Shown: piece after piece, positions 1 to 43,107 of the stretch | Position numbering within the stretch: position 1 is the first letter of the stretch | Layout of the letters: each line of letters opens with the position of its first letter | From: Desulfovibrio sp. DV | Lineage (GTDB): Bacteria; Desulfobacterota; Desulfovibrionia; Desulfovibrionales; Desulfovibrionaceae | Length of the DNA: 43,107 bases | NCBI RefSeq assembly: GCF_001936595.1 | Contig: NZ_MLBG01000025.1 | Span: 1-43,107, forward strand | Direction: 5' to 3' | Notes under the pieces: model-generated | Told to the model about the DNA's origin: nothing | Databases searched by the model: none | Seen by the model: only the letters and a program-made list of their open reading frames with translations | Translations under genes and position numbers: made by a program

Positions 1-413
1 GTTTCCCGGGCAAAGGCCTCGTCCTCGGCCGGCAGGGCAAAGCCCAGCAGCATGGTGTGGGGCAGGGGATTGTCCGCTCCGGGCAGGGCCGGTTCGGCTG
101 CCCGGCCCAGGCTGCCGCGCATGACGGCCAGGGCCGCTTCGGGGGTGAAGGCCTTGGCCTCGACCACGCCGGGCAGGGCGCGCATCCAGTCCATCTGCCG
201 GGCGACCAGGGCGGCGTCGGCCCCTTTTTGCCAATAGACCTGGAAGCGGATGACGCCCTGGCCCCGGGCAAAGGCGCCGTCCAGACCGACCACGGCCAGG
301 GCGATGAGGCCACAGACAAAGACCGTGCCGGCCACGCCGCCGATGGTCGCGGCCGAGGCCAGGGGCCGGGCCAGGACAGAGGCCACCCCGGAGAAGATCA
401 GGCGCAGGGTCAT
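1..413 (-). CDS. ftsX: Cell division protein FtsX, N-terminal part (runs off the window edge)
   Basis: FtsX is the membrane half of the FtsEX ABC-type complex, which couples the divisome to septal peptidoglycan hydrolysis. About 137 residues are visible, read leftwards from an ATG at 413 ([10 protein letters not shown]...). They give a short cytoplasmic head, one strong membrane segment at about residues 20-45 ([18 protein letters not shown]) and the start of an extracytoplasmic domain with the typical '[10 protein letters not shown]' strand that follows TM1 in FtsX. The start overlaps the ftsE stop in an ATGA junction, so the two are translationally coupled. The remaining membrane segments lie outside the window. 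Family assignment rests on partner, topology and that strand. Confidence 0.85.
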
Positions 414-1132
414 CGGCCCGCCTCCGGGGCCGCATCGCTGCCGGCATCCGGCCCGGCCGCGTCGGCCACGTCAAACCCGCCCGGATCCGGTTCGCCGCCG
501 CCGAGCCTGACGACCGGGGCGTCCGGGGCGGCGGCCACCAGGGCGTGGTTGTGGGTGGCCATGAGAATGGCCGTGCCGTGGGCGCTGAATTGCCGCAAAA
601 TATCGAGCAGCCGCAGCGACAGTTCCCAGTCCAGGTTGCCGGTTGGCTCGTCGGCCAGCATCAGCCGCGGCCCGGCCACCACGGCCCGGGCAATGGCCAC
701 CCGCTGCTGCTCGCCGCCGGCCAGCTCGGCGCACCGGCGGTTGGCCAGCTCGGAGAGGCGAAGAGCGGTTAAGATCGAGCGCACCCGGTGTTCGATGCGC
801 GCCTTGGGCGTGCCGCGAACGGTCAGCGGCAGGGCCACGTTTTCCACCACCGTGCGCTCGGGCAGGATCTTGAAGTCCTGAAAGACTACCGACACGTCCC
901 GGCGCAACTGGTAGAGCTTGGCCGGGCGAAGGGCGGCCAGATCATGCCCGGCCACCACGGCCTGCCCGGCCTGCAGGGGCAGGCTGCCGTGGAGAAGGCG
1001 CAGCAGCGTGGTCTTGCCGGAGCCGGACGGGCCGGTCAGAAAGGCGAAGCCGCCTTTTTCCAGGGAAAAGGACAGGTCGGAAAGAACCGTACGGTGGCCG
1101 AAGCGGTGGGACAGGCCGCGCACGTCGATCAT
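410..1132 (-). CDS. ftsE: Cell division ATP-binding protein FtsE
   Basis: ATPase of the FtsEX complex, acting on the cytoplasmic face of the membrane at the division site. The 240-residue protein starts [12 protein letters not shown] and has Walker [10 protein letters not shown], the signature LAGGEQQR and Walker [13 protein letters not shown]; the last is typical of the FtsE/LolD group. The start ATG at 1132 overlaps the recN stop (ATGA) and the stop overlaps the ftsX start, giving a recN-ftsE-ftsX chain. It is slightly longer than E. coli FtsE because of an Asp/Ala/Pro-rich C-terminal tail. The ftsX partner immediately downstream makes FtsE preferable to LolD. Confidence 0.92.
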
Positions 1133-2757
1133 GGGCGCAGCACTCCGTTCCCCAGGAGCCGGCGGGCCATTTCCGCCCCGGCCTCGCCGCCGCCGGCCAT
1201 GCGCGAGAGTTCCTCGGCAATGTCGCCGCCGGCCAACCGCAGGCAGCGGGTAATGGTCTGGCCGTCTTCCACGGTCTTTTGCACCCGGAAATGGCGGTCG
1301 GCCAGGCTGGCCAGCTGGGGCCAGTGGCTGATGAGGAGAATTTGCGAGGTTTCCGAAAGTTTTTTGACGTAGTTGCCCACGCTGGCCAGGGTCAGGCCGC
1401 CGATGCCGGCGTCGATCTCGTCGAAAATAAGGGTCGGGCCGCCGGGCTCGGCCGAAAGCGACATCAGGGCCAGCAGGAACCGGGAGAGTTCGCCGCCGGA
1501 AGCGATCTTGTCGAGGGGCTGGGGCGGCTGGCCGGGGTTGGGCCGCCACAGGATGCGGGCTTTTTCTTCGGTCAGCGGCGGCAGGTCGCACGCCACCGGG
1601 GTGTAGGCCACGGCCTCGGTAAAGTCGAAAATGACGCGCACGTCCTCGGAAAAGCCAAGTCCGCGCAAAATCTCTTCCAGGGCGGCGGCCAGGGTGCCGG
1701 CGGCTGTGCGCCGGGCGGCCCCGAGCTCGGCCAGCACAGCGGCCAGGGCGGCAACACCGGCGGCCTCTTCCCGGGCCAGGGCCTTGCGTTTGAGGCCACA
1801 ATCATCGAGAAAATCGAGATTTTCCTTGATGTCGCGGCCCAGGTCCACAATCTCGGCCAGGGTCCGTTTGAGCTTGCGGCGCAGGGTGGCCAGCTCGAAC
1901 AGGCGTTTTTCAATGGCCTCGGCATCATCGTCGGCAGCCTTGGACGGCTTGCGGCGCAGGCGGACGCTTATGTCCTTGAGCTGGTGGCGAAAGCCGGCCA
2001 CGGCCTCGGCATCGGCCAGGAAATCGGGGAAAATCGCGCCGGCGTGGAGCAGTTCCCGGTGGAGATCGGCCAGGGTGTCGAGCAGCCGGGGCTGGCGCTC
2101 GATGCACTCCAGCGACCGATCCAGGGCCTCGGCCGCCTTGCGCGACTCGTTTAAGGCGGCCCGGCGGCCGATAAGCTCGTCCTCTTCGCCCTGCATGGGG
2201 TTCACCTTGGCGATTTCGGCGTGCTGGAATTCCAGGAACTGGCGTTTTTCTTCCAGGGCGGCAGCCTTGGCGTCGAGGTCGCGGATGGCGGCGGCAATGT
2301 CGGCCAGGCCACGGGCCAGACGGGTCTTTTCGGCCAGCACGGCCGGATCGGGCAGAAATCCGTCAAGCAGGGCGGCCTGGAAGGCGGGCTGCAAGAGCCG
2401 GCCCTGGCCGTGCTGGGAGACGTGCAGGAGGAGCTTTGGCCGCAGCGCGGCCAGGGTGTCGCGGGAGGCGAGCGCGTCGCCCACATAGATGCGGCTTCGC
2501 CCGGTGTCGGCGGCCAGTTCCCGGCGCAGGATCAATTCCTCGCCGCCAAGGACAAACAGCGCCTCGACCACGGCCTTGTCGCAGCCAACACGCACCAGAT
2601 CGGTGTGCATCTTCTCGCCGGTCAGGAAATTGACCGCGGAAATGATGAAGCTTTTGCCCGCCCCGGTTTCGCCGGACAGCACATTGAGGCCCGGGCCGAA
2701 TTCCAGCTCCAGATCGTCGATCAGGGCCAGATTCTTGATGCGTAATACTTCGATCAT
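1129..2757 (-). CDS. recN: DNA repair protein RecN
   Basis: RecN is an SMC-like ATPase that acts in double-strand break repair. The 542-residue protein begins MIEVLRIKNLALIDDLELEF, carries Walker A GETGAGKS near residue 35, long Ala/Glu/Arg-rich coiled-coil arms at about 150-360, the ABC signature GGELSRFLLAL and Walker B LIFDEIDAGIGG near residue 440. Length and domain order match RecN (about 550 residues). The ATG at 2757 lies 11 bp after the upstream permease stop, and its own stop overlaps ftsE. No LexA-type box was sought upstream, because transcription probably enters from the permease genes. Confidence 0.93.
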   Translation of the reverse strand: MIEVLRIKNLALIDDLELEFGPGLNVLSGETGAGKSFIISAVNFLTGEKMHTDLVRVGCDKAVVEALFVLGGEELILRRELAADTGRSRIYVGDALASRDTLAALRPKLLLHVSQHGQGRLLQPAFQAALLDGFLPDPAVLAEKTRLARGLADIAAAIRDLDAKAAALEEKRQFLEFQHAEIAKVNPMQGEEDELIGRRAALNESRKAAEALDRSLECIERQPRLLDTLADLHRELLHAGAIFPDFLADAEAVAGFRHQLKDISVRLRRKPSKAADDDAEAIEKRLFELATLRRKLKRTLAEIVDLGRDIKENLDFLDDCGLKRKALAREEAAGVAALAAVLAELGAARRTAAGTLAAALEEILRGLGFSEDVRVIFDFTEAVAYTPVACDLPPLTEEKARILWRPNPGQPPQPLDKIASGGELSRFLLALMSLSAEPGGPTLIFDEIDAGIGGLTLASVGNYVKKLSETSQILLISHWPQLASLADRHFRVQKTVEDGQTITRCLRLAGGDIAEELSRMAGGGEAGAEMARRLLGNGVLRP

Positions 2758-2768
2758 GGTCGTCTCGC

Positions 2769-3614
2769 CTATTGCCGCAGCCTGGGGTCCAGGATGTCGC
2801 GCAGGCTTTCGCCGATGAGATTGTAGCCGAGCACGGTGAACAGGATGGCCAGCCCGGGGAAAATCGACAGCCACGGGGCCACTTCCAGCACTTCCTTGCC
2901 TTCCATGAGCATGTTGCCCCAGCTTGGCGTGGGCGGCTGCACGCCAAGGCCGAGAAAGCTCAGCGAGGATTCGGTGAGGATGGCCCCGGCAATGCCGAGG
3001 GTGGCCGAAACCAGCACCGGTGCGGCCGCGTTGGGCAGGATGTGGTAAAAAAGGATTCCGGGCGCGCCCATGCCCGAGACCCGGGCGGCCAGGACGAAAT
3101 CGCGCGACCGCAGGGCCAGGGTCTCGGCCCGCACCAGCCGGGCCACGCCCATCCAGGAGGTCAGGCCAATGACGGCCATGATGTTGGTCAGCGACGGGGT
3201 GAGAAAGGCGATGACGGCCAGGATCAGGAAAAACGAGGGAAAGCACAGCATGACATCCACGCCGCGCATGATGCCCTCATCGACCAACCCGCCGAAATAG
3301 CCGGCGCAGAGGCCGAGAAAGAGGCCAATGGCCACGGAGATGCCGACGGCCACAAAGCCGACCCACAAGGACACCCGGCCGCCGTAGAGGAGCCGCGAAA
3401 GCACGTCGCGGCCCAGGGCATCGGTGCCAAGCAGATGCGCCCCGCCCGGCGGGGTCAGTATGGCGTTGACGTCCAGGGCCAGCGGGTCAAAGGGCGCGAA
3501 AAACGGGGCGAGAAGCGCGGCCGCAGACACCGAGCCGACGATGAAAAGGCCGGCAGCCAACAGGCCGCCCCCCGGCAGAAAGCGGCGCAGGAACCGGGCC
3601 GGGCTAGGCATCAT
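2769..3614 (-). CDS. Oligopeptide/dipeptide ABC transporter permease (OppC/DppC family)
   Basis: Second inner-membrane permease of a peptide/nickel-type ABC importer. The 281-residue protein starts [14 protein letters not shown]; either of two adjacent ATGs is possible, and both overlap the end of the preceding permease. It has the N-terminal TM and the OppC-type '[20 protein letters not shown]' block, then five further TM segments. The EAA loop reads as [17 protein letters not shown], and the C-terminus carries the family '[15 protein letters not shown]' and '[16 protein letters not shown]' motifs. No ATPase or binding-protein gene lies in the window, so the substrate is unknown. Confidence 0.9.
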
Positions 3615-4602
3615 CGCCGCCTCCGAGCCGGATGCGCGGATCGGCCAGGGCGTAGCCGGCGTCGGCCAGCAGGTTGCCGGCCAGGGTGAGCACCGCGCCA
3701 AGGACCAGATTGCCCATAATGAGCGGATAATCGCGGGACATGACCGACTGGTAGAAAAGCTGGCCCAGGCCGGGCAGGGCGAAAATGGATTCGATGATGA
3801 CCGAGCCGCCGATCAGCCCCGGCACGGACAGGCCCAGGATGGTGATGACCGGGAGCAGGGCGTTTCGAAGCGCGTGTTTGTATATGACCGCGAATTCGGA
3901 CAGCCCCTTGGAGCGGGCGGTCAGGATGTAGTCCTGGCGCAAGACCTCCAGCATGGCCGAGCGCATGAATCGCGACATGCCGGCCAGCGACCCGAAGGTG
4001 TAGATGAAAATGGGCAGGGTCAGGTGCCGGGCCAGATCCGCGGCCTTGCCCAGCACGTCGAGCCGGGCGAAATCCATGGAGGTCAGGCCCGATATGGGCA
4101 GCCAGCCGAGGTGGACGCCAAAAAGAAGCATGAGGAGCAGCGCCAGCCAGAAGCCGGGCATGGCAAAGCCGATGAAGACGAAGATGGTGGCGGCGCGGTC
4201 AAAAAGCCCGCCCTGGCGCTTGGCCGAGGCCACGCCGATGGGAATGGCGATGGCCAGGGTGAGGAAAAGCGAGACGATGTTCATGGAAAAGGTCAGGGGC
4301 AGGCGTTCCTTGATCTTGTCCCAGACCGGGCGATGGTCGCCGGAGAGCGAATTGCCGAAATCAAAGCGCACGAGTTTGCCGAGCCAGTCGACGTACTGGA
4401 CATGAAGCGGCCGATCGAGGCCGTAGAGGGCCTGGAGCCGGGCGCGGGTTTCGGCGGTGGCCAGGGGATTGAGGGTGGTCTGCATGTCGGTTGGCGAGCC
4501 GGGCGCGAGATGAATGACGGCAAAGCTCACGCAGGTGATGCCGAAGAAGACAATGGCGACCCAGAGGGTTTTGAGCAGCAGACGTTTGGCCAGGGCGAGC
4601 AC
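3604..4602 (-). CDS. Oligopeptide/dipeptide ABC transporter permease (OppB/DppB family)
   Basis: First permease of the same importer. With a GTG start at 4602 the product has 332 residues; a longer frame exists upstream but begins at TTG and reads poorly. The GTG is preceded by AAGGAG 11 nt away. It has an N-terminal TM followed by a periplasmic stretch with [10 protein letters not shown] and '[13 protein letters not shown]', typical of OppB. Then come the permease core and the EAA loop ([22 protein letters not shown], shown here only to locate it near residue 230), and C-terminal '[15 protein letters not shown]'. The stop overlaps the oppC-like start. It is the first gene of the leftward run ending in ftsX. 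Confidence 0.9.
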
Positions 4603-4762
4603 GTTTTTTGGCACTCCTTGCAGGGTGGCGCAGGGCGCGCGATCACAGGTCTGTTCTATACGGGAAACGGGTCTGGAAGGAAAGGGCGGCAAAAAAAAGT
4701 TGCGCGGGCCGAAATTTCCAATTGACTTTTTCCGGGCTCGGCGTAGAAACGGACCTCGCTGC

Positions 4763-4838
<76 letters not shown>

Positions 4839-4852
4839 CGAAGCAATGCCAA

Positions 4853-4884
4853 GGGGTTACCGAGAAATCGGTGACCCCTTTTTC
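4853..4884 (+). terminator. Rho-independent terminator of tRNA-Ala
   Basis: An 11-bp stem (GGGGTTACCGA / TCGGTGACCCC, one G-U pair) closed by a GAAA tetraloop is followed by TTTTTCTTT. A decayed copy follows the tRNA fragment at about 20182-20215. Confidence 0.9.
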
Positions 4885-4915
4885 TTTGCCCAAGCGCCAA
4901 CGCGCGCCAACGGGT

Positions 4916-4955
4916 GCGTTGGCTAGGATGTTAGACCCTGTCCTACCGCCCTCAT
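4916..4955 (+). repeat. Dispersed repeat, partial copy A
   Basis: GCGTTGGCTAGGATGTTAGA followed by CCCTGTCC matches the left end of repeats B and C, with mostly C/T and A/G changes. It lies between the tRNA terminator and the HEPN gene. Only the left 40 bp of the repeat are recognisable. Confidence 0.5.
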
Positions 4956-4992
4956 CAATGTGAGCATTTAACTAAAATAGCTAGAAAGTTAC

Positions 4993-5826
4993 ATGCAAGT
5001 TCAATCTTTAGGTGACAAAAAAACATATCTTTATTTGAATGGACTAAAAGTTCTTCGCCCTGTTTGTTTAGACAAGCAAGTTGAATTACTGCCAGCCCAT
5101 TGTGATCCCGACCCAAATGATATTATCGCTGTTTCAAAAACCGAAGTAGATATTGGAATTGCTACGATATTTTTGCGCCGTATAGGTAGTCAGTTGAAAA
5201 TTGTAGCTGACAATCAAAAGCAGCTTGCGGATACAGCATGGAATGCTCTCTGGATGGTTTCCCTGTTAAGCTCTGTCTTTGATTATGATATTGTTTGCAA
5301 CTTTCAATCAGATCAGTCGGCCGAAAAATTTTCTAATAAATCTGAAATATTGACAACTAACTATGACATGAGAGGACTTGTTGATCGTAGCTACATTATG
5401 ACAGAAGATGATTCTATCTGGATTAAGAGATATTTTTGCAATGGATTTGAGTTGCTTGCAAATAGTTCCACATTTATGAACGCTGTAACCGCGATGTGTC
5501 AGTATAGATGGTTTCCACACCCAAGGACAAAGATTGCAGTTTTGTGGTCAGGCATTGAAGGGCTGTTTGATATCCATAGCGAAATTTCTTTTCGTCTGAG
5601 TTTATACATAGCAAATTATATTTCTCCAGACGATAAAAAAGAAAGAATTCGCCTGTTTAATCATGTAAAATCTTTGTACAACCATAGGTCGGTAGCTGTC
5701 CATGGGGCAGCAATAACAGAAAAAGCTAGGAGCAGTGTTCAAGATTCGGCCTTATTATTAAATCGTTTGATTCGTATTTGTGTCGAAAGAAATGAATTGC
5801 CTAACACGAAAGAGCTTATTTTGTGA
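4993..5826 (+). CDS. ApeA-like HEPN-domain protein (candidate RNase/antiphage protein)
   Basis: A 277-residue protein in strikingly AT-rich DNA, unlike its GC-rich surroundings, so it was probably acquired recently. Residues 1-150 resemble nothing I can name. The C-terminal third (about 175-265) looks like the HEPN domain of ApeA-type proteins: it has RTKIAVLWSGIEGLF, then helices, then YNHRSVAVHG, which contains R232-x4-H237, the Rx4-6H catalytic signature of HEPN ribonucleases. There is no signal peptide or TM segment, so it should be cytosolic. The ribosome-binding site is weak (AGAAAG). The gene lies directly after tRNA-Ala, bracketed by repeat copies A and B, with a Fic gene next. A defence role is inferred; the HEPN motif is what the sequence shows. 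Confidence 0.65.
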   Translation: MQVQSLGDKKTYLYLNGLKVLRPVCLDKQVELLPAHCDPDPNDIIAVSKTEVDIGIATIFLRRIGSQLKIVADNQKQLADTAWNALWMVSLLSSVFDYDIVCNFQSDQSAEKFSNKSEILTTNYDMRGLVDRSYIMTEDDSIWIKRYFCNGFELLANSSTFMNAVTAMCQYRWFPHPRTKIAVLWSGIEGLFDIHSEISFRLSLYIANYISPDDKKERIRLFNHVKSLYNHRSVAVHGAAITEKARSSVQDSALLLNRLIRICVERNELPNTKELIL

Positions 5827-5885
5827 CTACTCAAGAAATTGGTGCCCCTTTTTTCTTTTAGAAAAAGCACCTGCCCCACCACTAC

Positions 5886-5992
5886 TCGTTGGCCACGGTG
5901 TTGGACCCCGCCCCAGCATCCCCATCTAGATTTTCCCTTCGCTTTGTACGAGAAAGTATCTCAATGCTTCTGGAAAGTTTCCCAAGTGTCTT
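5886..5992 (+). repeat. Dispersed repeat, copy B
   Basis: About 107 bp beginning CGTTGGCCACGGTGTTGGAC and ending CCCAAGTGTC. It aligns end to end with copy C at 7570-7673, differing mainly by transitions. Just before it, at 5835-5860, a stretch resembles the tRNA-Ala terminator (AGAAATTGGTGCCCCTTTTTT). No convincing reading frame is conserved between copies. Confidence 0.75.
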
Positions 5993-6102
5993 TTGGGGTA
6001 TGCTCATTAGATTCTTCCGCGGCCCAGGCAAAGTGGATTTTCCCCTTGTATTCAGGCATAATAGCAAAATCTTGACAGCCAGCCACGCAAGAGGGGCGCT
6101 CC

Positions 6103-7119
6103 ATGAGCCACCAGTGTCAGCCGCCTTTCTCCATCACGCCAGCCATCGTCACCCTTGTCGGCAAAATCAGCGAAGCCGTCGGGCGGTTAACCATCCTCCG
6201 TGAGCAGGCAATATCGCTCCGGTTGCGGCGCATCAACCGTGTGCGCACCATACGCGGGTCGCTGGCTATCGAAGGGAATACGCTCACAGAAGCGCAGATT
6301 ACGGCCATCCTGGACGGGAAACAGGTCATTGCGCCACCTCGGGAAGTCCAGGAAGTGCGCAATGCCCTTGCCGCCTACGAGCGCTTTGACGATTGGAATC
6401 CTGGCGCTGCAAAGGATTTGTTGGAAGCGCATCGCATCCTGATGTCCGGTCTTATCGATGAGGTCGGAACGTATCACCGTGGAGGGGTCGGCGTGATGGA
6501 GGGGCCCCATGTCATCCACATGGCTCCGCCGGCGGATCGCGTCCCGGCGCTGATGGGAGATCTTTTTCACTGGCTGGCTACGAGTGATGCGCATCCACTG
6601 ATCGCCAGTTCTGTGTTCCACTACGAGTTTGAGTTCATCCACCCCTTCGCCGATGGAAATGGTCGCATGGGACGGTTGTGGCAGAGCCTCATTTTGGCTC
6701 GTTGGAATACCTTATTTGCCGATCTCCCGGTGGAAAATCTGGTCTTTGAGCATCAATCCGAGTATTATCAAGCCTTGCAGGAAAGCACGCAACAAGCTGA
6801 CAGTTCACCCTTTATCGAGTTTATGCTCACGATGATTTTCGACGCGGTTGTCGCCTCTGCCCCCCAAGTCACCCCCCCAGTCACCCCCCAAGTCGGCCAG
6901 CTGTTGATGGGCATGGACGGCGAAATGTCCCGGGAAGCGTTGCAAGATTTACTTCATTTGCAAGACCGGAAATCATTTCGAGCCCGCTATCTCAGGCCGG
7001 CCCTGGCGGATGAATTCATTATAATGACCATCCCTGACAAGCCCAATAGCCCCCTGCAGCGATATCAAATCACGGAAAAAGGGCGACAGTGGCTGCAACT
7101 TCTTCGGGAACGAAAGTAG
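6103..7119 (+). CDS. Fic family protein (AMPylase/NMP-transferase fold) with internal inhibitory motif
   Basis: Fic enzymes transfer AMP or other nucleotide moieties to protein hydroxyls. In this 338-residue protein the catalytic motif H180-PFADGNGRMG-R191 matches HxFx(D/E)GNGRxxR fully. The inhibitory helix motif [S/T]xxxE[G/N] is present N-terminally as S53-LAIE-G58-N59, so this is a class II, self-inhibited Fic. The C-terminal part after a Pro/Val/Thr linker (VTPPVTPQVG) looks like a winged-helix domain, common in Fic/DOC-type regulators. The start ATG at 6103 follows GAGGGG by 7 nt. It is bracketed by repeats B and C and follows the HEPN gene. GC content is closer to the host than that of the HEPN gene. 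No separate antitoxin gene is seen, consistent with internal inhibition. Confidence 0.92.
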   Translation: MSHQCQPPFSITPAIVTLVGKISEAVGRLTILREQAISLRLRRINRVRTIRGSLAIEGNTLTEAQITAILDGKQVIAPPREVQEVRNALAAYERFDDWNPGAAKDLLEAHRILMSGLIDEVGTYHRGGVGVMEGPHVIHMAPPADRVPALMGDLFHWLATSDAHPLIASSVFHYEFEFIHPFADGNGRMGRLWQSLILARWNTLFADLPVENLVFEHQSEYYQALQESTQQADSSPFIEFMLTMIFDAVVASAPQVTPPVTPQVGQLLMGMDGEMSREALQDLLHLQDRKSFRARYLRPALADEFIIMTIPDKPNSPLQRYQITEKGRQWLQLLRERK

Positions 7120-7317
7120 TGTAGATTTTTTTTCAACAGTTGCGACAACACCGGATGTGGAGCAAACGGCAACGTGGGTATCAGGCCATGGGGTATCGAT
7201 TTCGAGACGAGAGAAGCTCGATTTAAAAACTAGCTGACGCGTAGACTTGTTGATACGAGAAATTGAATGATCTTCTTTTGAAGTTTAAAGGACGTATGCT
7301 TCGAATGGGAGCGGGTA

Positions 7318-7566
7318 ATGGCTGACACCAGCAAACGTGAGCAACTGGCAAAATCATCGACAGAGAATCAGCAATTGGCGCAATAAATCGATCGAAGGTG
7401 TCTGCGATTTGTCCGTTGCTTTGTCGGTGAGCAACTTAAACATATTTTACAGGCGCGCGCTACCACTTTACTAGCTAACTTCACGAAGGTGGAGCGAGTT
7501 GTATTTCGCACTTCCGAGGGTAGAAGCGTGGAAGGGACAGTTCTGCGGCTCAAAAAAATCAGTTAG
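7318..7566 (+). pseudogene. Possible broken small gene with an in-frame TAA
   Basis: ATG at 7318 after GGAG gives MADTSKREQLAKSSTENQQL..., stopping at TAA 7384-7386. The same frame then stays open for 59 codons (…FVGEQLKHILQARATTLL…VLRLKKIS) to TAG at 7564. The amino-acid composition on both sides looks protein-like and would join as an ~82-residue protein if TAA replaced CAA or AAA. I recognise no family, and the length is short enough that chance is possible. Confidence 0.25.
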
Positions 7567-7569
7567 CGT

Positions 7570-7673
7570 TGTTGGCGCAGGTGTTGGACCCCGCCCCATC
7601 TCCCTGCCTGGATTTTTCCTGCGATTTGTACGAGAAAGTATCCCAACGCTTCTGGAAAGCTCCCCAAGTGTCT
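7570..7673 (+). repeat. Dispersed repeat, copy C
   Basis: GTTGTTGGCGCAGGTGTTGG… to CCCCAAGTGTCT. The block TTGTACGAGAAAGTATC is shared exactly with copy B. It separates the Fic cassette from the secreted NlpC/P60-like gene. The rest of the 7120-7798 gap shows no confident gene. Confidence 0.75.
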
Positions 7674-7798
7674 CCCTTGGTTCGGTTTCCAGCTTCGGTG
7701 TGGAATGTTATGGAATTTTTGCTGGTGGTGCGCTGTTGTCTCCCAGCATGGAGTAGTGACCCCCTTGAGGGCGCAATCAGCGTCTGGAGAAGCTTCTC

Positions 7799-8785
7799 AT
7801 GACGTACCGTTTTTTCGGCTCGATCGGTGGCGGTGTCTTTCGGTTTGTTTTATCTGTTGTAGTGTTCGCCATAGTCCTGCCCGAATCCGGCAATGCCCAG
7901 GGCGGCTACCCCTACCCCTGCGACCCCAACACCTGTAATTGTCCACCCCCCTACACCTCGCCTTACACCATCACCTACACCTGCAACGCCGCCAGTCTGA
8001 CGGTTGGTTTCGACCAGTCGCCGCGAAACGACATCGAACTCGAATCCAGTATGCCCTATGCGAATTGGTACATCCAATCGGACTACAGCGCCGGCGATGT
8101 CACCTGGGGACCGCCGCCCGCCCAGTATCCGGCCGTAGCCGTGCCAGCGAACGCCGGCTGCGCTCCGGTCCAATGGATGCGGGAACGGATCGTGGCCACA
8201 GCCACCAAATACATCGGCTACTTTTACCAACACCACCACATACCGGACTGGAATCCGCCCGCCGACTGGCCCTACAATCCGGCCAGCCTCGGCTGCCAGA
8301 CAGCAGGCATCGACTGCTCGGATTTTTCCTCATGGTATTACAACTACGGCTTGGGCATCAAACTGGCAACCGGCGTGCTCACCCAGTCCGAGCCGACCAC
8401 TCCCATTCCCGGCCCGGGGGGAGACGGCAACATCACGCCCCAAGTGGTGGCTCAATCCGTGAACAACGTGCCGCCTGACTTCAATACCCTGTGCGGCCTG
8501 TTGCAAACCGGCGACCTCCTCTACATCAAGGGCTCGCCAACGGGCACGATCACGCACGTAATCATGTGGATCGGCTCGCTTGGCTCCGGCCCGGACCCGC
8601 TTGTCATCGACAGCCATGGCGACGAGGTCGTCGACTCCGACGGCGTGCCGATTCCGCTTGGGGTCCATCTGCGGCCCTTCCGGCAAACAGCTTGGTATTA
8701 CACCAGTTTCGACCACGCCATGCGCATTCTGCCGTCAGGCAACGCCGTGGCTCCGGCCAACATGCTGTTGCTGCAGAATCAATGA
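7799..8785 (+). CDS. Secreted NlpC/P60-like cysteine peptidase with hydrophobic C-terminal tail
   Basis: A 328-residue protein with an N-terminal signal/TM segment (residues 10-34, ending GNAQG). Catalytic elements of the NlpC/P60 (CHAP-like) papain fold are visible: C173 in GIDCSDFSSWYYNYG, H253 in TITHVIMWIG, and a possible third residue H273 in IDSHGD. Such enzymes cut peptidoglycan stem peptides or related amides in the envelope. The mature N-terminus is Cys/Pro-rich (PCDPNTCNCPPPY). The C-terminus, APANMLLLQNQ, resembles the tails of the proteins at 18096 and 21472. Upstream lie repeat C and about 120 bp without a clear gene. Confidence 0.75.
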   Translation: MTYRFFGSIGGGVFRFVLSVVVFAIVLPESGNAQGGYPYPCDPNTCNCPPPYTSPYTITYTCNAASLTVGFDQSPRNDIELESSMPYANWYIQSDYSAGDVTWGPPPAQYPAVAVPANAGCAPVQWMRERIVATATKYIGYFYQHHHIPDWNPPADWPYNPASLGCQTAGIDCSDFSSWYYNYGLGIKLATGVLTQSEPTTPIPGPGGDGNITPQVVAQSVNNVPPDFNTLCGLLQTGDLLYIKGSPTGTITHVIMWIGSLGSGPDPLVIDSHGDEVVDSDGVPIPLGVHLRPFRQTAWYYTSFDHAMRILPSGNAVAPANMLLLQNQ

Positions 8786-9244
8786 CCCGAGCGCTTGGCA
8801 GCGAAACACCCGGGTCGCAACGTCGAGACTGAGGGCGCAACCGGCAAAGGCAGGGCAGCAAGGGAGAAGTCGTATCCGGTGGGCGGGCGCTTGGCATCCG
8901 CCGCAGAAAATTTGGCCCAGGTGAAAACCGCTCCCTCGTTTCTCGCCGCCGGCATCGAAGACCGCTCCTGTTGTAGGGAATGCCTCAGGAACTGGCCGAA
9001 TAAGGCACAGGGGCTGGGGTGTTGCCGGGGCCGATTGGTCTTCCGGGTCCAAAACCGGACACCGGCTTCAGTCGGTACCCCGGGTACGCCATGTTTGTCG
9101 CCGGGGATTTCCAGCTGGTCAGCTTCTTGCCTTCGAGTATCTTTTGTGTGAATATTCAAATGTCGGGAAAAAGCCTGATTGGAGAGTCGAAGCGGGATTG
9201 TTGCTGTGTCAGCATGCACCACCTATCTACCGGGAGAACAAGGT
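8786..9244. other. Intergenic stretch without a supported gene
   Basis: 459 bp between two secreted-protein genes. Both strands have open frames, but none has a start, ribosome-binding site and composition that convince. A weak GACCCG...CGGGTC inverted repeat sits just after the upstream stop. Confidence 0.5.
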
Positions 9245-9670
9245 ATGAGATTCAGGGTTGCCCTCGCGTTGTTATTCTCTTTGATTCTTGCGGCATCAGT
9301 TGCTTTGGCCGGCGGGAAAATCCCTTCGCTCGTTGGAAAATGGAATGTCGAGTCCTCCGGCGGAATGATGCTCAATGCTGAAAAAGAAGGCAAAGAAACA
9401 CATTGGACTGCTGGTCAAAAGGTTTTGAAGGGACAAATTGACATTTCAAGTCAAGAAGATCGCTTTGTGACAGGGACGTATACTTCAGCTCGTGGAACAG
9501 AGAAGTTTATTGCGATGATCACTCCTGACGGGAAATTTATGTACGCTTCTGACACGGATGGTTTTTTTGATTGCAAGATTGCCAATAAGGATACACTTGA
9601 AATCGTTTACCGTCATGTGAAGGCAACGGACAGCGTTGTCGCTATTGGGGTGGCTAAACGTCAGAAGTAA
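9245..9670 (+). CDS. Small secreted protein of unknown function
   Basis: A 141-residue protein with a clear signal peptide (MRFRVALALLFSLILAASVALA, cleavage expected after ALA). The mature part begins GGKIPSLVGKWNVESSGG and contains short beta-rich segments (FVTGTYTSARGTEKFIAMIT, DGKFMYASDTDGFFD), suggestive of a small beta-barrel or lipocalin-like fold; this is only an impression. The start at 9245 follows GGGAGAACAAGGT; the open frame extends upstream but the signal peptide fixes the start. A strong terminator follows 40 bp downstream. I do not recognise a family. Confidence 0.75.
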   Translation: MRFRVALALLFSLILAASVALAGGKIPSLVGKWNVESSGGMMLNAEKEGKETHWTAGQKVLKGQIDISSQEDRFVTGTYTSARGTEKFIAMITPDGKFMYASDTDGFFDCKIANKDTLEIVYRHVKATDSVVAIGVAKRQK

Positions 9671-9709
9671 TCAACGTGGCCATATTTTCCAAGGTTTCTT
9701 GGATCTAAC

Positions 9710-9742
9710 GGGGTTACCACTGCACGTGGTAGCCCCTTTTTC
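9710..9742 (+). terminator. Rho-independent terminator
   Basis: GGGGTTACCAC / GTGGTAGCCCC (one G-U pair) with a 5-nt loop, followed by TTTTT. It ends the small secreted-protein gene. The left arm shares GGGGTTACC with the tRNA-Ala terminator. Confidence 0.85.
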
Positions 9743-10015
9743 CTGGGCTCATCCCTCCATCCCCACCCGGCCGCTGCCCTGGCCATCCCCTGGATTTGCG
9801 CCCGATGCCCTTGCCTGGGCCGTTCCCCCTGCCCTGGGGCCTTGTTCGCCTGGGTGTCCCCGTTTCAGGCCGGCCCCTGAAGGTGAATGCCCGATTTTCC
9901 CATGGGTTGGGCCATCGATAGAAAACGCGCATAAAATTCTCAGCGAATATATTGAGCTTTTTCCAGACTCCCTGAATTCAAAGTGATTCTTTTGAAGCAA
10001 CCCCCAAAAAAGCAC

Positions 10016-10044
10016 TAGACAGAGTTACAGCCCGGCCCTATATC
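10016..10044 (+). promoter_or_regulatory. Promoter of structured-RNA module, copy 1
   Basis: -35 TAGACA (10016-10021), 17-bp spacer, -10 TATATC (10039-10044). Copy 2 has the same hexamers and the same 17-bp spacing although the spacer sequence has changed, which supports function. Confidence 0.65.
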
Positions 10045-10049
10045 TTAAG

Positions 10050-10293
10050 CGTGTCCTTTGTGAAGGTTGATTGCAATCTTAACGGAGGGAATGCCCTTGG
10101 GTGAATCAAATGTCGGACAGGTTCCCTCGCAGTAGAGCACTTAGAGGCCAGTAAAAAATAAAATCTGGCAAACTCCACGTGTGGTAAACACGAGTTCTAC
10201 ATTCTTAGTCGAGGCTGCCACAACAACCCATTAGTCATTTTTACATCGCAACTTTACTGGCCCCGGCTTTTACAGTCGGGGCCTTTCTTTTTT
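10050..10293 (+). ncRNA. Structured RNA candidate, copy 1 (unknown family)
   Basis: A ~244-nt transcript is predicted between the promoter at 10016 and the terminator at 10259. Nested pairings are visible: TGGGT 10098-10102 with ACCCA 10226-10230; CCTCG 10125-10129 with CGAGG 10210-10214; GTAGAGC 10132-10138 with GTTCTAC 10194-10200. These enclose hairpins GCCAG/CTGGC (10147-10169) and CGTGT/ACACG (10178-10192). A further 5' hairpin is AAGGTTG/CAATCTT. Compared with copy 2, one long-range pair and the terminator change between G-U and G-C while pairing is kept. A 14-codon frame (MPLGES...SQ, 10091-10135) preceded by GGAGG is also conserved, so a leader peptide or dual-function RNA is the alternative. 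It does not look like 4.5S, tmRNA or RNase P RNA. Confidence 0.6.
10259..10293 (+). terminator. Terminator of structured-RNA module, copy 1
   Basis: GGCCCCGGCT / AGTCGGGGCC (one G-U pair), followed by TTTCTTTTTT. Confidence 0.85.
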
Positions 10294-11513
10294 GTGCCTT
10301 CATGACGGGCCAGCATTGCTCTTTGCTCCTCGGCCGCGACAATAACTACCCGATTTGATGTCATATTTATATCAATAGGGATCAAAAGTCGCTGCGTGGA
10401 CCTTTCAGGTGCATTGCCTGGGAAAAAGAGCACTCGAGGGTGCGACAGACACATCCCCGGGGCCGCGCATCCTTGGCTGGAGGTAGCGCAGAAACTGGCT
10501 GATTGAGGCCCATGGGATCGATTGCCGGCCAGCCTCTTTCGCTGCCTGGGCCGTTTCCCTGGTCCTGCGGCCTTTGTCCCCACGGGGCTTTCCTCCTCGA
10601 GGATGTGACCTGCCCGGGACTTTTCGGATAGTCCGAAAAGTCCCGGGCAGGTCACATCGCTTGCGAGCTCGATCAGGAACAGGACATTGCGCGCCGTTTT
10701 GTTTTTGGCGTGTTGCTCCACCAATCCGTTTTTTCGGTACTGCGGCTCGCTGGCGGCTGTCTGCGGAAATGTCCGCCATGAACCCGCTCTCGATGCCTCA
10801 TTGGCCTGGCGTTTCTTCAGTCTGGTGTCGTCTCGTTCCAAAGGCAGCGATTCTATGCTGCCATCGGTGTTCATACTGCTGCGGTATTGCCGTCACTCCT
10901 GGCGCATTTGTTGGCTGATGCCGGGGAGCTTGGCAAGACGGGTTGTCGGCTCACGGTTGGCCAGCGCAGGATACCGAGCGACAGCCATTGGGAAACTATT
11001 CCCCTCTGTATGGCCCCTGCTCTGGGCGGGGGCCACCTCTTACCGGTTCAAATGGTGCGAAAAGGTCGGGCAGGCCACCATTTGGCCTTGATCAAAGTGA
11101 AGGTGTTCCAATCTCAGGGAGCAGACCGCAATTGGCGGTCTGGATCAATATCTCATCGATCTGATTGAATAAATCAGGATACACGAGCACATTTCCTTGT
11201 CCAAAAATGTACAATCGGAGTTTTATGCCTGGACACCGATTGCTCACATCGCATAAACCCGTAACCCTGAATCGCCTAACGCGTTGTTTATCCATGATTT
11301 GATGGGCAGTGCAGGCCGACATCCCCCAGGGCATCTGCGCGGCAGGCATCACGCCTCCGTTTCCCCCCCGACAATACAAATTTGGATTACGGCGACGGCG
11401 ACGACAGAGATTGGTGTGGTGCAGGGTACGGGCGGAAGTTCCGGGAATCAGGGATTGGAAAGCGTACCCGGCAGTTTGTCCACAACATATTTACAGTTGG
11501 CAAGGAGATGGGC
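10294..11513. other. 1.2-kb stretch with no confident gene
   Basis: Between the structured-RNA candidate and the MCP gene. It contains a 27-bp perfect palindrome (10602-10658) and a small CAGACCGC/GCGGTCTG hairpin (11122-11142). Minus-strand frames at 10254-10874 and 11092-11295 are open; the second (67 residues, with LRLYIFGQGNVLVYPDLFNQ) has plausible composition but no ribosome-binding site. The region looks like decayed or regulatory DNA. Confidence 0.5.
10602..10658. repeat. 27-bp perfect inverted repeat with 3-nt loop
   Basis: The left arm 10602-10628 (GATGTGACCTGCCCGGGACT plus TTTCGGA) is matched exactly by the right arm 10632-10658, with TAG between. No T-tract follows, so it is not a normal terminator. 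Confidence 0.95.
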
Positions 11514-13302
11514 ATGCAGTGGTTTCACGATATGCGGGTCGGCTAAAAAGCTCCTCGGAGCTTTTATCGTTATGGCGATTCTCACCGGCATCGTCGGCTG
11601 GTTTGGCATCACCAACATGGGCAAGATCAACGACATGGCCGATAAGATGTATCTCCGTGAACTTATCGGAGTTTCATCGATCAAGGAAGCCAATATCAAT
11701 TTGATCTACCTGGATCGGACGGTCAAGCATCTGCTGCTGGCCTCTGATCAGGAAAGCCGCACCCGGTATCTCGATCGGATCGAAAAATACAAAAACGACT
11801 ATCTTGCCCAGATGGATATTGCCCGGAAGCTGTATTTTTCGGACAAAGGCAAAGAGTTGTTGGGCAAGTGTGATCGCGCCTGGGAAGAATTCCTGCCGAT
11901 TCTCGGCAAGATCGTCGAACTGGCCAAAGCTGAAGACCTCCAGGAAAAGCGGGCTTCCGTTGATTTGTCCATGGGGCTTGGCCGCCAGAAGGTTCAGGTC
12001 ATAGACGATATCATGACGGATCTGGCCAAACTCAAAGAGGATAATGCCAAGGAGTATTCGGAAGAGACCACGAGCATCTATGAAAACAGCCGTATGCTGC
12101 TGATCGGCATTGTCCTCGCCAGCATCGTGCTCGGCCTCGGCCTCGGCCTGGCCATTTCCCGGGCCATTGCCAATCCCCTTGCCGCCTGCGTCAATTTCGC
12201 CAAGGCCCTGGCCCTGGGTGATACCCAAAAGACCTTGGACATCCGGCGGGCCGACGAGGTCGGACAGGTTTGCGACGCCATGCGGGCCGTGGCTGCGGCC
12301 GAAAACGCCGTGGCCGAACTGGCCGGCAAGCTGGCCGACGGCGAGCTGCGCCTGGACGTAAGCGCCCGCTCCGAAGCGGACGGCCTCATGATCGCCCTGG
12401 GCGAAATGGTCGAGCGCCTGACCCGCATCGTCCAGGAGGTCCAATCCGGCGCCGAAAACATGGCTTCCGGCTCGGAAGAGCTCTCCGCCTCGTCCCAGTC
12501 CCTGTCCCAGGGTGCGTCCGAACAAGCCTCTGCCGTGGAAGAATGCTCTTCGTCCATGGAGGAGATGAGCTCGGGCATCAATCAGAACGCCGACAATGCC
12601 CGCCAGACGGAATCGCTGGCCCGCAAGGCCGCTGACGACGCCCGGTCCTCGGGCACGGCCATGACCCAGACCGTGGCCGCCATGCGCGACATTGCCGCCA
12701 AGATTTCCATTATCGAGGAAATCGCCCGCCAGACGGATCTGCTGGCGCTCAATGCCGCCATCGAGGCCGCCCGGGCCGGCGACCAGGGACGGGGCTTTGC
12801 CGTGGTTGCCTCGGAAGTCCGCAAACTGGCCGAACGCAGCCAGGCCGCCGCCGCCGAGATCACCCAACTGTCCACCTCCAGCCTGGGTGTGGCCGAAGGG
12901 GCGGGCGCGCTGCTCGACAAGCTCGTGCCCGACATCCTCAGAACCTCCGAACTCGTCCAGGAAATAGCGGCCTCCTCGACCGAACAAAGCGCCGGCGCAT
13001 CCCAGGTCAACCGCGCCCTGCAACAGCTCGATCAGGTGGTGCAGCAAAATGCCTCGTCCTCCGAGGAACTGGCCTCCACAGCCGAAGAACTCTCCAGCCA
13101 GGCCGAGCAGTTGCAGGCCACGGTGGGCTTTTTCAAGTTGGACGGCGCTGCCTCGGTCACCCGTCGGACCACGGGCCGCACCCCGGCCCCGAAAAGACGG
13201 CCGACCCGGCCCCAGGCCCCGCAAGCATCCAGGCCCGGACCTGCGTCCGGGAGGACTGTTGATCTGGACGCCGAGGCTGATCGCGATTTTGAGCGGTTCT
13301 AG
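11514..13302 (+). CDS. Methyl-accepting chemotaxis protein, with apparent +1 frameshift near the N-terminus
   Basis: A transmembrane chemoreceptor that signals to CheA through CheW. Translation should start at ATG 11514, 6 nt after AAGGAG, giving [10 protein letters not shown], but TAA follows at 11544. One nucleotide later the frame continues [20 protein letters not shown], exactly the expected sequel (TM1). The rest is intact: an Asp/Glu/Lys-rich 4-helix-bundle-like sensor, TM2 ([21 protein letters not shown]), HAMP, and a signalling domain with the hairpin tip [20 protein letters not shown]. The C-terminus DFERF resembles the xWxxF CheR-tethering pentapeptide. Without the extra T, a native start results. 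Either a real lesion, a sequencing error or a rescue start (ATG 11573, losing part of TM1). cheW and cheA follow. Confidence 0.85.
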
Positions 13303-13321
13303 CCTGACGGCAGCTTGCGGC

Positions 13322-13357
13322 GTTCCGGGGGACCGCGTTTGCACACGCCCCCGGAAC
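13322..13357 (+). terminator. GC-rich hairpin after the MCP gene
   Basis: GTTCCGGGGG / CCCCCGGAAC is a perfect 10-bp stem with a 16-nt loop, 19 bp past the MCP stop. No T-run follows, so it may attenuate read-through into cheW or stabilise the mRNA end rather than terminate. Confidence 0.4.
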
Positions 13358-13523
13358 CTGGACCGGCGGTTGCCGGCGCGCCTCTGTGCCGCGTCTGGCC
13401 AGCGGACCATAGACCCGGTCTGCTGGCGCGGCGCGGCGGAGAGGCGCTCGGATAACGGCCGACGACGATCATAAGCGCTGCGGTTTCCCGGCTGTTGCCG
13501 GCCGGGATGAGGAGTATGACGCA

Positions 13524-14036
13524 ATGCAGGAACAGGCAGCCCATCTGGCCGGACGTTTTCTTTCCCTGACCCTTGGCCGGGAACTGTTTGCCCTTGGCAT
13601 CGACTCGGTTCGGGAAATTCTGGACTATACGGAAGTGACCCGCATTCCCCAGGCCCCGCCGTACATGCGCGGCGTGGTCAACGTCCGGGGCGCGGCCGTG
13701 CCGGTGATGGATCTGGCCCAGAAACTCGGCCTGGGCCAGGTGACCCAGACGATAAACACCCGCATCGTCATCATGGAGGTGGTCCGCGACGGCGCAGTCT
13801 CCATGGTCGGCCTGCTGGCCGACTCGGTCAAGGAGGTCCTGGAAATCGATCCGGCGGCCATTACCCCGCCGCCGGCCATGAGCGACAGCGCTGACGCCGC
13901 CTGCCTGCGCGGCATCGCCAACCACGAGGGCCGGTTCATCCTGATGCTTGACGGCAATCGGATCTTTGCCACAGACGCCACGTACGATCTCGGCTCCATG
14001 CTGGAAACGGCCGGCCTGGACGCCCCTGCCGCCTGA
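13524..14036 (+). CDS. cheW: Chemotaxis coupling protein CheW
   Basis: A 170-residue adaptor that bridges receptors and CheA. It contains the CheW beta-barrel hallmarks: FLSLTLGRELFALGIDSVREIL, IPQAPPYMRGVVNVRG, AVPVMDLAQKLGL, and the later VGLLADSVKEVLEID. The start ATG at 13524 follows GAGGAG at 13507. It has a short Ala/Asp tail. It sits 220 bp after the MCP gene and 20 bp before cheA, so it forms a receptor-adaptor-kinase module. No cheY, cheB or cheR is in the window. Confidence 0.93.
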   Translation: MQEQAAHLAGRFLSLTLGRELFALGIDSVREILDYTEVTRIPQAPPYMRGVVNVRGAAVPVMDLAQKLGLGQVTQTINTRIVIMEVVRDGAVSMVGLLADSVKEVLEIDPAAITPPPAMSDSADAACLRGIANHEGRFILMLDGNRIFATDATYDLGSMLETAGLDAPAA

Positions 14037-14056
14037 GCCGGGAAGGGGGGACGCGC

Positions 14057-16102
14057 ATGCAACTGGATCAGGGCGCCAAGGCGTTTCAGGAAGAAGCCCT
14101 GGAACTGCTGGCTGATGCCGAAAATGTTCTGCTCGCTCTGGAGAACTGTCCCCAGGACTCGGGACTGATCGACCGGCTGTTTCGGGCCATGCACACGGTC
14201 AAAGGGTCCGGGGCCATGTTCGGCTTCGACGAGCTGGCCCGTTTCACCCATGAAGTGGAAACGCTCCTGGATCTGGCCCGCAGCGGCGTGGTGGCGCTTT
14301 CGAGCGATGTCCTGACCCTGCTGCTGGCCTGCCGCGACCACATACTCAAACTGCTGGCCTGTACCGGAACCGACGCGGCAGACTGCAGCGCGTCGGATGT
14401 TCTCATGAACAGGCTGCGTGCGGTTGCCGGGGGCAACGACACCCGGGTTGCGGCTGCGGCCTGCGGTCCGCCGGCGGCCGCGGACAAAGTGGCCGCCACC
14501 TGGTGGGTCCGCTACCGGCCCCTGCCCGGGACCTATCTGACCGGCACCGATCCCCTGGGGCTGCTCGACGAATTGGCCGGCATGGGGCTCACCCGGGTCG
14601 TGCTCCATGCTGATCATCTGCCGGGTGTGGCCGGGCTCGATCCGGAACGCGTCGCCGTGTGGTGGGACGTGGCGCTGATTGCCGATGTCGGCGAGGCGGC
14701 GCTGCGCGACGTGTTCATGTTCGTCGAGGACGACCACGACGTGCTCGTAACCCGGTTGTCCGAAGTGGCGCTGCGCGCTGCTGATCTCGACGAGTTCGCC
14801 GCCATTTTGGGGCCGACCGGCTGGGACGAAACCCCTGTCGTCCTGGCCGCCATGAGCGGCCATGTCCATGCCGTGCTGGCCCGGCGCAGCCCGGTCGAGG
14901 ACGCCGGGACTGCTGCGGCCGGCGAACACCCGGCCGGCGTCTCGTCCTCCTCCATCCGGGTGGAATCCGGACGCCTGGATAAACTCGTAGATCTCGTTGG
15001 CGAACTGGTCATCATCCAGTCCCGCCTGCAGCAGCGGGCCGCGGCCAGCGACGACATCCAGGACCGGACCCTTGCCGAGGAGCTTGCCCGGGTGGCCGCC
15101 CGGCTTCGCGACGAGACCCTGCAAATCCGTATGGTGCCCATCGGCAGCATCTTCGGCACGCTGCGCCGGCTGGTCCGCGATCTCTCCGGGGAACTCGGCA
15201 AACAGGCCGTGTTCGAGACCGAGGGCGGCGATACCGAACTCGACAAAAGCGTCATCGACCGCCTCAAGGACCCGTTGGTCCACATTCTGCGCAACTGCCT
15301 CGATCACGGCCTGGAAGATCCCGAGACCCGGCTCGCCGCCGGCAAGCCGGCCGCTGGGGCCGTGCGCCTGCGCGCCTCCCACGAAAGCGGCGAGGTGCAT
15401 ATCGGCATCACCGACGATGGCGGCGGGGTCGATATGGCGCGCGTGCGCCAGAGAGCCCTCGTCAGGGGCCTTCTGGCCCCTGACGAGGAGGCTGACGAGA
15501 AACGTGTGCTGGAATGCCTGTTCGAACCCGGCTTCTCCACGGCCAGCGCCGTCAGTAACGTGTCCGGCCGCGGTGTGGGCATGGATGTGGTCAAGCAGGT
15601 CATCGAAGGCCTGCGCGGCCAGGTCAGCCTGGAAACCACCTTTGGCCAGGGCACCCGCCTGACCATCCGCCTGCCCCTGACCCTGGCCATCATCGACGGG
15701 ATGCAGGTCCGGGTCGGACGGGAATTCTATATCCTGCCCCTGTCCTCGGTGGTGGCCTGCCAGGAACGCACCTGCCAGGGGCCGGCCGTGCCGGTGGATT
15801 CCATCCCGTGGCGTGACCGGCTGACGCCGTGCGTGAGTCTGCGGGCGCTTCTCGGTGTTGCCGGCGAACGACCGCGCTACGAGCGCATCATCCTGGCCCG
15901 GGTCGATGGGGAAGACGTGGGACTGGCCGTGGATGTGGTGGTCGGCCAGTTGCAGGCCGTCATCAAGCCGCTAAGCGACATCTACAAAGGCCTGGACTTC
16001 ATCTCCGGCACAGCCGTCAACGGCGATGGCGGCATCTCCCTGATTCTGGACGTATCCCGCCTCGTCCGGTTCGCCATGGGCACGGCTGCGGCGCAGCCGT
16101 AG
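14057..16102 (+). CDS. cheA: Chemotaxis histidine kinase CheA
   Basis: A 681-residue kinase. The P1/HPt domain carries phospho-His46 in RAMHTVKGSGAMFGF. Residues ~150-275 form a divergent P2-like segment. The dimerisation domain begins SSIRVESGRLDKLVDLVGEL. The HATPase domain has N-box ILRNCLDHGLED, G1 ITDDGGGVD and the G2-type VSGRGVGMDVV. The C-terminal CheW-like regulatory domain follows TIRLPLTLAIIDGMQVRVG. All catalytic features are intact. Inside the gene, 15457-15488 is a perfect 14-bp palindrome with a 4-nt loop. It is probably transcribed with cheW (20-bp gap, start ATG after GGGAAGGGGGG). Confidence 0.94.
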   Translation: MQLDQGAKAFQEEALELLADAENVLLALENCPQDSGLIDRLFRAMHTVKGSGAMFGFDELARFTHEVETLLDLARSGVVALSSDVLTLLLACRDHILKLLACTGTDAADCSASDVLMNRLRAVAGGNDTRVAAAACGPPAAADKVAATWWVRYRPLPGTYLTGTDPLGLLDELAGMGLTRVVLHADHLPGVAGLDPERVAVWWDVALIADVGEAALRDVFMFVEDDHDVLVTRLSEVALRAADLDEFAAILGPTGWDETPVVLAAMSGHVHAVLARRSPVEDAGTAAAGEHPAGVSSSSIRVESGRLDKLVDLVGELVIIQSRLQQRAAASDDIQDRTLAEELARVAARLRDETLQIRMVPIGSIFGTLRRLVRDLSGELGKQAVFETEGGDTELDKSVIDRLKDPLVHILRNCLDHGLEDPETRLAAGKPAAGAVRLRASHESGEVHIGITDDGGGVDMARVRQRALVRGLLAPDEEADEKRVLECLFEPGFSTASAVSNVSGRGVGMDVVKQVIEGLRGQVSLETTFGQGTRLTIRLPLTLAIIDGMQVRVGREFYILPLSSVVACQERTCQGPAVPVDSIPWRDRLTPCVSLRALLGVAGERPRYERIILARVDGEDVGLAVDVVVGQLQAVIKPLSDIYKGLDFISGTAVNGDGGISLILDVSRLVRFAMGTAAAQP

Positions 16103-16474
16103 GGAGCGTGTGGACGCAGCATGCCGCCCCGGCCGGTGCCCGGGAATTGGTTGTGCTTGTACCGCGGATAGCGGCCAAAGACTGTAGCGTGAAAGAGCCG
16201 CCACCCCAATATACAGCCGGAAAGTGCTGGCTTCCCAGTTGACCGGTCCGGCATCTTGCCGGCAGCCTGCCGGTTGCTTGGCCGAGCCTGGACGGGAACG
16301 GCATGGCCATACAGGGGCCAAAGGCCCTGGCCGACACCCGGATCATCGCCATAACCGGCCTGAATGAAGGTATTCTATTGCCAGAAACAGGCTTGTTTCC
16401 GCGAAGGGCTCGCCGTCGTGTCAAATACTGTGGTAGAAGCGTCACAGCAAATCCGCGCGGCCAAAGGAATCCCC
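16103..16474. other. Intergenic stretch without a supported gene
   Basis: 372 bp between cheA and the small frame upstream of the YihY gene. Short overlapping frames exist on both strands; none is convincing, and I see no clear terminator. Confidence 0.45.
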
Positions 16475-16630
16475 ATGGCCAAAAGGGCAGACGCCTCACT
16501 GGGAACAGCCTTGGCATTGGAAGAACACATGAAAAAGTTGAGCGGGCAGGGCATCGCCCCGGCCACGGCCAAGCCCCGCCAGGTGGCGGGCCATCTGCAC
16601 CATGCCCGATACAACCTCCCCCGGCCATGA
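16475..16630 (+). CDS. Possible 51-residue protein upstream of the YihY gene
   Basis: ATG at 16475 follows AAAGGAA by 6 nt and encodes MAKRADASLGTALALEEHMK and onward to ...HHARYNLPRP. It overlaps the YihY-family start by 29 nt. The N-terminal half could form an amphipathic helix. I recognise no family; it could be a leader frame coupling translation to the next gene or a chance frame. Confidence 0.3.
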   Translation: MAKRADASLGTALALEEHMKKLSGQGIAPATAKPRQVAGHLHHARYNLPRP

Positions 16631-17933
16631 CCGGCCCTTGAACCCCACAGGCCAGTCCACGAGCCTCGTCCAGGCCCATGGGCCGTTGGCCCTGTTGGCG
16701 CGGCTGTTCTGTTCGGTGGTGCGGTCGTTTTTCGAAGGCCGCTGCCTGCTTCTCGCCTCAGCCCTGTCCTACACGACTGTTTTATCCGTGGTGCCGTTTC
16801 TGGCCGTGGCCTTTTCCATCGCCAAGGGACTGGGATTCTATGAGGCTCCCCGTGTCCGGGAGGTCCTGCTGCGGATCTTCCTCGACCGGGAGGAAGTGGT
16901 GGACGGCATCCTGGGCTATATACAAAATACCAATGTCAAAACCCTGTGTGCCTTGGGCACGGCCCTGCTCATCATCACCGCGTTGTCCCTGCTGTTCACC
17001 ATCGAAGGGACGCTCAATACAATCTGGAATGTTTCAGCCAAACGCGGCTGGTGGCGCCGGTTCACCAGCTACGTCACCGTGACACTGATCTGCCCGCCGC
17101 TGCTGTTTGCAGCCTTGAGCGTGACTGCCACGGTGCAAAGCCTGGCCCTGACCCGCTGGCTCCTCGGTTTTTCCATGGTGCATACGGCCTATCTGGCTTT
17201 CTTGTCCGTGCTTCCTTATCTTGTCGTCTGGGTTTCTTTTTTCCTGCTTTATAAGTTCCTGCCGTTTGCCAAAGTTCATGGCACTGCGGCCGGAATTGGT
17301 TCCCTCATTGCCGGGAGTTTGTGGCAAATTGTCCAAATTCTTTACATAAAGTTTCAGTTTTCATCCACGGGATACAACACGATTTATGGTACTTTCGCCC
17401 AGATTCCCCTGATGCTTCTGTGGCTTTACATCAGTTGGGTCATTGTGCTCCTGGGTGCGATCATAAGTCATACGGTCCAATACCATCGCCAGACGGCCAT
17501 CGAGGCCGAATCCGCCACCCTGAATCAGGCCGACAGGCACGCCATTGGCCTGCTGCTTGTCCTGATGCTGGCCGAAGCCACGGTCCGGCGGGACCTGCCG
17601 CCGTCAACCAGGGCCCTGGCCGACCGCCTGTCCCTGTCCCAGGCCCTTGTCGAGGACATCTTTGCCCATCTGGCCGGGGCAAACCTGCTGGTGGAGGTCG
17701 TAAACTCCCTGCCTGACCGGGTGTTTGTCCTTCTTGCCCCGTTGGCGACCGTTCCGGGAGCGGCCATCCTCGAAGCCCTGGATGGCCTGGGGCAGCCGCG
17801 AAAGGAACCTGCCTATGTGCATCGGTTCCCGGTGGCCGGACAATTGCTGGAGGCGATCCGCGCCCGGGAAACGGGACCAACCCTGGGCGAGTTGTTGGAC
17901 AGGTTCGGACCGGAACTGACCGCCCGGCTGTGA
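16602..17933 (+). CDS. YihY/BrkB family inner-membrane protein
   Basis: A 443-residue protein. It has the YihY start of domain (RSFFEGRCLLLASALSYTTV, LSVVPFLAVAFSIAKG), the TALSLLFTIEGTLNTIWNV motif and about six TM helices through GAIISHTVQYHRQ near residue 290. The last ~150 residues are soluble and look like a winged-helix extension (DLPPSTRALADRLSLSQALV), frequent in deltaproteobacterial members. The family was once misannotated as RNase BN; transport or envelope roles are suggested but unproven. The start at 16602 lacks a strong ribosome-binding site, so the true start is uncertain by some codons. Confidence 0.88.
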   Translation: MPDTTSPGHDRPLNPTGQSTSLVQAHGPLALLARLFCSVVRSFFEGRCLLLASALSYTTVLSVVPFLAVAFSIAKGLGFYEAPRVREVLLRIFLDREEVVDGILGYIQNTNVKTLCALGTALLIITALSLLFTIEGTLNTIWNVSAKRGWWRRFTSYVTVTLICPPLLFAALSVTATVQSLALTRWLLGFSMVHTAYLAFLSVLPYLVVWVSFFLLYKFLPFAKVHGTAAGIGSLIAGSLWQIVQILYIKFQFSSTGYNTIYGTFAQIPLMLLWLYISWVIVLLGAIISHTVQYHRQTAIEAESATLNQADRHAIGLLLVLMLAEATVRRDLPPSTRALADRLSLSQALVEDIFAHLAGANLLVEVVNSLPDRVFVLLAPLATVPGAAILEALDGLGQPRKEPAYVHRFPVAGQLLEAIRARETGPTLGELLDRFGPELTARL

Positions 17934-18095
17934 TCGCTCCGGGCGCGCTGCCCTGCAACCGGGAAAAGGCGCTCCGCAGGGCAGGAAGCCAGGGACAGTT
18001 GCGCCCGGAGACGGCCAAGACCGCCTCCAGGCGCAACAACGAGCATCCCTGGCAGTTCATCGAAGGGCACGGGTGGTTTGGACCCAAACAGCGGG

Positions 18096-19730
18096 TTATT
18101 GGGTGGTCAGCAACATGATTTCCGGAGCCACGACCCCAGGCATGGACGCGGGGTAGGTCTGCGCCACGCACGCATCGTAGTCCATGGGTCCGGTCGCTCC
18201 GGCCAGTCCTGCGCCGTTCCAGACGCAATAATTGAAGGTCCGATTGGGGATGCCTGCGTTGGGAAATCCCAGGATGACGTCCGGCACGACATAGAACTGG
18301 GCTTTGGGGGTCGCATCCGTGGTCAGGCACTCGTGGTACGAGGCGTACGCTCCGGTGTTGTCGGCCACGCATTTGCCGAAGGAGGCGCTGTAGGCCCATT
18401 TTTGCGCCGGCAGGATGGGGTCGCCGCCATCAGGACAAAACGTCACGAGGTAATCCGGAAGGGCCGCGCCACTGCCGCTGCGGTCGGTGTTCCAGGCAAC
18501 GCCGAAACCGCCCTGGGCGTCGTCATAGGACCACGTGTAGGCCAGGTACCGCGTCTCCTTGAGCGTCCTGACATAGTTTGTGTAGACCACGGATAAATTA
18601 CGGTAGTTGCCCAGGATGCCCTTGGAGCACTGCGCGCCCCGGCAGCCCGGATCGGTGCAGGTGCAGGTGGTGCTGCTGTCGACGCAGATGGCCTGGTTGC
18701 CGTGGTTGGAGCAACCGTACCAATCCACGGTGTTGGGCGGGAGCTTGTCCTTGGGAGTCGGGCCGGAGGTGTCGGCGTCGGCATTTTGGGCCATGACCTG
18801 GGGATTGGTGGGGTTGCCGATGCTGTTGCTGGTCAGCCAGAATTTAGGATGGCTGCAACTGAGAAAGAAGGACTTGGACTGGTTGTCGATGGGATCGGTC
18901 TTGGTCATCATGGTGGCCATGCTGATGCCGCTTTTGTAGGCCGGATTGCGCAACAGCGCATAGGTCGAGGAGTATATGGTTTTGTCTTCGCTTACCAGAC
19001 CAATGGTTTGCAGTTTGTCCCCGTTGTATCCGTATTCCTTGGCGCAGCTGGCCAGATCGAGCATGCTGGTGTCGATGGCGGAGCGGTCGCCGTATTGGAA
19101 ATCCGTGTGACTGGCGTTTGTCATGTCAAAGTAGACCGGCAACGTGTAGCCGTTGACCGCCGAGACGTCGATGGAGTCCTGGGGGGCGATTGGATAGTAC
19201 TGGCCGGGCTGGCCCGGAATCGGCGCGCCAGGGTTTCCATTGCACAGCCCTGTGTCCGTGACGTAGGCGCAGCCGGCCGTGATCTCGGGAATGGTGTGGC
19301 TCGTGGTGTCCTGGTAATTGATGAGGCATTGGCCGTCGAGGCCGGTGCTGCCCTCGGGGCAGCCGTAGGCCAGCACCATGTTGCCGCTGACCGCTCCGGC
19401 CAGGGGGAGATTGAAGGTGACGATCTGTCCGGCCGGAATCCGCGTGGAGCTGTAGACGATGCCGCTGATGGTGGTCGTCGGGCCAAACGTGGTTCCCCAT
19501 TGCTCGACCGGCATGCTGCCGGATTGTCCGGCGTTGAAGACGAGCACGCCGTCCCGGGCGCATTTGTTTTGGACGTGGAAGCGCGGCCGCGTCTGGCCGT
19601 GCGCGTCGCCGGCAAGGACGATGCAGCAGCCCAGGAGGCAGGTCGAGAGCGCGACAATTTTGCACAGCCACTGCCGCAACGCATGGAATTCCCTGCCATC
19701 ACTCGCCAACAGTGGGACCGACGATCTCAT
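18096..19730 (-). CDS. Cys-rich secreted thaumatin-like protein with hydrophobic C-terminal tail
   Basis: A 544-residue protein starting MRSSVPLLASDGREF at 19730 (GGAGG 5 nt upstream), with a signal peptide ending near GDAHGQ. The mature part resembles thaumatin/GH64-like folds: FHVQNKCARDGVLVFNAG at the start, AYGCPEGS, then DSIDVSAVNGYTLPVYFDMT, which recalls the thaumatin 'YDVSLVDGFNLP' strand, and later LASCAKEYG. At least 16 Cys suggest many disulfides (CSNHG, CTCTDPGC). Thaumatin-like proteins bind or degrade beta-glucans or defend against microbes, but function here is unknown. The C-terminus APEIMLLTTQ matches tails of the proteins at 7799 and 21472. It is convergent with the YihY gene. 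Confidence 0.6.
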   Translation of the reverse strand: MRSSVPLLASDGREFHALRQWLCKIVALSTCLLGCCIVLAGDAHGQTRPRFHVQNKCARDGVLVFNAGQSGSMPVEQWGTTFGPTTTISGIVYSSTRIPAGQIVTFNLPLAGAVSGNMVLAYGCPEGSTGLDGQCLINYQDTTSHTIPEITAGCAYVTDTGLCNGNPGAPIPGQPGQYYPIAPQDSIDVSAVNGYTLPVYFDMTNASHTDFQYGDRSAIDTSMLDLASCAKEYGYNGDKLQTIGLVSEDKTIYSSTYALLRNPAYKSGISMATMMTKTDPIDNQSKSFFLSCSHPKFWLTSNSIGNPTNPQVMAQNADADTSGPTPKDKLPPNTVDWYGCSNHGNQAICVDSSTTCTCTDPGCRGAQCSKGILGNYRNLSVVYTNYVRTLKETRYLAYTWSYDDAQGGFGVAWNTDRSGSGAALPDYLVTFCPDGGDPILPAQKWAYSASFGKCVADNTGAYASYHECLTTDATPKAQFYVVPDVILGFPNAGIPNRTFNYCVWNGAGLAGATGPMDYDACVAQTYPASMPGVVAPEIMLLTTQ

Positions 19731-20127
19731 GACGACCTCCATTCTGTAAGACTGTTACAATATCAGTTCATTGCAGCAGCCAGTGGAGCCATCCTGTTCA
19801 TCGTATTTTTCGTGCTTCCAACACAGCGCTGCCAAACAACACCAGCAGTATGGAAAAAAGAGAGAGAACCGGGGCAAAGGTAGCAAAAAGACGCGCCGTC
19901 TACAAGAGCTGTTTTGCCAGAATGATGCAGGTCTGTGCCAGGCCGTCGCGGGCAAGAGCACCTTGGCTGGCACGCCACAGATGCTTTGGCTACAATTGGT
20001 CGTAGGTTGGCTGTTGCGCCGCAACCCGGCTGCTGTCTGTTGGCCGGAGCCAACAAAGGCTCAGTTGCTCCCCTGTGATTTTTAAAAATTACAGCATTAT
20101 TGATGTGATATTTATTTGCTGTTGTTG

Positions 20128-20176
20128 TGCCATTCAATCGATCGTTGGTTCGATTCCCTCCGGCTGCACCACGAAG
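20128..20176 (+). pseudogene. Degenerate 3' half of tRNA-Ala (candidate attR / displaced attB)
   Basis: Starting in the anticodon loop (TGCCATTCAA versus TGGCATTCAA) through TTGGTTCGATTCCCTCC and the encoded CACCACGAAG, about 42 of 50 positions match the tRNA-Ala at 4795-4844. Similarity continues through the terminator and beyond (to about 20229: CTTTGCCCAAGCGCCA versus CCTTGCCCAGGTGCCA). No 5' half is present. This is the arrangement left when an element integrates in a tRNA gene and displaces the original 3' end. Confidence 0.85.
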
Positions 20177-20318
20177 GCGGCCAGGGAGTTGCAGAGAAAC
20201 CGGTACCCCTTTATCCTTGCCCAGGTGCCAAGGCGGCGGCCGCCGGCGCTTGGGCGGTATTCCGGGAACGGTGTCCACTGCGAATCTTGGCCCTTTCGTG
20301 CGCCTCGGGAGGCAATTG

Positions 20319-20840
20319 GTGGAAGACCTCAAGGAGAACGGCTGGGGGCTGCGCCGGGCTGCGATCCAGGATTCGAGCCTGCTTGCGGACCTGATTGCGG
20401 TTTCGTTTCACGATGTTGCCACGCGCTTTGGGCTTGGCCGCGACAACTGCCCGAGCCATCCCTCGTTGATTACCAGCGACAGGGTCGAGCGCGGTTTCCG
20501 GCTCGGGACCGAATTCCTGCTGGCGTTTCAAGGAACATGCCCCTGCGGCTGCGTCGGTCTGCGGCGGCCGGTCGAGGGCGTCAGCACGCTGGAAAAACTG
20601 GCCGTCGCCCCTGCCTTCCGGCGCCAGGGCCTGGGCCGCATCCTGGTCCGCCAGGCCTTGTCCGTGGCCCAGCGGGCCGGCGCGATGCGTGTTGAAATCG
20701 GCATCATCGCCAGGCAGCAGGAGTTGCGCGCCTGGTACGAATCCTTGGGCTTTCGCGCCGTGCGCAACGCACAGTTCGAGCAGCTGCCCTTTGAGGTCCT
20801 CTTCCTCCAAAAGACGCTGGGGGGCGGGCCGGAAGCCTGA
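20319..20840 (+). CDS. GNAT family N-acetyltransferase
   Basis: A 173-residue protein. With GTG at 20319 (GGGAGG 6 nt upstream) it begins VEDLKENGWGLRRAAIQDS. The GNAT core is clear: TLEKLAVAPAFRRQGLGRIL supplies beta4 and the acetyl-CoA-binding R/Q-x-x-G-x-G/A loop (RRQGLG), followed by VRQALSVAQRAGAMRVEIG and the beta6-7 part LRAWYESLGFRAV. The substrate is unknown; the overall shape fits small-molecule or peptide N-acetyltransferases. It is the first intact gene beyond the tRNA fragment. The longer open frame upstream runs through the tRNA fragment and is not real. Confidence 0.88.
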   Translation: MEDLKENGWGLRRAAIQDSSLLADLIAVSFHDVATRFGLGRDNCPSHPSLITSDRVERGFRLGTEFLLAFQGTCPCGCVGLRRPVEGVSTLEKLAVAPAFRRQGLGRILVRQALSVAQRAGAMRVEIGIIARQQELRAWYESLGFRAVRNAQFEQLPFEVLFLQKTLGGGPEA

Positions 20841-21096
20841 GCGGCATCCCGGCAATGGCCGCCGGCATTTTTCAAGAGGCCGTCCCTGCCTTCCCGCAAC
20901 CCCGGATGGGCCCGGGCCTGGGCTCTCCAGGGCCGTCTTTCGCCCAGGGATGGGCCGGTGCAGGGGAAAAGGCTGGTTTTTCGGCTGGTTGCGGCATCAA
21001 AAGAAGAAGGCGGAAATTTGGGGGCGATTCTATTGGGTTTTTTTAAAACAGGCTGCATTCACTGCGATTGTTTTGCTTGCCGCCGAAAAAAAGCAC

Positions 21097-21125
21097 TAGA
21101 CAGGGTTCCTGCCCGGAACTATATC
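21097..21125 (+). promoter_or_regulatory. Promoter of structured-RNA module, copy 2
   Basis: TAGACA (21097-21102), 17-bp spacer, TATATC (21120-21125), identical in hexamers and spacing to copy 1. Confidence 0.65.
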
Positions 21126-21130
21126 TTAGG

Positions 21131-21373
21131 CGTGTGCCTTGTGAAGGTTCTTTGCAACCTCAACGGAGGTGATGCCATTGGGTGAATCAGAAGTCGGACA
21201 GTCTCCCTCGCAGTAGAGCACTTGCAGGCCAGATAAAAATAATCCTGGCAAACTCCACGTGTGGTAAACACAAGCTCTACGTTTTTCGTCGAGGCAGCCG
21301 CAATAACCCATTAGTCATTTTTATATCGCACCATTACTGGCCCCGGCTTGTACAGCCGGGGCCTTTCTTTTTT
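21131..21373 (+). ncRNA. Structured RNA candidate, copy 2 (unknown family)
   Basis: The same module as at 10050, roughly four-fifths identical by eye and in the same orientation. GTAGAGC 21213-21219 pairs perfectly with GCTCTAC 21274-21280; GCCAG/CTGGC and GTGT/ACAC hairpins are conserved, as are CCTCG/CGAGG and TGGGT/ACCCA. The conserved short frame is 21172-21216 (MPLGESEVGQSPSQ), which differs from copy 1 at two residues and one silent position. Its ATG is only 2 nt from GGAGG, while the in-frame TTG two codons on has an 8-nt spacing. It lies between the GNAT gene and the convergent NHL gene. Confidence 0.6.
21339..21373 (+). terminator. Terminator of structured-RNA module, copy 2
   Basis: GGCCCCGGCT / AGCCGGGGCC, perfect 10-bp stem, loop TGTAC, then TTTCTTTTTT. 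Confidence 0.9.
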
Positions 21374-21471
21374 GCGTTTGCAGGTCTGGCGAAACATCCC
21401 GCCGCCTTGCCCGCAGGAGCCGGGCGACTTCCGGGACCGGCCCTCGTGCCGTCGCAAAGCTCCCCTGGGCC

Positions 21472-23280
21472 CTACTGCAGCAGCAACAGGGTGACCGGGG
21501 CTGGCGAGGCCGGCGTCTTGGACTCGATCGTGGCGGCCTGGATGCGGTTGTTGTTTGTGTCGGCCACGTAGAGCATGCCGCCTGCGCCCACGGCCAGACC
21601 TTGGGGAAAGAAGAATTGTCCGTCTTCTCTGCCCGGGGCATGTCCGGATGCGCCGCCGCCGTAGCTCGTCCAGGTGCCGGCGGCGTCACGGACCTGGAGG
21701 CGGTTGTTGCCGGAGTCGGACACATAGATGGTGCCGGAACTGTCCACGGCCACGCCTGAGGGGTTTTGGAACTGGCCAAGGCCGGTGCCCGCCGTTCCGA
21801 TGGCTGTCCAGTTGCCGGCAGCGTCACGGACCTGGAGGCGGTTGTTGCCCATGTCGGCGACATAGAGTTTGCCGGCGGCGTCCACGGCCACGCTGCTTGG
21901 GCTGGAAAATTCCCCCACGGCGGAGCCATCGCTGCCAAGGGCCGTCCAGGAACCGGCGGTGTCGCGGATCTGGACGCGATTGTTCGCCAGGTCAGCCACA
22001 TAGAGATTGCCGGTTGCGTCCACAGCAAGGCCGGTGGGGATGAGAAACTGCCCGACATTGGAGCCGGATTCGCCGACGCTCGACCAGATGCCGGCGGTGT
22101 CGCGGATCTGGATGCGGTTGTTGCCGGTTTCGGTCACGTAGATGTTGCCGGCAGCGTCAACGGCCACGCCGCTTGGGCCCATGAATTGTCCGGTGTCGGA
22201 GCCGGCGGAGCCGATGGCCGTCCAGGCGCCGGAGGTGGCGTCGCGGATCTGGATGCGCTGGTTTCCCTGGTCCGCAAGGTAGAGGTTGCCCGAGGCGTCC
22301 GTCGCCACGCCGATGGGCGAGGAGAAATAGCCGGCCTCGCTGCTCGTGCTGCCCCAGAAGATCGGCCAGATGCCGGCGGTCGCCACTGTGCCGACGAAAA
22401 CGCTGCTGTTGCTGGTCACGTAAAGCGTGCCGGAACTGTCCACGGCAACACTTTGGAGGTTGGTGAAACTGTCGATGGCGGTGGTTGTCCAAGTGCCGGA
22501 AGTATTGCGGGTCTGGACGCGGCCGTTGTAGTTGTCCGACACGGAGATGTTGCCTGATCCGTCCACGGAAATGCTTTGGGGCCAATAGAATTGTCCTGGG
22601 TCAGTGCCGTAAGATCCGTCTGCCGACCATGTCCCGGACGAGGCGTTGCGTATCTGGATGCGGTTGTTGCCGGAATCGGCCACGAAGATATTGCCTGAGC
22701 CGTCTACGGCGATGCCGCTTGGAAAGGCAAAGTGGCCGGCGGTTGCGCCGTATGAGCCGTATGCCGTCCAGGTGCCGGCTGTGTCCCGGACCTGGATGCG
22801 GTCGTTGCCGGAATCGGCCACGTAGAGTTGCCCGGAGTCGTCAACGGCGATACCGCAGGGATTCTTGAATGCACCGACGCCGGAGCCGCTGGAGCCGAGG
22901 GTCGTCCAGTTGCCGGCGCCGTCTCCGACCAAGATGACGCTGTTCTGGCTGTCCGGGGAATAAATGGTCCCGGCAGCATCAACAGCGATCATATTGGCCA
23001 TCACGCCGACAGTTGCGTCCGGGCCGGGGATTGTTGTCCAGTTGCCGGAGCTGTCACGCTTTTCTATTTCATTATACGTTGCATTGGCGATGTAGGTCGT
23101 GCCGTCGCTTTTGATGACGGCATTGACGACCGTCCCCACCCCATAGGTGAATTGACTGGTGTTTACTGGTGCAAGCCTCGTGAAATCCTTCAGTTGCACT
23201 GCATGGACGGTCCCGGACCACAGGGTGCAAACAAGGACGAGAAGGATGGAAGCAAGTCGGCGACTCATAGCGTGTCCCAT
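21472..23280 (-). CDS. Secreted NHL-repeat beta-propeller protein
   Basis: A 602-residue protein. It starts MGHAMSRRLASILLVLVCTL at 23280 (AGGAG 6 nt upstream), with a signal peptide ending TVHA. The rest is a tandem array of about 11-12 NHL-like repeats, each near 45-50 residues with the pattern P-x-G-[IV]-A-V-D-x-x-G-x-[IL]-Y-V-[AT]-D-x-G-N-N-R-[IL]-Q-[IV]-R-D. Repeat number suggests two six-bladed propellers. NHL propellers bind proteins, sugars or RNA; here an extracellular or periplasmic binding role is likely. The C-terminus ASPAPVTLLLLQ matches the tail type of the proteins at 7799 and 18096. At DNA level the repeats form strong internal homology. Confidence 0.88.
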   Translation of the reverse strand: MGHAMSRRLASILLVLVCTLWSGTVHAVQLKDFTRLAPVNTSQFTYGVGTVVNAVIKSDGTTYIANATYNEIEKRDSSGNWTTIPGPDATVGVMANMIAVDAAGTIYSPDSQNSVILVGDGAGNWTTLGSSGSGVGAFKNPCGIAVDDSGQLYVADSGNDRIQVRDTAGTWTAYGSYGATAGHFAFPSGIAVDGSGNIFVADSGNNRIQIRNASSGTWSADGSYGTDPGQFYWPQSISVDGSGNISVSDNYNGRVQTRNTSGTWTTTAIDSFTNLQSVAVDSSGTLYVTSNSSVFVGTVATAGIWPIFWGSTSSEAGYFSSPIGVATDASGNLYLADQGNQRIQIRDATSGAWTAIGSAGSDTGQFMGPSGVAVDAAGNIYVTETGNNRIQIRDTAGIWSSVGESGSNVGQFLIPTGLAVDATGNLYVADLANNRVQIRDTAGSWTALGSDGSAVGEFSSPSSVAVDAAGKLYVADMGNNRLQVRDAAGNWTAIGTAGTGLGQFQNPSGVAVDSSGTIYVSDSGNNRLQVRDAAGTWTSYGGGASGHAPGREDGQFFFPQGLAVGAGGMLYVADTNNNRIQAATIESKTPASPAPVTLLLLQ

Positions 23281-23636
23281 GGTTGGCTCCTGTGCGACTG
23301 CCGCGCGAAGGATCTGTCTGGGGAGATGCCGGACGCCCGACAGTATTGACCGGCCCGGCGAACCGTTGGCAGGGGAGCGGGCACGACGGAACTCCATGAC
23401 CTGGCAAACCCTTGTCCCGCGTCAGTGTACACCGGCACTACGAGAGGTAGCGCGAAACCGGCCCGGGGTCTGTCAGGGCTTCCCATGATATTGTGTGGTG
23501 GATTTTGGGGACAGCCCGGCTGCCGTGCCCCGGCCGGGGGCGGAATCGGGCGGCCGCCGGGAGGCAGACGGGTCGGTTCGGGCCGGGTCTGTTTCCGACC
23601 GGGCTCCGGCCGGGCAACGGGAACGGGGTCGGCCGG
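23281..23636. other. Intergenic stretch without a supported gene
   Basis: 356 bp upstream of the NHL gene and downstream of the response regulator gene. It should hold the NHL promoter; I see no convincing frame. Confidence 0.5.
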
Positions 23637-24272
23637 TCAGCCGTGCCGGGCGATGGCGAACTTGCGCAGTTCCTTCATGCAGGAAAGGCCGAGTTTGCGG
23701 ATCATGCGGCCATAATACGTTTCCACGGTATGGGCGCTGATGGCCAGGGCCTGACTGATTTCGGCGCTCGTTTCGCCGCGTCCGAGCCGGACCATGATCT
23801 GTTCCTCCCGCTGGCTCAAGGCCGCCTCCTCGCCGCCGGTCGGGGCAAGGAACCGGCCGGCCAGGCTGCGCATGGCTCCGGGGCTGGCGTAGCGTTGCCC
23901 GGAAGAGACCGCCGCAATGCCCTCAAGCAAGACGTCGGCAACCTCGCGTTTGGTGACATAGCCCTGGGCTCCCCGGCCAAAGGCCCGCTCAATGGTCCCC
24001 CGGTCCTCGTGCATGGAATAAATGAGCGTGGGAATACCCTGGGCCGCCAGATCGCCGATCAGGTCCAGTCCGGATTCCGTGGCCAGGGACAGGTCCACCA
24101 GGGCCACGGCGGCCCGGGAACCATCGAGGCGGGCCAGGAGCTCCGCCCGATTGCCGGCCTCGCCGCAGACCGTATGGCCGACCTGATGCAGCAACAGCGA
24201 CAGGCCGTTGCGCATGGCCGGATGGTCGTCGACCAGAAAGACGCGCACCCCGGGAGTCAGAGCCTCATCCAT
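23637..24272 (-). CDS. NarL/FixJ-type response regulator
   Basis: A 211-residue DNA-binding regulator. The receiver has the acidic pair in VFLVDDHP, the phospho-acceptor D60 in VALVDLSL, a conserved Thr/Ser region (LIYSMHE) and K in GYVTKRE. The C-terminal LuxR-type helix-turn-helix reads LSQREEQIMVRLGRGETSAE...SAHTVETYYGRMIRKLGL. Two ATGs are possible (24278 and 24272); 24272 has AGGAGG at a 6-nt spacing and is preferred. It overlaps the end of the kinase gene, so the pair is translationally coupled. Confidence 0.92.
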   Translation of the reverse strand: MDEALTPGVRVFLVDDHPAMRNGLSLLLHQVGHTVCGEAGNRAELLARLDGSRAAVALVDLSLATESGLDLIGDLAAQGIPTLIYSMHEDRGTIERAFGRGAQGYVTKREVADVLLEGIAAVSSGQRYASPGAMRSLAGRFLAPTGGEEAALSQREEQIMVRLGRGETSAEISQALAISAHTVETYYGRMIRKLGLSCMKELRKFAIARHG

Positions 24273-26256
24273 CGTCATCCTCCTGTCCGGTCCTGTCCGC
24301 TGCGCAGGCGAGGGAACAGGCCACCATGGTCCCGCCGGCCTCGGCGTCGCCTATGGAAAATGCCGCCCCGATCATCCTGGCCCGATACGCCATGATCCGC
24401 AGGCCCAATCCTCCGGTGGTCCCGGCCGCCGCCTGCCGGCCGATGCCGTTGTCGCGCACGGTGAGGACCAACTGCCGGTTGGTCCCGCAGCCCAGGCTGA
24501 CGGCGATATGGCCGGGCCGGGCATGTTTGACGGCGTTGCCCACCGCCTCCTGGGCGATGCGGTAGAACTGGACGAGATGCTCGTTGCGGCAGGGCACGCA
24601 GGCCAGATTCTCGAAATACTCGATATGCACGCCGCTGGCTTCGCCGGCGCGCCGGGCCAGTTCGGCCAGGGACGGCCCGATGTCCCCCACCGCGTGCTCT
24701 GCCGGCCAAAGTCCCCGGGAGAGCGCGTAGGCCTGGCTGACCGACTCCTCCAGCAAGTGGGAAATCTCCGAGACTTCCGTTGCCACGCCCTGTTCCGCGA
24801 TGGGCCGGCGTTCGAGGGCAGAGCAGCGCAACCGGGTGGCGGCCAGTTGCTGGCACAGGCCGTCGTGCAGATCGTGGCTTAACCGGCGGCGTTCCTCTTC
24901 GCTGACGTTGACGATTTCCCGCTCCAACCGGTTGCGCTCGTCCATTTCCGCCCGCAGGGCGGCGTTGTTGGCCTCCAGGGCCTGGGACAGGTTTTCCACG
25001 GCCGTAAATGCGTTGGAAAACCGCTGGGCCAGGGCCAGGGCCTGGGACAGGACAAAGGCGAGCAGGCCAAAGGGCAGGAGGTGCATTACGTTGACGCCAA
25101 AAAAATGCCGGTAGATGTCGCTTAGGGATGTTGCCGACAGGATGATGTAGCCCAGGAAAAGAACCAGTGCGCCGTCACGGTTATGCTTGAGGCAAAGGGC
25201 CAGCATGACCAGGAAGCAGGCGTGGATGAAAAAGCTGATGATCGCCAGCCATTGCAGGGCGCTGTAGAGGATGAATCCTGGCTGGGTCAGTATGATGAAA
25301 ACGAATACAACGCTTCGGATGTCGCAAATAATTTGGATACAACGGATGAATTCATTTGGATAGAGCGACCGATAGAACCTGTACAGAATGGAGGCCAGAA
25401 TGGCGTAGCCGAGCAGAGGAATCTTGCTGACGACGGCGGGGGAAGCGGTCGGGAAAAACAGGGTGAGGAGCCAATCCGAAGAATCCAGGGCCGAATAGGT
25501 GACAACCAACACCAGACAGCCGCATCCGAAATAGAGGGCCGAAACATCCTTTTTTTTCAAAAAATGCAGAGCGAAATGATAAACAGCCATGACCAGCAGG
25601 CTGCCGGCAAACAGCATGGCCAGGGACCAGGTGCGGATGTGGATTTGTTCCAGCTGTTCCGGGAGGCCCATCGTGATGGAATGCTGTACGCCGCCACGGT
25701 GAAAAGAGTGGTTGGACACCTGGAGCACCAGCTCGATGGGGGCCGTGGCGTCCGGCAGTCTGGCCAGAGCCAGGGTCCGGTCCGGGATTTCGGTTGCGGC
25801 GCTTTGCCCCACCACGCCGCCTTCGGCGACAAGGGTCCCGTCGGCCCACAGCCGGTAGGCGGCTTTGATGGCGAGGATCCGCAACGCCAGCCGGCTCTCC
25901 CGGGGCCCCGGCAACAGGCGCAGGCGAAAGGTGGCCTGGCCCCGGCCGGGCAAGGGACTGCCCTGGAGCACATGTCCTTTCCAGGAGCCGGGAAGGGTCA
26001 TGGAATCGGAGCGTTGCGGCGGCGGGAGTCCGGGCCTGAAGTCTTCGGGGGCAAGCAGCCGGTCCCAGTAGAATTCCCACTGGCCGTTTAAGGCCACGGG
26101 GCCGTCCCGGGCGATGTCCCAACCGGTCAGATCGAGTACGCCGTCCCGGGCAAGGGGTCTGTCCCGGTCGTTTCCGGCCCATCCCCAACCCAAAAGAAGG
26201 CACAGGAGGGCCAGGAGTGCGGCCGGCCGCACGTTTGAAAATCTCCCCTTCCCCAT
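24265..26256 (-). CDS. 7TMR-DISM sensor histidine kinase (HisKA_3 type)
   Basis: A 663-residue kinase starting MGKGRFSNVRPAALLALLCL at 26256. It has an N-terminal TM, then a periplasmic jelly-roll-like 7TMR-DISM extracellular domain (LDLTGWDIARDGPVALNGQW, TLPGSWKG, ~40-200). Seven predicted TM helices follow at about 210-410, then a coiled coil, the dimerisation/phosphorylation motif RRRLSHDLHDGLCQQ (His464), and an HATPase_c domain with N-box AQEAVGNAVKHA and G motifs DNGIG and GGLGLRIMAYRA. DISMED domains often bind carbohydrates; a sugar or polymer ligand is inferred. The gene is followed by its NarL-type regulator. Confidence 0.92.
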   Translation of the reverse strand: MGKGRFSNVRPAALLALLCLLLGWGWAGNDRDRPLARDGVLDLTGWDIARDGPVALNGQWEFYWDRLLAPEDFRPGLPPPQRSDSMTLPGSWKGHVLQGSPLPGRGQATFRLRLLPGPRESRLALRILAIKAAYRLWADGTLVAEGGVVGQSAATEIPDRTLALARLPDATAPIELVLQVSNHSFHRGGVQHSITMGLPEQLEQIHIRTWSLAMLFAGSLLVMAVYHFALHFLKKKDVSALYFGCGCLVLVVTYSALDSSDWLLTLFFPTASPAVVSKIPLLGYAILASILYRFYRSLYPNEFIRCIQIICDIRSVVFVFIILTQPGFILYSALQWLAIISFFIHACFLVMLALCLKHNRDGALVLFLGYIILSATSLSDIYRHFFGVNVMHLLPFGLLAFVLSQALALAQRFSNAFTAVENLSQALEANNAALRAEMDERNRLEREIVNVSEEERRRLSHDLHDGLCQQLAATRLRCSALERRPIAEQGVATEVSEISHLLEESVSQAYALSRGLWPAEHAVGDIGPSLAELARRAGEASGVHIEYFENLACVPCRNEHLVQFYRIAQEAVGNAVKHARPGHIAVSLGCGTNRQLVLTVRDNGIGRQAAAGTTGGLGLRIMAYRARMIGAAFSIGDAEAGGTMVACSLACAADRTGQEDDDG

Positions 26257-26397
26257 GGCTCCCCCACTGTCGGTGTGAGCCACCTTCTCAAGTTTCCCCC
26301 GGTCCGAAAAGACCCGGGCCGGTCTGCCCGGCCTGCCCGGCCTGCCTGAAAAGACGCGGGTGCAGGCCGTGTCCGAAGCGGCCTGCAACCGACAGCG

Positions 26398-27609
26398 CTA
26401 TTTGGCGCCGAGGCGGTCGAACCAGTCCTTCTGGTCAAGGACGCCGAAAAGAAACGTGCCCCGGTGGTCGGCGTTGTCCCCGGCGTAGACAGCCTCGGCC
26501 GGGGCTGCGCCCACCACCTTGGCATAGTCCACCGGAAGGGTGGCCACGTAGGGGGGCATGACTTCGTCGATCTTGCCGTAATAGTAGCGGCTCGGCGTGC
26601 GCGAGCGCCACTGGTAGGCCTCGTTGTCCTGGAGCTGCCGGTAGAAACGGCTGAGGCCCATGGAGCTTTCGGCCGCAAGTTCCGGCCGCAGCAGTTCCCT
26701 CACCGTTGCGGGCAGGGTTTTGGAGGCCTGTTCCCAATCGATCTTGTTTTCGTAGAGGTCCTTGGCCGTCTGCCAGTATTCCTCCCGGATGGCCGCCCGG
26801 GAAAGGCCCGGCAGATCGTAGTAGTGCTCATAGGCATAGAGAAACAGGAGCGGCGTGCCCGGAAGCCAGGAGGCGTCCAGCGGCGTGGGATTGTTGAGCC
26901 AGCGGGTCAGCAGCACATAGAGGTCGCAGGGGGTGCTGGCCGTGGCTGCGGCCTCGACCGGCATGTCCAGGGCTTCGAGCTTGTGGCGAAACTGCATCGT
27001 GGCCCAGGCTCCCTGGGACCAGCCGCTGAGAAAAAGGCCCTGCTGCGTGAGCCCCAGGCCCGTGCAGACCAGGCGCGAGGCCAAAAGCATGTCCAGGCAG
27101 GCCTGGGCCGTGGCATCCTTGACCATGTAGCTGTCCGGCTCCGGGGAGTCGCCCTTGCCGATGTAGTCCGCGCCGATGACGATATAGCCCTGGCCGGCGA
27201 ACCGGGCGATCATGAGCCGCGTTTCCATGGACTCTTCGGGATGGGACGGCACGGCCGTTTTCGTGAACACGGTGCCGTGCTGGTAGGAAACGACCGGCAG
27301 GACCTTTGGCTCCACCTGCGGCACGGCGATCAGGCCCGTGGCCGTGGTCGGCTTGTTGCCGCGCTCTGGAATCACGGTTTCATAAAACACCTTGTAGAGG
27401 CTGACGGCGTTTTTCGCCGGCGGATAGCTGATCGGAAACGGGCTGAAGTCCGCCAGTTCCGTGGTCAGGATCGTATTGAGCCGCTCGACGGTGTAGTCGC
27501 CGATATGCTCATAGCGGACCGGGGCTTGCGCCGGCGGCAGGGGCGCAGCCAGGGCGGGAAGCGACAGGACGGTGAAAAGTGCAGCCAGGGCCAGGGCAAA
27601 TCGTCTCAT
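26398..27609 (-). CDS. Secreted alpha/beta hydrolase (lipase/acyl esterase-like)
   Basis: A 403-residue protein with signal peptide MRRFALALAALFTVLSLPAL ending AAP. The catalytic elbow is G196-W-S198-Q-G200 in LFLSGWSQGAWATMQF, with oxyanion-type motif SYQHGTVF at about 108-115 and ADYIGKGDSPEP. A candidate catalytic His lies in DNADHRGTF near the C-terminus. The layout resembles secretory lipases and cephalosporin-esterase-like hydrolases. The start ATG at 27609 follows GAGG by 9 nt. It is upstream of the DISM kinase on the same strand, 141 bp away; co-regulation is possible but not shown. Confidence 0.8.
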   Translation of the reverse strand: MRRFALALAALFTVLSLPALAAPLPPAQAPVRYEHIGDYTVERLNTILTTELADFSPFPISYPPAKNAVSLYKVFYETVIPERGNKPTTATGLIAVPQVEPKVLPVVSYQHGTVFTKTAVPSHPEESMETRLMIARFAGQGYIVIGADYIGKGDSPEPDSYMVKDATAQACLDMLLASRLVCTGLGLTQQGLFLSGWSQGAWATMQFRHKLEALDMPVEAAATASTPCDLYVLLTRWLNNPTPLDASWLPGTPLLFLYAYEHYYDLPGLSRAAIREEYWQTAKDLYENKIDWEQASKTLPATVRELLRPELAAESSMGLSRFYRQLQDNEAYQWRSRTPSRYYYGKIDEVMPPYVATLPVDYAKVVGAAPAEAVYAGDNADHRGTFLFGVLDQKDWFDRLGAK

Positions 27610-27749
27610 GGCGTCGATCCTCGGCAGCCTTTGCGGCAGTATGACAAGAGCTCCGGAGCATGCTCCGGGACGGCAGGAAGCCGGTGGCCAGTCCGCAGGA
27701 TGCCTGCAACGGGCCTGGATGAGAAGAGGCTTTTCAGGGGGCGCAGCCG

Positions 27750-27786
27750 AAACCCCAGGGACGCCGGGCGTCCCTGGGGTTTTTCT
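27750..27786. terminator. Strong hairpin, probable terminator
   Basis: AAACCCCAGGGACGCC / GGCGTCCCTGGGGTTT is a near-perfect stem with T-runs on both sides (TTTTTC on the plus strand). It lies downstream of the minus-strand GH13 gene (ends 27925) and upstream of the hydrolase gene, so it most likely separates these two units. Confidence 0.75.
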
Positions 27787-27924
27787 TTGATCGGGTTCGA
27801 TGGAGTCGGACCCGCCGGTTCCGTGGCCTGACGTCCTTGGAGGGGCATGCCGGGGGCAGCCGGAAGGCCTGGCCCCGGCCCAAGTCATGGCCGCTGCGCC
27901 TTCTGATTGGTCTGGGCGCAATGG

Positions 27925-29826
27925 CTACAAGAAGTAGACGTGCCCCCACAAGGAGGCGACAGGCACGTTTGTGGCCCGGTAGCCTGAAACGTGAACCTGT
28001 TGGTTGTCGTTGAGGACATCAAGCCATGTGCCATTTTCCGGGAACGGGACATCGATGAATTGCTGGTTGTCGGAAAAGTTCAGGACGATAATGAATCGTT
28101 GGAGCCTCTCATCCTCGCCCACTCCCCAACGGTGAAAGATGACCAAGCCCTTTTCCGTGTCCACGCCGTACCCTTGCGGGTTGAAGCGGGTCTGCCATTG
28201 TTCCCATTGGCAGGGGTATATGTTGTTTGACCGCAAACCGGCATAGCATTTACGGACTGCAATGAGCTTGGAGAATACCCAGAGCATGCTTCTTCCAATT
28301 GCGTCCTGGCTGAAATTCCAACGCAAAGGGCGTGGCTGGACGCGTCTGCCGGTGCCGTGATCGTCCTCCATGATCCAGTAGTCTTCGGCAAACTCCTGGC
28401 CATTGGGGATCATCGGGCAACCTGGCATGGTCATCAAGGTGATGGCGTAGGGTTGGATGCGGTACCAGTCAAGTGCGCCGCGATTGTTGCGGCAACCGGC
28501 TTGCCAGGCCACATGGGAATGGTCGTGGTTGCCGAGGTAGGTTGTGGCGACACGGGCGGGGTCCAGGCCAAGATGGTTGTCGAGCGCATTCATGATGCCC
28601 GGACTGATGCAGCCATGCCAAAGTCCTTCGAATGTTTTGCCATAGAGGGCATCGTTCCAGTAGCTGTCGGCCCCTGTCGCGTTGACGACATTGGCCGCAG
28701 TCATGTCGATATGTTCCAGGGTCAGGGAAAAATTGTCGTCTTTTACATGCTGCCGAATGTCTTTGAGCAGTTGCGGCAGCCCTTCGTTGCGTCCCTGGAT
28801 ATAATAATTTGTTGTGTTGTCGAAGCGTATGCCGTCAATGCCAAAATGGTCTATCCAATAGCGACAGACGTCACCGATAAATTCCTGCGTGCAGCCGTTG
28901 TTGTAGTCAAGATCGAGCAATCCAGGGAATGTTCCGCCGAAAACGCCGACATAGGGGCTGTCGTTTGGATCCTGGTAGAGCCAGCGATAGGGGAATCCGT
29001 GCGCTGCCGCTCCGGCGGCGTCAACGTCGCCGGCATGGTTAAAGACACCGTCCATGATGACATGGATGCCGCGCGCATGGCAGGCGTTGACGAGTTGTTT
29101 GAGTTTGGAAAGCTTTTCAGCCGGGGCGTTGAGATCATTGGTGTAGCGGGTTTCGATAGAGAAATACTGGTGTGGCGTGTAGCCCCAACTGTAGCCATCA
29201 TTTGGCCAGGCGGTCCATGGCATGAACAGGATGGCGTTGATGCCCAGGGTGTGTTGCAGGTAGTCGAGCTTTTCTTGAATCGCGTCGAGTGGTGCGTGGA
29301 AACTGCGGTACTCGTCCGTGAAGTCGTCTATCATGAGTTCATAGAGGATGAGATCGCGCAGGTGTTTGCGCCCGCCTTGGACGGGGAGGACTGTATTGTC
29401 GCCAGGGCGGCTTCCGCCGATGACAAAGGCTGAATTCTGTTCTTCTGTGCCGCCGTACCGGGCGCAGGGGTCGCCTACCCAGCGTTGTTGCCCATTTTTA
29501 AATGTGAGCAGGTACTTGTACTGGTAAAAACCCTCGGGCAATGGCGTTGGTGTGGTGTACGTCCAAAGCGTCCCCTTGGAATGGGCTGTCTGGCTCATCT
29601 TTGGTGCGGTACCGGGATGCCAGTCCTGCAACCCCAGGTGGTTCATGAAGTTTCCGGCTACCTGGATGGAAGAAATCCGGGGGTCGCCATAGTTTGGACG
29701 GTCGTGCCGGGCTCCGTACTGGCTTTCGTCTTTGGCCCTGTCGGGAAAAAACAGCTTGAACGCAACTTTGTCCGATTTTTGGTCCTCACCAACTTGCCAG
29801 GCTCCACAGCGTAGTGCGATGTACAT
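27925..29826 (-). CDS. GH13 family alpha-amylase-type glycoside hydrolase
   Basis: A 633-residue enzyme acting on alpha-glucans. The N-terminal ~150 residues form a CBM48/isoamylase-like beta domain (VAFKLFFPDRAKD, LPEGFYQYKYLLTF). The (beta/alpha)8 barrel carries all GH13 motifs: DGVFNH (D259-H264), GIRFD (nucleophile D336), LTLEHID (acid/base E371) and LGNHD (D435). There is no signal peptide, so it should act in the cytoplasm on glycogen or maltodextrin. Start ATG 29826 follows AGGAGG by 4 nt. The gene has somewhat lower GC than its neighbours. Exact specificity (amylase, branching or trehalose-related) is undecided. Confidence 0.88.
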   Translation of the reverse strand: MYIALRCGAWQVGEDQKSDKVAFKLFFPDRAKDESQYGARHDRPNYGDPRISSIQVAGNFMNHLGLQDWHPGTAPKMSQTAHSKGTLWTYTTPTPLPEGFYQYKYLLTFKNGQQRWVGDPCARYGGTEEQNSAFVIGGSRPGDNTVLPVQGGRKHLRDLILYELMIDDFTDEYRSFHAPLDAIQEKLDYLQHTLGINAILFMPWTAWPNDGYSWGYTPHQYFSIETRYTNDLNAPAEKLSKLKQLVNACHARGIHVIMDGVFNHAGDVDAAGAAAHGFPYRWLYQDPNDSPYVGVFGGTFPGLLDLDYNNGCTQEFIGDVCRYWIDHFGIDGIRFDNTTNYYIQGRNEGLPQLLKDIRQHVKDDNFSLTLEHIDMTAANVVNATGADSYWNDALYGKTFEGLWHGCISPGIMNALDNHLGLDPARVATTYLGNHDHSHVAWQAGCRNNRGALDWYRIQPYAITLMTMPGCPMIPNGQEFAEDYWIMEDDHGTGRRVQPRPLRWNFSQDAIGRSMLWVFSKLIAVRKCYAGLRSNNIYPCQWEQWQTRFNPQGYGVDTEKGLVIFHRWGVGEDERLQRFIIVLNFSDNQQFIDVPFPENGTWLDVLNDNQQVHVSGYRATNVPVASLWGHVYFL

Positions 29827-30530
29827 ACATCCTCCTTGTAAGTGCTATCAGTGTTGATGCCACTATGGTCGGAGAAATTAACATCTGCATTGTCTGGATC
29901 TGGGCAATCGCGAATTTGCCCGCATGGCCAACACGAGGCTGTCTGCCTGAACGTGCCTCCCGTTGTGGGTGGCCTGAGGAGAGCCGTTTATGGAAACAGG
30001 AGCCCTGGCCGGGAGGTGAGCGGGGGAGGTGGGACAGTCGCCAGGAGGATAGAATCCTTCAATTTATAATTGTATGCGGATCTCTTTCCGTGCCTGCGCG
30101 GATGCACAGTCATGCCGGGCCACATGTGGATTTTTATTCTGTAATAATAACTATTTAACTCCATCGTTCGTGTACAGGCAGGAAGCGCTGCATCGGCCGC
30201 CCTGGTATAGGCGTGTGTATGAGTGGGGGAGATAAGCCCATCAATACCCGTGTGGGAAATTTGTCAAGGGGAATGTAAAAAACCGGCATCAAACTTTCTA
30301 ACAGGCTGAGATAGAACTCATTTATGTGGTGCAAAGGCTGCCGTTCCTCCTCGGTCTTTGCCGGGCACGGATTGCGGCAGCCGCTGCAAATCGTGCACCT
30401 GGCAGGATTTGCCGGGGAATGAAAACAAGCGATCCGTTATACTTCCGACGCCGTGGTGTCCATGATGGTTGCCAAGAAGGTGTTTACTCCCTAAGGAAAG
30501 AAGATCGGGAAATTTTTCAAGGAGGAATGT
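29827..30530. other. 704-bp divergent intergenic region
   Basis: It separates the minus-strand GH13 gene and the plus-strand DsrE-like gene. It is AT-rich around 30055-30165 and probably holds both promoters. No frame with a plausible start and composition was found. Confidence 0.5.
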
Positions 30531-30950
30531 ATGCGACGTATCGCTTTCATGCTGTCGGCGATAGCCGTACTGATTGCAGCAACCGCATCACCGGGTTTTG
30601 CGGGGAGTACGGACCCGCTGTTTATCAGTCTGACGAGCGATGATGCCCACCGCTCCTTGATGGCCATCAGTTTCGGACAGGCTCAGATGCAGCGCGGGCA
30701 TCCCCTGACTCTTTACCTCAGCGACAAGGGCGTCCTGGTCGCTGACAAAAAAAATGCCGCTCAGTTCGCCGAGCAACACCAGGCGCTGGCCGACATTGCG
30801 GCCAAGGGTGGCATGGTGTTCGTATGCCCTGTTTGCAGTCAGAAATTCGGCGTGGCTGCCAGTGATTTGCCTCCGGGAGCCAAATTCGGCAATCCCGACA
30901 CGACCGGAGCAGCTCTTTTCCAGGATGGCGGCAAGACGCTCTCCTGGTAA
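30531..30950 (+). CDS. Periplasmic DsrE/F-like protein
   Basis: A 139-residue protein. It has a signal peptide (MRRIAFMLSAIAVLIAATAS, cleavage near GFAG) and a DsrE-type fold: DPLFISLTSDDAHRSLMAIS, then HPLTLYLSDKGVLVA and a helical segment. The tail has GGMVFVCPVCSQKFGV, a C-x-x-C pair not usual for all family members. DsrE/TusD proteins move or sense sulfane sulfur; a periplasmic copy is less common. The start is preceded by a perfect AAGGAGG 5 nt upstream. It stands alone, convergent with the MFS gene. Confidence 0.75.
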   Translation: MRRIAFMLSAIAVLIAATASPGFAGSTDPLFISLTSDDAHRSLMAISFGQAQMQRGHPLTLYLSDKGVLVADKKNAAQFAEQHQALADIAAKGGMVFVCPVCSQKFGVAASDLPPGAKFGNPDTTGAALFQDGGKTLSW

Positions 30951-30961
30951 AGCGGATCCCC

Positions 30962-30989
30962 GGCCCGCCTCCTAGCCAGAAGGCGGGCC
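30962..30989 (+). terminator. Hairpin after the DsrE-like gene
   Basis: GGCCCGCCT / AGGCGGGCC, perfect 9-bp stem, 10-nt loop, no T-run; a weak or Rho-assisted terminator. The remaining bases to 31263 hold no supported gene. Confidence 0.5.
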
Positions 30990-31263
30990 GGAGCCGTGGA
31001 GTGGCTTGACAGCGAGCCCCTCGGGCATCGGCCGGTCTTGAGACCAAACGAATCTCCGGCCGGTCAGATCGTCGCCCTGCCGTCGATGGTGGATCGAGCA
31101 CGGCAGATGCCAGGGCATGGCTTGCCGGGCGGCAGGCCTCCAACTATTTCTTGCGGGGGATTTTGCACTTACCTGCCGGTCGTCAAGCGCTTTCCGGAGT
31201 GTGCACTGCGACGCCGACTCCTTTCCGACCCCTCGGAGGGCCTTGGCTCCTTTTGCCTGGCCA

Positions 31264-32772
31264 TCAGGCAGCATTCGGTTTCGGGTTACGGACAATTTCG
31301 CGTATCCAAAGGCCTACAGCAACCGTGCCAATAAGGAGAAGAATCGTAATAACCCAGAGGGCAAATCCCATAGCATCCGTGAACGTGTCGCGGGCCACAG
31401 CTTCAAGTTGGGAGGCCTGCGCACCAGCGTGTTGCTGGATCGCAGACAGGGTCGAGCCGATGGCCCGGGCGGCCGGGCCACTCCCGACCAGCAATTGGAC
31501 TTGTTCCGGCAGGTGTCGGACGTAGGCCCCATTGAGCAGGGACCCGAACAAGGCCACGCCGAATGCGCCGCCGATTTCCCGGGTGAAGCTGTTGATGCCG
31601 GTGCCGACGCCAGCCTGGTTCGGCGGCAGGGATACGATGATGGCCATGGAAAGCAACGGGTTGGATAATCCCGAACCGGTGCCGATCAGGAAAAGGATCG
31701 CCCCGTAGACCGGATAGGGCGTCGAGCGGGTACAAAATGCCAGGAGTGCCAGGCCGGCAGTGAGGGCCAGCAGGCCTGACGTCAAGGTGAGTCGCGTTCC
31801 GTAGCGTCTGGCCAGGGTGACGCTCCGTGGCGAGACGACAAACAAGGCAATCGCCATGGGCAAGACGCACACGCCGGCAAGGAATGGGGAATAGCCTTTG
31901 GCGCTCATCATGTACTGTCCGTTTAAGTAGAAGATCGAATACATCCCGATAAAGGAGAGCACGATGCCGCATGCGCCCACGCTCAGACTTGGCAGGCGGA
32001 AAATGCGCGGATCGATCAGGGGATGTTGCCGCCGCAGGCCGTGACGCACAAAACAAGCGACGATTGCAGCGGATACGGTAAAGGCCCCAAGCACATGCAG
32101 GGACGTCCAGCCGTATTCCGGTCCTACGATGATCCCATAGAGCAAAGAAAAAATTGCCGGCACCAGGATTCCGACGCCCAGGATATCCAGCGGTCTTTTG
32201 TTGCCAACCGTGTTCGGAGTTGCCCGCGCGACCAGGGCGAGCGCGATGAGGGCCAGGGGCGCGGCAATGGCGAAGAGCATTTGCCAATCGTAGTATTGCA
32301 GTACCAACCCACCGCCGATGTTGCCCAAGGCACCGCCAAGTCCTGTCATTCCCGTCCAAACGGCTATCGCATAGGGCCTCTCATCCGGTGGATAGGCATC
32401 GACCAGGAGCGACAAACTATTGGGCAGAATCAAGGCGGCCCCTGCCCCGGCCAGAGCCCGCCAGGCCAGCAGCAACAGGACGGTCGGGGCCAGGGCGGAG
32501 GCGATGGAGCCAAACCCAAGAATAAGCAGGCCCGCCGATAGCATCCGTTTGTGCCCGTATCGGTCTCCCAGCGCTCCGGCCGGGATGAGCAGACAGCCAA
32601 ACACGACCAGATAGGTGTCGACAATCCAGAGGACCTGAGCTGGGGTAGGATGGAGGTGGCTGGTGGCCAGCCTCCCAACTGCGAGGTTCACGCTCGCGCC
32701 CAGGCCGAAAACCAGGACGACGCAACCGGAGATGATGGCCAGGATTGCCTGGCGACGAGCCTGCTCTTGCAT
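31264..32772 (-). CDS. MFS drug:H+ antiporter, 14-TM (DHA2/EmrB-like)
   Basis: A 502-residue exporter starting MQEQARRQAILAIISGCVVL at 32772, overlapping the upstream methyltransferase stop by one base pair pattern (ATGA). It has MFS motif A GDRYGHKRM between TM2 and TM3, motif C-like GGALGNIGGGLVLQY, and about 14 hydrophobic segments. The cavity-side features VGTGINSFTREIGGAFGVAL match DHA2 exporters. It is last in the yczE-methyltransferase-MFS operon, whose product may be modified by the methyltransferase and exported. Confidence 0.9.
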   Translation of the reverse strand: MQEQARRQAILAIISGCVVLVFGLGASVNLAVGRLATSHLHPTPAQVLWIVDTYLVVFGCLLIPAGALGDRYGHKRMLSAGLLILGFGSIASALAPTVLLLLAWRALAGAGAALILPNSLSLLVDAYPPDERPYAIAVWTGMTGLGGALGNIGGGLVLQYYDWQMLFAIAAPLALIALALVARATPNTVGNKRPLDILGVGILVPAIFSLLYGIIVGPEYGWTSLHVLGAFTVSAAIVACFVRHGLRRQHPLIDPRIFRLPSLSVGACGIVLSFIGMYSIFYLNGQYMMSAKGYSPFLAGVCVLPMAIALFVVSPRSVTLARRYGTRLTLTSGLLALTAGLALLAFCTRSTPYPVYGAILFLIGTGSGLSNPLLSMAIIVSLPPNQAGVGTGINSFTREIGGAFGVALFGSLLNGAYVRHLPEQVQLLVGSGPAARAIGSTLSAIQQHAGAQASQLEAVARDTFTDAMGFALWVITILLLIGTVAVGLWIREIVRNPKPNAA

Positions 32773-33467
32773 CAGTCGGCGCTCCTTCCCGTCCAACTGG
32801 ATAGTTCGAATCCCTGGTAGTCGCCAAGCGACACGGAGATGAAGCCATTGGCGGGATTGCACACGTATTCGAGATACGGCACGGCTCCCTTGCCGAATTT
32901 GCCCACATCGTCGGCATGGATCAGGGCTCCGGGACGCAGGTTCGGCTCGACGGCTTGAAGCACCGGGAGGTAAAACTCCGTCCAGCCGTCGAGATAGAGC
33001 ATGTCCACGTCACGGATGCTCCCCACGGTTTCGATGGCATCGCCTTCAAGGACTTCCGCCCATTCCGCCAGTCTGGCTGTCACCAGGTTGTCGCGGGCGG
33101 CCATCACCTTGTCCGGGTGCATCTCCGTAGTGATAAGCCGGCCATGGCCGTTGTCGCGGAGCGCCGCCGCGATGTGGAGGGTCGAAAAACCGTGCCCCGT
33201 GCCGAATTCCACGACCGTGGCCGGTCGAATGGCCCGCACCATGGCATAGAGCAGGCGGCCGATCTCAGGCGGCGCGGCAAACGAACCTGCGGCGCACAGG
33301 TCCACAAATTCGCTCACCGTAAAGGGTCTCTGCCGATTGGCCATGGCCGCCTTAAGACGGGCTTCACCGGCAGGGTTGACCTGGCTTTGCATGGCCCAGA
33401 TGCGATCCAATGTTTCGCGAACACAGGGGGCATCGAGAACCATGCTCTCATGATGTACACTGAACAT
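32772..33467 (-). CDS. Class I SAM-dependent O-methyltransferase-like protein
   Basis: A 231-residue protein starting MFSVHHESMVLDAPCVRETL at 33467 (AAGGAGGAG 6 nt upstream). SAM-binding motif I is VVEFGTGHGFSTLHIA near residue 95; motif II-like LITTEMHPDK supplies the acidic ribose ligand; DMLYLDGWTEFYLPVL corresponds to the metal/substrate Asp region of family 3 O-methyltransferases (YLDG). It is co-transcribed with the MFS exporter (ATGA overlap) and lies 85 bp after yczE-like. Confidence 0.85.
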   Translation of the reverse strand: MFSVHHESMVLDAPCVRETLDRIWAMQSQVNPAGEARLKAAMANRQRPFTVSEFVDLCAAGSFAAPPEIGRLLYAMVRAIRPATVVEFGTGHGFSTLHIAAALRDNGHGRLITTEMHPDKVMAARDNLVTARLAEWAEVLEGDAIETVGSIRDVDMLYLDGWTEFYLPVLQAVEPNLRPGALIHADDVGKFGKGAVPYLEYVCNPANGFISVSLGDYQGFELSSWTGRSAD

Positions 33468-33552
33468 GACAGCTCCTCCTTGGAGTTGGTTTTGCCCAAA
33501 TGGTACAGGGGGCAGTTCATGAGGATAAGTGCAATCGCGGCAAGGAGTCATT

Positions 33553-34218
33553 TCACTTGACGCAATGGACTGGCGCGAACACGAAATGGGGGAGGCTGAG
33601 CACGTGGCGGTTCATCCACATCAACGGCTGGATAGTGCCGTCCACGACAAGGAAAAAGGCGATGGTCCCTACGCCCACCGGCCCGCCCATGAGGTAGCCG
33701 GAAAGGAGCAGCACCCCTTCCAGTATCCCCTTGCCGAGCCAGAACGGCCAACCCCACCGATCGCCGAGGACCAAGGCCAGCAGGTCCATGGCCCGAATGC
33801 CGAACCCGCTCATGATGATCAGAGACGAGCCGTAGGCACACAACACCGACCCGACCAGCAAGATGGCCATAGGCGGCAGAGGAAGCCACTGGCCTGCATC
33901 GATCCAGCGCAGCAGATCGATGAGGCTGCCGCAAAAGAAAAACGTCCAGAGTGGCGAGAGAAGCGGCCGCTTCCAAGTCCAGGCCGCCACCAGCAAGAGA
34001 CAGATGATGGCCACCAGCGTCTGGGCTAGGCCGATGGTCAGGGGAACATGGTTGAGCAACCCCAAAGAGAAGACGTCCAAGGGGTCGGTCCCGAGTTGGG
34101 AGTAGATGAAGAGGTAGGCTCCGGCGGAGAAGACCGCGCAACCGGCCAGATACATTCCGAATTTCAGGATGCTTTCGCGTCCTCTCTCCGGAAACCGGGT
34201 AATCGTGTTACGATTCAT
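33553..34218 (-). CDS. YczE/YitT-type integral membrane protein
   Basis: A 221-residue membrane protein starting MNRNTITRFPERGRESILKF at 34218, with about six TM helices. Family hallmarks are YSQLGTDPLDVFSLGL, SGFGIRAMDLLALVLG and GTIAFFLVVDGTIQPL. YczE-type proteins are often next to regulators and biosynthesis genes; function is unproven (linked to surfactin/Sfp context in Bacillus). It is first gene of a three-gene operon, divergent from lysR across 91 bp. Confidence 0.82.
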   Translation of the reverse strand: MNRNTITRFPERGRESILKFGMYLAGCAVFSAGAYLFIYSQLGTDPLDVFSLGLLNHVPLTIGLAQTLVAIICLLLVAAWTWKRPLLSPLWTFFFCGSLIDLLRWIDAGQWLPLPPMAILLVGSVLCAYGSSLIIMSGFGIRAMDLLALVLGDRWGWPFWLGKGILEGVLLLSGYLMGGPVGVGTIAFFLVVDGTIQPLMWMNRHVLSLPHFVFAPVHCVK

Positions 34219-34269
34219 GGCAACACCCTCCAAAATTGATGTTGCCAGGACTATGGGCGGCCTTTACGT

Positions 34270-34284
34270 TTGCATCCAGTGCAA
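34270..34284. promoter_or_regulatory. LysR-type operator box
   Basis: TTGCATCCAGTGCAA is a perfect palindrome around 5 nt and contains T-N11-A (TGCATCCAGTGCA), the LysR consensus. It lies in the 91-bp divergent promoter region. A second, imperfect dyad GTAAGTATATATTTAC (34290-34305) overlaps a likely -10 element of lysR and could be the activation or autorepression site. Confidence 0.7.
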
Positions 34285-34309
34285 CCTAAGTAAGTATATA
34301 TTTACCACC

Positions 34310-35200
34310 ATGCAATCTATTGATCTGAATCTGCTTGTCGCCCTTGATGCCCTCCTGACGGACCGGAGCGTCACCAAAGCCGCGGAACGACTCAACCTGA
34401 GCCCCCCGGCCATAAGTCGCACCCTTGGCCGCATCCGGCATGTCTTCAAGGACCCGATCCTCGTACGGGCCGGACGGAATATGGCGCCCACCCCCCGGGC
34501 CGAGGAAATACGGGAGGACGTGCACAGGGTCGTGGAACTCGCCCGGGCGCTCATGCGCCAGGAGAGTGACCTTGATCTCGTGCATTTGGAGCGGGTCTTC
34601 ACGGTGCGGACAAGTGATGCCCTCACCCTCATGCTCGCGCCACGGCTTATGGCGCTGATTCGGGCTTCGGCTCCAGGCGTTCAGCTCCGATTCGCTCCGG
34701 AGGGAGAAGAAGATGTGGAGGCATTACGCGATGGACGCATCGACATCGACGTCGGCGTCATCGGTGAGATGGGTCCGGAAGTCCGCCTCCAGGCCCTGTT
34801 CCGTGACCACTACGTCGGCGTTGTCCGCAAGGGTCATCCTCTCGCGCAAGGCCCGGTGACGCCAGAGAGGTTTGCAGCCTGCGAGCATATTGCCGTATCC
34901 CGACGAGGACGTGGCTACGGTCCCATCGATGTCCAGTTGGAAGCCCTGGGGCTGTCGCGGGCAGTCGTGGTCATCACCGCATCTGTCCCCGAGGCCCTCA
35001 TGCTCGCCGCAAGTTCTGATCTCGTGGCGTCCGTACCTGAAGGCTTCGCCAACGCGATTCAACAAGGCCTGTGCGTCTTTCCCTTGCCCGTCCAGACGGA
35101 TTCGATCACGATTTCCCAGGCTTGGCATCCCCGGTTCGAAGCAGACAAAGCGCACAAATGGCTGCGTGCCTGCCTGCGTCAAGTGCTTGCAAAGGACTGA
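34310..35200 (+). CDS. LysR family transcriptional regulator
   Basis: A 296-residue regulator. The N-terminal winged HTH reads IDLNLLVALDALLTDRSVTK and AAERLNLSPPAISRTLGRIR; the co-inducer-binding domain follows from about residue 90 (FTVRTSDALTLMLAPRLMAL) with a NodD/LinR-like pattern (DGRIDIDVGVIGE). Start ATG 34310 is chosen because it puts the HTH at the usual position; longer frames read through the promoter. Divergent to yczE, so it likely controls the yczE-methyltransferase-MFS operon in response to an aromatic or similar small molecule (inferred). Confidence 0.92.
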   Translation: MQSIDLNLLVALDALLTDRSVTKAAERLNLSPPAISRTLGRIRHVFKDPILVRAGRNMAPTPRAEEIREDVHRVVELARALMRQESDLDLVHLERVFTVRTSDALTLMLAPRLMALIRASAPGVQLRFAPEGEEDVEALRDGRIDIDVGVIGEMGPEVRLQALFRDHYVGVVRKGHPLAQGPVTPERFAACEHIAVSRRGRGYGPIDVQLEALGLSRAVVVITASVPEALMLAASSDLVASVPEGFANAIQQGLCVFPLPVQTDSITISQAWHPRFEADKAHKWLRACLRQVLAKD

Positions 35201-35271
35201 AGGTTTCCCTGGCCCACACCGGCTGGATGGTGGGCAAACAGCAAGCTGTGAAAGTGGAGGAGACGAGGAGT

Positions 35272-35454
35272 ATGACCGAGTTGGAACGCCATCTCCCCAA
35301 CGGCCTGGAGACGCTTCAACAAGAATTCACTTCTTCTCAGAAGTCCCAGGGCAAACCGTTGGTCAATCTGGAAGAGCGTCAGGAAGAACAGGAGAGGAAA
35401 TTGGATCAATTGATAGCGGCATTGGAAAACTTGCAAAAGTTCTTAAATGGTTGA
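35272..35454 (+). CDS. Small MbeD/MobD-like coiled-coil protein
   Basis: A 60-residue protein with a good ribosome-binding site (GAGGAG before ATG). The N-terminus MTELERHLPNGLETLQQEF resembles MbeD/MobD proteins of mobilisable plasmids (MTELEKHLL...LQ), and the rest is a Glu/Gln/Leu coiled coil (LVNLEERQEEQERKLDQLIA). It follows lysR by 71 bp. No relaxase or MbeB/C partner is seen; it may be a remnant of a mobilisable plasmid or an unrelated coiled-coil protein. Confidence 0.55.
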   Translation: MTELERHLPNGLETLQQEFTSSQKSQGKPLVNLEERQEEQERKLDQLIAALENLQKFLNG

Positions 35455-35786
35455 ACAAAAGCTTGGAAATCCAGGAGTACAAAAATACAAGGCTTAGGTC
35501 TGTCTGACGACAAAGAGATCTTGTGAAGTTGTAAGAGATTGCACAACTATACGAAACGCATCGAATGTTGGAAGAAAAACAGTAAGAGTCTGAATCAAGA
35601 TGCCAGAAAGAAAGCCTCGACAGTCTTTGTCTCGGCCCGGGGTAAGCTCGCCGTACTGTACGGAATTGCGGCCTCTGGACGGCGAACGCACCCGTTGGCC
35701 TCCATTCACCGCGCGGCAGAGGCGATTTGGCGGGGCGACCTGTGCACGCGCATTTTCCTACTTGGCAACTTGGCGTGCTTACGAGC
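35455..35786. other. Possible gene debris between the MbeD-like and response-regulator genes
   Basis: 332 bp with two short frames (35539-35790 and 35600-35809). The second reads MPERKPRQSLSRPGVSSPYC and onward, with Arg/Pro-rich composition, but has no partner or ribosome-binding site. It could be decayed mobilisation DNA. Confidence 0.3.
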
Positions 35787-36476
35787 TTAACGGCTGGACG
35801 AGGGGGTGAGGTCGCAGGCGAGGCGTACCCCGGCCCGGGATACGCCTTTCGCGTGTTGCACGGCGAACCGGATCAATTCCGCCGAGCTCTTAAGCCCCAG
35901 CGATTCGATCATCGTGTACTTGTGGAATTCCACAGTCCGGGAGGAAATCCCCAGGATGGCGGCGGATTCCTTGACGGAAAACCCCTCGGTGATGAGTTGC
36001 AGCACTTCGCGCTGCCGGGGGGTCAGTTGGGAAAAGGCATCGCCGGACACGGCCGGTCTTTCCCGCTGGTACTGCAGCAATTCGCCGGCAAGCAGCGGCG
36101 TGATGTAGGTCTTCCCCTTGAGGCCGCAACTGATCGCCGTCAGAAGCTCCGACGAGGCGGAATGCTTGAGCACGTAGCCCAGTGCCCCGGCCTCGAAGGC
36201 GCTGGCGGCATAATCGACGTCCACATGCATGGTGAGGAAGATGACGGCCACGGACTTGTGCCGCTTCTTTATCTGGCGCACCGCGTCGATGCCGTTGAGC
36301 AGCGGCATGGAGATGTCCACCACCAGGGCGTCCGGGCGCAATCGGTCGACGGCCTCGAGCAGGGCACGGCCGTCCTCGACGATCCCGATCAGTTCGTAGT
36401 CGGGTTCGAGCAGGCCGCGTACACCCTCGGCCACCATGCGATGGTCATCGGCCAGTAGAATTCTCGGCTTCTTCAT
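35787..36476 (-). CDS. NarL/FixJ-type response regulator
   Basis: A 229-residue regulator. The receiver has ILLADDHR, phospho-acceptor D54 in LVVDISMPLLNG, T in IFLTMH and K in YVLKHSAS. The LuxR-type HTH reads LTPRQREVLQLITEGFSVKE and then ISSRTVEFHKYTMIESLGLK. The start overlaps the kinase gene by 32 nt. It probably controls the transporter/sulfatase-like cluster immediately upstream (38472-42853). Confidence 0.93.
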   Translation of the reverse strand: MKKPRILLADDHRMVAEGVRGLLEPDYELIGIVEDGRALLEAVDRLRPDALVVDISMPLLNGIDAVRQIKKRHKSVAVIFLTMHVDVDYAASAFEAGALGYVLKHSASSELLTAISCGLKGKTYITPLLAGELLQYQRERPAVSGDAFSQLTPRQREVLQLITEGFSVKESAAILGISSRTVEFHKYTMIESLGLKSSAELIRFAVQHAKGVSRAGVRLACDLTPSSSR

Positions 36477-38379
36477 GCCGCCTCTCCTCCAAGGGAACCG
36501 TCACGTGGATCACGGCGCCCTGGTATGGTTCCGAATGGATGGCGAATTCCCCTTTGGCGTACTGGACCCGCTCCCGCATGCTGGCCAGGCCGATGCCGGG
36601 AGTCAGCTTGGCGCATTGCGGCTTGAAGCCGACGCCGTCGTCCTTGATGGTTAATACCAGCTTCTCTTTCGTACCCTGCAGGGAAATGTCAACGCGACCG
36701 GCACGGGCGTGCTTGGCGATGTTGCGCAAGCCCTCCTGGACGACCCGGTAGAGGCACAGGGCCGTATCCAACGGAATTATCGCGAACTCGCCCTCAAAAC
36801 TGCAATCCACCACCAGGCCTTCCCGGTTGGAGAAACTGCCGCACATCGCCTGGATCGCCCTGACGAGGCCGAAATCCTTGAGCTTCGAGGGGTGCAACTC
36901 TCGGGATAGTGCATGCATGTCTTCGGAAAGGTTTATGATCTTTCCCTTCGCGTCGATGATTTCGTCCAGTATCCGGGCTCCCGGCTGCCGGATGTGCAGC
37001 TCCACGGTACCGATCTCGATGGCGATGGCGGCCAGGCGCTGGACGAAATCATCGTGGAATTCCCGCGACAGCCGGCTGAGTTCCTCTTCCTGGGAGGAAA
37101 TCAGCCGTCTGGCCAGGGTCTGCAGTTCGCGCTGGCTGCAGCGCAACGCGACTTCCGCCTTTTTCCGCTGCCGCAGGTTGAAAAACAGGCCCACGACCAG
37201 CAGCGACTGCAAGGCGAAAAGAACAGCCGCGCCGATGATGTACTTCTTGTAGCGATCCCAGGTCGTCGCTTCCCGGTAGGCGATGAAGGCGTCCGGCGGC
37301 AGCAGGTTCTCGTTGAGCTGGAAACGGTTGAGCTGTCGCCAATCGTAGAACGTGACCTTCGTATCCATCCCGTCGTCGAAAGGGATTTCGCCCGCCGGTT
37401 GCCCGGCCAGGACACGCAGGGCGATCTTCCCCGCCTGGAGTCCCTGCAGCCGCATGCTGACCATCGGTCCGCCGACGATCCCGTTGCCGAAGTAGGAGTC
37501 GTAAATGCCCCAGATCGGGCAGCCGGCGTAATTCGAGACGGACGGAATCACATCCCGGGGAACGAAGAACCGGCCCTTGGCGTCGACGAAGAGCGTCGAG
37601 AAGAAGATCAGGGAATCGGCGGGCAGGGACTGGCAACGGTCAAGGATCTCGCCAAGCCCGAGGCCGCCGAGGTCGATGCATTCGACGCGTGGGTACAAGG
37701 CCACGATGGCCTGGCGCAAGAGCACGGCCCTGACCTCGTCGTTCTCGAACGCCCCGTAGATGAGCACGGCATGCCGGGCTTCGGGTCGGAAACGCAACGC
37801 CGAAGCCACGAGCTGGCGGGCCAGTTCCGCCGGCTCCAGGACGCCGCTGACGCGCTTGCCAAAGGAGGCGGCGAGGATATTCTCCTTGTACGGCTCGGGA
37901 ATGTCGCAGACCACGACCGGAACCCCCGGGAAGACCTCCTCCGCCTGTTCGATCAGGAAATGCGCCGCCGGTACATCGACGGAGATGACGAGATCAATGG
38001 GAATGGCCCCATACCGCTGGTGCAGCAGGTCGGCGAGGGCCTGTCGCTGTTTCTCGTGGCGAAATCGCGATAAGTCCAGGTACTCGGAAAAAATCTGCAT
38101 TTTGAAGGGGGCTTTCTCCGAGAGCGCCTCCTGCAGTCCTTTCTCCGCCATTTGCGTGGCCGGAAAATCCAGGGGCATGGAGTACAGGATCACCACCCGC
38201 TTTTCGGTCCAGGCCGAAACAGGGCCTGGGGCGGCCAAGGCGTCCCCGCCGTGCGACGAGAAAAGCGGAGCCTCCGGGCTTCCCAGACAGGCAAGCCACA
38301 AAAGAAGCAGGCACAGGCGTCTTGTGGAAAACTGGGCAGCTGGCGTCCACAGAGGTGTTTTCAGGCGTTTTCCTCGCAA
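36445..38379 (-). CDS. Sensor histidine kinase with ABC-type substrate-binding domain
   Basis: A 644-residue kinase with a TTG start at 38379 (GGGAGG 5 nt upstream). A signal/TM segment (RLCLLLLWLACLGS) leads to an extracytoplasmic domain at 55-350 of the periplasmic-binding-protein/TrpX-like (ABC_sub_bind) type: RVVILYSMPLDFPATQMAEK, LVISVDVPAAHFLIEQ, VVVCDIPEPY, AVLIYGAFENDEVRA, then a domain-2 block with GCPIWGIYDSYFGNG. One TM follows (380-402), then HisKA_3 motif SREFHDDFVQRLAA (His442) and HATPase_c (VVQEGLRNIAKHA, DDGVGF, GIGLASMRERV). It should sense a small ligand directly, possibly the substrate of the adjacent MFS symporter. Confidence 0.92.
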   Translation of the reverse strand: MRGKRLKTPLWTPAAQFSTRRLCLLLLWLACLGSPEAPLFSSHGGDALAAPGPVSAWTEKRVVILYSMPLDFPATQMAEKGLQEALSEKAPFKMQIFSEYLDLSRFRHEKQRQALADLLHQRYGAIPIDLVISVDVPAAHFLIEQAEEVFPGVPVVVCDIPEPYKENILAASFGKRVSGVLEPAELARQLVASALRFRPEARHAVLIYGAFENDEVRAVLLRQAIVALYPRVECIDLGGLGLGEILDRCQSLPADSLIFFSTLFVDAKGRFFVPRDVIPSVSNYAGCPIWGIYDSYFGNGIVGGPMVSMRLQGLQAGKIALRVLAGQPAGEIPFDDGMDTKVTFYDWRQLNRFQLNENLLPPDAFIAYREATTWDRYKKYIIGAAVLFALQSLLVVGLFFNLRQRKKAEVALRCSQRELQTLARRLISSQEEELSRLSREFHDDFVQRLAAIAIEIGTVELHIRQPGARILDEIIDAKGKIINLSEDMHALSRELHPSKLKDFGLVRAIQAMCGSFSNREGLVVDCSFEGEFAIIPLDTALCLYRVVQEGLRNIAKHARAGRVDISLQGTKEKLVLTIKDDGVGFKPQCAKLTPGIGLASMRERVQYAKGEFAIHSEPYQGAVIHVTVPLEERRHEEAENSTGR

Positions 38380-38471
38380 CGGGACCTCCCGTCCCAGTCG
38401 GCGCTTCTGTCATCTCCGACAAGCGGCGGCAAGGTCAAGGGACCCTGCCGCCGTTCGGCCCGAGCCGCAAC

Positions 38472-39905
38472 CTATTCGATTTCCTCCAGGCTCTTGCCGC
38501 CGGTCCGCTTGCCCCACAGCAGCAGCGGAATGACCGGCACCAGGTACAGGATGCCCACGGCGTCGAAGACGCCGGCGAATCCGTAAGCCTGGTGGATCAG
38601 CGGAATGAGCGGTTGGGAGGCGGAAACGGACAGCCGGGCCAGCCCGTTCTGAAATCCGGTGGCGGTGTTGCGCATTGTGGTCGGGTAGGATTCGGCCGTA
38701 TAGGAGAACAGGATGAAGTTCACGGCCATGTTTACGACGGTCACGGTGAATCCGGCGCAGATGAGCCCCGTGAGGCTGTCCATGAAGGCGAAGGCGATGG
38801 CGCTTAAGCCCGTGGCCACGCTCAGAAGCGCCAGGGGGATCTTTCGGCCGCCCCGGTCCGAGACGAGGGAGGCCAGGAAGCAGCCGATGGGAACGCCGAT
38901 GCTGATGATGGTGGCCGCGGTGAGGCTCTCCGTGACCGTGAAGCCCTTCATCTTGAGCAGCTGCGTGGTCCACGTGGTCAGCAGGAAGCCGGCCGGGGTG
39001 ATGGTGACGAAAAGCAGGATCAGAAGCGTGGTCCGCAGCAGGTAGCGCGGGGTGAACATGCCGGTGATCACGCCCGTGACCTTGACTTTGGGTTCGACCT
39101 TTCGGCTGGCCGCGGACAGGTCGATGTCGCGGTGGGTCATGAAGGCGACCACAGCCTCGGCTTCGGCGACGCGCCCCCGGGAGACGAGCCAGCGGGGCGA
39201 TTCCTTGAGATATTTGAGGCCGAAGAAGAAGGCGACCAGGCCGACGCCGCCGGCGTAGAAGATGATGCGCCAGGCCTCGGGTCCCATGGGGATGATCAGG
39301 CGGCACAGGAAGGCGACGACGGGCACGGCGCAGAACCCCACGGCCGCCACCTTGCCCTGCCATTTCCCCCGGCTCTCGCAGGGCGACATCTCCGCGATAT
39401 AGGTCTGCGACGTGACCATCATGCAGAAGACGCCGAAGCCGGTCAGGGCGCGGAACACGGTGAAGACCGCGAAGCTGTCCGTGAAGCCGGTGACGATGGA
39501 GGAGATGGAAAAGACCAGGATGGAGCACAAAAACGTCTTGCGCCTGCCGATCAGGTCGGAGATGACCCCGCCGAGAAAGCCTCCCGAGGTCATGCCGATG
39601 AAATACCAGAAGACGATGGTGGCGATGTCGGTCATGGCCAGGTTCCAGGACTGGGACAGGGCTGGGGCCACGAAGCCGAAGTTCCAGTTGTCGAGCTGCT
39701 CGAAGAAGTAGGCGGCCATGATGATGAAGAACAGGAACTTATGGACGCCGGTGACGGGAATGCCGTCGAAATAGTTGTTGGCGAAACGACCCTTGGGCAG
39801 TGGCCCGCCGACGCTGTCCGGTGCCGGCGCGCAGGCTTCGTCCTGCCCCATGGACGCCGCGTTCCCGGCGTTTTCGAGGACCTGGTCCATGTTGTATTCG
39901 GCCAT
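38472..39905 (-). CDS. MFS symporter, sugar/aromatic-acid type
   Basis: A 477-residue transporter starting MAEYNMDQVLENAGNAASMG at 39905, with 12 TM segments after a hydrophilic 55-residue N-terminal extension. Motif A is present twice (DLIGRRKTF and SDRGGRKIP), and WYFIGMTSGGFLGG plus YIAEMSPCESRG match the sugar porter / AAHS group. The extension begins the membrane part at LFFIIMAAYFFEQLDNWNFG. It is 132 bp after the thioredoxin reductase-like gene and 92 bp before the kinase, all one strand. Import of a sulfated, phosphorylated or carboxylated substrate is inferred from context. Confidence 0.88.
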   Translation of the reverse strand: MAEYNMDQVLENAGNAASMGQDEACAPAPDSVGGPLPKGRFANNYFDGIPVTGVHKFLFFIIMAAYFFEQLDNWNFGFVAPALSQSWNLAMTDIATIVFWYFIGMTSGGFLGGVISDLIGRRKTFLCSILVFSISSIVTGFTDSFAVFTVFRALTGFGVFCMMVTSQTYIAEMSPCESRGKWQGKVAAVGFCAVPVVAFLCRLIIPMGPEAWRIIFYAGGVGLVAFFFGLKYLKESPRWLVSRGRVAEAEAVVAFMTHRDIDLSAASRKVEPKVKVTGVITGMFTPRYLLRTTLLILLFVTITPAGFLLTTWTTQLLKMKGFTVTESLTAATIISIGVPIGCFLASLVSDRGGRKIPLALLSVATGLSAIAFAFMDSLTGLICAGFTVTVVNMAVNFILFSYTAESYPTTMRNTATGFQNGLARLSVSASQPLIPLIHQAYGFAGVFDAVGILYLVPVIPLLLWGKRTGGKSLEEIE

Positions 39906-40037
39906 GATGCTTTTCTCTCCTTTGCGGGTAACAGGCTGTCGTTGGCCCGCCGTTGCCGGGTGCGTCCCGGGGAGTCTCCCTGTGCGTTGCGGGTTGAGAA
40001 TGCAAACGCCCGTCGCCTCGTTTCCGCCAAGCGTCCG

Positions 40038-40958
40038 CTACCGGCAGCGCAGAAACCGTTCCGCCGACAAGGCGGCCACGGTGCCGTCGGCCACGGCGGT
40101 GGTGATCTGGCGGAAGGGCTTGTCCACGATGTCGCCGGCCGCGAAGACGCCCGGCAGGCTGGTGGACGCATCCGGCGCGGCCGGGATGTAGCCGGCCTTG
40201 GTCAGTTCGATCTGATTTTTAAACAGCGCATTGTTGGGGAGCTGGCCCAGGAAGACGAAGACGCCGTCCACGGGCTCGCGCCAAGTCCTGCCTGCGGCGG
40301 TGTCTTCCAGCACGGCCGCCGTCAGCCGTCCGTCGACCGTTTCCAGGTCCACCACCCGGGTTCCGGTGTGGCCCTCGGCCTTGCCCGAGGCGAACAACGC
40401 CTCCTGGGTGGTGGCCGCGGCGAAGAACCTGGGCATGATCTCGACAAGGGTGACGTGGGCCACGCCGAGGGACAGGAGGTAGAGGCTCTCGTCGAAGGCG
40501 CTGTTGCCCCCGCCGGTCACCAGGACCCGCTTGCCGGCGTAGGGCGCACCGTCGCAGATGGCGCAGTGGTGGATCTGGTCGCATTCGGTGGGGACGTCGA
40601 GCGGCACGGGCTTGCGTCCGGTGGCCAGGATGACGGCCGGGGCGCGGTACACGGCCTCGTCGGTTTCGGCCGTCTTCACCTCGCCGGCCAAGTCCAGGCG
40701 CTCGATCTCGCAGACTTCCTCCACCGGCACGTCCAGGCTGTCCATGTGCTGCCGCATCCGGTCCATGAGCTCCATGCCATGGATGGACGGATAGGAGGGG
40801 AAGTTCTCCACCGTGTAGGTGGAATTGGCCAGGCCTCCCGTGATGTTGGATTCGAGGACGATGGCCTTGAGCTTGGCCCGGGCGGCGTAGATGGCGGCGG
40901 TCATGCCGGCCGGCCCGCCGCCGAGGATGAGGCAGTCGTAGTGGTATTCCGGTTTCAT
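40038..40958 (-). CDS. Thioredoxin reductase-like FAD/NAD(P)H oxidoreductase
   Basis: A 306-residue flavoprotein of the TrxB fold. The FAD-binding motif is CLILGGGPAGMTAAIYAARA; the redox pair C132-A-I-C135 sits in HHCAICDGAPY; the NAD(P)H motif is VLVTGGGNSAFDESLYL; the C-terminal FAD motif is PGVFAAGDIVD. It is separated by only 7 bp from the thioredoxin-like gene, which should be its partner. The NADP-binding 'HRRxxxR' signature is replaced by VEIMPRFFAA, so the nucleotide or electron donor may differ from standard TrxB. Confidence 0.9.
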   Translation of the reverse strand: MKPEYHYDCLILGGGPAGMTAAIYAARAKLKAIVLESNITGGLANSTYTVENFPSYPSIHGMELMDRMRQHMDSLDVPVEEVCEIERLDLAGEVKTAETDEAVYRAPAVILATGRKPVPLDVPTECDQIHHCAICDGAPYAGKRVLVTGGGNSAFDESLYLLSLGVAHVTLVEIMPRFFAAATTQEALFASGKAEGHTGTRVVDLETVDGRLTAAVLEDTAAGRTWREPVDGVFVFLGQLPNNALFKNQIELTKAGYIPAAPDASTSLPGVFAAGDIVDKPFRQITTAVADGTVAALSAERFLRCR

Positions 40959-40965
40959 GGCGTGG

Positions 40966-41274
40966 CTACCCCATCTGGTACAGGGCCAGAAGTTCCTTGG
41001 GATTCATGAGACCGGTCTTGGTCCGTCGCACCGCCCCGTCCTTGATGACGCACACGGTGGGGGCCCGCTCGGCTCCGAGCGCCTTGGCCGCGTCGGGATT
41101 CTTCTGGATGTCGAGCCCCAACAGCACGGCGGCGGGCATGAGCTGGCCGAACTTTTCCAGGACCTTCTCCATGTTCTTGCAGTGGGGGCACAGTTCCTTG
41201 AACACGATGCACACGCCGGCCGGCGTGGCCGCGATCGTTTCCTTGTAGTCGGTATTGGTGATTTCCTTGATCAT
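40966..41274 (-). CDS. Small thioredoxin-like protein with CPHC active site
   Basis: A 102-residue protein with active site C29-P-H-C32 in VFKELCPHCKNMEKVL. The cis-Pro region is RAPTVCVIKDG and the C-terminal helix ends LLALYQMG. CPHC is the DsbA-type dipeptide, giving a more oxidising potential than CGPC. Start ATG 41274 after GGAG; it lacks a signal peptide, so it is cytosolic. Sandwiched between the sulfatase-like and reductase genes. Confidence 0.87.
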   Translation of the reverse strand: MIKEITNTDYKETIAATPAGVCIVFKELCPHCKNMEKVLEKFGQLMPAAVLLGLDIQKNPDAAKALGAERAPTVCVIKDGAVRRTKTGLMNPKELLALYQMG

Positions 41275-41326
41275 CGCATCTCCCTGATGGGGCCGGGCCT
41301 GCCGAGGCGCGGCCCCGCGTGTTGTC

Positions 41327-42853
41327 TTAGAGGGTCTTGAGCTCACCGATGTACAACTTGATCTTTTGCAGCAGGTCGGCGGCCAGATCCTTGTTGTCGG
41401 CGATGATGTTCTCGAGTTGGAAGGGATCCTTGCGGCGATCATAGAGTTCGTCGCTGTCGGGCACTTCCTGCTTGGCCCCGGCGGTGCAGGACCACATGGC
41501 CTCGTCCTTCATAATCTCCTTGGCGGGGCTGTCGGCACTGACGTAATCGCGCTGGCTGGCGTCTTTCAGCAGCCAGTGGATGAAGGTGTGGTCTTCGGTG
41601 ATAATGGACCAGGACATGCCGTAGTAACCGGCGATGGCAAAGTCGCGCACTTTCTCGACCTGGCCGCGCATCATGGGAAGCAGATCCTTACCCTGCATGT
41701 CGATACAGCCGTAGACCGGGAAACCGTGGCCGCCGTCCAGGTCGTTGACATCCTGATGCAGGCCCAGGGCGCTTAGGATCGTGGGCGCGACATCCACGTT
41801 CTGGACGAAGCCCTTGAGGCGTTTGCCGCCCTCAAGGCCCGGGACGTGCATCAGAAGCGGCACGTGTACGAGTTCCTCGTAGGGCCAGGGCCGGCACTTG
41901 CGCATGATGCCGTGGCCGTGCTCCCCCTTGCCCATGGGCTGGCCGTGGTCGCTGGTGATGATAACCATGGTCTCGTCCCACAGGCCCTGGTCGCGGATGG
42001 AATCGAGGAGCTTGCCGATCTGCTTGTCCACGAGCTCGATATTCTCGGAATACAAGGCCCGGATGTGGGCGCACTCCTCGTCGGTGATGCGGCCTTCGAC
42101 AGGTGTCCAGGGCGCGAGCAGCAGCGGGTTGCCCGGCCACTCGGGATCGTAGGGACAGGGCTCCTTGGTCCAGACCGATGGCGGATCCCAAGGCTCGTGG
42201 GGATCGAAGGAATCGATCCAGAGCATGAAGGGGCGACTCTTGATGCGGATGTCACGCAGCCAGCGGTCGGCCTCGCGGGCCACGACGCTCACGTAGTTGT
42301 CGTCTTCGCTGCGCCACTGCTGCCGAAACTTGAGGAAGCACTCGATTTCCTCGAGCAGAGCCTTGCTCGCGTCGTCGATCAGTTCGCCCTTCTCGTTGTA
42401 GACCATGGTCGGCGACGTGTAGTCGATGGGGTGCATGCCAGGGTCGAGGGGCTCGTCGGCGTAGGTGGTGTGGTCGAGTTCGTGGCCGGGGCAGAACTTC
42501 ACGTAGTCAAAGCCCCGGGAGTAGCCGTATTTGGGCAGGCGCATGGGCGGGGTGTCATAGACCAGGGCGGTCTGCACCTTGCGGCCCCACAGGATGTCGG
42601 TGAGCGTCGTGTCGTCCTGGGACAGGGGCTGCCAGCCGGCAAAGGGCAAGGTAAAGCGGCCGGTCATCAGGGCCCGGCGCACCGGGACGGTGGGCAGACC
42701 CTCGCTGTAGGCGTTCTCGAAGAGGAAGCCGTTGCGCGCGAAACGGTCGAGGTTCGGCGTCTTCACCGTTTTGTTCCCGTAGCAGCCTAAATAGTTGTAC
42801 TGCAATGTATCGAGCATGATGAAGACGACATTTTTGATTTTCTTGTCCGCCAT
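41327..42853 (-). CDS. Sulfatase-superfamily hydrolase with Thr at the formylglycine position
   Basis: A 508-residue alkaline-phosphatase-superfamily enzyme. The N-terminal metal site is NVVFIMLDTLQYNYLGCYG (D15). The sulfatase signature normally reads C/S-x-P-x-R; here it is T55-V-P-V-R59 in LPTVPVRRALMTGR, so the residue converted to formylglycine is Thr. The later metal-binding SDHGQ and GEHGHGIMRK motifs are intact. There is no signal peptide, suggesting cytosolic action on an imported substrate. Length fits sulfatases and phosphonate monoester hydrolases. It is the first gene of the sulfatase-thioredoxin-reductase-MFS unit. Thr nucleophiles occur in NPP phosphodiesterases and phosphopentomutase, so a phosphoester or phosphonate substrate is an alternative. 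Confidence 0.85.
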   Translation of the reverse strand: MADKKIKNVVFIMLDTLQYNYLGCYGNKTVKTPNLDRFARNGFLFENAYSEGLPTVPVRRALMTGRFTLPFAGWQPLSQDDTTLTDILWGRKVQTALVYDTPPMRLPKYGYSRGFDYVKFCPGHELDHTTYADEPLDPGMHPIDYTSPTMVYNEKGELIDDASKALLEEIECFLKFRQQWRSEDDNYVSVVAREADRWLRDIRIKSRPFMLWIDSFDPHEPWDPPSVWTKEPCPYDPEWPGNPLLLAPWTPVEGRITDEECAHIRALYSENIELVDKQIGKLLDSIRDQGLWDETMVIITSDHGQPMGKGEHGHGIMRKCRPWPYEELVHVPLLMHVPGLEGGKRLKGFVQNVDVAPTILSALGLHQDVNDLDGGHGFPVYGCIDMQGKDLLPMMRGQVEKVRDFAIAGYYGMSWSIITEDHTFIHWLLKDASQRDYVSADSPAKEIMKDEAMWSCTAGAKQEVPDSDELYDRRKDPFQLENIIADNKDLAADLLQKIKLYIGELKTL

Positions 42854-43107
42854 GCCAATCTCCTTTGCAGCCGCCCCTTTGATGCAGGACTAGGCGGCCG
42901 CCACATTGTATCGACGCCAGGGCAGACAGTTTTTCGTCTGCGGCCCGACGTCCGTTTTCGTTTGTCACAGCTAATAAGAAAGGCTTTGGCACAACAACTC
43001 GTAAAATTACGAGGTTTGCCGTCTTTGTTTTCGGGGCCGGTTTTCCGGGAAGACAAGGTGGGGTGGCATCTCCGCCCCGCGGAGAGGTGGAAAGGCTGGG
43101 GCCGGCT
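42854..43107. other. Upstream region of the sulfatase-like gene
   Basis: 254 bp to the window edge. It should carry the promoter of the minus-strand operon. GCAGACAGTTTTTCGTCTGC at 42922-42941 is a small dyad that could be an operator or a terminator of an upstream gene. No supported gene. Confidence 0.4.

Follow-up and report, generated by a model that had tools for sequence, protein, structure and literature searches.

The gene at positions 41327-42853 of the stretch of DNA analysed here (the window; 43,107 nucleotides from Desulfovibrio sp. DV) encodes a protein that resembles formylglycine sulfatases, yet it has a threonine in place of the cysteine or serine from which these enzymes form their nucleophile. 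This raises the question whether the threonine is a genuine family trait and, if so, what kind of reaction such a protein might catalyse. Translation of the gene gives 508 residues without internal stops, including the motif E51-G-L-P-T55-V-P-V-R59-R. Together with the alignments described below, this bears out the earlier note on this DNA, which read T55-V-P-V-R59 as standing in place of C/S-x-P-x-R. The gene and the codons of the residues discussed are as follows.

41327..42853, minus strand: Thr-type PF00884 enzyme (sulfatase/alkaline-phosphatase fold) of 508 aa, from Pfam, alignment and AF2 model
42806..42811, minus strand: codons of Asp15 (presumed metal ligand) and Thr16, from alignment
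42689..42691, minus strand: codon of Thr55, the presumed nucleophile
42677..42679, minus strand: codon of Arg59, the sulfatase Arg of C-x-P-x-R
42554..42556, minus strand: codon of Asp100, at the place of Lys in sulfatase G-K-x-H
42197..42199, minus strand: codon of His219 (motif FDPHEPW), which corresponds to sulfatase His211
41945..41950, minus strand: codons of Asp302-His303, presumed metal ligands
41897..41899, minus strand: codon of Lys319, presumed to bind the anion

Residues 7-364 match the Pfam family PF00884 (Sulfatase), the domain of S1 sulfatases, with 153.9 bits (cut-off 25), and the Thr enzyme is a variant within this known superfamily. PF01663 also matches above its cut-off (42.7 against 23 bits, best stretch residues 268-305), but scores 111 bits less than PF00884. 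None of the NCBIfam models matched the protein at its cut-off; weak matches were obtained for LtaS (38.5 bits, cut-off 970) and YejM (35 bits, cut-off 825). The nearest PDB sequences, whether found with the protein itself or with the family profile, are sulfatases and phosphonate monoester hydrolases. The contig ends 254 bp beyond the start of the gene, which limits the view of the gene's surroundings to the downstream side. Elsewhere in the host genome (4.85 Mb, 219 contigs) there is one other PF00884 match (E 1e-3), a canonical Cys sulfatase that has a hydrophobic N-terminal stretch as well as SCTPTR, GKWH and SDNG. That gene shares its contig with an FGE-like match, and the four radical-SAM matches of the host all score under the maturase cut-off.

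Relatives were retrieved with the peptides FDPHEPW and HGHG[IL]MRK, which yielded at least 589 stretches, and alignment A2 (83 rows) was based on the best 80 of 561 relatives, found in 79 loci. Residues T55, P57, R59, H219, D302, H303 and K319 are invariant in A2 (83/83 rows), and D15 is nearly so. Since the search peptides exclude the nucleophile motif, the threonine count is not circular. Loci L004-L015, the fragments L039, L076 and L084, and matches weaker than 1e-49 stand outside A2; L039 has the threonine, and the L076 and L084 fragments end short of the nucleophile site. Among 119 genomes of the same family, 11 encode proteins of this kind, and all 13 of these proteins, the window's included, carry threonine. 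In alignments with canonical Cys sulfatases from neighbouring loci T55 falls on their Cys, and in the PDB alignments its place is held by Ser in 7oz8 and by Ala in 4uph. Carriers of the best 80 of 561 relatives include Desulfobacterota, SAR324, Chloroflexota, Poribacteria, Planctomycetota and Armatimonadota, as well as the archaeal Bathyarchaeota, Thermoprotei and Thermoplasmata. A sequencing error or isolated mutation is therefore ruled out by the invariance of the threonine, and the outcome that the earlier note had regarded as fatal to its claim, Cys or Ser in all relatives, is absent. These results confirm that the Thr family is a real clade present in Bacteria and Archaea.

The nucleophile is not the only altered position. 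From 199 PF00884-like matches in the loci examined we obtained 172 non-redundant proteins, which comprise 114 Thr, 45 canonical Cys, 7 altered-site Cys and 6 unclassed ones, five rows (2 Thr, 3 Cys) having been classed by visual inspection of the alignment. Position 16 is Ser/Thr in 113 of the 114 Thr rows, the remaining one having a gap, and Asp/Gln/Glu in 44/45 canonical rows. Position 100 is Asp in 113/114 Thr rows and Lys/Arg in 43/45 canonical ones, and a G-[KR]-x-H string near position 100 occurs in 39/45 canonical and 3/114 Thr rows. Hence the statement of the earlier note that the metal motifs are kept holds for D15, D302 and H303, whereas the second sulfatase metal Asp is T16. Compared with S1 formylglycine sulfatases (SulfAtlas S1), the Thr family thus shares the fold, x-P-x-R, H219, K319, D15 and D302, and differs in having Thr instead of Cys/Ser, Ser/Thr instead of the second metal Asp and Asp instead of Lys113, and in lacking His115. 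The sulfatase calcium site, given in the available part of PMC5066984 as Asp13, Asp14, Asp317 and Asn318, corresponds to D15, T16, D302 and H303, so that two of its four residues are kept; this is a soft measure because, according to the same part, Asp14 and Asn318 are conserved in 76% and 61% of sulfatases, respectively. His at the Asp-His site was seen in at least 19 of the 45 canonical rows. A standard formylglycine sulfatase is ruled out by Thr for Cys/Ser in [CS]-x-P-x-R and by Asp100 for Lys113.

Seven relatives combine the altered site with a cysteine in the motif PCMPARR (L143:1430-2911(+), L145, L146, L147, L150, L151 and L153); they carry D-[ST], Asp for Lys113, and FDPHEP. According to the accessible part of PMC5066984, Lys113 of G-K-x-H is present in 94% of 4058 formylglycine sulfatases and replaced by Asp in 87; these 87 sequences may be of the altered-Cys kind described here. 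Because the seven Cys relatives and 87/4058 SulfAtlas sequences share the Asp, the changes of the altered site are not due to Thr alone, and the idea that loss of Lys113/His115 follows from Thr is ruled out, the seven Cys relatives being without the pair too. A tree was built by a quick method from 99 rows (less than 62% mutual identity, 380 aa or more) after masking of query columns 53-58, which include the nucleophile; it has some long branches and its root was placed on the canonical rows. In this tree 59 Thr and altered-Cys rows stand apart from 40 canonical ones (SH-aLRT 99), and all four altered-Cys rows included lie inside the Thr group. This, together with the 83/83 rows of A2, reveals the clade sharing Thr that the earlier note had named as the sign of a real functional group. 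The fewest Thr/Cys changes on the tree are 3, the starred branches forcing 2; rooted on the canonical side, the tree is most simply explained by a single change to Thr followed by one or two returns to Cys. Since Cys members nest inside the Thr family, both nucleophiles appear to have served at one altered site. A further sulfatase-like protein, encoded at L063:5550-6971(+) and left unclassed, reads GIPTHPSFT around the nucleophile position and may be another kind of Thr variant.

An AF2 model of the window protein, for which 82 relatives served as alignment, was predicted with high confidence (pLDDT 90.8, pTM 0.92). In the model D15 follows strand 8-14, T55 is the first residue of helix 55-64, D100 follows strand 94-99, and D302/H303 follow strand 295-300, a predicted placing of active-site residues as expected of the alkaline-phosphatase fold. 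The structure matches listed by VIA-align are sulfatases, phosphonate monoester hydrolases and YejM; the best is 6hr5 (Z 34.2, 352 residues, 2.5 A), followed by 4upl (33.1) and 7oz8 (32.6), and absence from these tables does not count against the kinship of a fold. Phosphonate monoester hydrolases (2vqr, 2w8s, 4uph) score about 30, in the range 29.8-30.9 when taken with the Mn arylsulfatase 9koq. The Asp, Asp, His metal set is common to the Thr family (D302 and H303 invariant, D15 nearly so), these hydrolases and 9koq. Phosphonate monoester hydrolases use a Cys/formylglycine nucleophile, whereas the window protein has T55. Likewise 9koq has a Cys/formylglycine nucleophile and Gln after the first Asp, as given in the available part of PMC12421950, where the Thr family has Thr and Ser/Thr, respectively. 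In an Enterococcus arylsulfatase two Asp, the nucleophile and a His bind Mn, and this His is common to phosphonate monoester hydrolases (PMC12421950, available part). A His occurs at the Asp-His site of many true sulfatases according to the part of PMC5066984 at hand, and H303 is for that reason no pointer to phosphate.

The nucleotide pyrophosphatases/phosphodiesterases (NPPs; PF01663) have a Thr nucleophile and a two-zinc site, and PF01663 is their best family. The Thr enzyme differs from them in that PF00884 scores best although PF01663 passes its cut-off, and the context of its nucleophile, PTxPxR, is unlike that of NPPs.

The genes that follow the Thr gene in the window encode a putative redox pair, and two cysteines of the enzyme may bear on it.

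40966..41274, minus strand: CPHC thioredoxin of 102 aa, starting 52 bp after the enzyme stop; best PDB match 2l6c/2l6d
40038..40958, minus strand: thioredoxin reductase-like flavoprotein of 306 aa with CAIC (TIGR01292 247.7 bits, below the cut-off of 343.45)
42155..42157, minus strand: codon of Cys233, specific to the thioredoxin-linked subclade
41486..41488, minus strand: codon of Cys456, specific to the thioredoxin-linked subclade

The window thioredoxin matches 2l6c/2l6d with 82.6 bits (the next PDB match having 32.8) and with 53% identity over 79 residues, and both have CPHC, as expected of a desulfothioredoxin; among the loci examined the thioredoxin nearest 2l6c is that of L179 (78% identity over 79 residues). 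We take 2l6c/2l6d to be the desulfothioredoxin DvTrx3 of Desulfovibrio vulgaris, and DvTR3 to be its reductase; in the window, too, a reductase gene is adjacent. The function of the TR3/Trx3 system is called still unknown, and DvTrx3 is described as having disulfide isomerase rather than reductase activity, in the available part of PMC5627308, which makes no mention of "sulfatase".

Among the loci of the best 80 of 561 relatives, a scan with a thioredoxin profile (E 1e-3, open frames of at least 80 codons) detected a thioredoxin gene in 18 of the 26 loci of the subclade with the HGHG insertion, besides the window, and in none of the 53 other loci; for L039, L076 and L084 subclade membership was set by this insertion. 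A reductase gene lies beside the thioredoxin in 17 of the 18 linked loci and in the window, and the active sites of the 19 linked thioredoxins are CPHC (14), CPNC (2), CPFC (2) and CPYC (1). Five of the eight unlinked subclade loci share an assembly with a linked one, namely L024, L026, L029 and L036 with L035, and L076 with L031. In 288 genomes of the same family the enzyme (E 1e-40) was found in 35 and the thioredoxin (E 1e-12) in 33, with both in 32, the enzyme only in 3 (G040, G631 and G633) and the thioredoxin only in 1 (Fisher p 7e-38, kinship ignored). The thioredoxin-only genome is 54% complete and one of the three enzyme-only genomes 69% complete. The 32 genomes with both span 11 genera; in the window's genus four have both and ten neither. 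A sample of 395 genomes of the phylum, the window's included, contained the enzyme in 6, the thioredoxin in 4 and both in 4. In G019 and G691 enzyme and thioredoxin are encoded on separate contigs, which argues that the link is not mere adjacency, fragmented though these assemblies are. Gene-cassette transfer or joint inheritance may explain part of the co-occurrence. Together, linkage and co-occurrence support the CPHC thioredoxin pair as partner of the enzyme. No link between a sulfatase and a thioredoxin was found among the open-licence PMC papers listed.

Cys456 is present in 26/26 subclade rows and 2/57 elsewhere, and Cys233 in 24/26 subclade rows and 0/57 elsewhere (best 80 of 561 relatives); the subclade proteins without Cys233 are that of L025 and the second one of L031. 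Judged from this distribution, the two cysteines may be the contact point with the thioredoxin. The earlier note had missed the loss of the second Asp and of Lys113/His115, the presence of Cys in the same altered site, and the tie to the CPHC thioredoxin. A protein of about 100 aa is encoded after the reductase in L032:9950-10252(+), L034:9964-10326(+) and L184 (at about 3113, plus strand); Pfam gave no match for the one of L032.

Further downstream the window contains the following genes.

38472..39905, minus strand: MFS transporter (Pfam, NCBIfam; the best NCBIfam model, an aromatic acid/H+ symport subfamily, is below cut-off)
36445..38379, minus strand: sensor histidine kinase (HisKA_3, HATPase_c; Pfam, NCBIfam), with a putative operon link

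The gene lists of the other loci come from a greedy ORF caller, which picks shadow ORFs in GC-rich DNA. Across loci the neighbours tested with Pfam include importers of several classes and regulators of the Crp or sigma54 type. Transporters near Thr genes are of the TRAP (by Pfam in L025, L032 and L035), tripartite tricarboxylate, CitMHS/Na_sulph_symp, MFS and BCCT types, the latter with an MttB-like methyltransferase, and further Pfam-tested examples are a member of a Na+/H+ antiporter family and a family-5 solute-binding protein. Because the transporter classes vary by locus, no single substrate emerges, and the Pfam-tested neighbouring transporters have no solute in common. Since no signal peptide was seen by eye, the Thr enzyme is probably cytosolic and would cleave imported compounds. 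One assembly of Mailhella merdavium has at least six paralogues, in L024, L026, L029, L035 and L036 (two), and members of the TRAP gene clusters occur in 4 of these 5 loci; these paralogues and their TRAP-cluster neighbours suggest several substrates. In L028:9980-12869(+) and L030:9964-12819(+) a BCCT transporter and an MttB-like methyltransferase (identified by Pfam in L028 and by sequence cluster in L030) are encoded after the Thr enzyme, its thioredoxin and the reductase, hinting at a betaine-like compound in the two organisms. A URO-D type protein precedes the Thr gene in L073:2139-3200(+) and L091:2175-3233(+) (by Pfam for L091 alone); this pairing recurs and could indicate a methyl-transfer pathway. 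The regulator encoded at L016:1771-3558(+), upstream of the genes for a TRAP transporter and for the Thr enzyme, has a PEP_hydrolase-like domain fused to a sigma54 activator domain. Locus L088:1394-5561(+) has three consecutive PF00884 genes of the Thr, Cys and Thr type, followed by an ABC solute-binding protein (SBP_bac_1).

We propose, with a probability of about 0.6, that the window protein is a cytosolic metal-dependent ester hydrolase that uses a Thr nucleophile on an imported organic compound and has the thioredoxin pair as partner. Unmodified Thr55 would attack the phosphorus or, less likely, the sulfur of a small organic ester, and the resulting covalent Thr intermediate would then be hydrolysed by water. 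One transition metal would be bound by D15, T55, D302 and H303, and the substrate would probably be of the phospho-ester type, which is preferred over a sulfate ester on account of the habits of the superfamily. In the subclade, the CPHC thioredoxin and its reductase would be the functional partner of the enzyme, perhaps acting on Cys233/Cys456. That Thr acts directly as nucleophile, as the earlier note suggested, appears to be the best reading also in view of the confident sulfatase-fold model, in which T55 starts a helix; its companion claim, that formylglycine cannot form from Thr, accords with the available part of the SulfAtlas paper, by which such formation was never shown (PMC5066984). 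The accessible part of the same paper proposes that His115 acts as base in the elimination of sulfate from the diol of formylglycine. The absence of Lys113/His115 with R59, H219 and K319 kept fits a Thr enzyme, which would have no such diol, but the pair is missing from the seven Cys relatives too.

Whether the group cleaved might after all be sulfate deserves some weight, although we consider it unlikely. Thr would then stand in for formylglycine, the maturation enzyme would be dispensable, and imported organosulfates would be a source of sulfate and carbon for sulfate reducers. The sequence and structure neighbours are mostly sulfatases, the anion-binding R59, H219 and K319 are retained, and many of the carriers (best 80 of 561 relatives) bear names of sulfate-reducing organisms. 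A canonical Cys sulfatase is encoded in 12 of the 79 loci of these relatives, for instance in the Thr-Cys-Thr array of L088, but 11 of these 12 loci lie outside the window's subclade. The base for sulfate release from formylglycine, His115, is absent, a need for sulfate is not evident in the archaeal and Chloroflexota carriers, and no sulfatase with an unmodified Thr was found among the open-licence PMC papers listed. A more radical reading, which we regard as a long shot, would couple ester cleavage to redox chemistry in the subclade: Thr55, or Cys456 directly, would take the sulfuryl or phosphoryl group, a Cys thiolate would accept it or a disulfide with Cys233 would form, and thioredoxin and reductase would regenerate the enzyme. 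The model for this is APS/PAPS reductase, from which thioredoxin frees sulfite. Energetically it would need an activated ester. If true, sulfate reducers could make sulfite from an organosulfate without the ATP-costly activation of sulfate, and the orphan desulfothioredoxin pair would have its missing job.

Transferases of the alkaline-phosphatase superfamily use Thr, and TxNxE is typical of LtaS; the LtaS/EptA kind has an N-terminal membrane part. We presume that the other Thr-bearing PF00884 proteins of PMC5066984 are of this kind. In the available part of that paper Thr is reported for 30/59 Pfam PF00884 seed sequences, and eleven relatives of a single Streptococcus protein are said to have TxNxE. 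That the window protein is such a phospho- or sulfo-transferase, with Thr carrying the group to another acceptor, is doubtful. The Thr is common to both, LtaS and YejM match weakly and YejM is among the structure matches, but the scores are far under the curated cut-offs for LtaS and phosphoethanolamine transferase, TVPVR is found instead of TxNxE, strand 1 begins at residue 8 of the model, which would leave no room for an N-terminal membrane part, and several neighbours belong to importer families. With the canonical nucleophile and Lys113/His115 lost, the family might also be catalytically dead and serve in binding or regulation; this is a very remote prospect, given that Thr55, R59, H219, D302, H303 and K319 are invariant over two domains (83/83 rows, best 80 of 561 relatives).

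No description of the PTxPxR Thr family was found among the open-licence PMC papers listed. PF00884 alone leads to the label "sulfatase", which is probably wrong for this family because formylglycine chemistry is impossible by current knowledge and the dedicated base is absent. With Cys members nested in the Thr family, the Thr/Cys switch of the superfamily can be tested by mutation. Of the new findings, the tie to the thioredoxin lends itself best to testing; for a redox pair of still unknown function, the near-perfect co-occurrence provides a first candidate partner.
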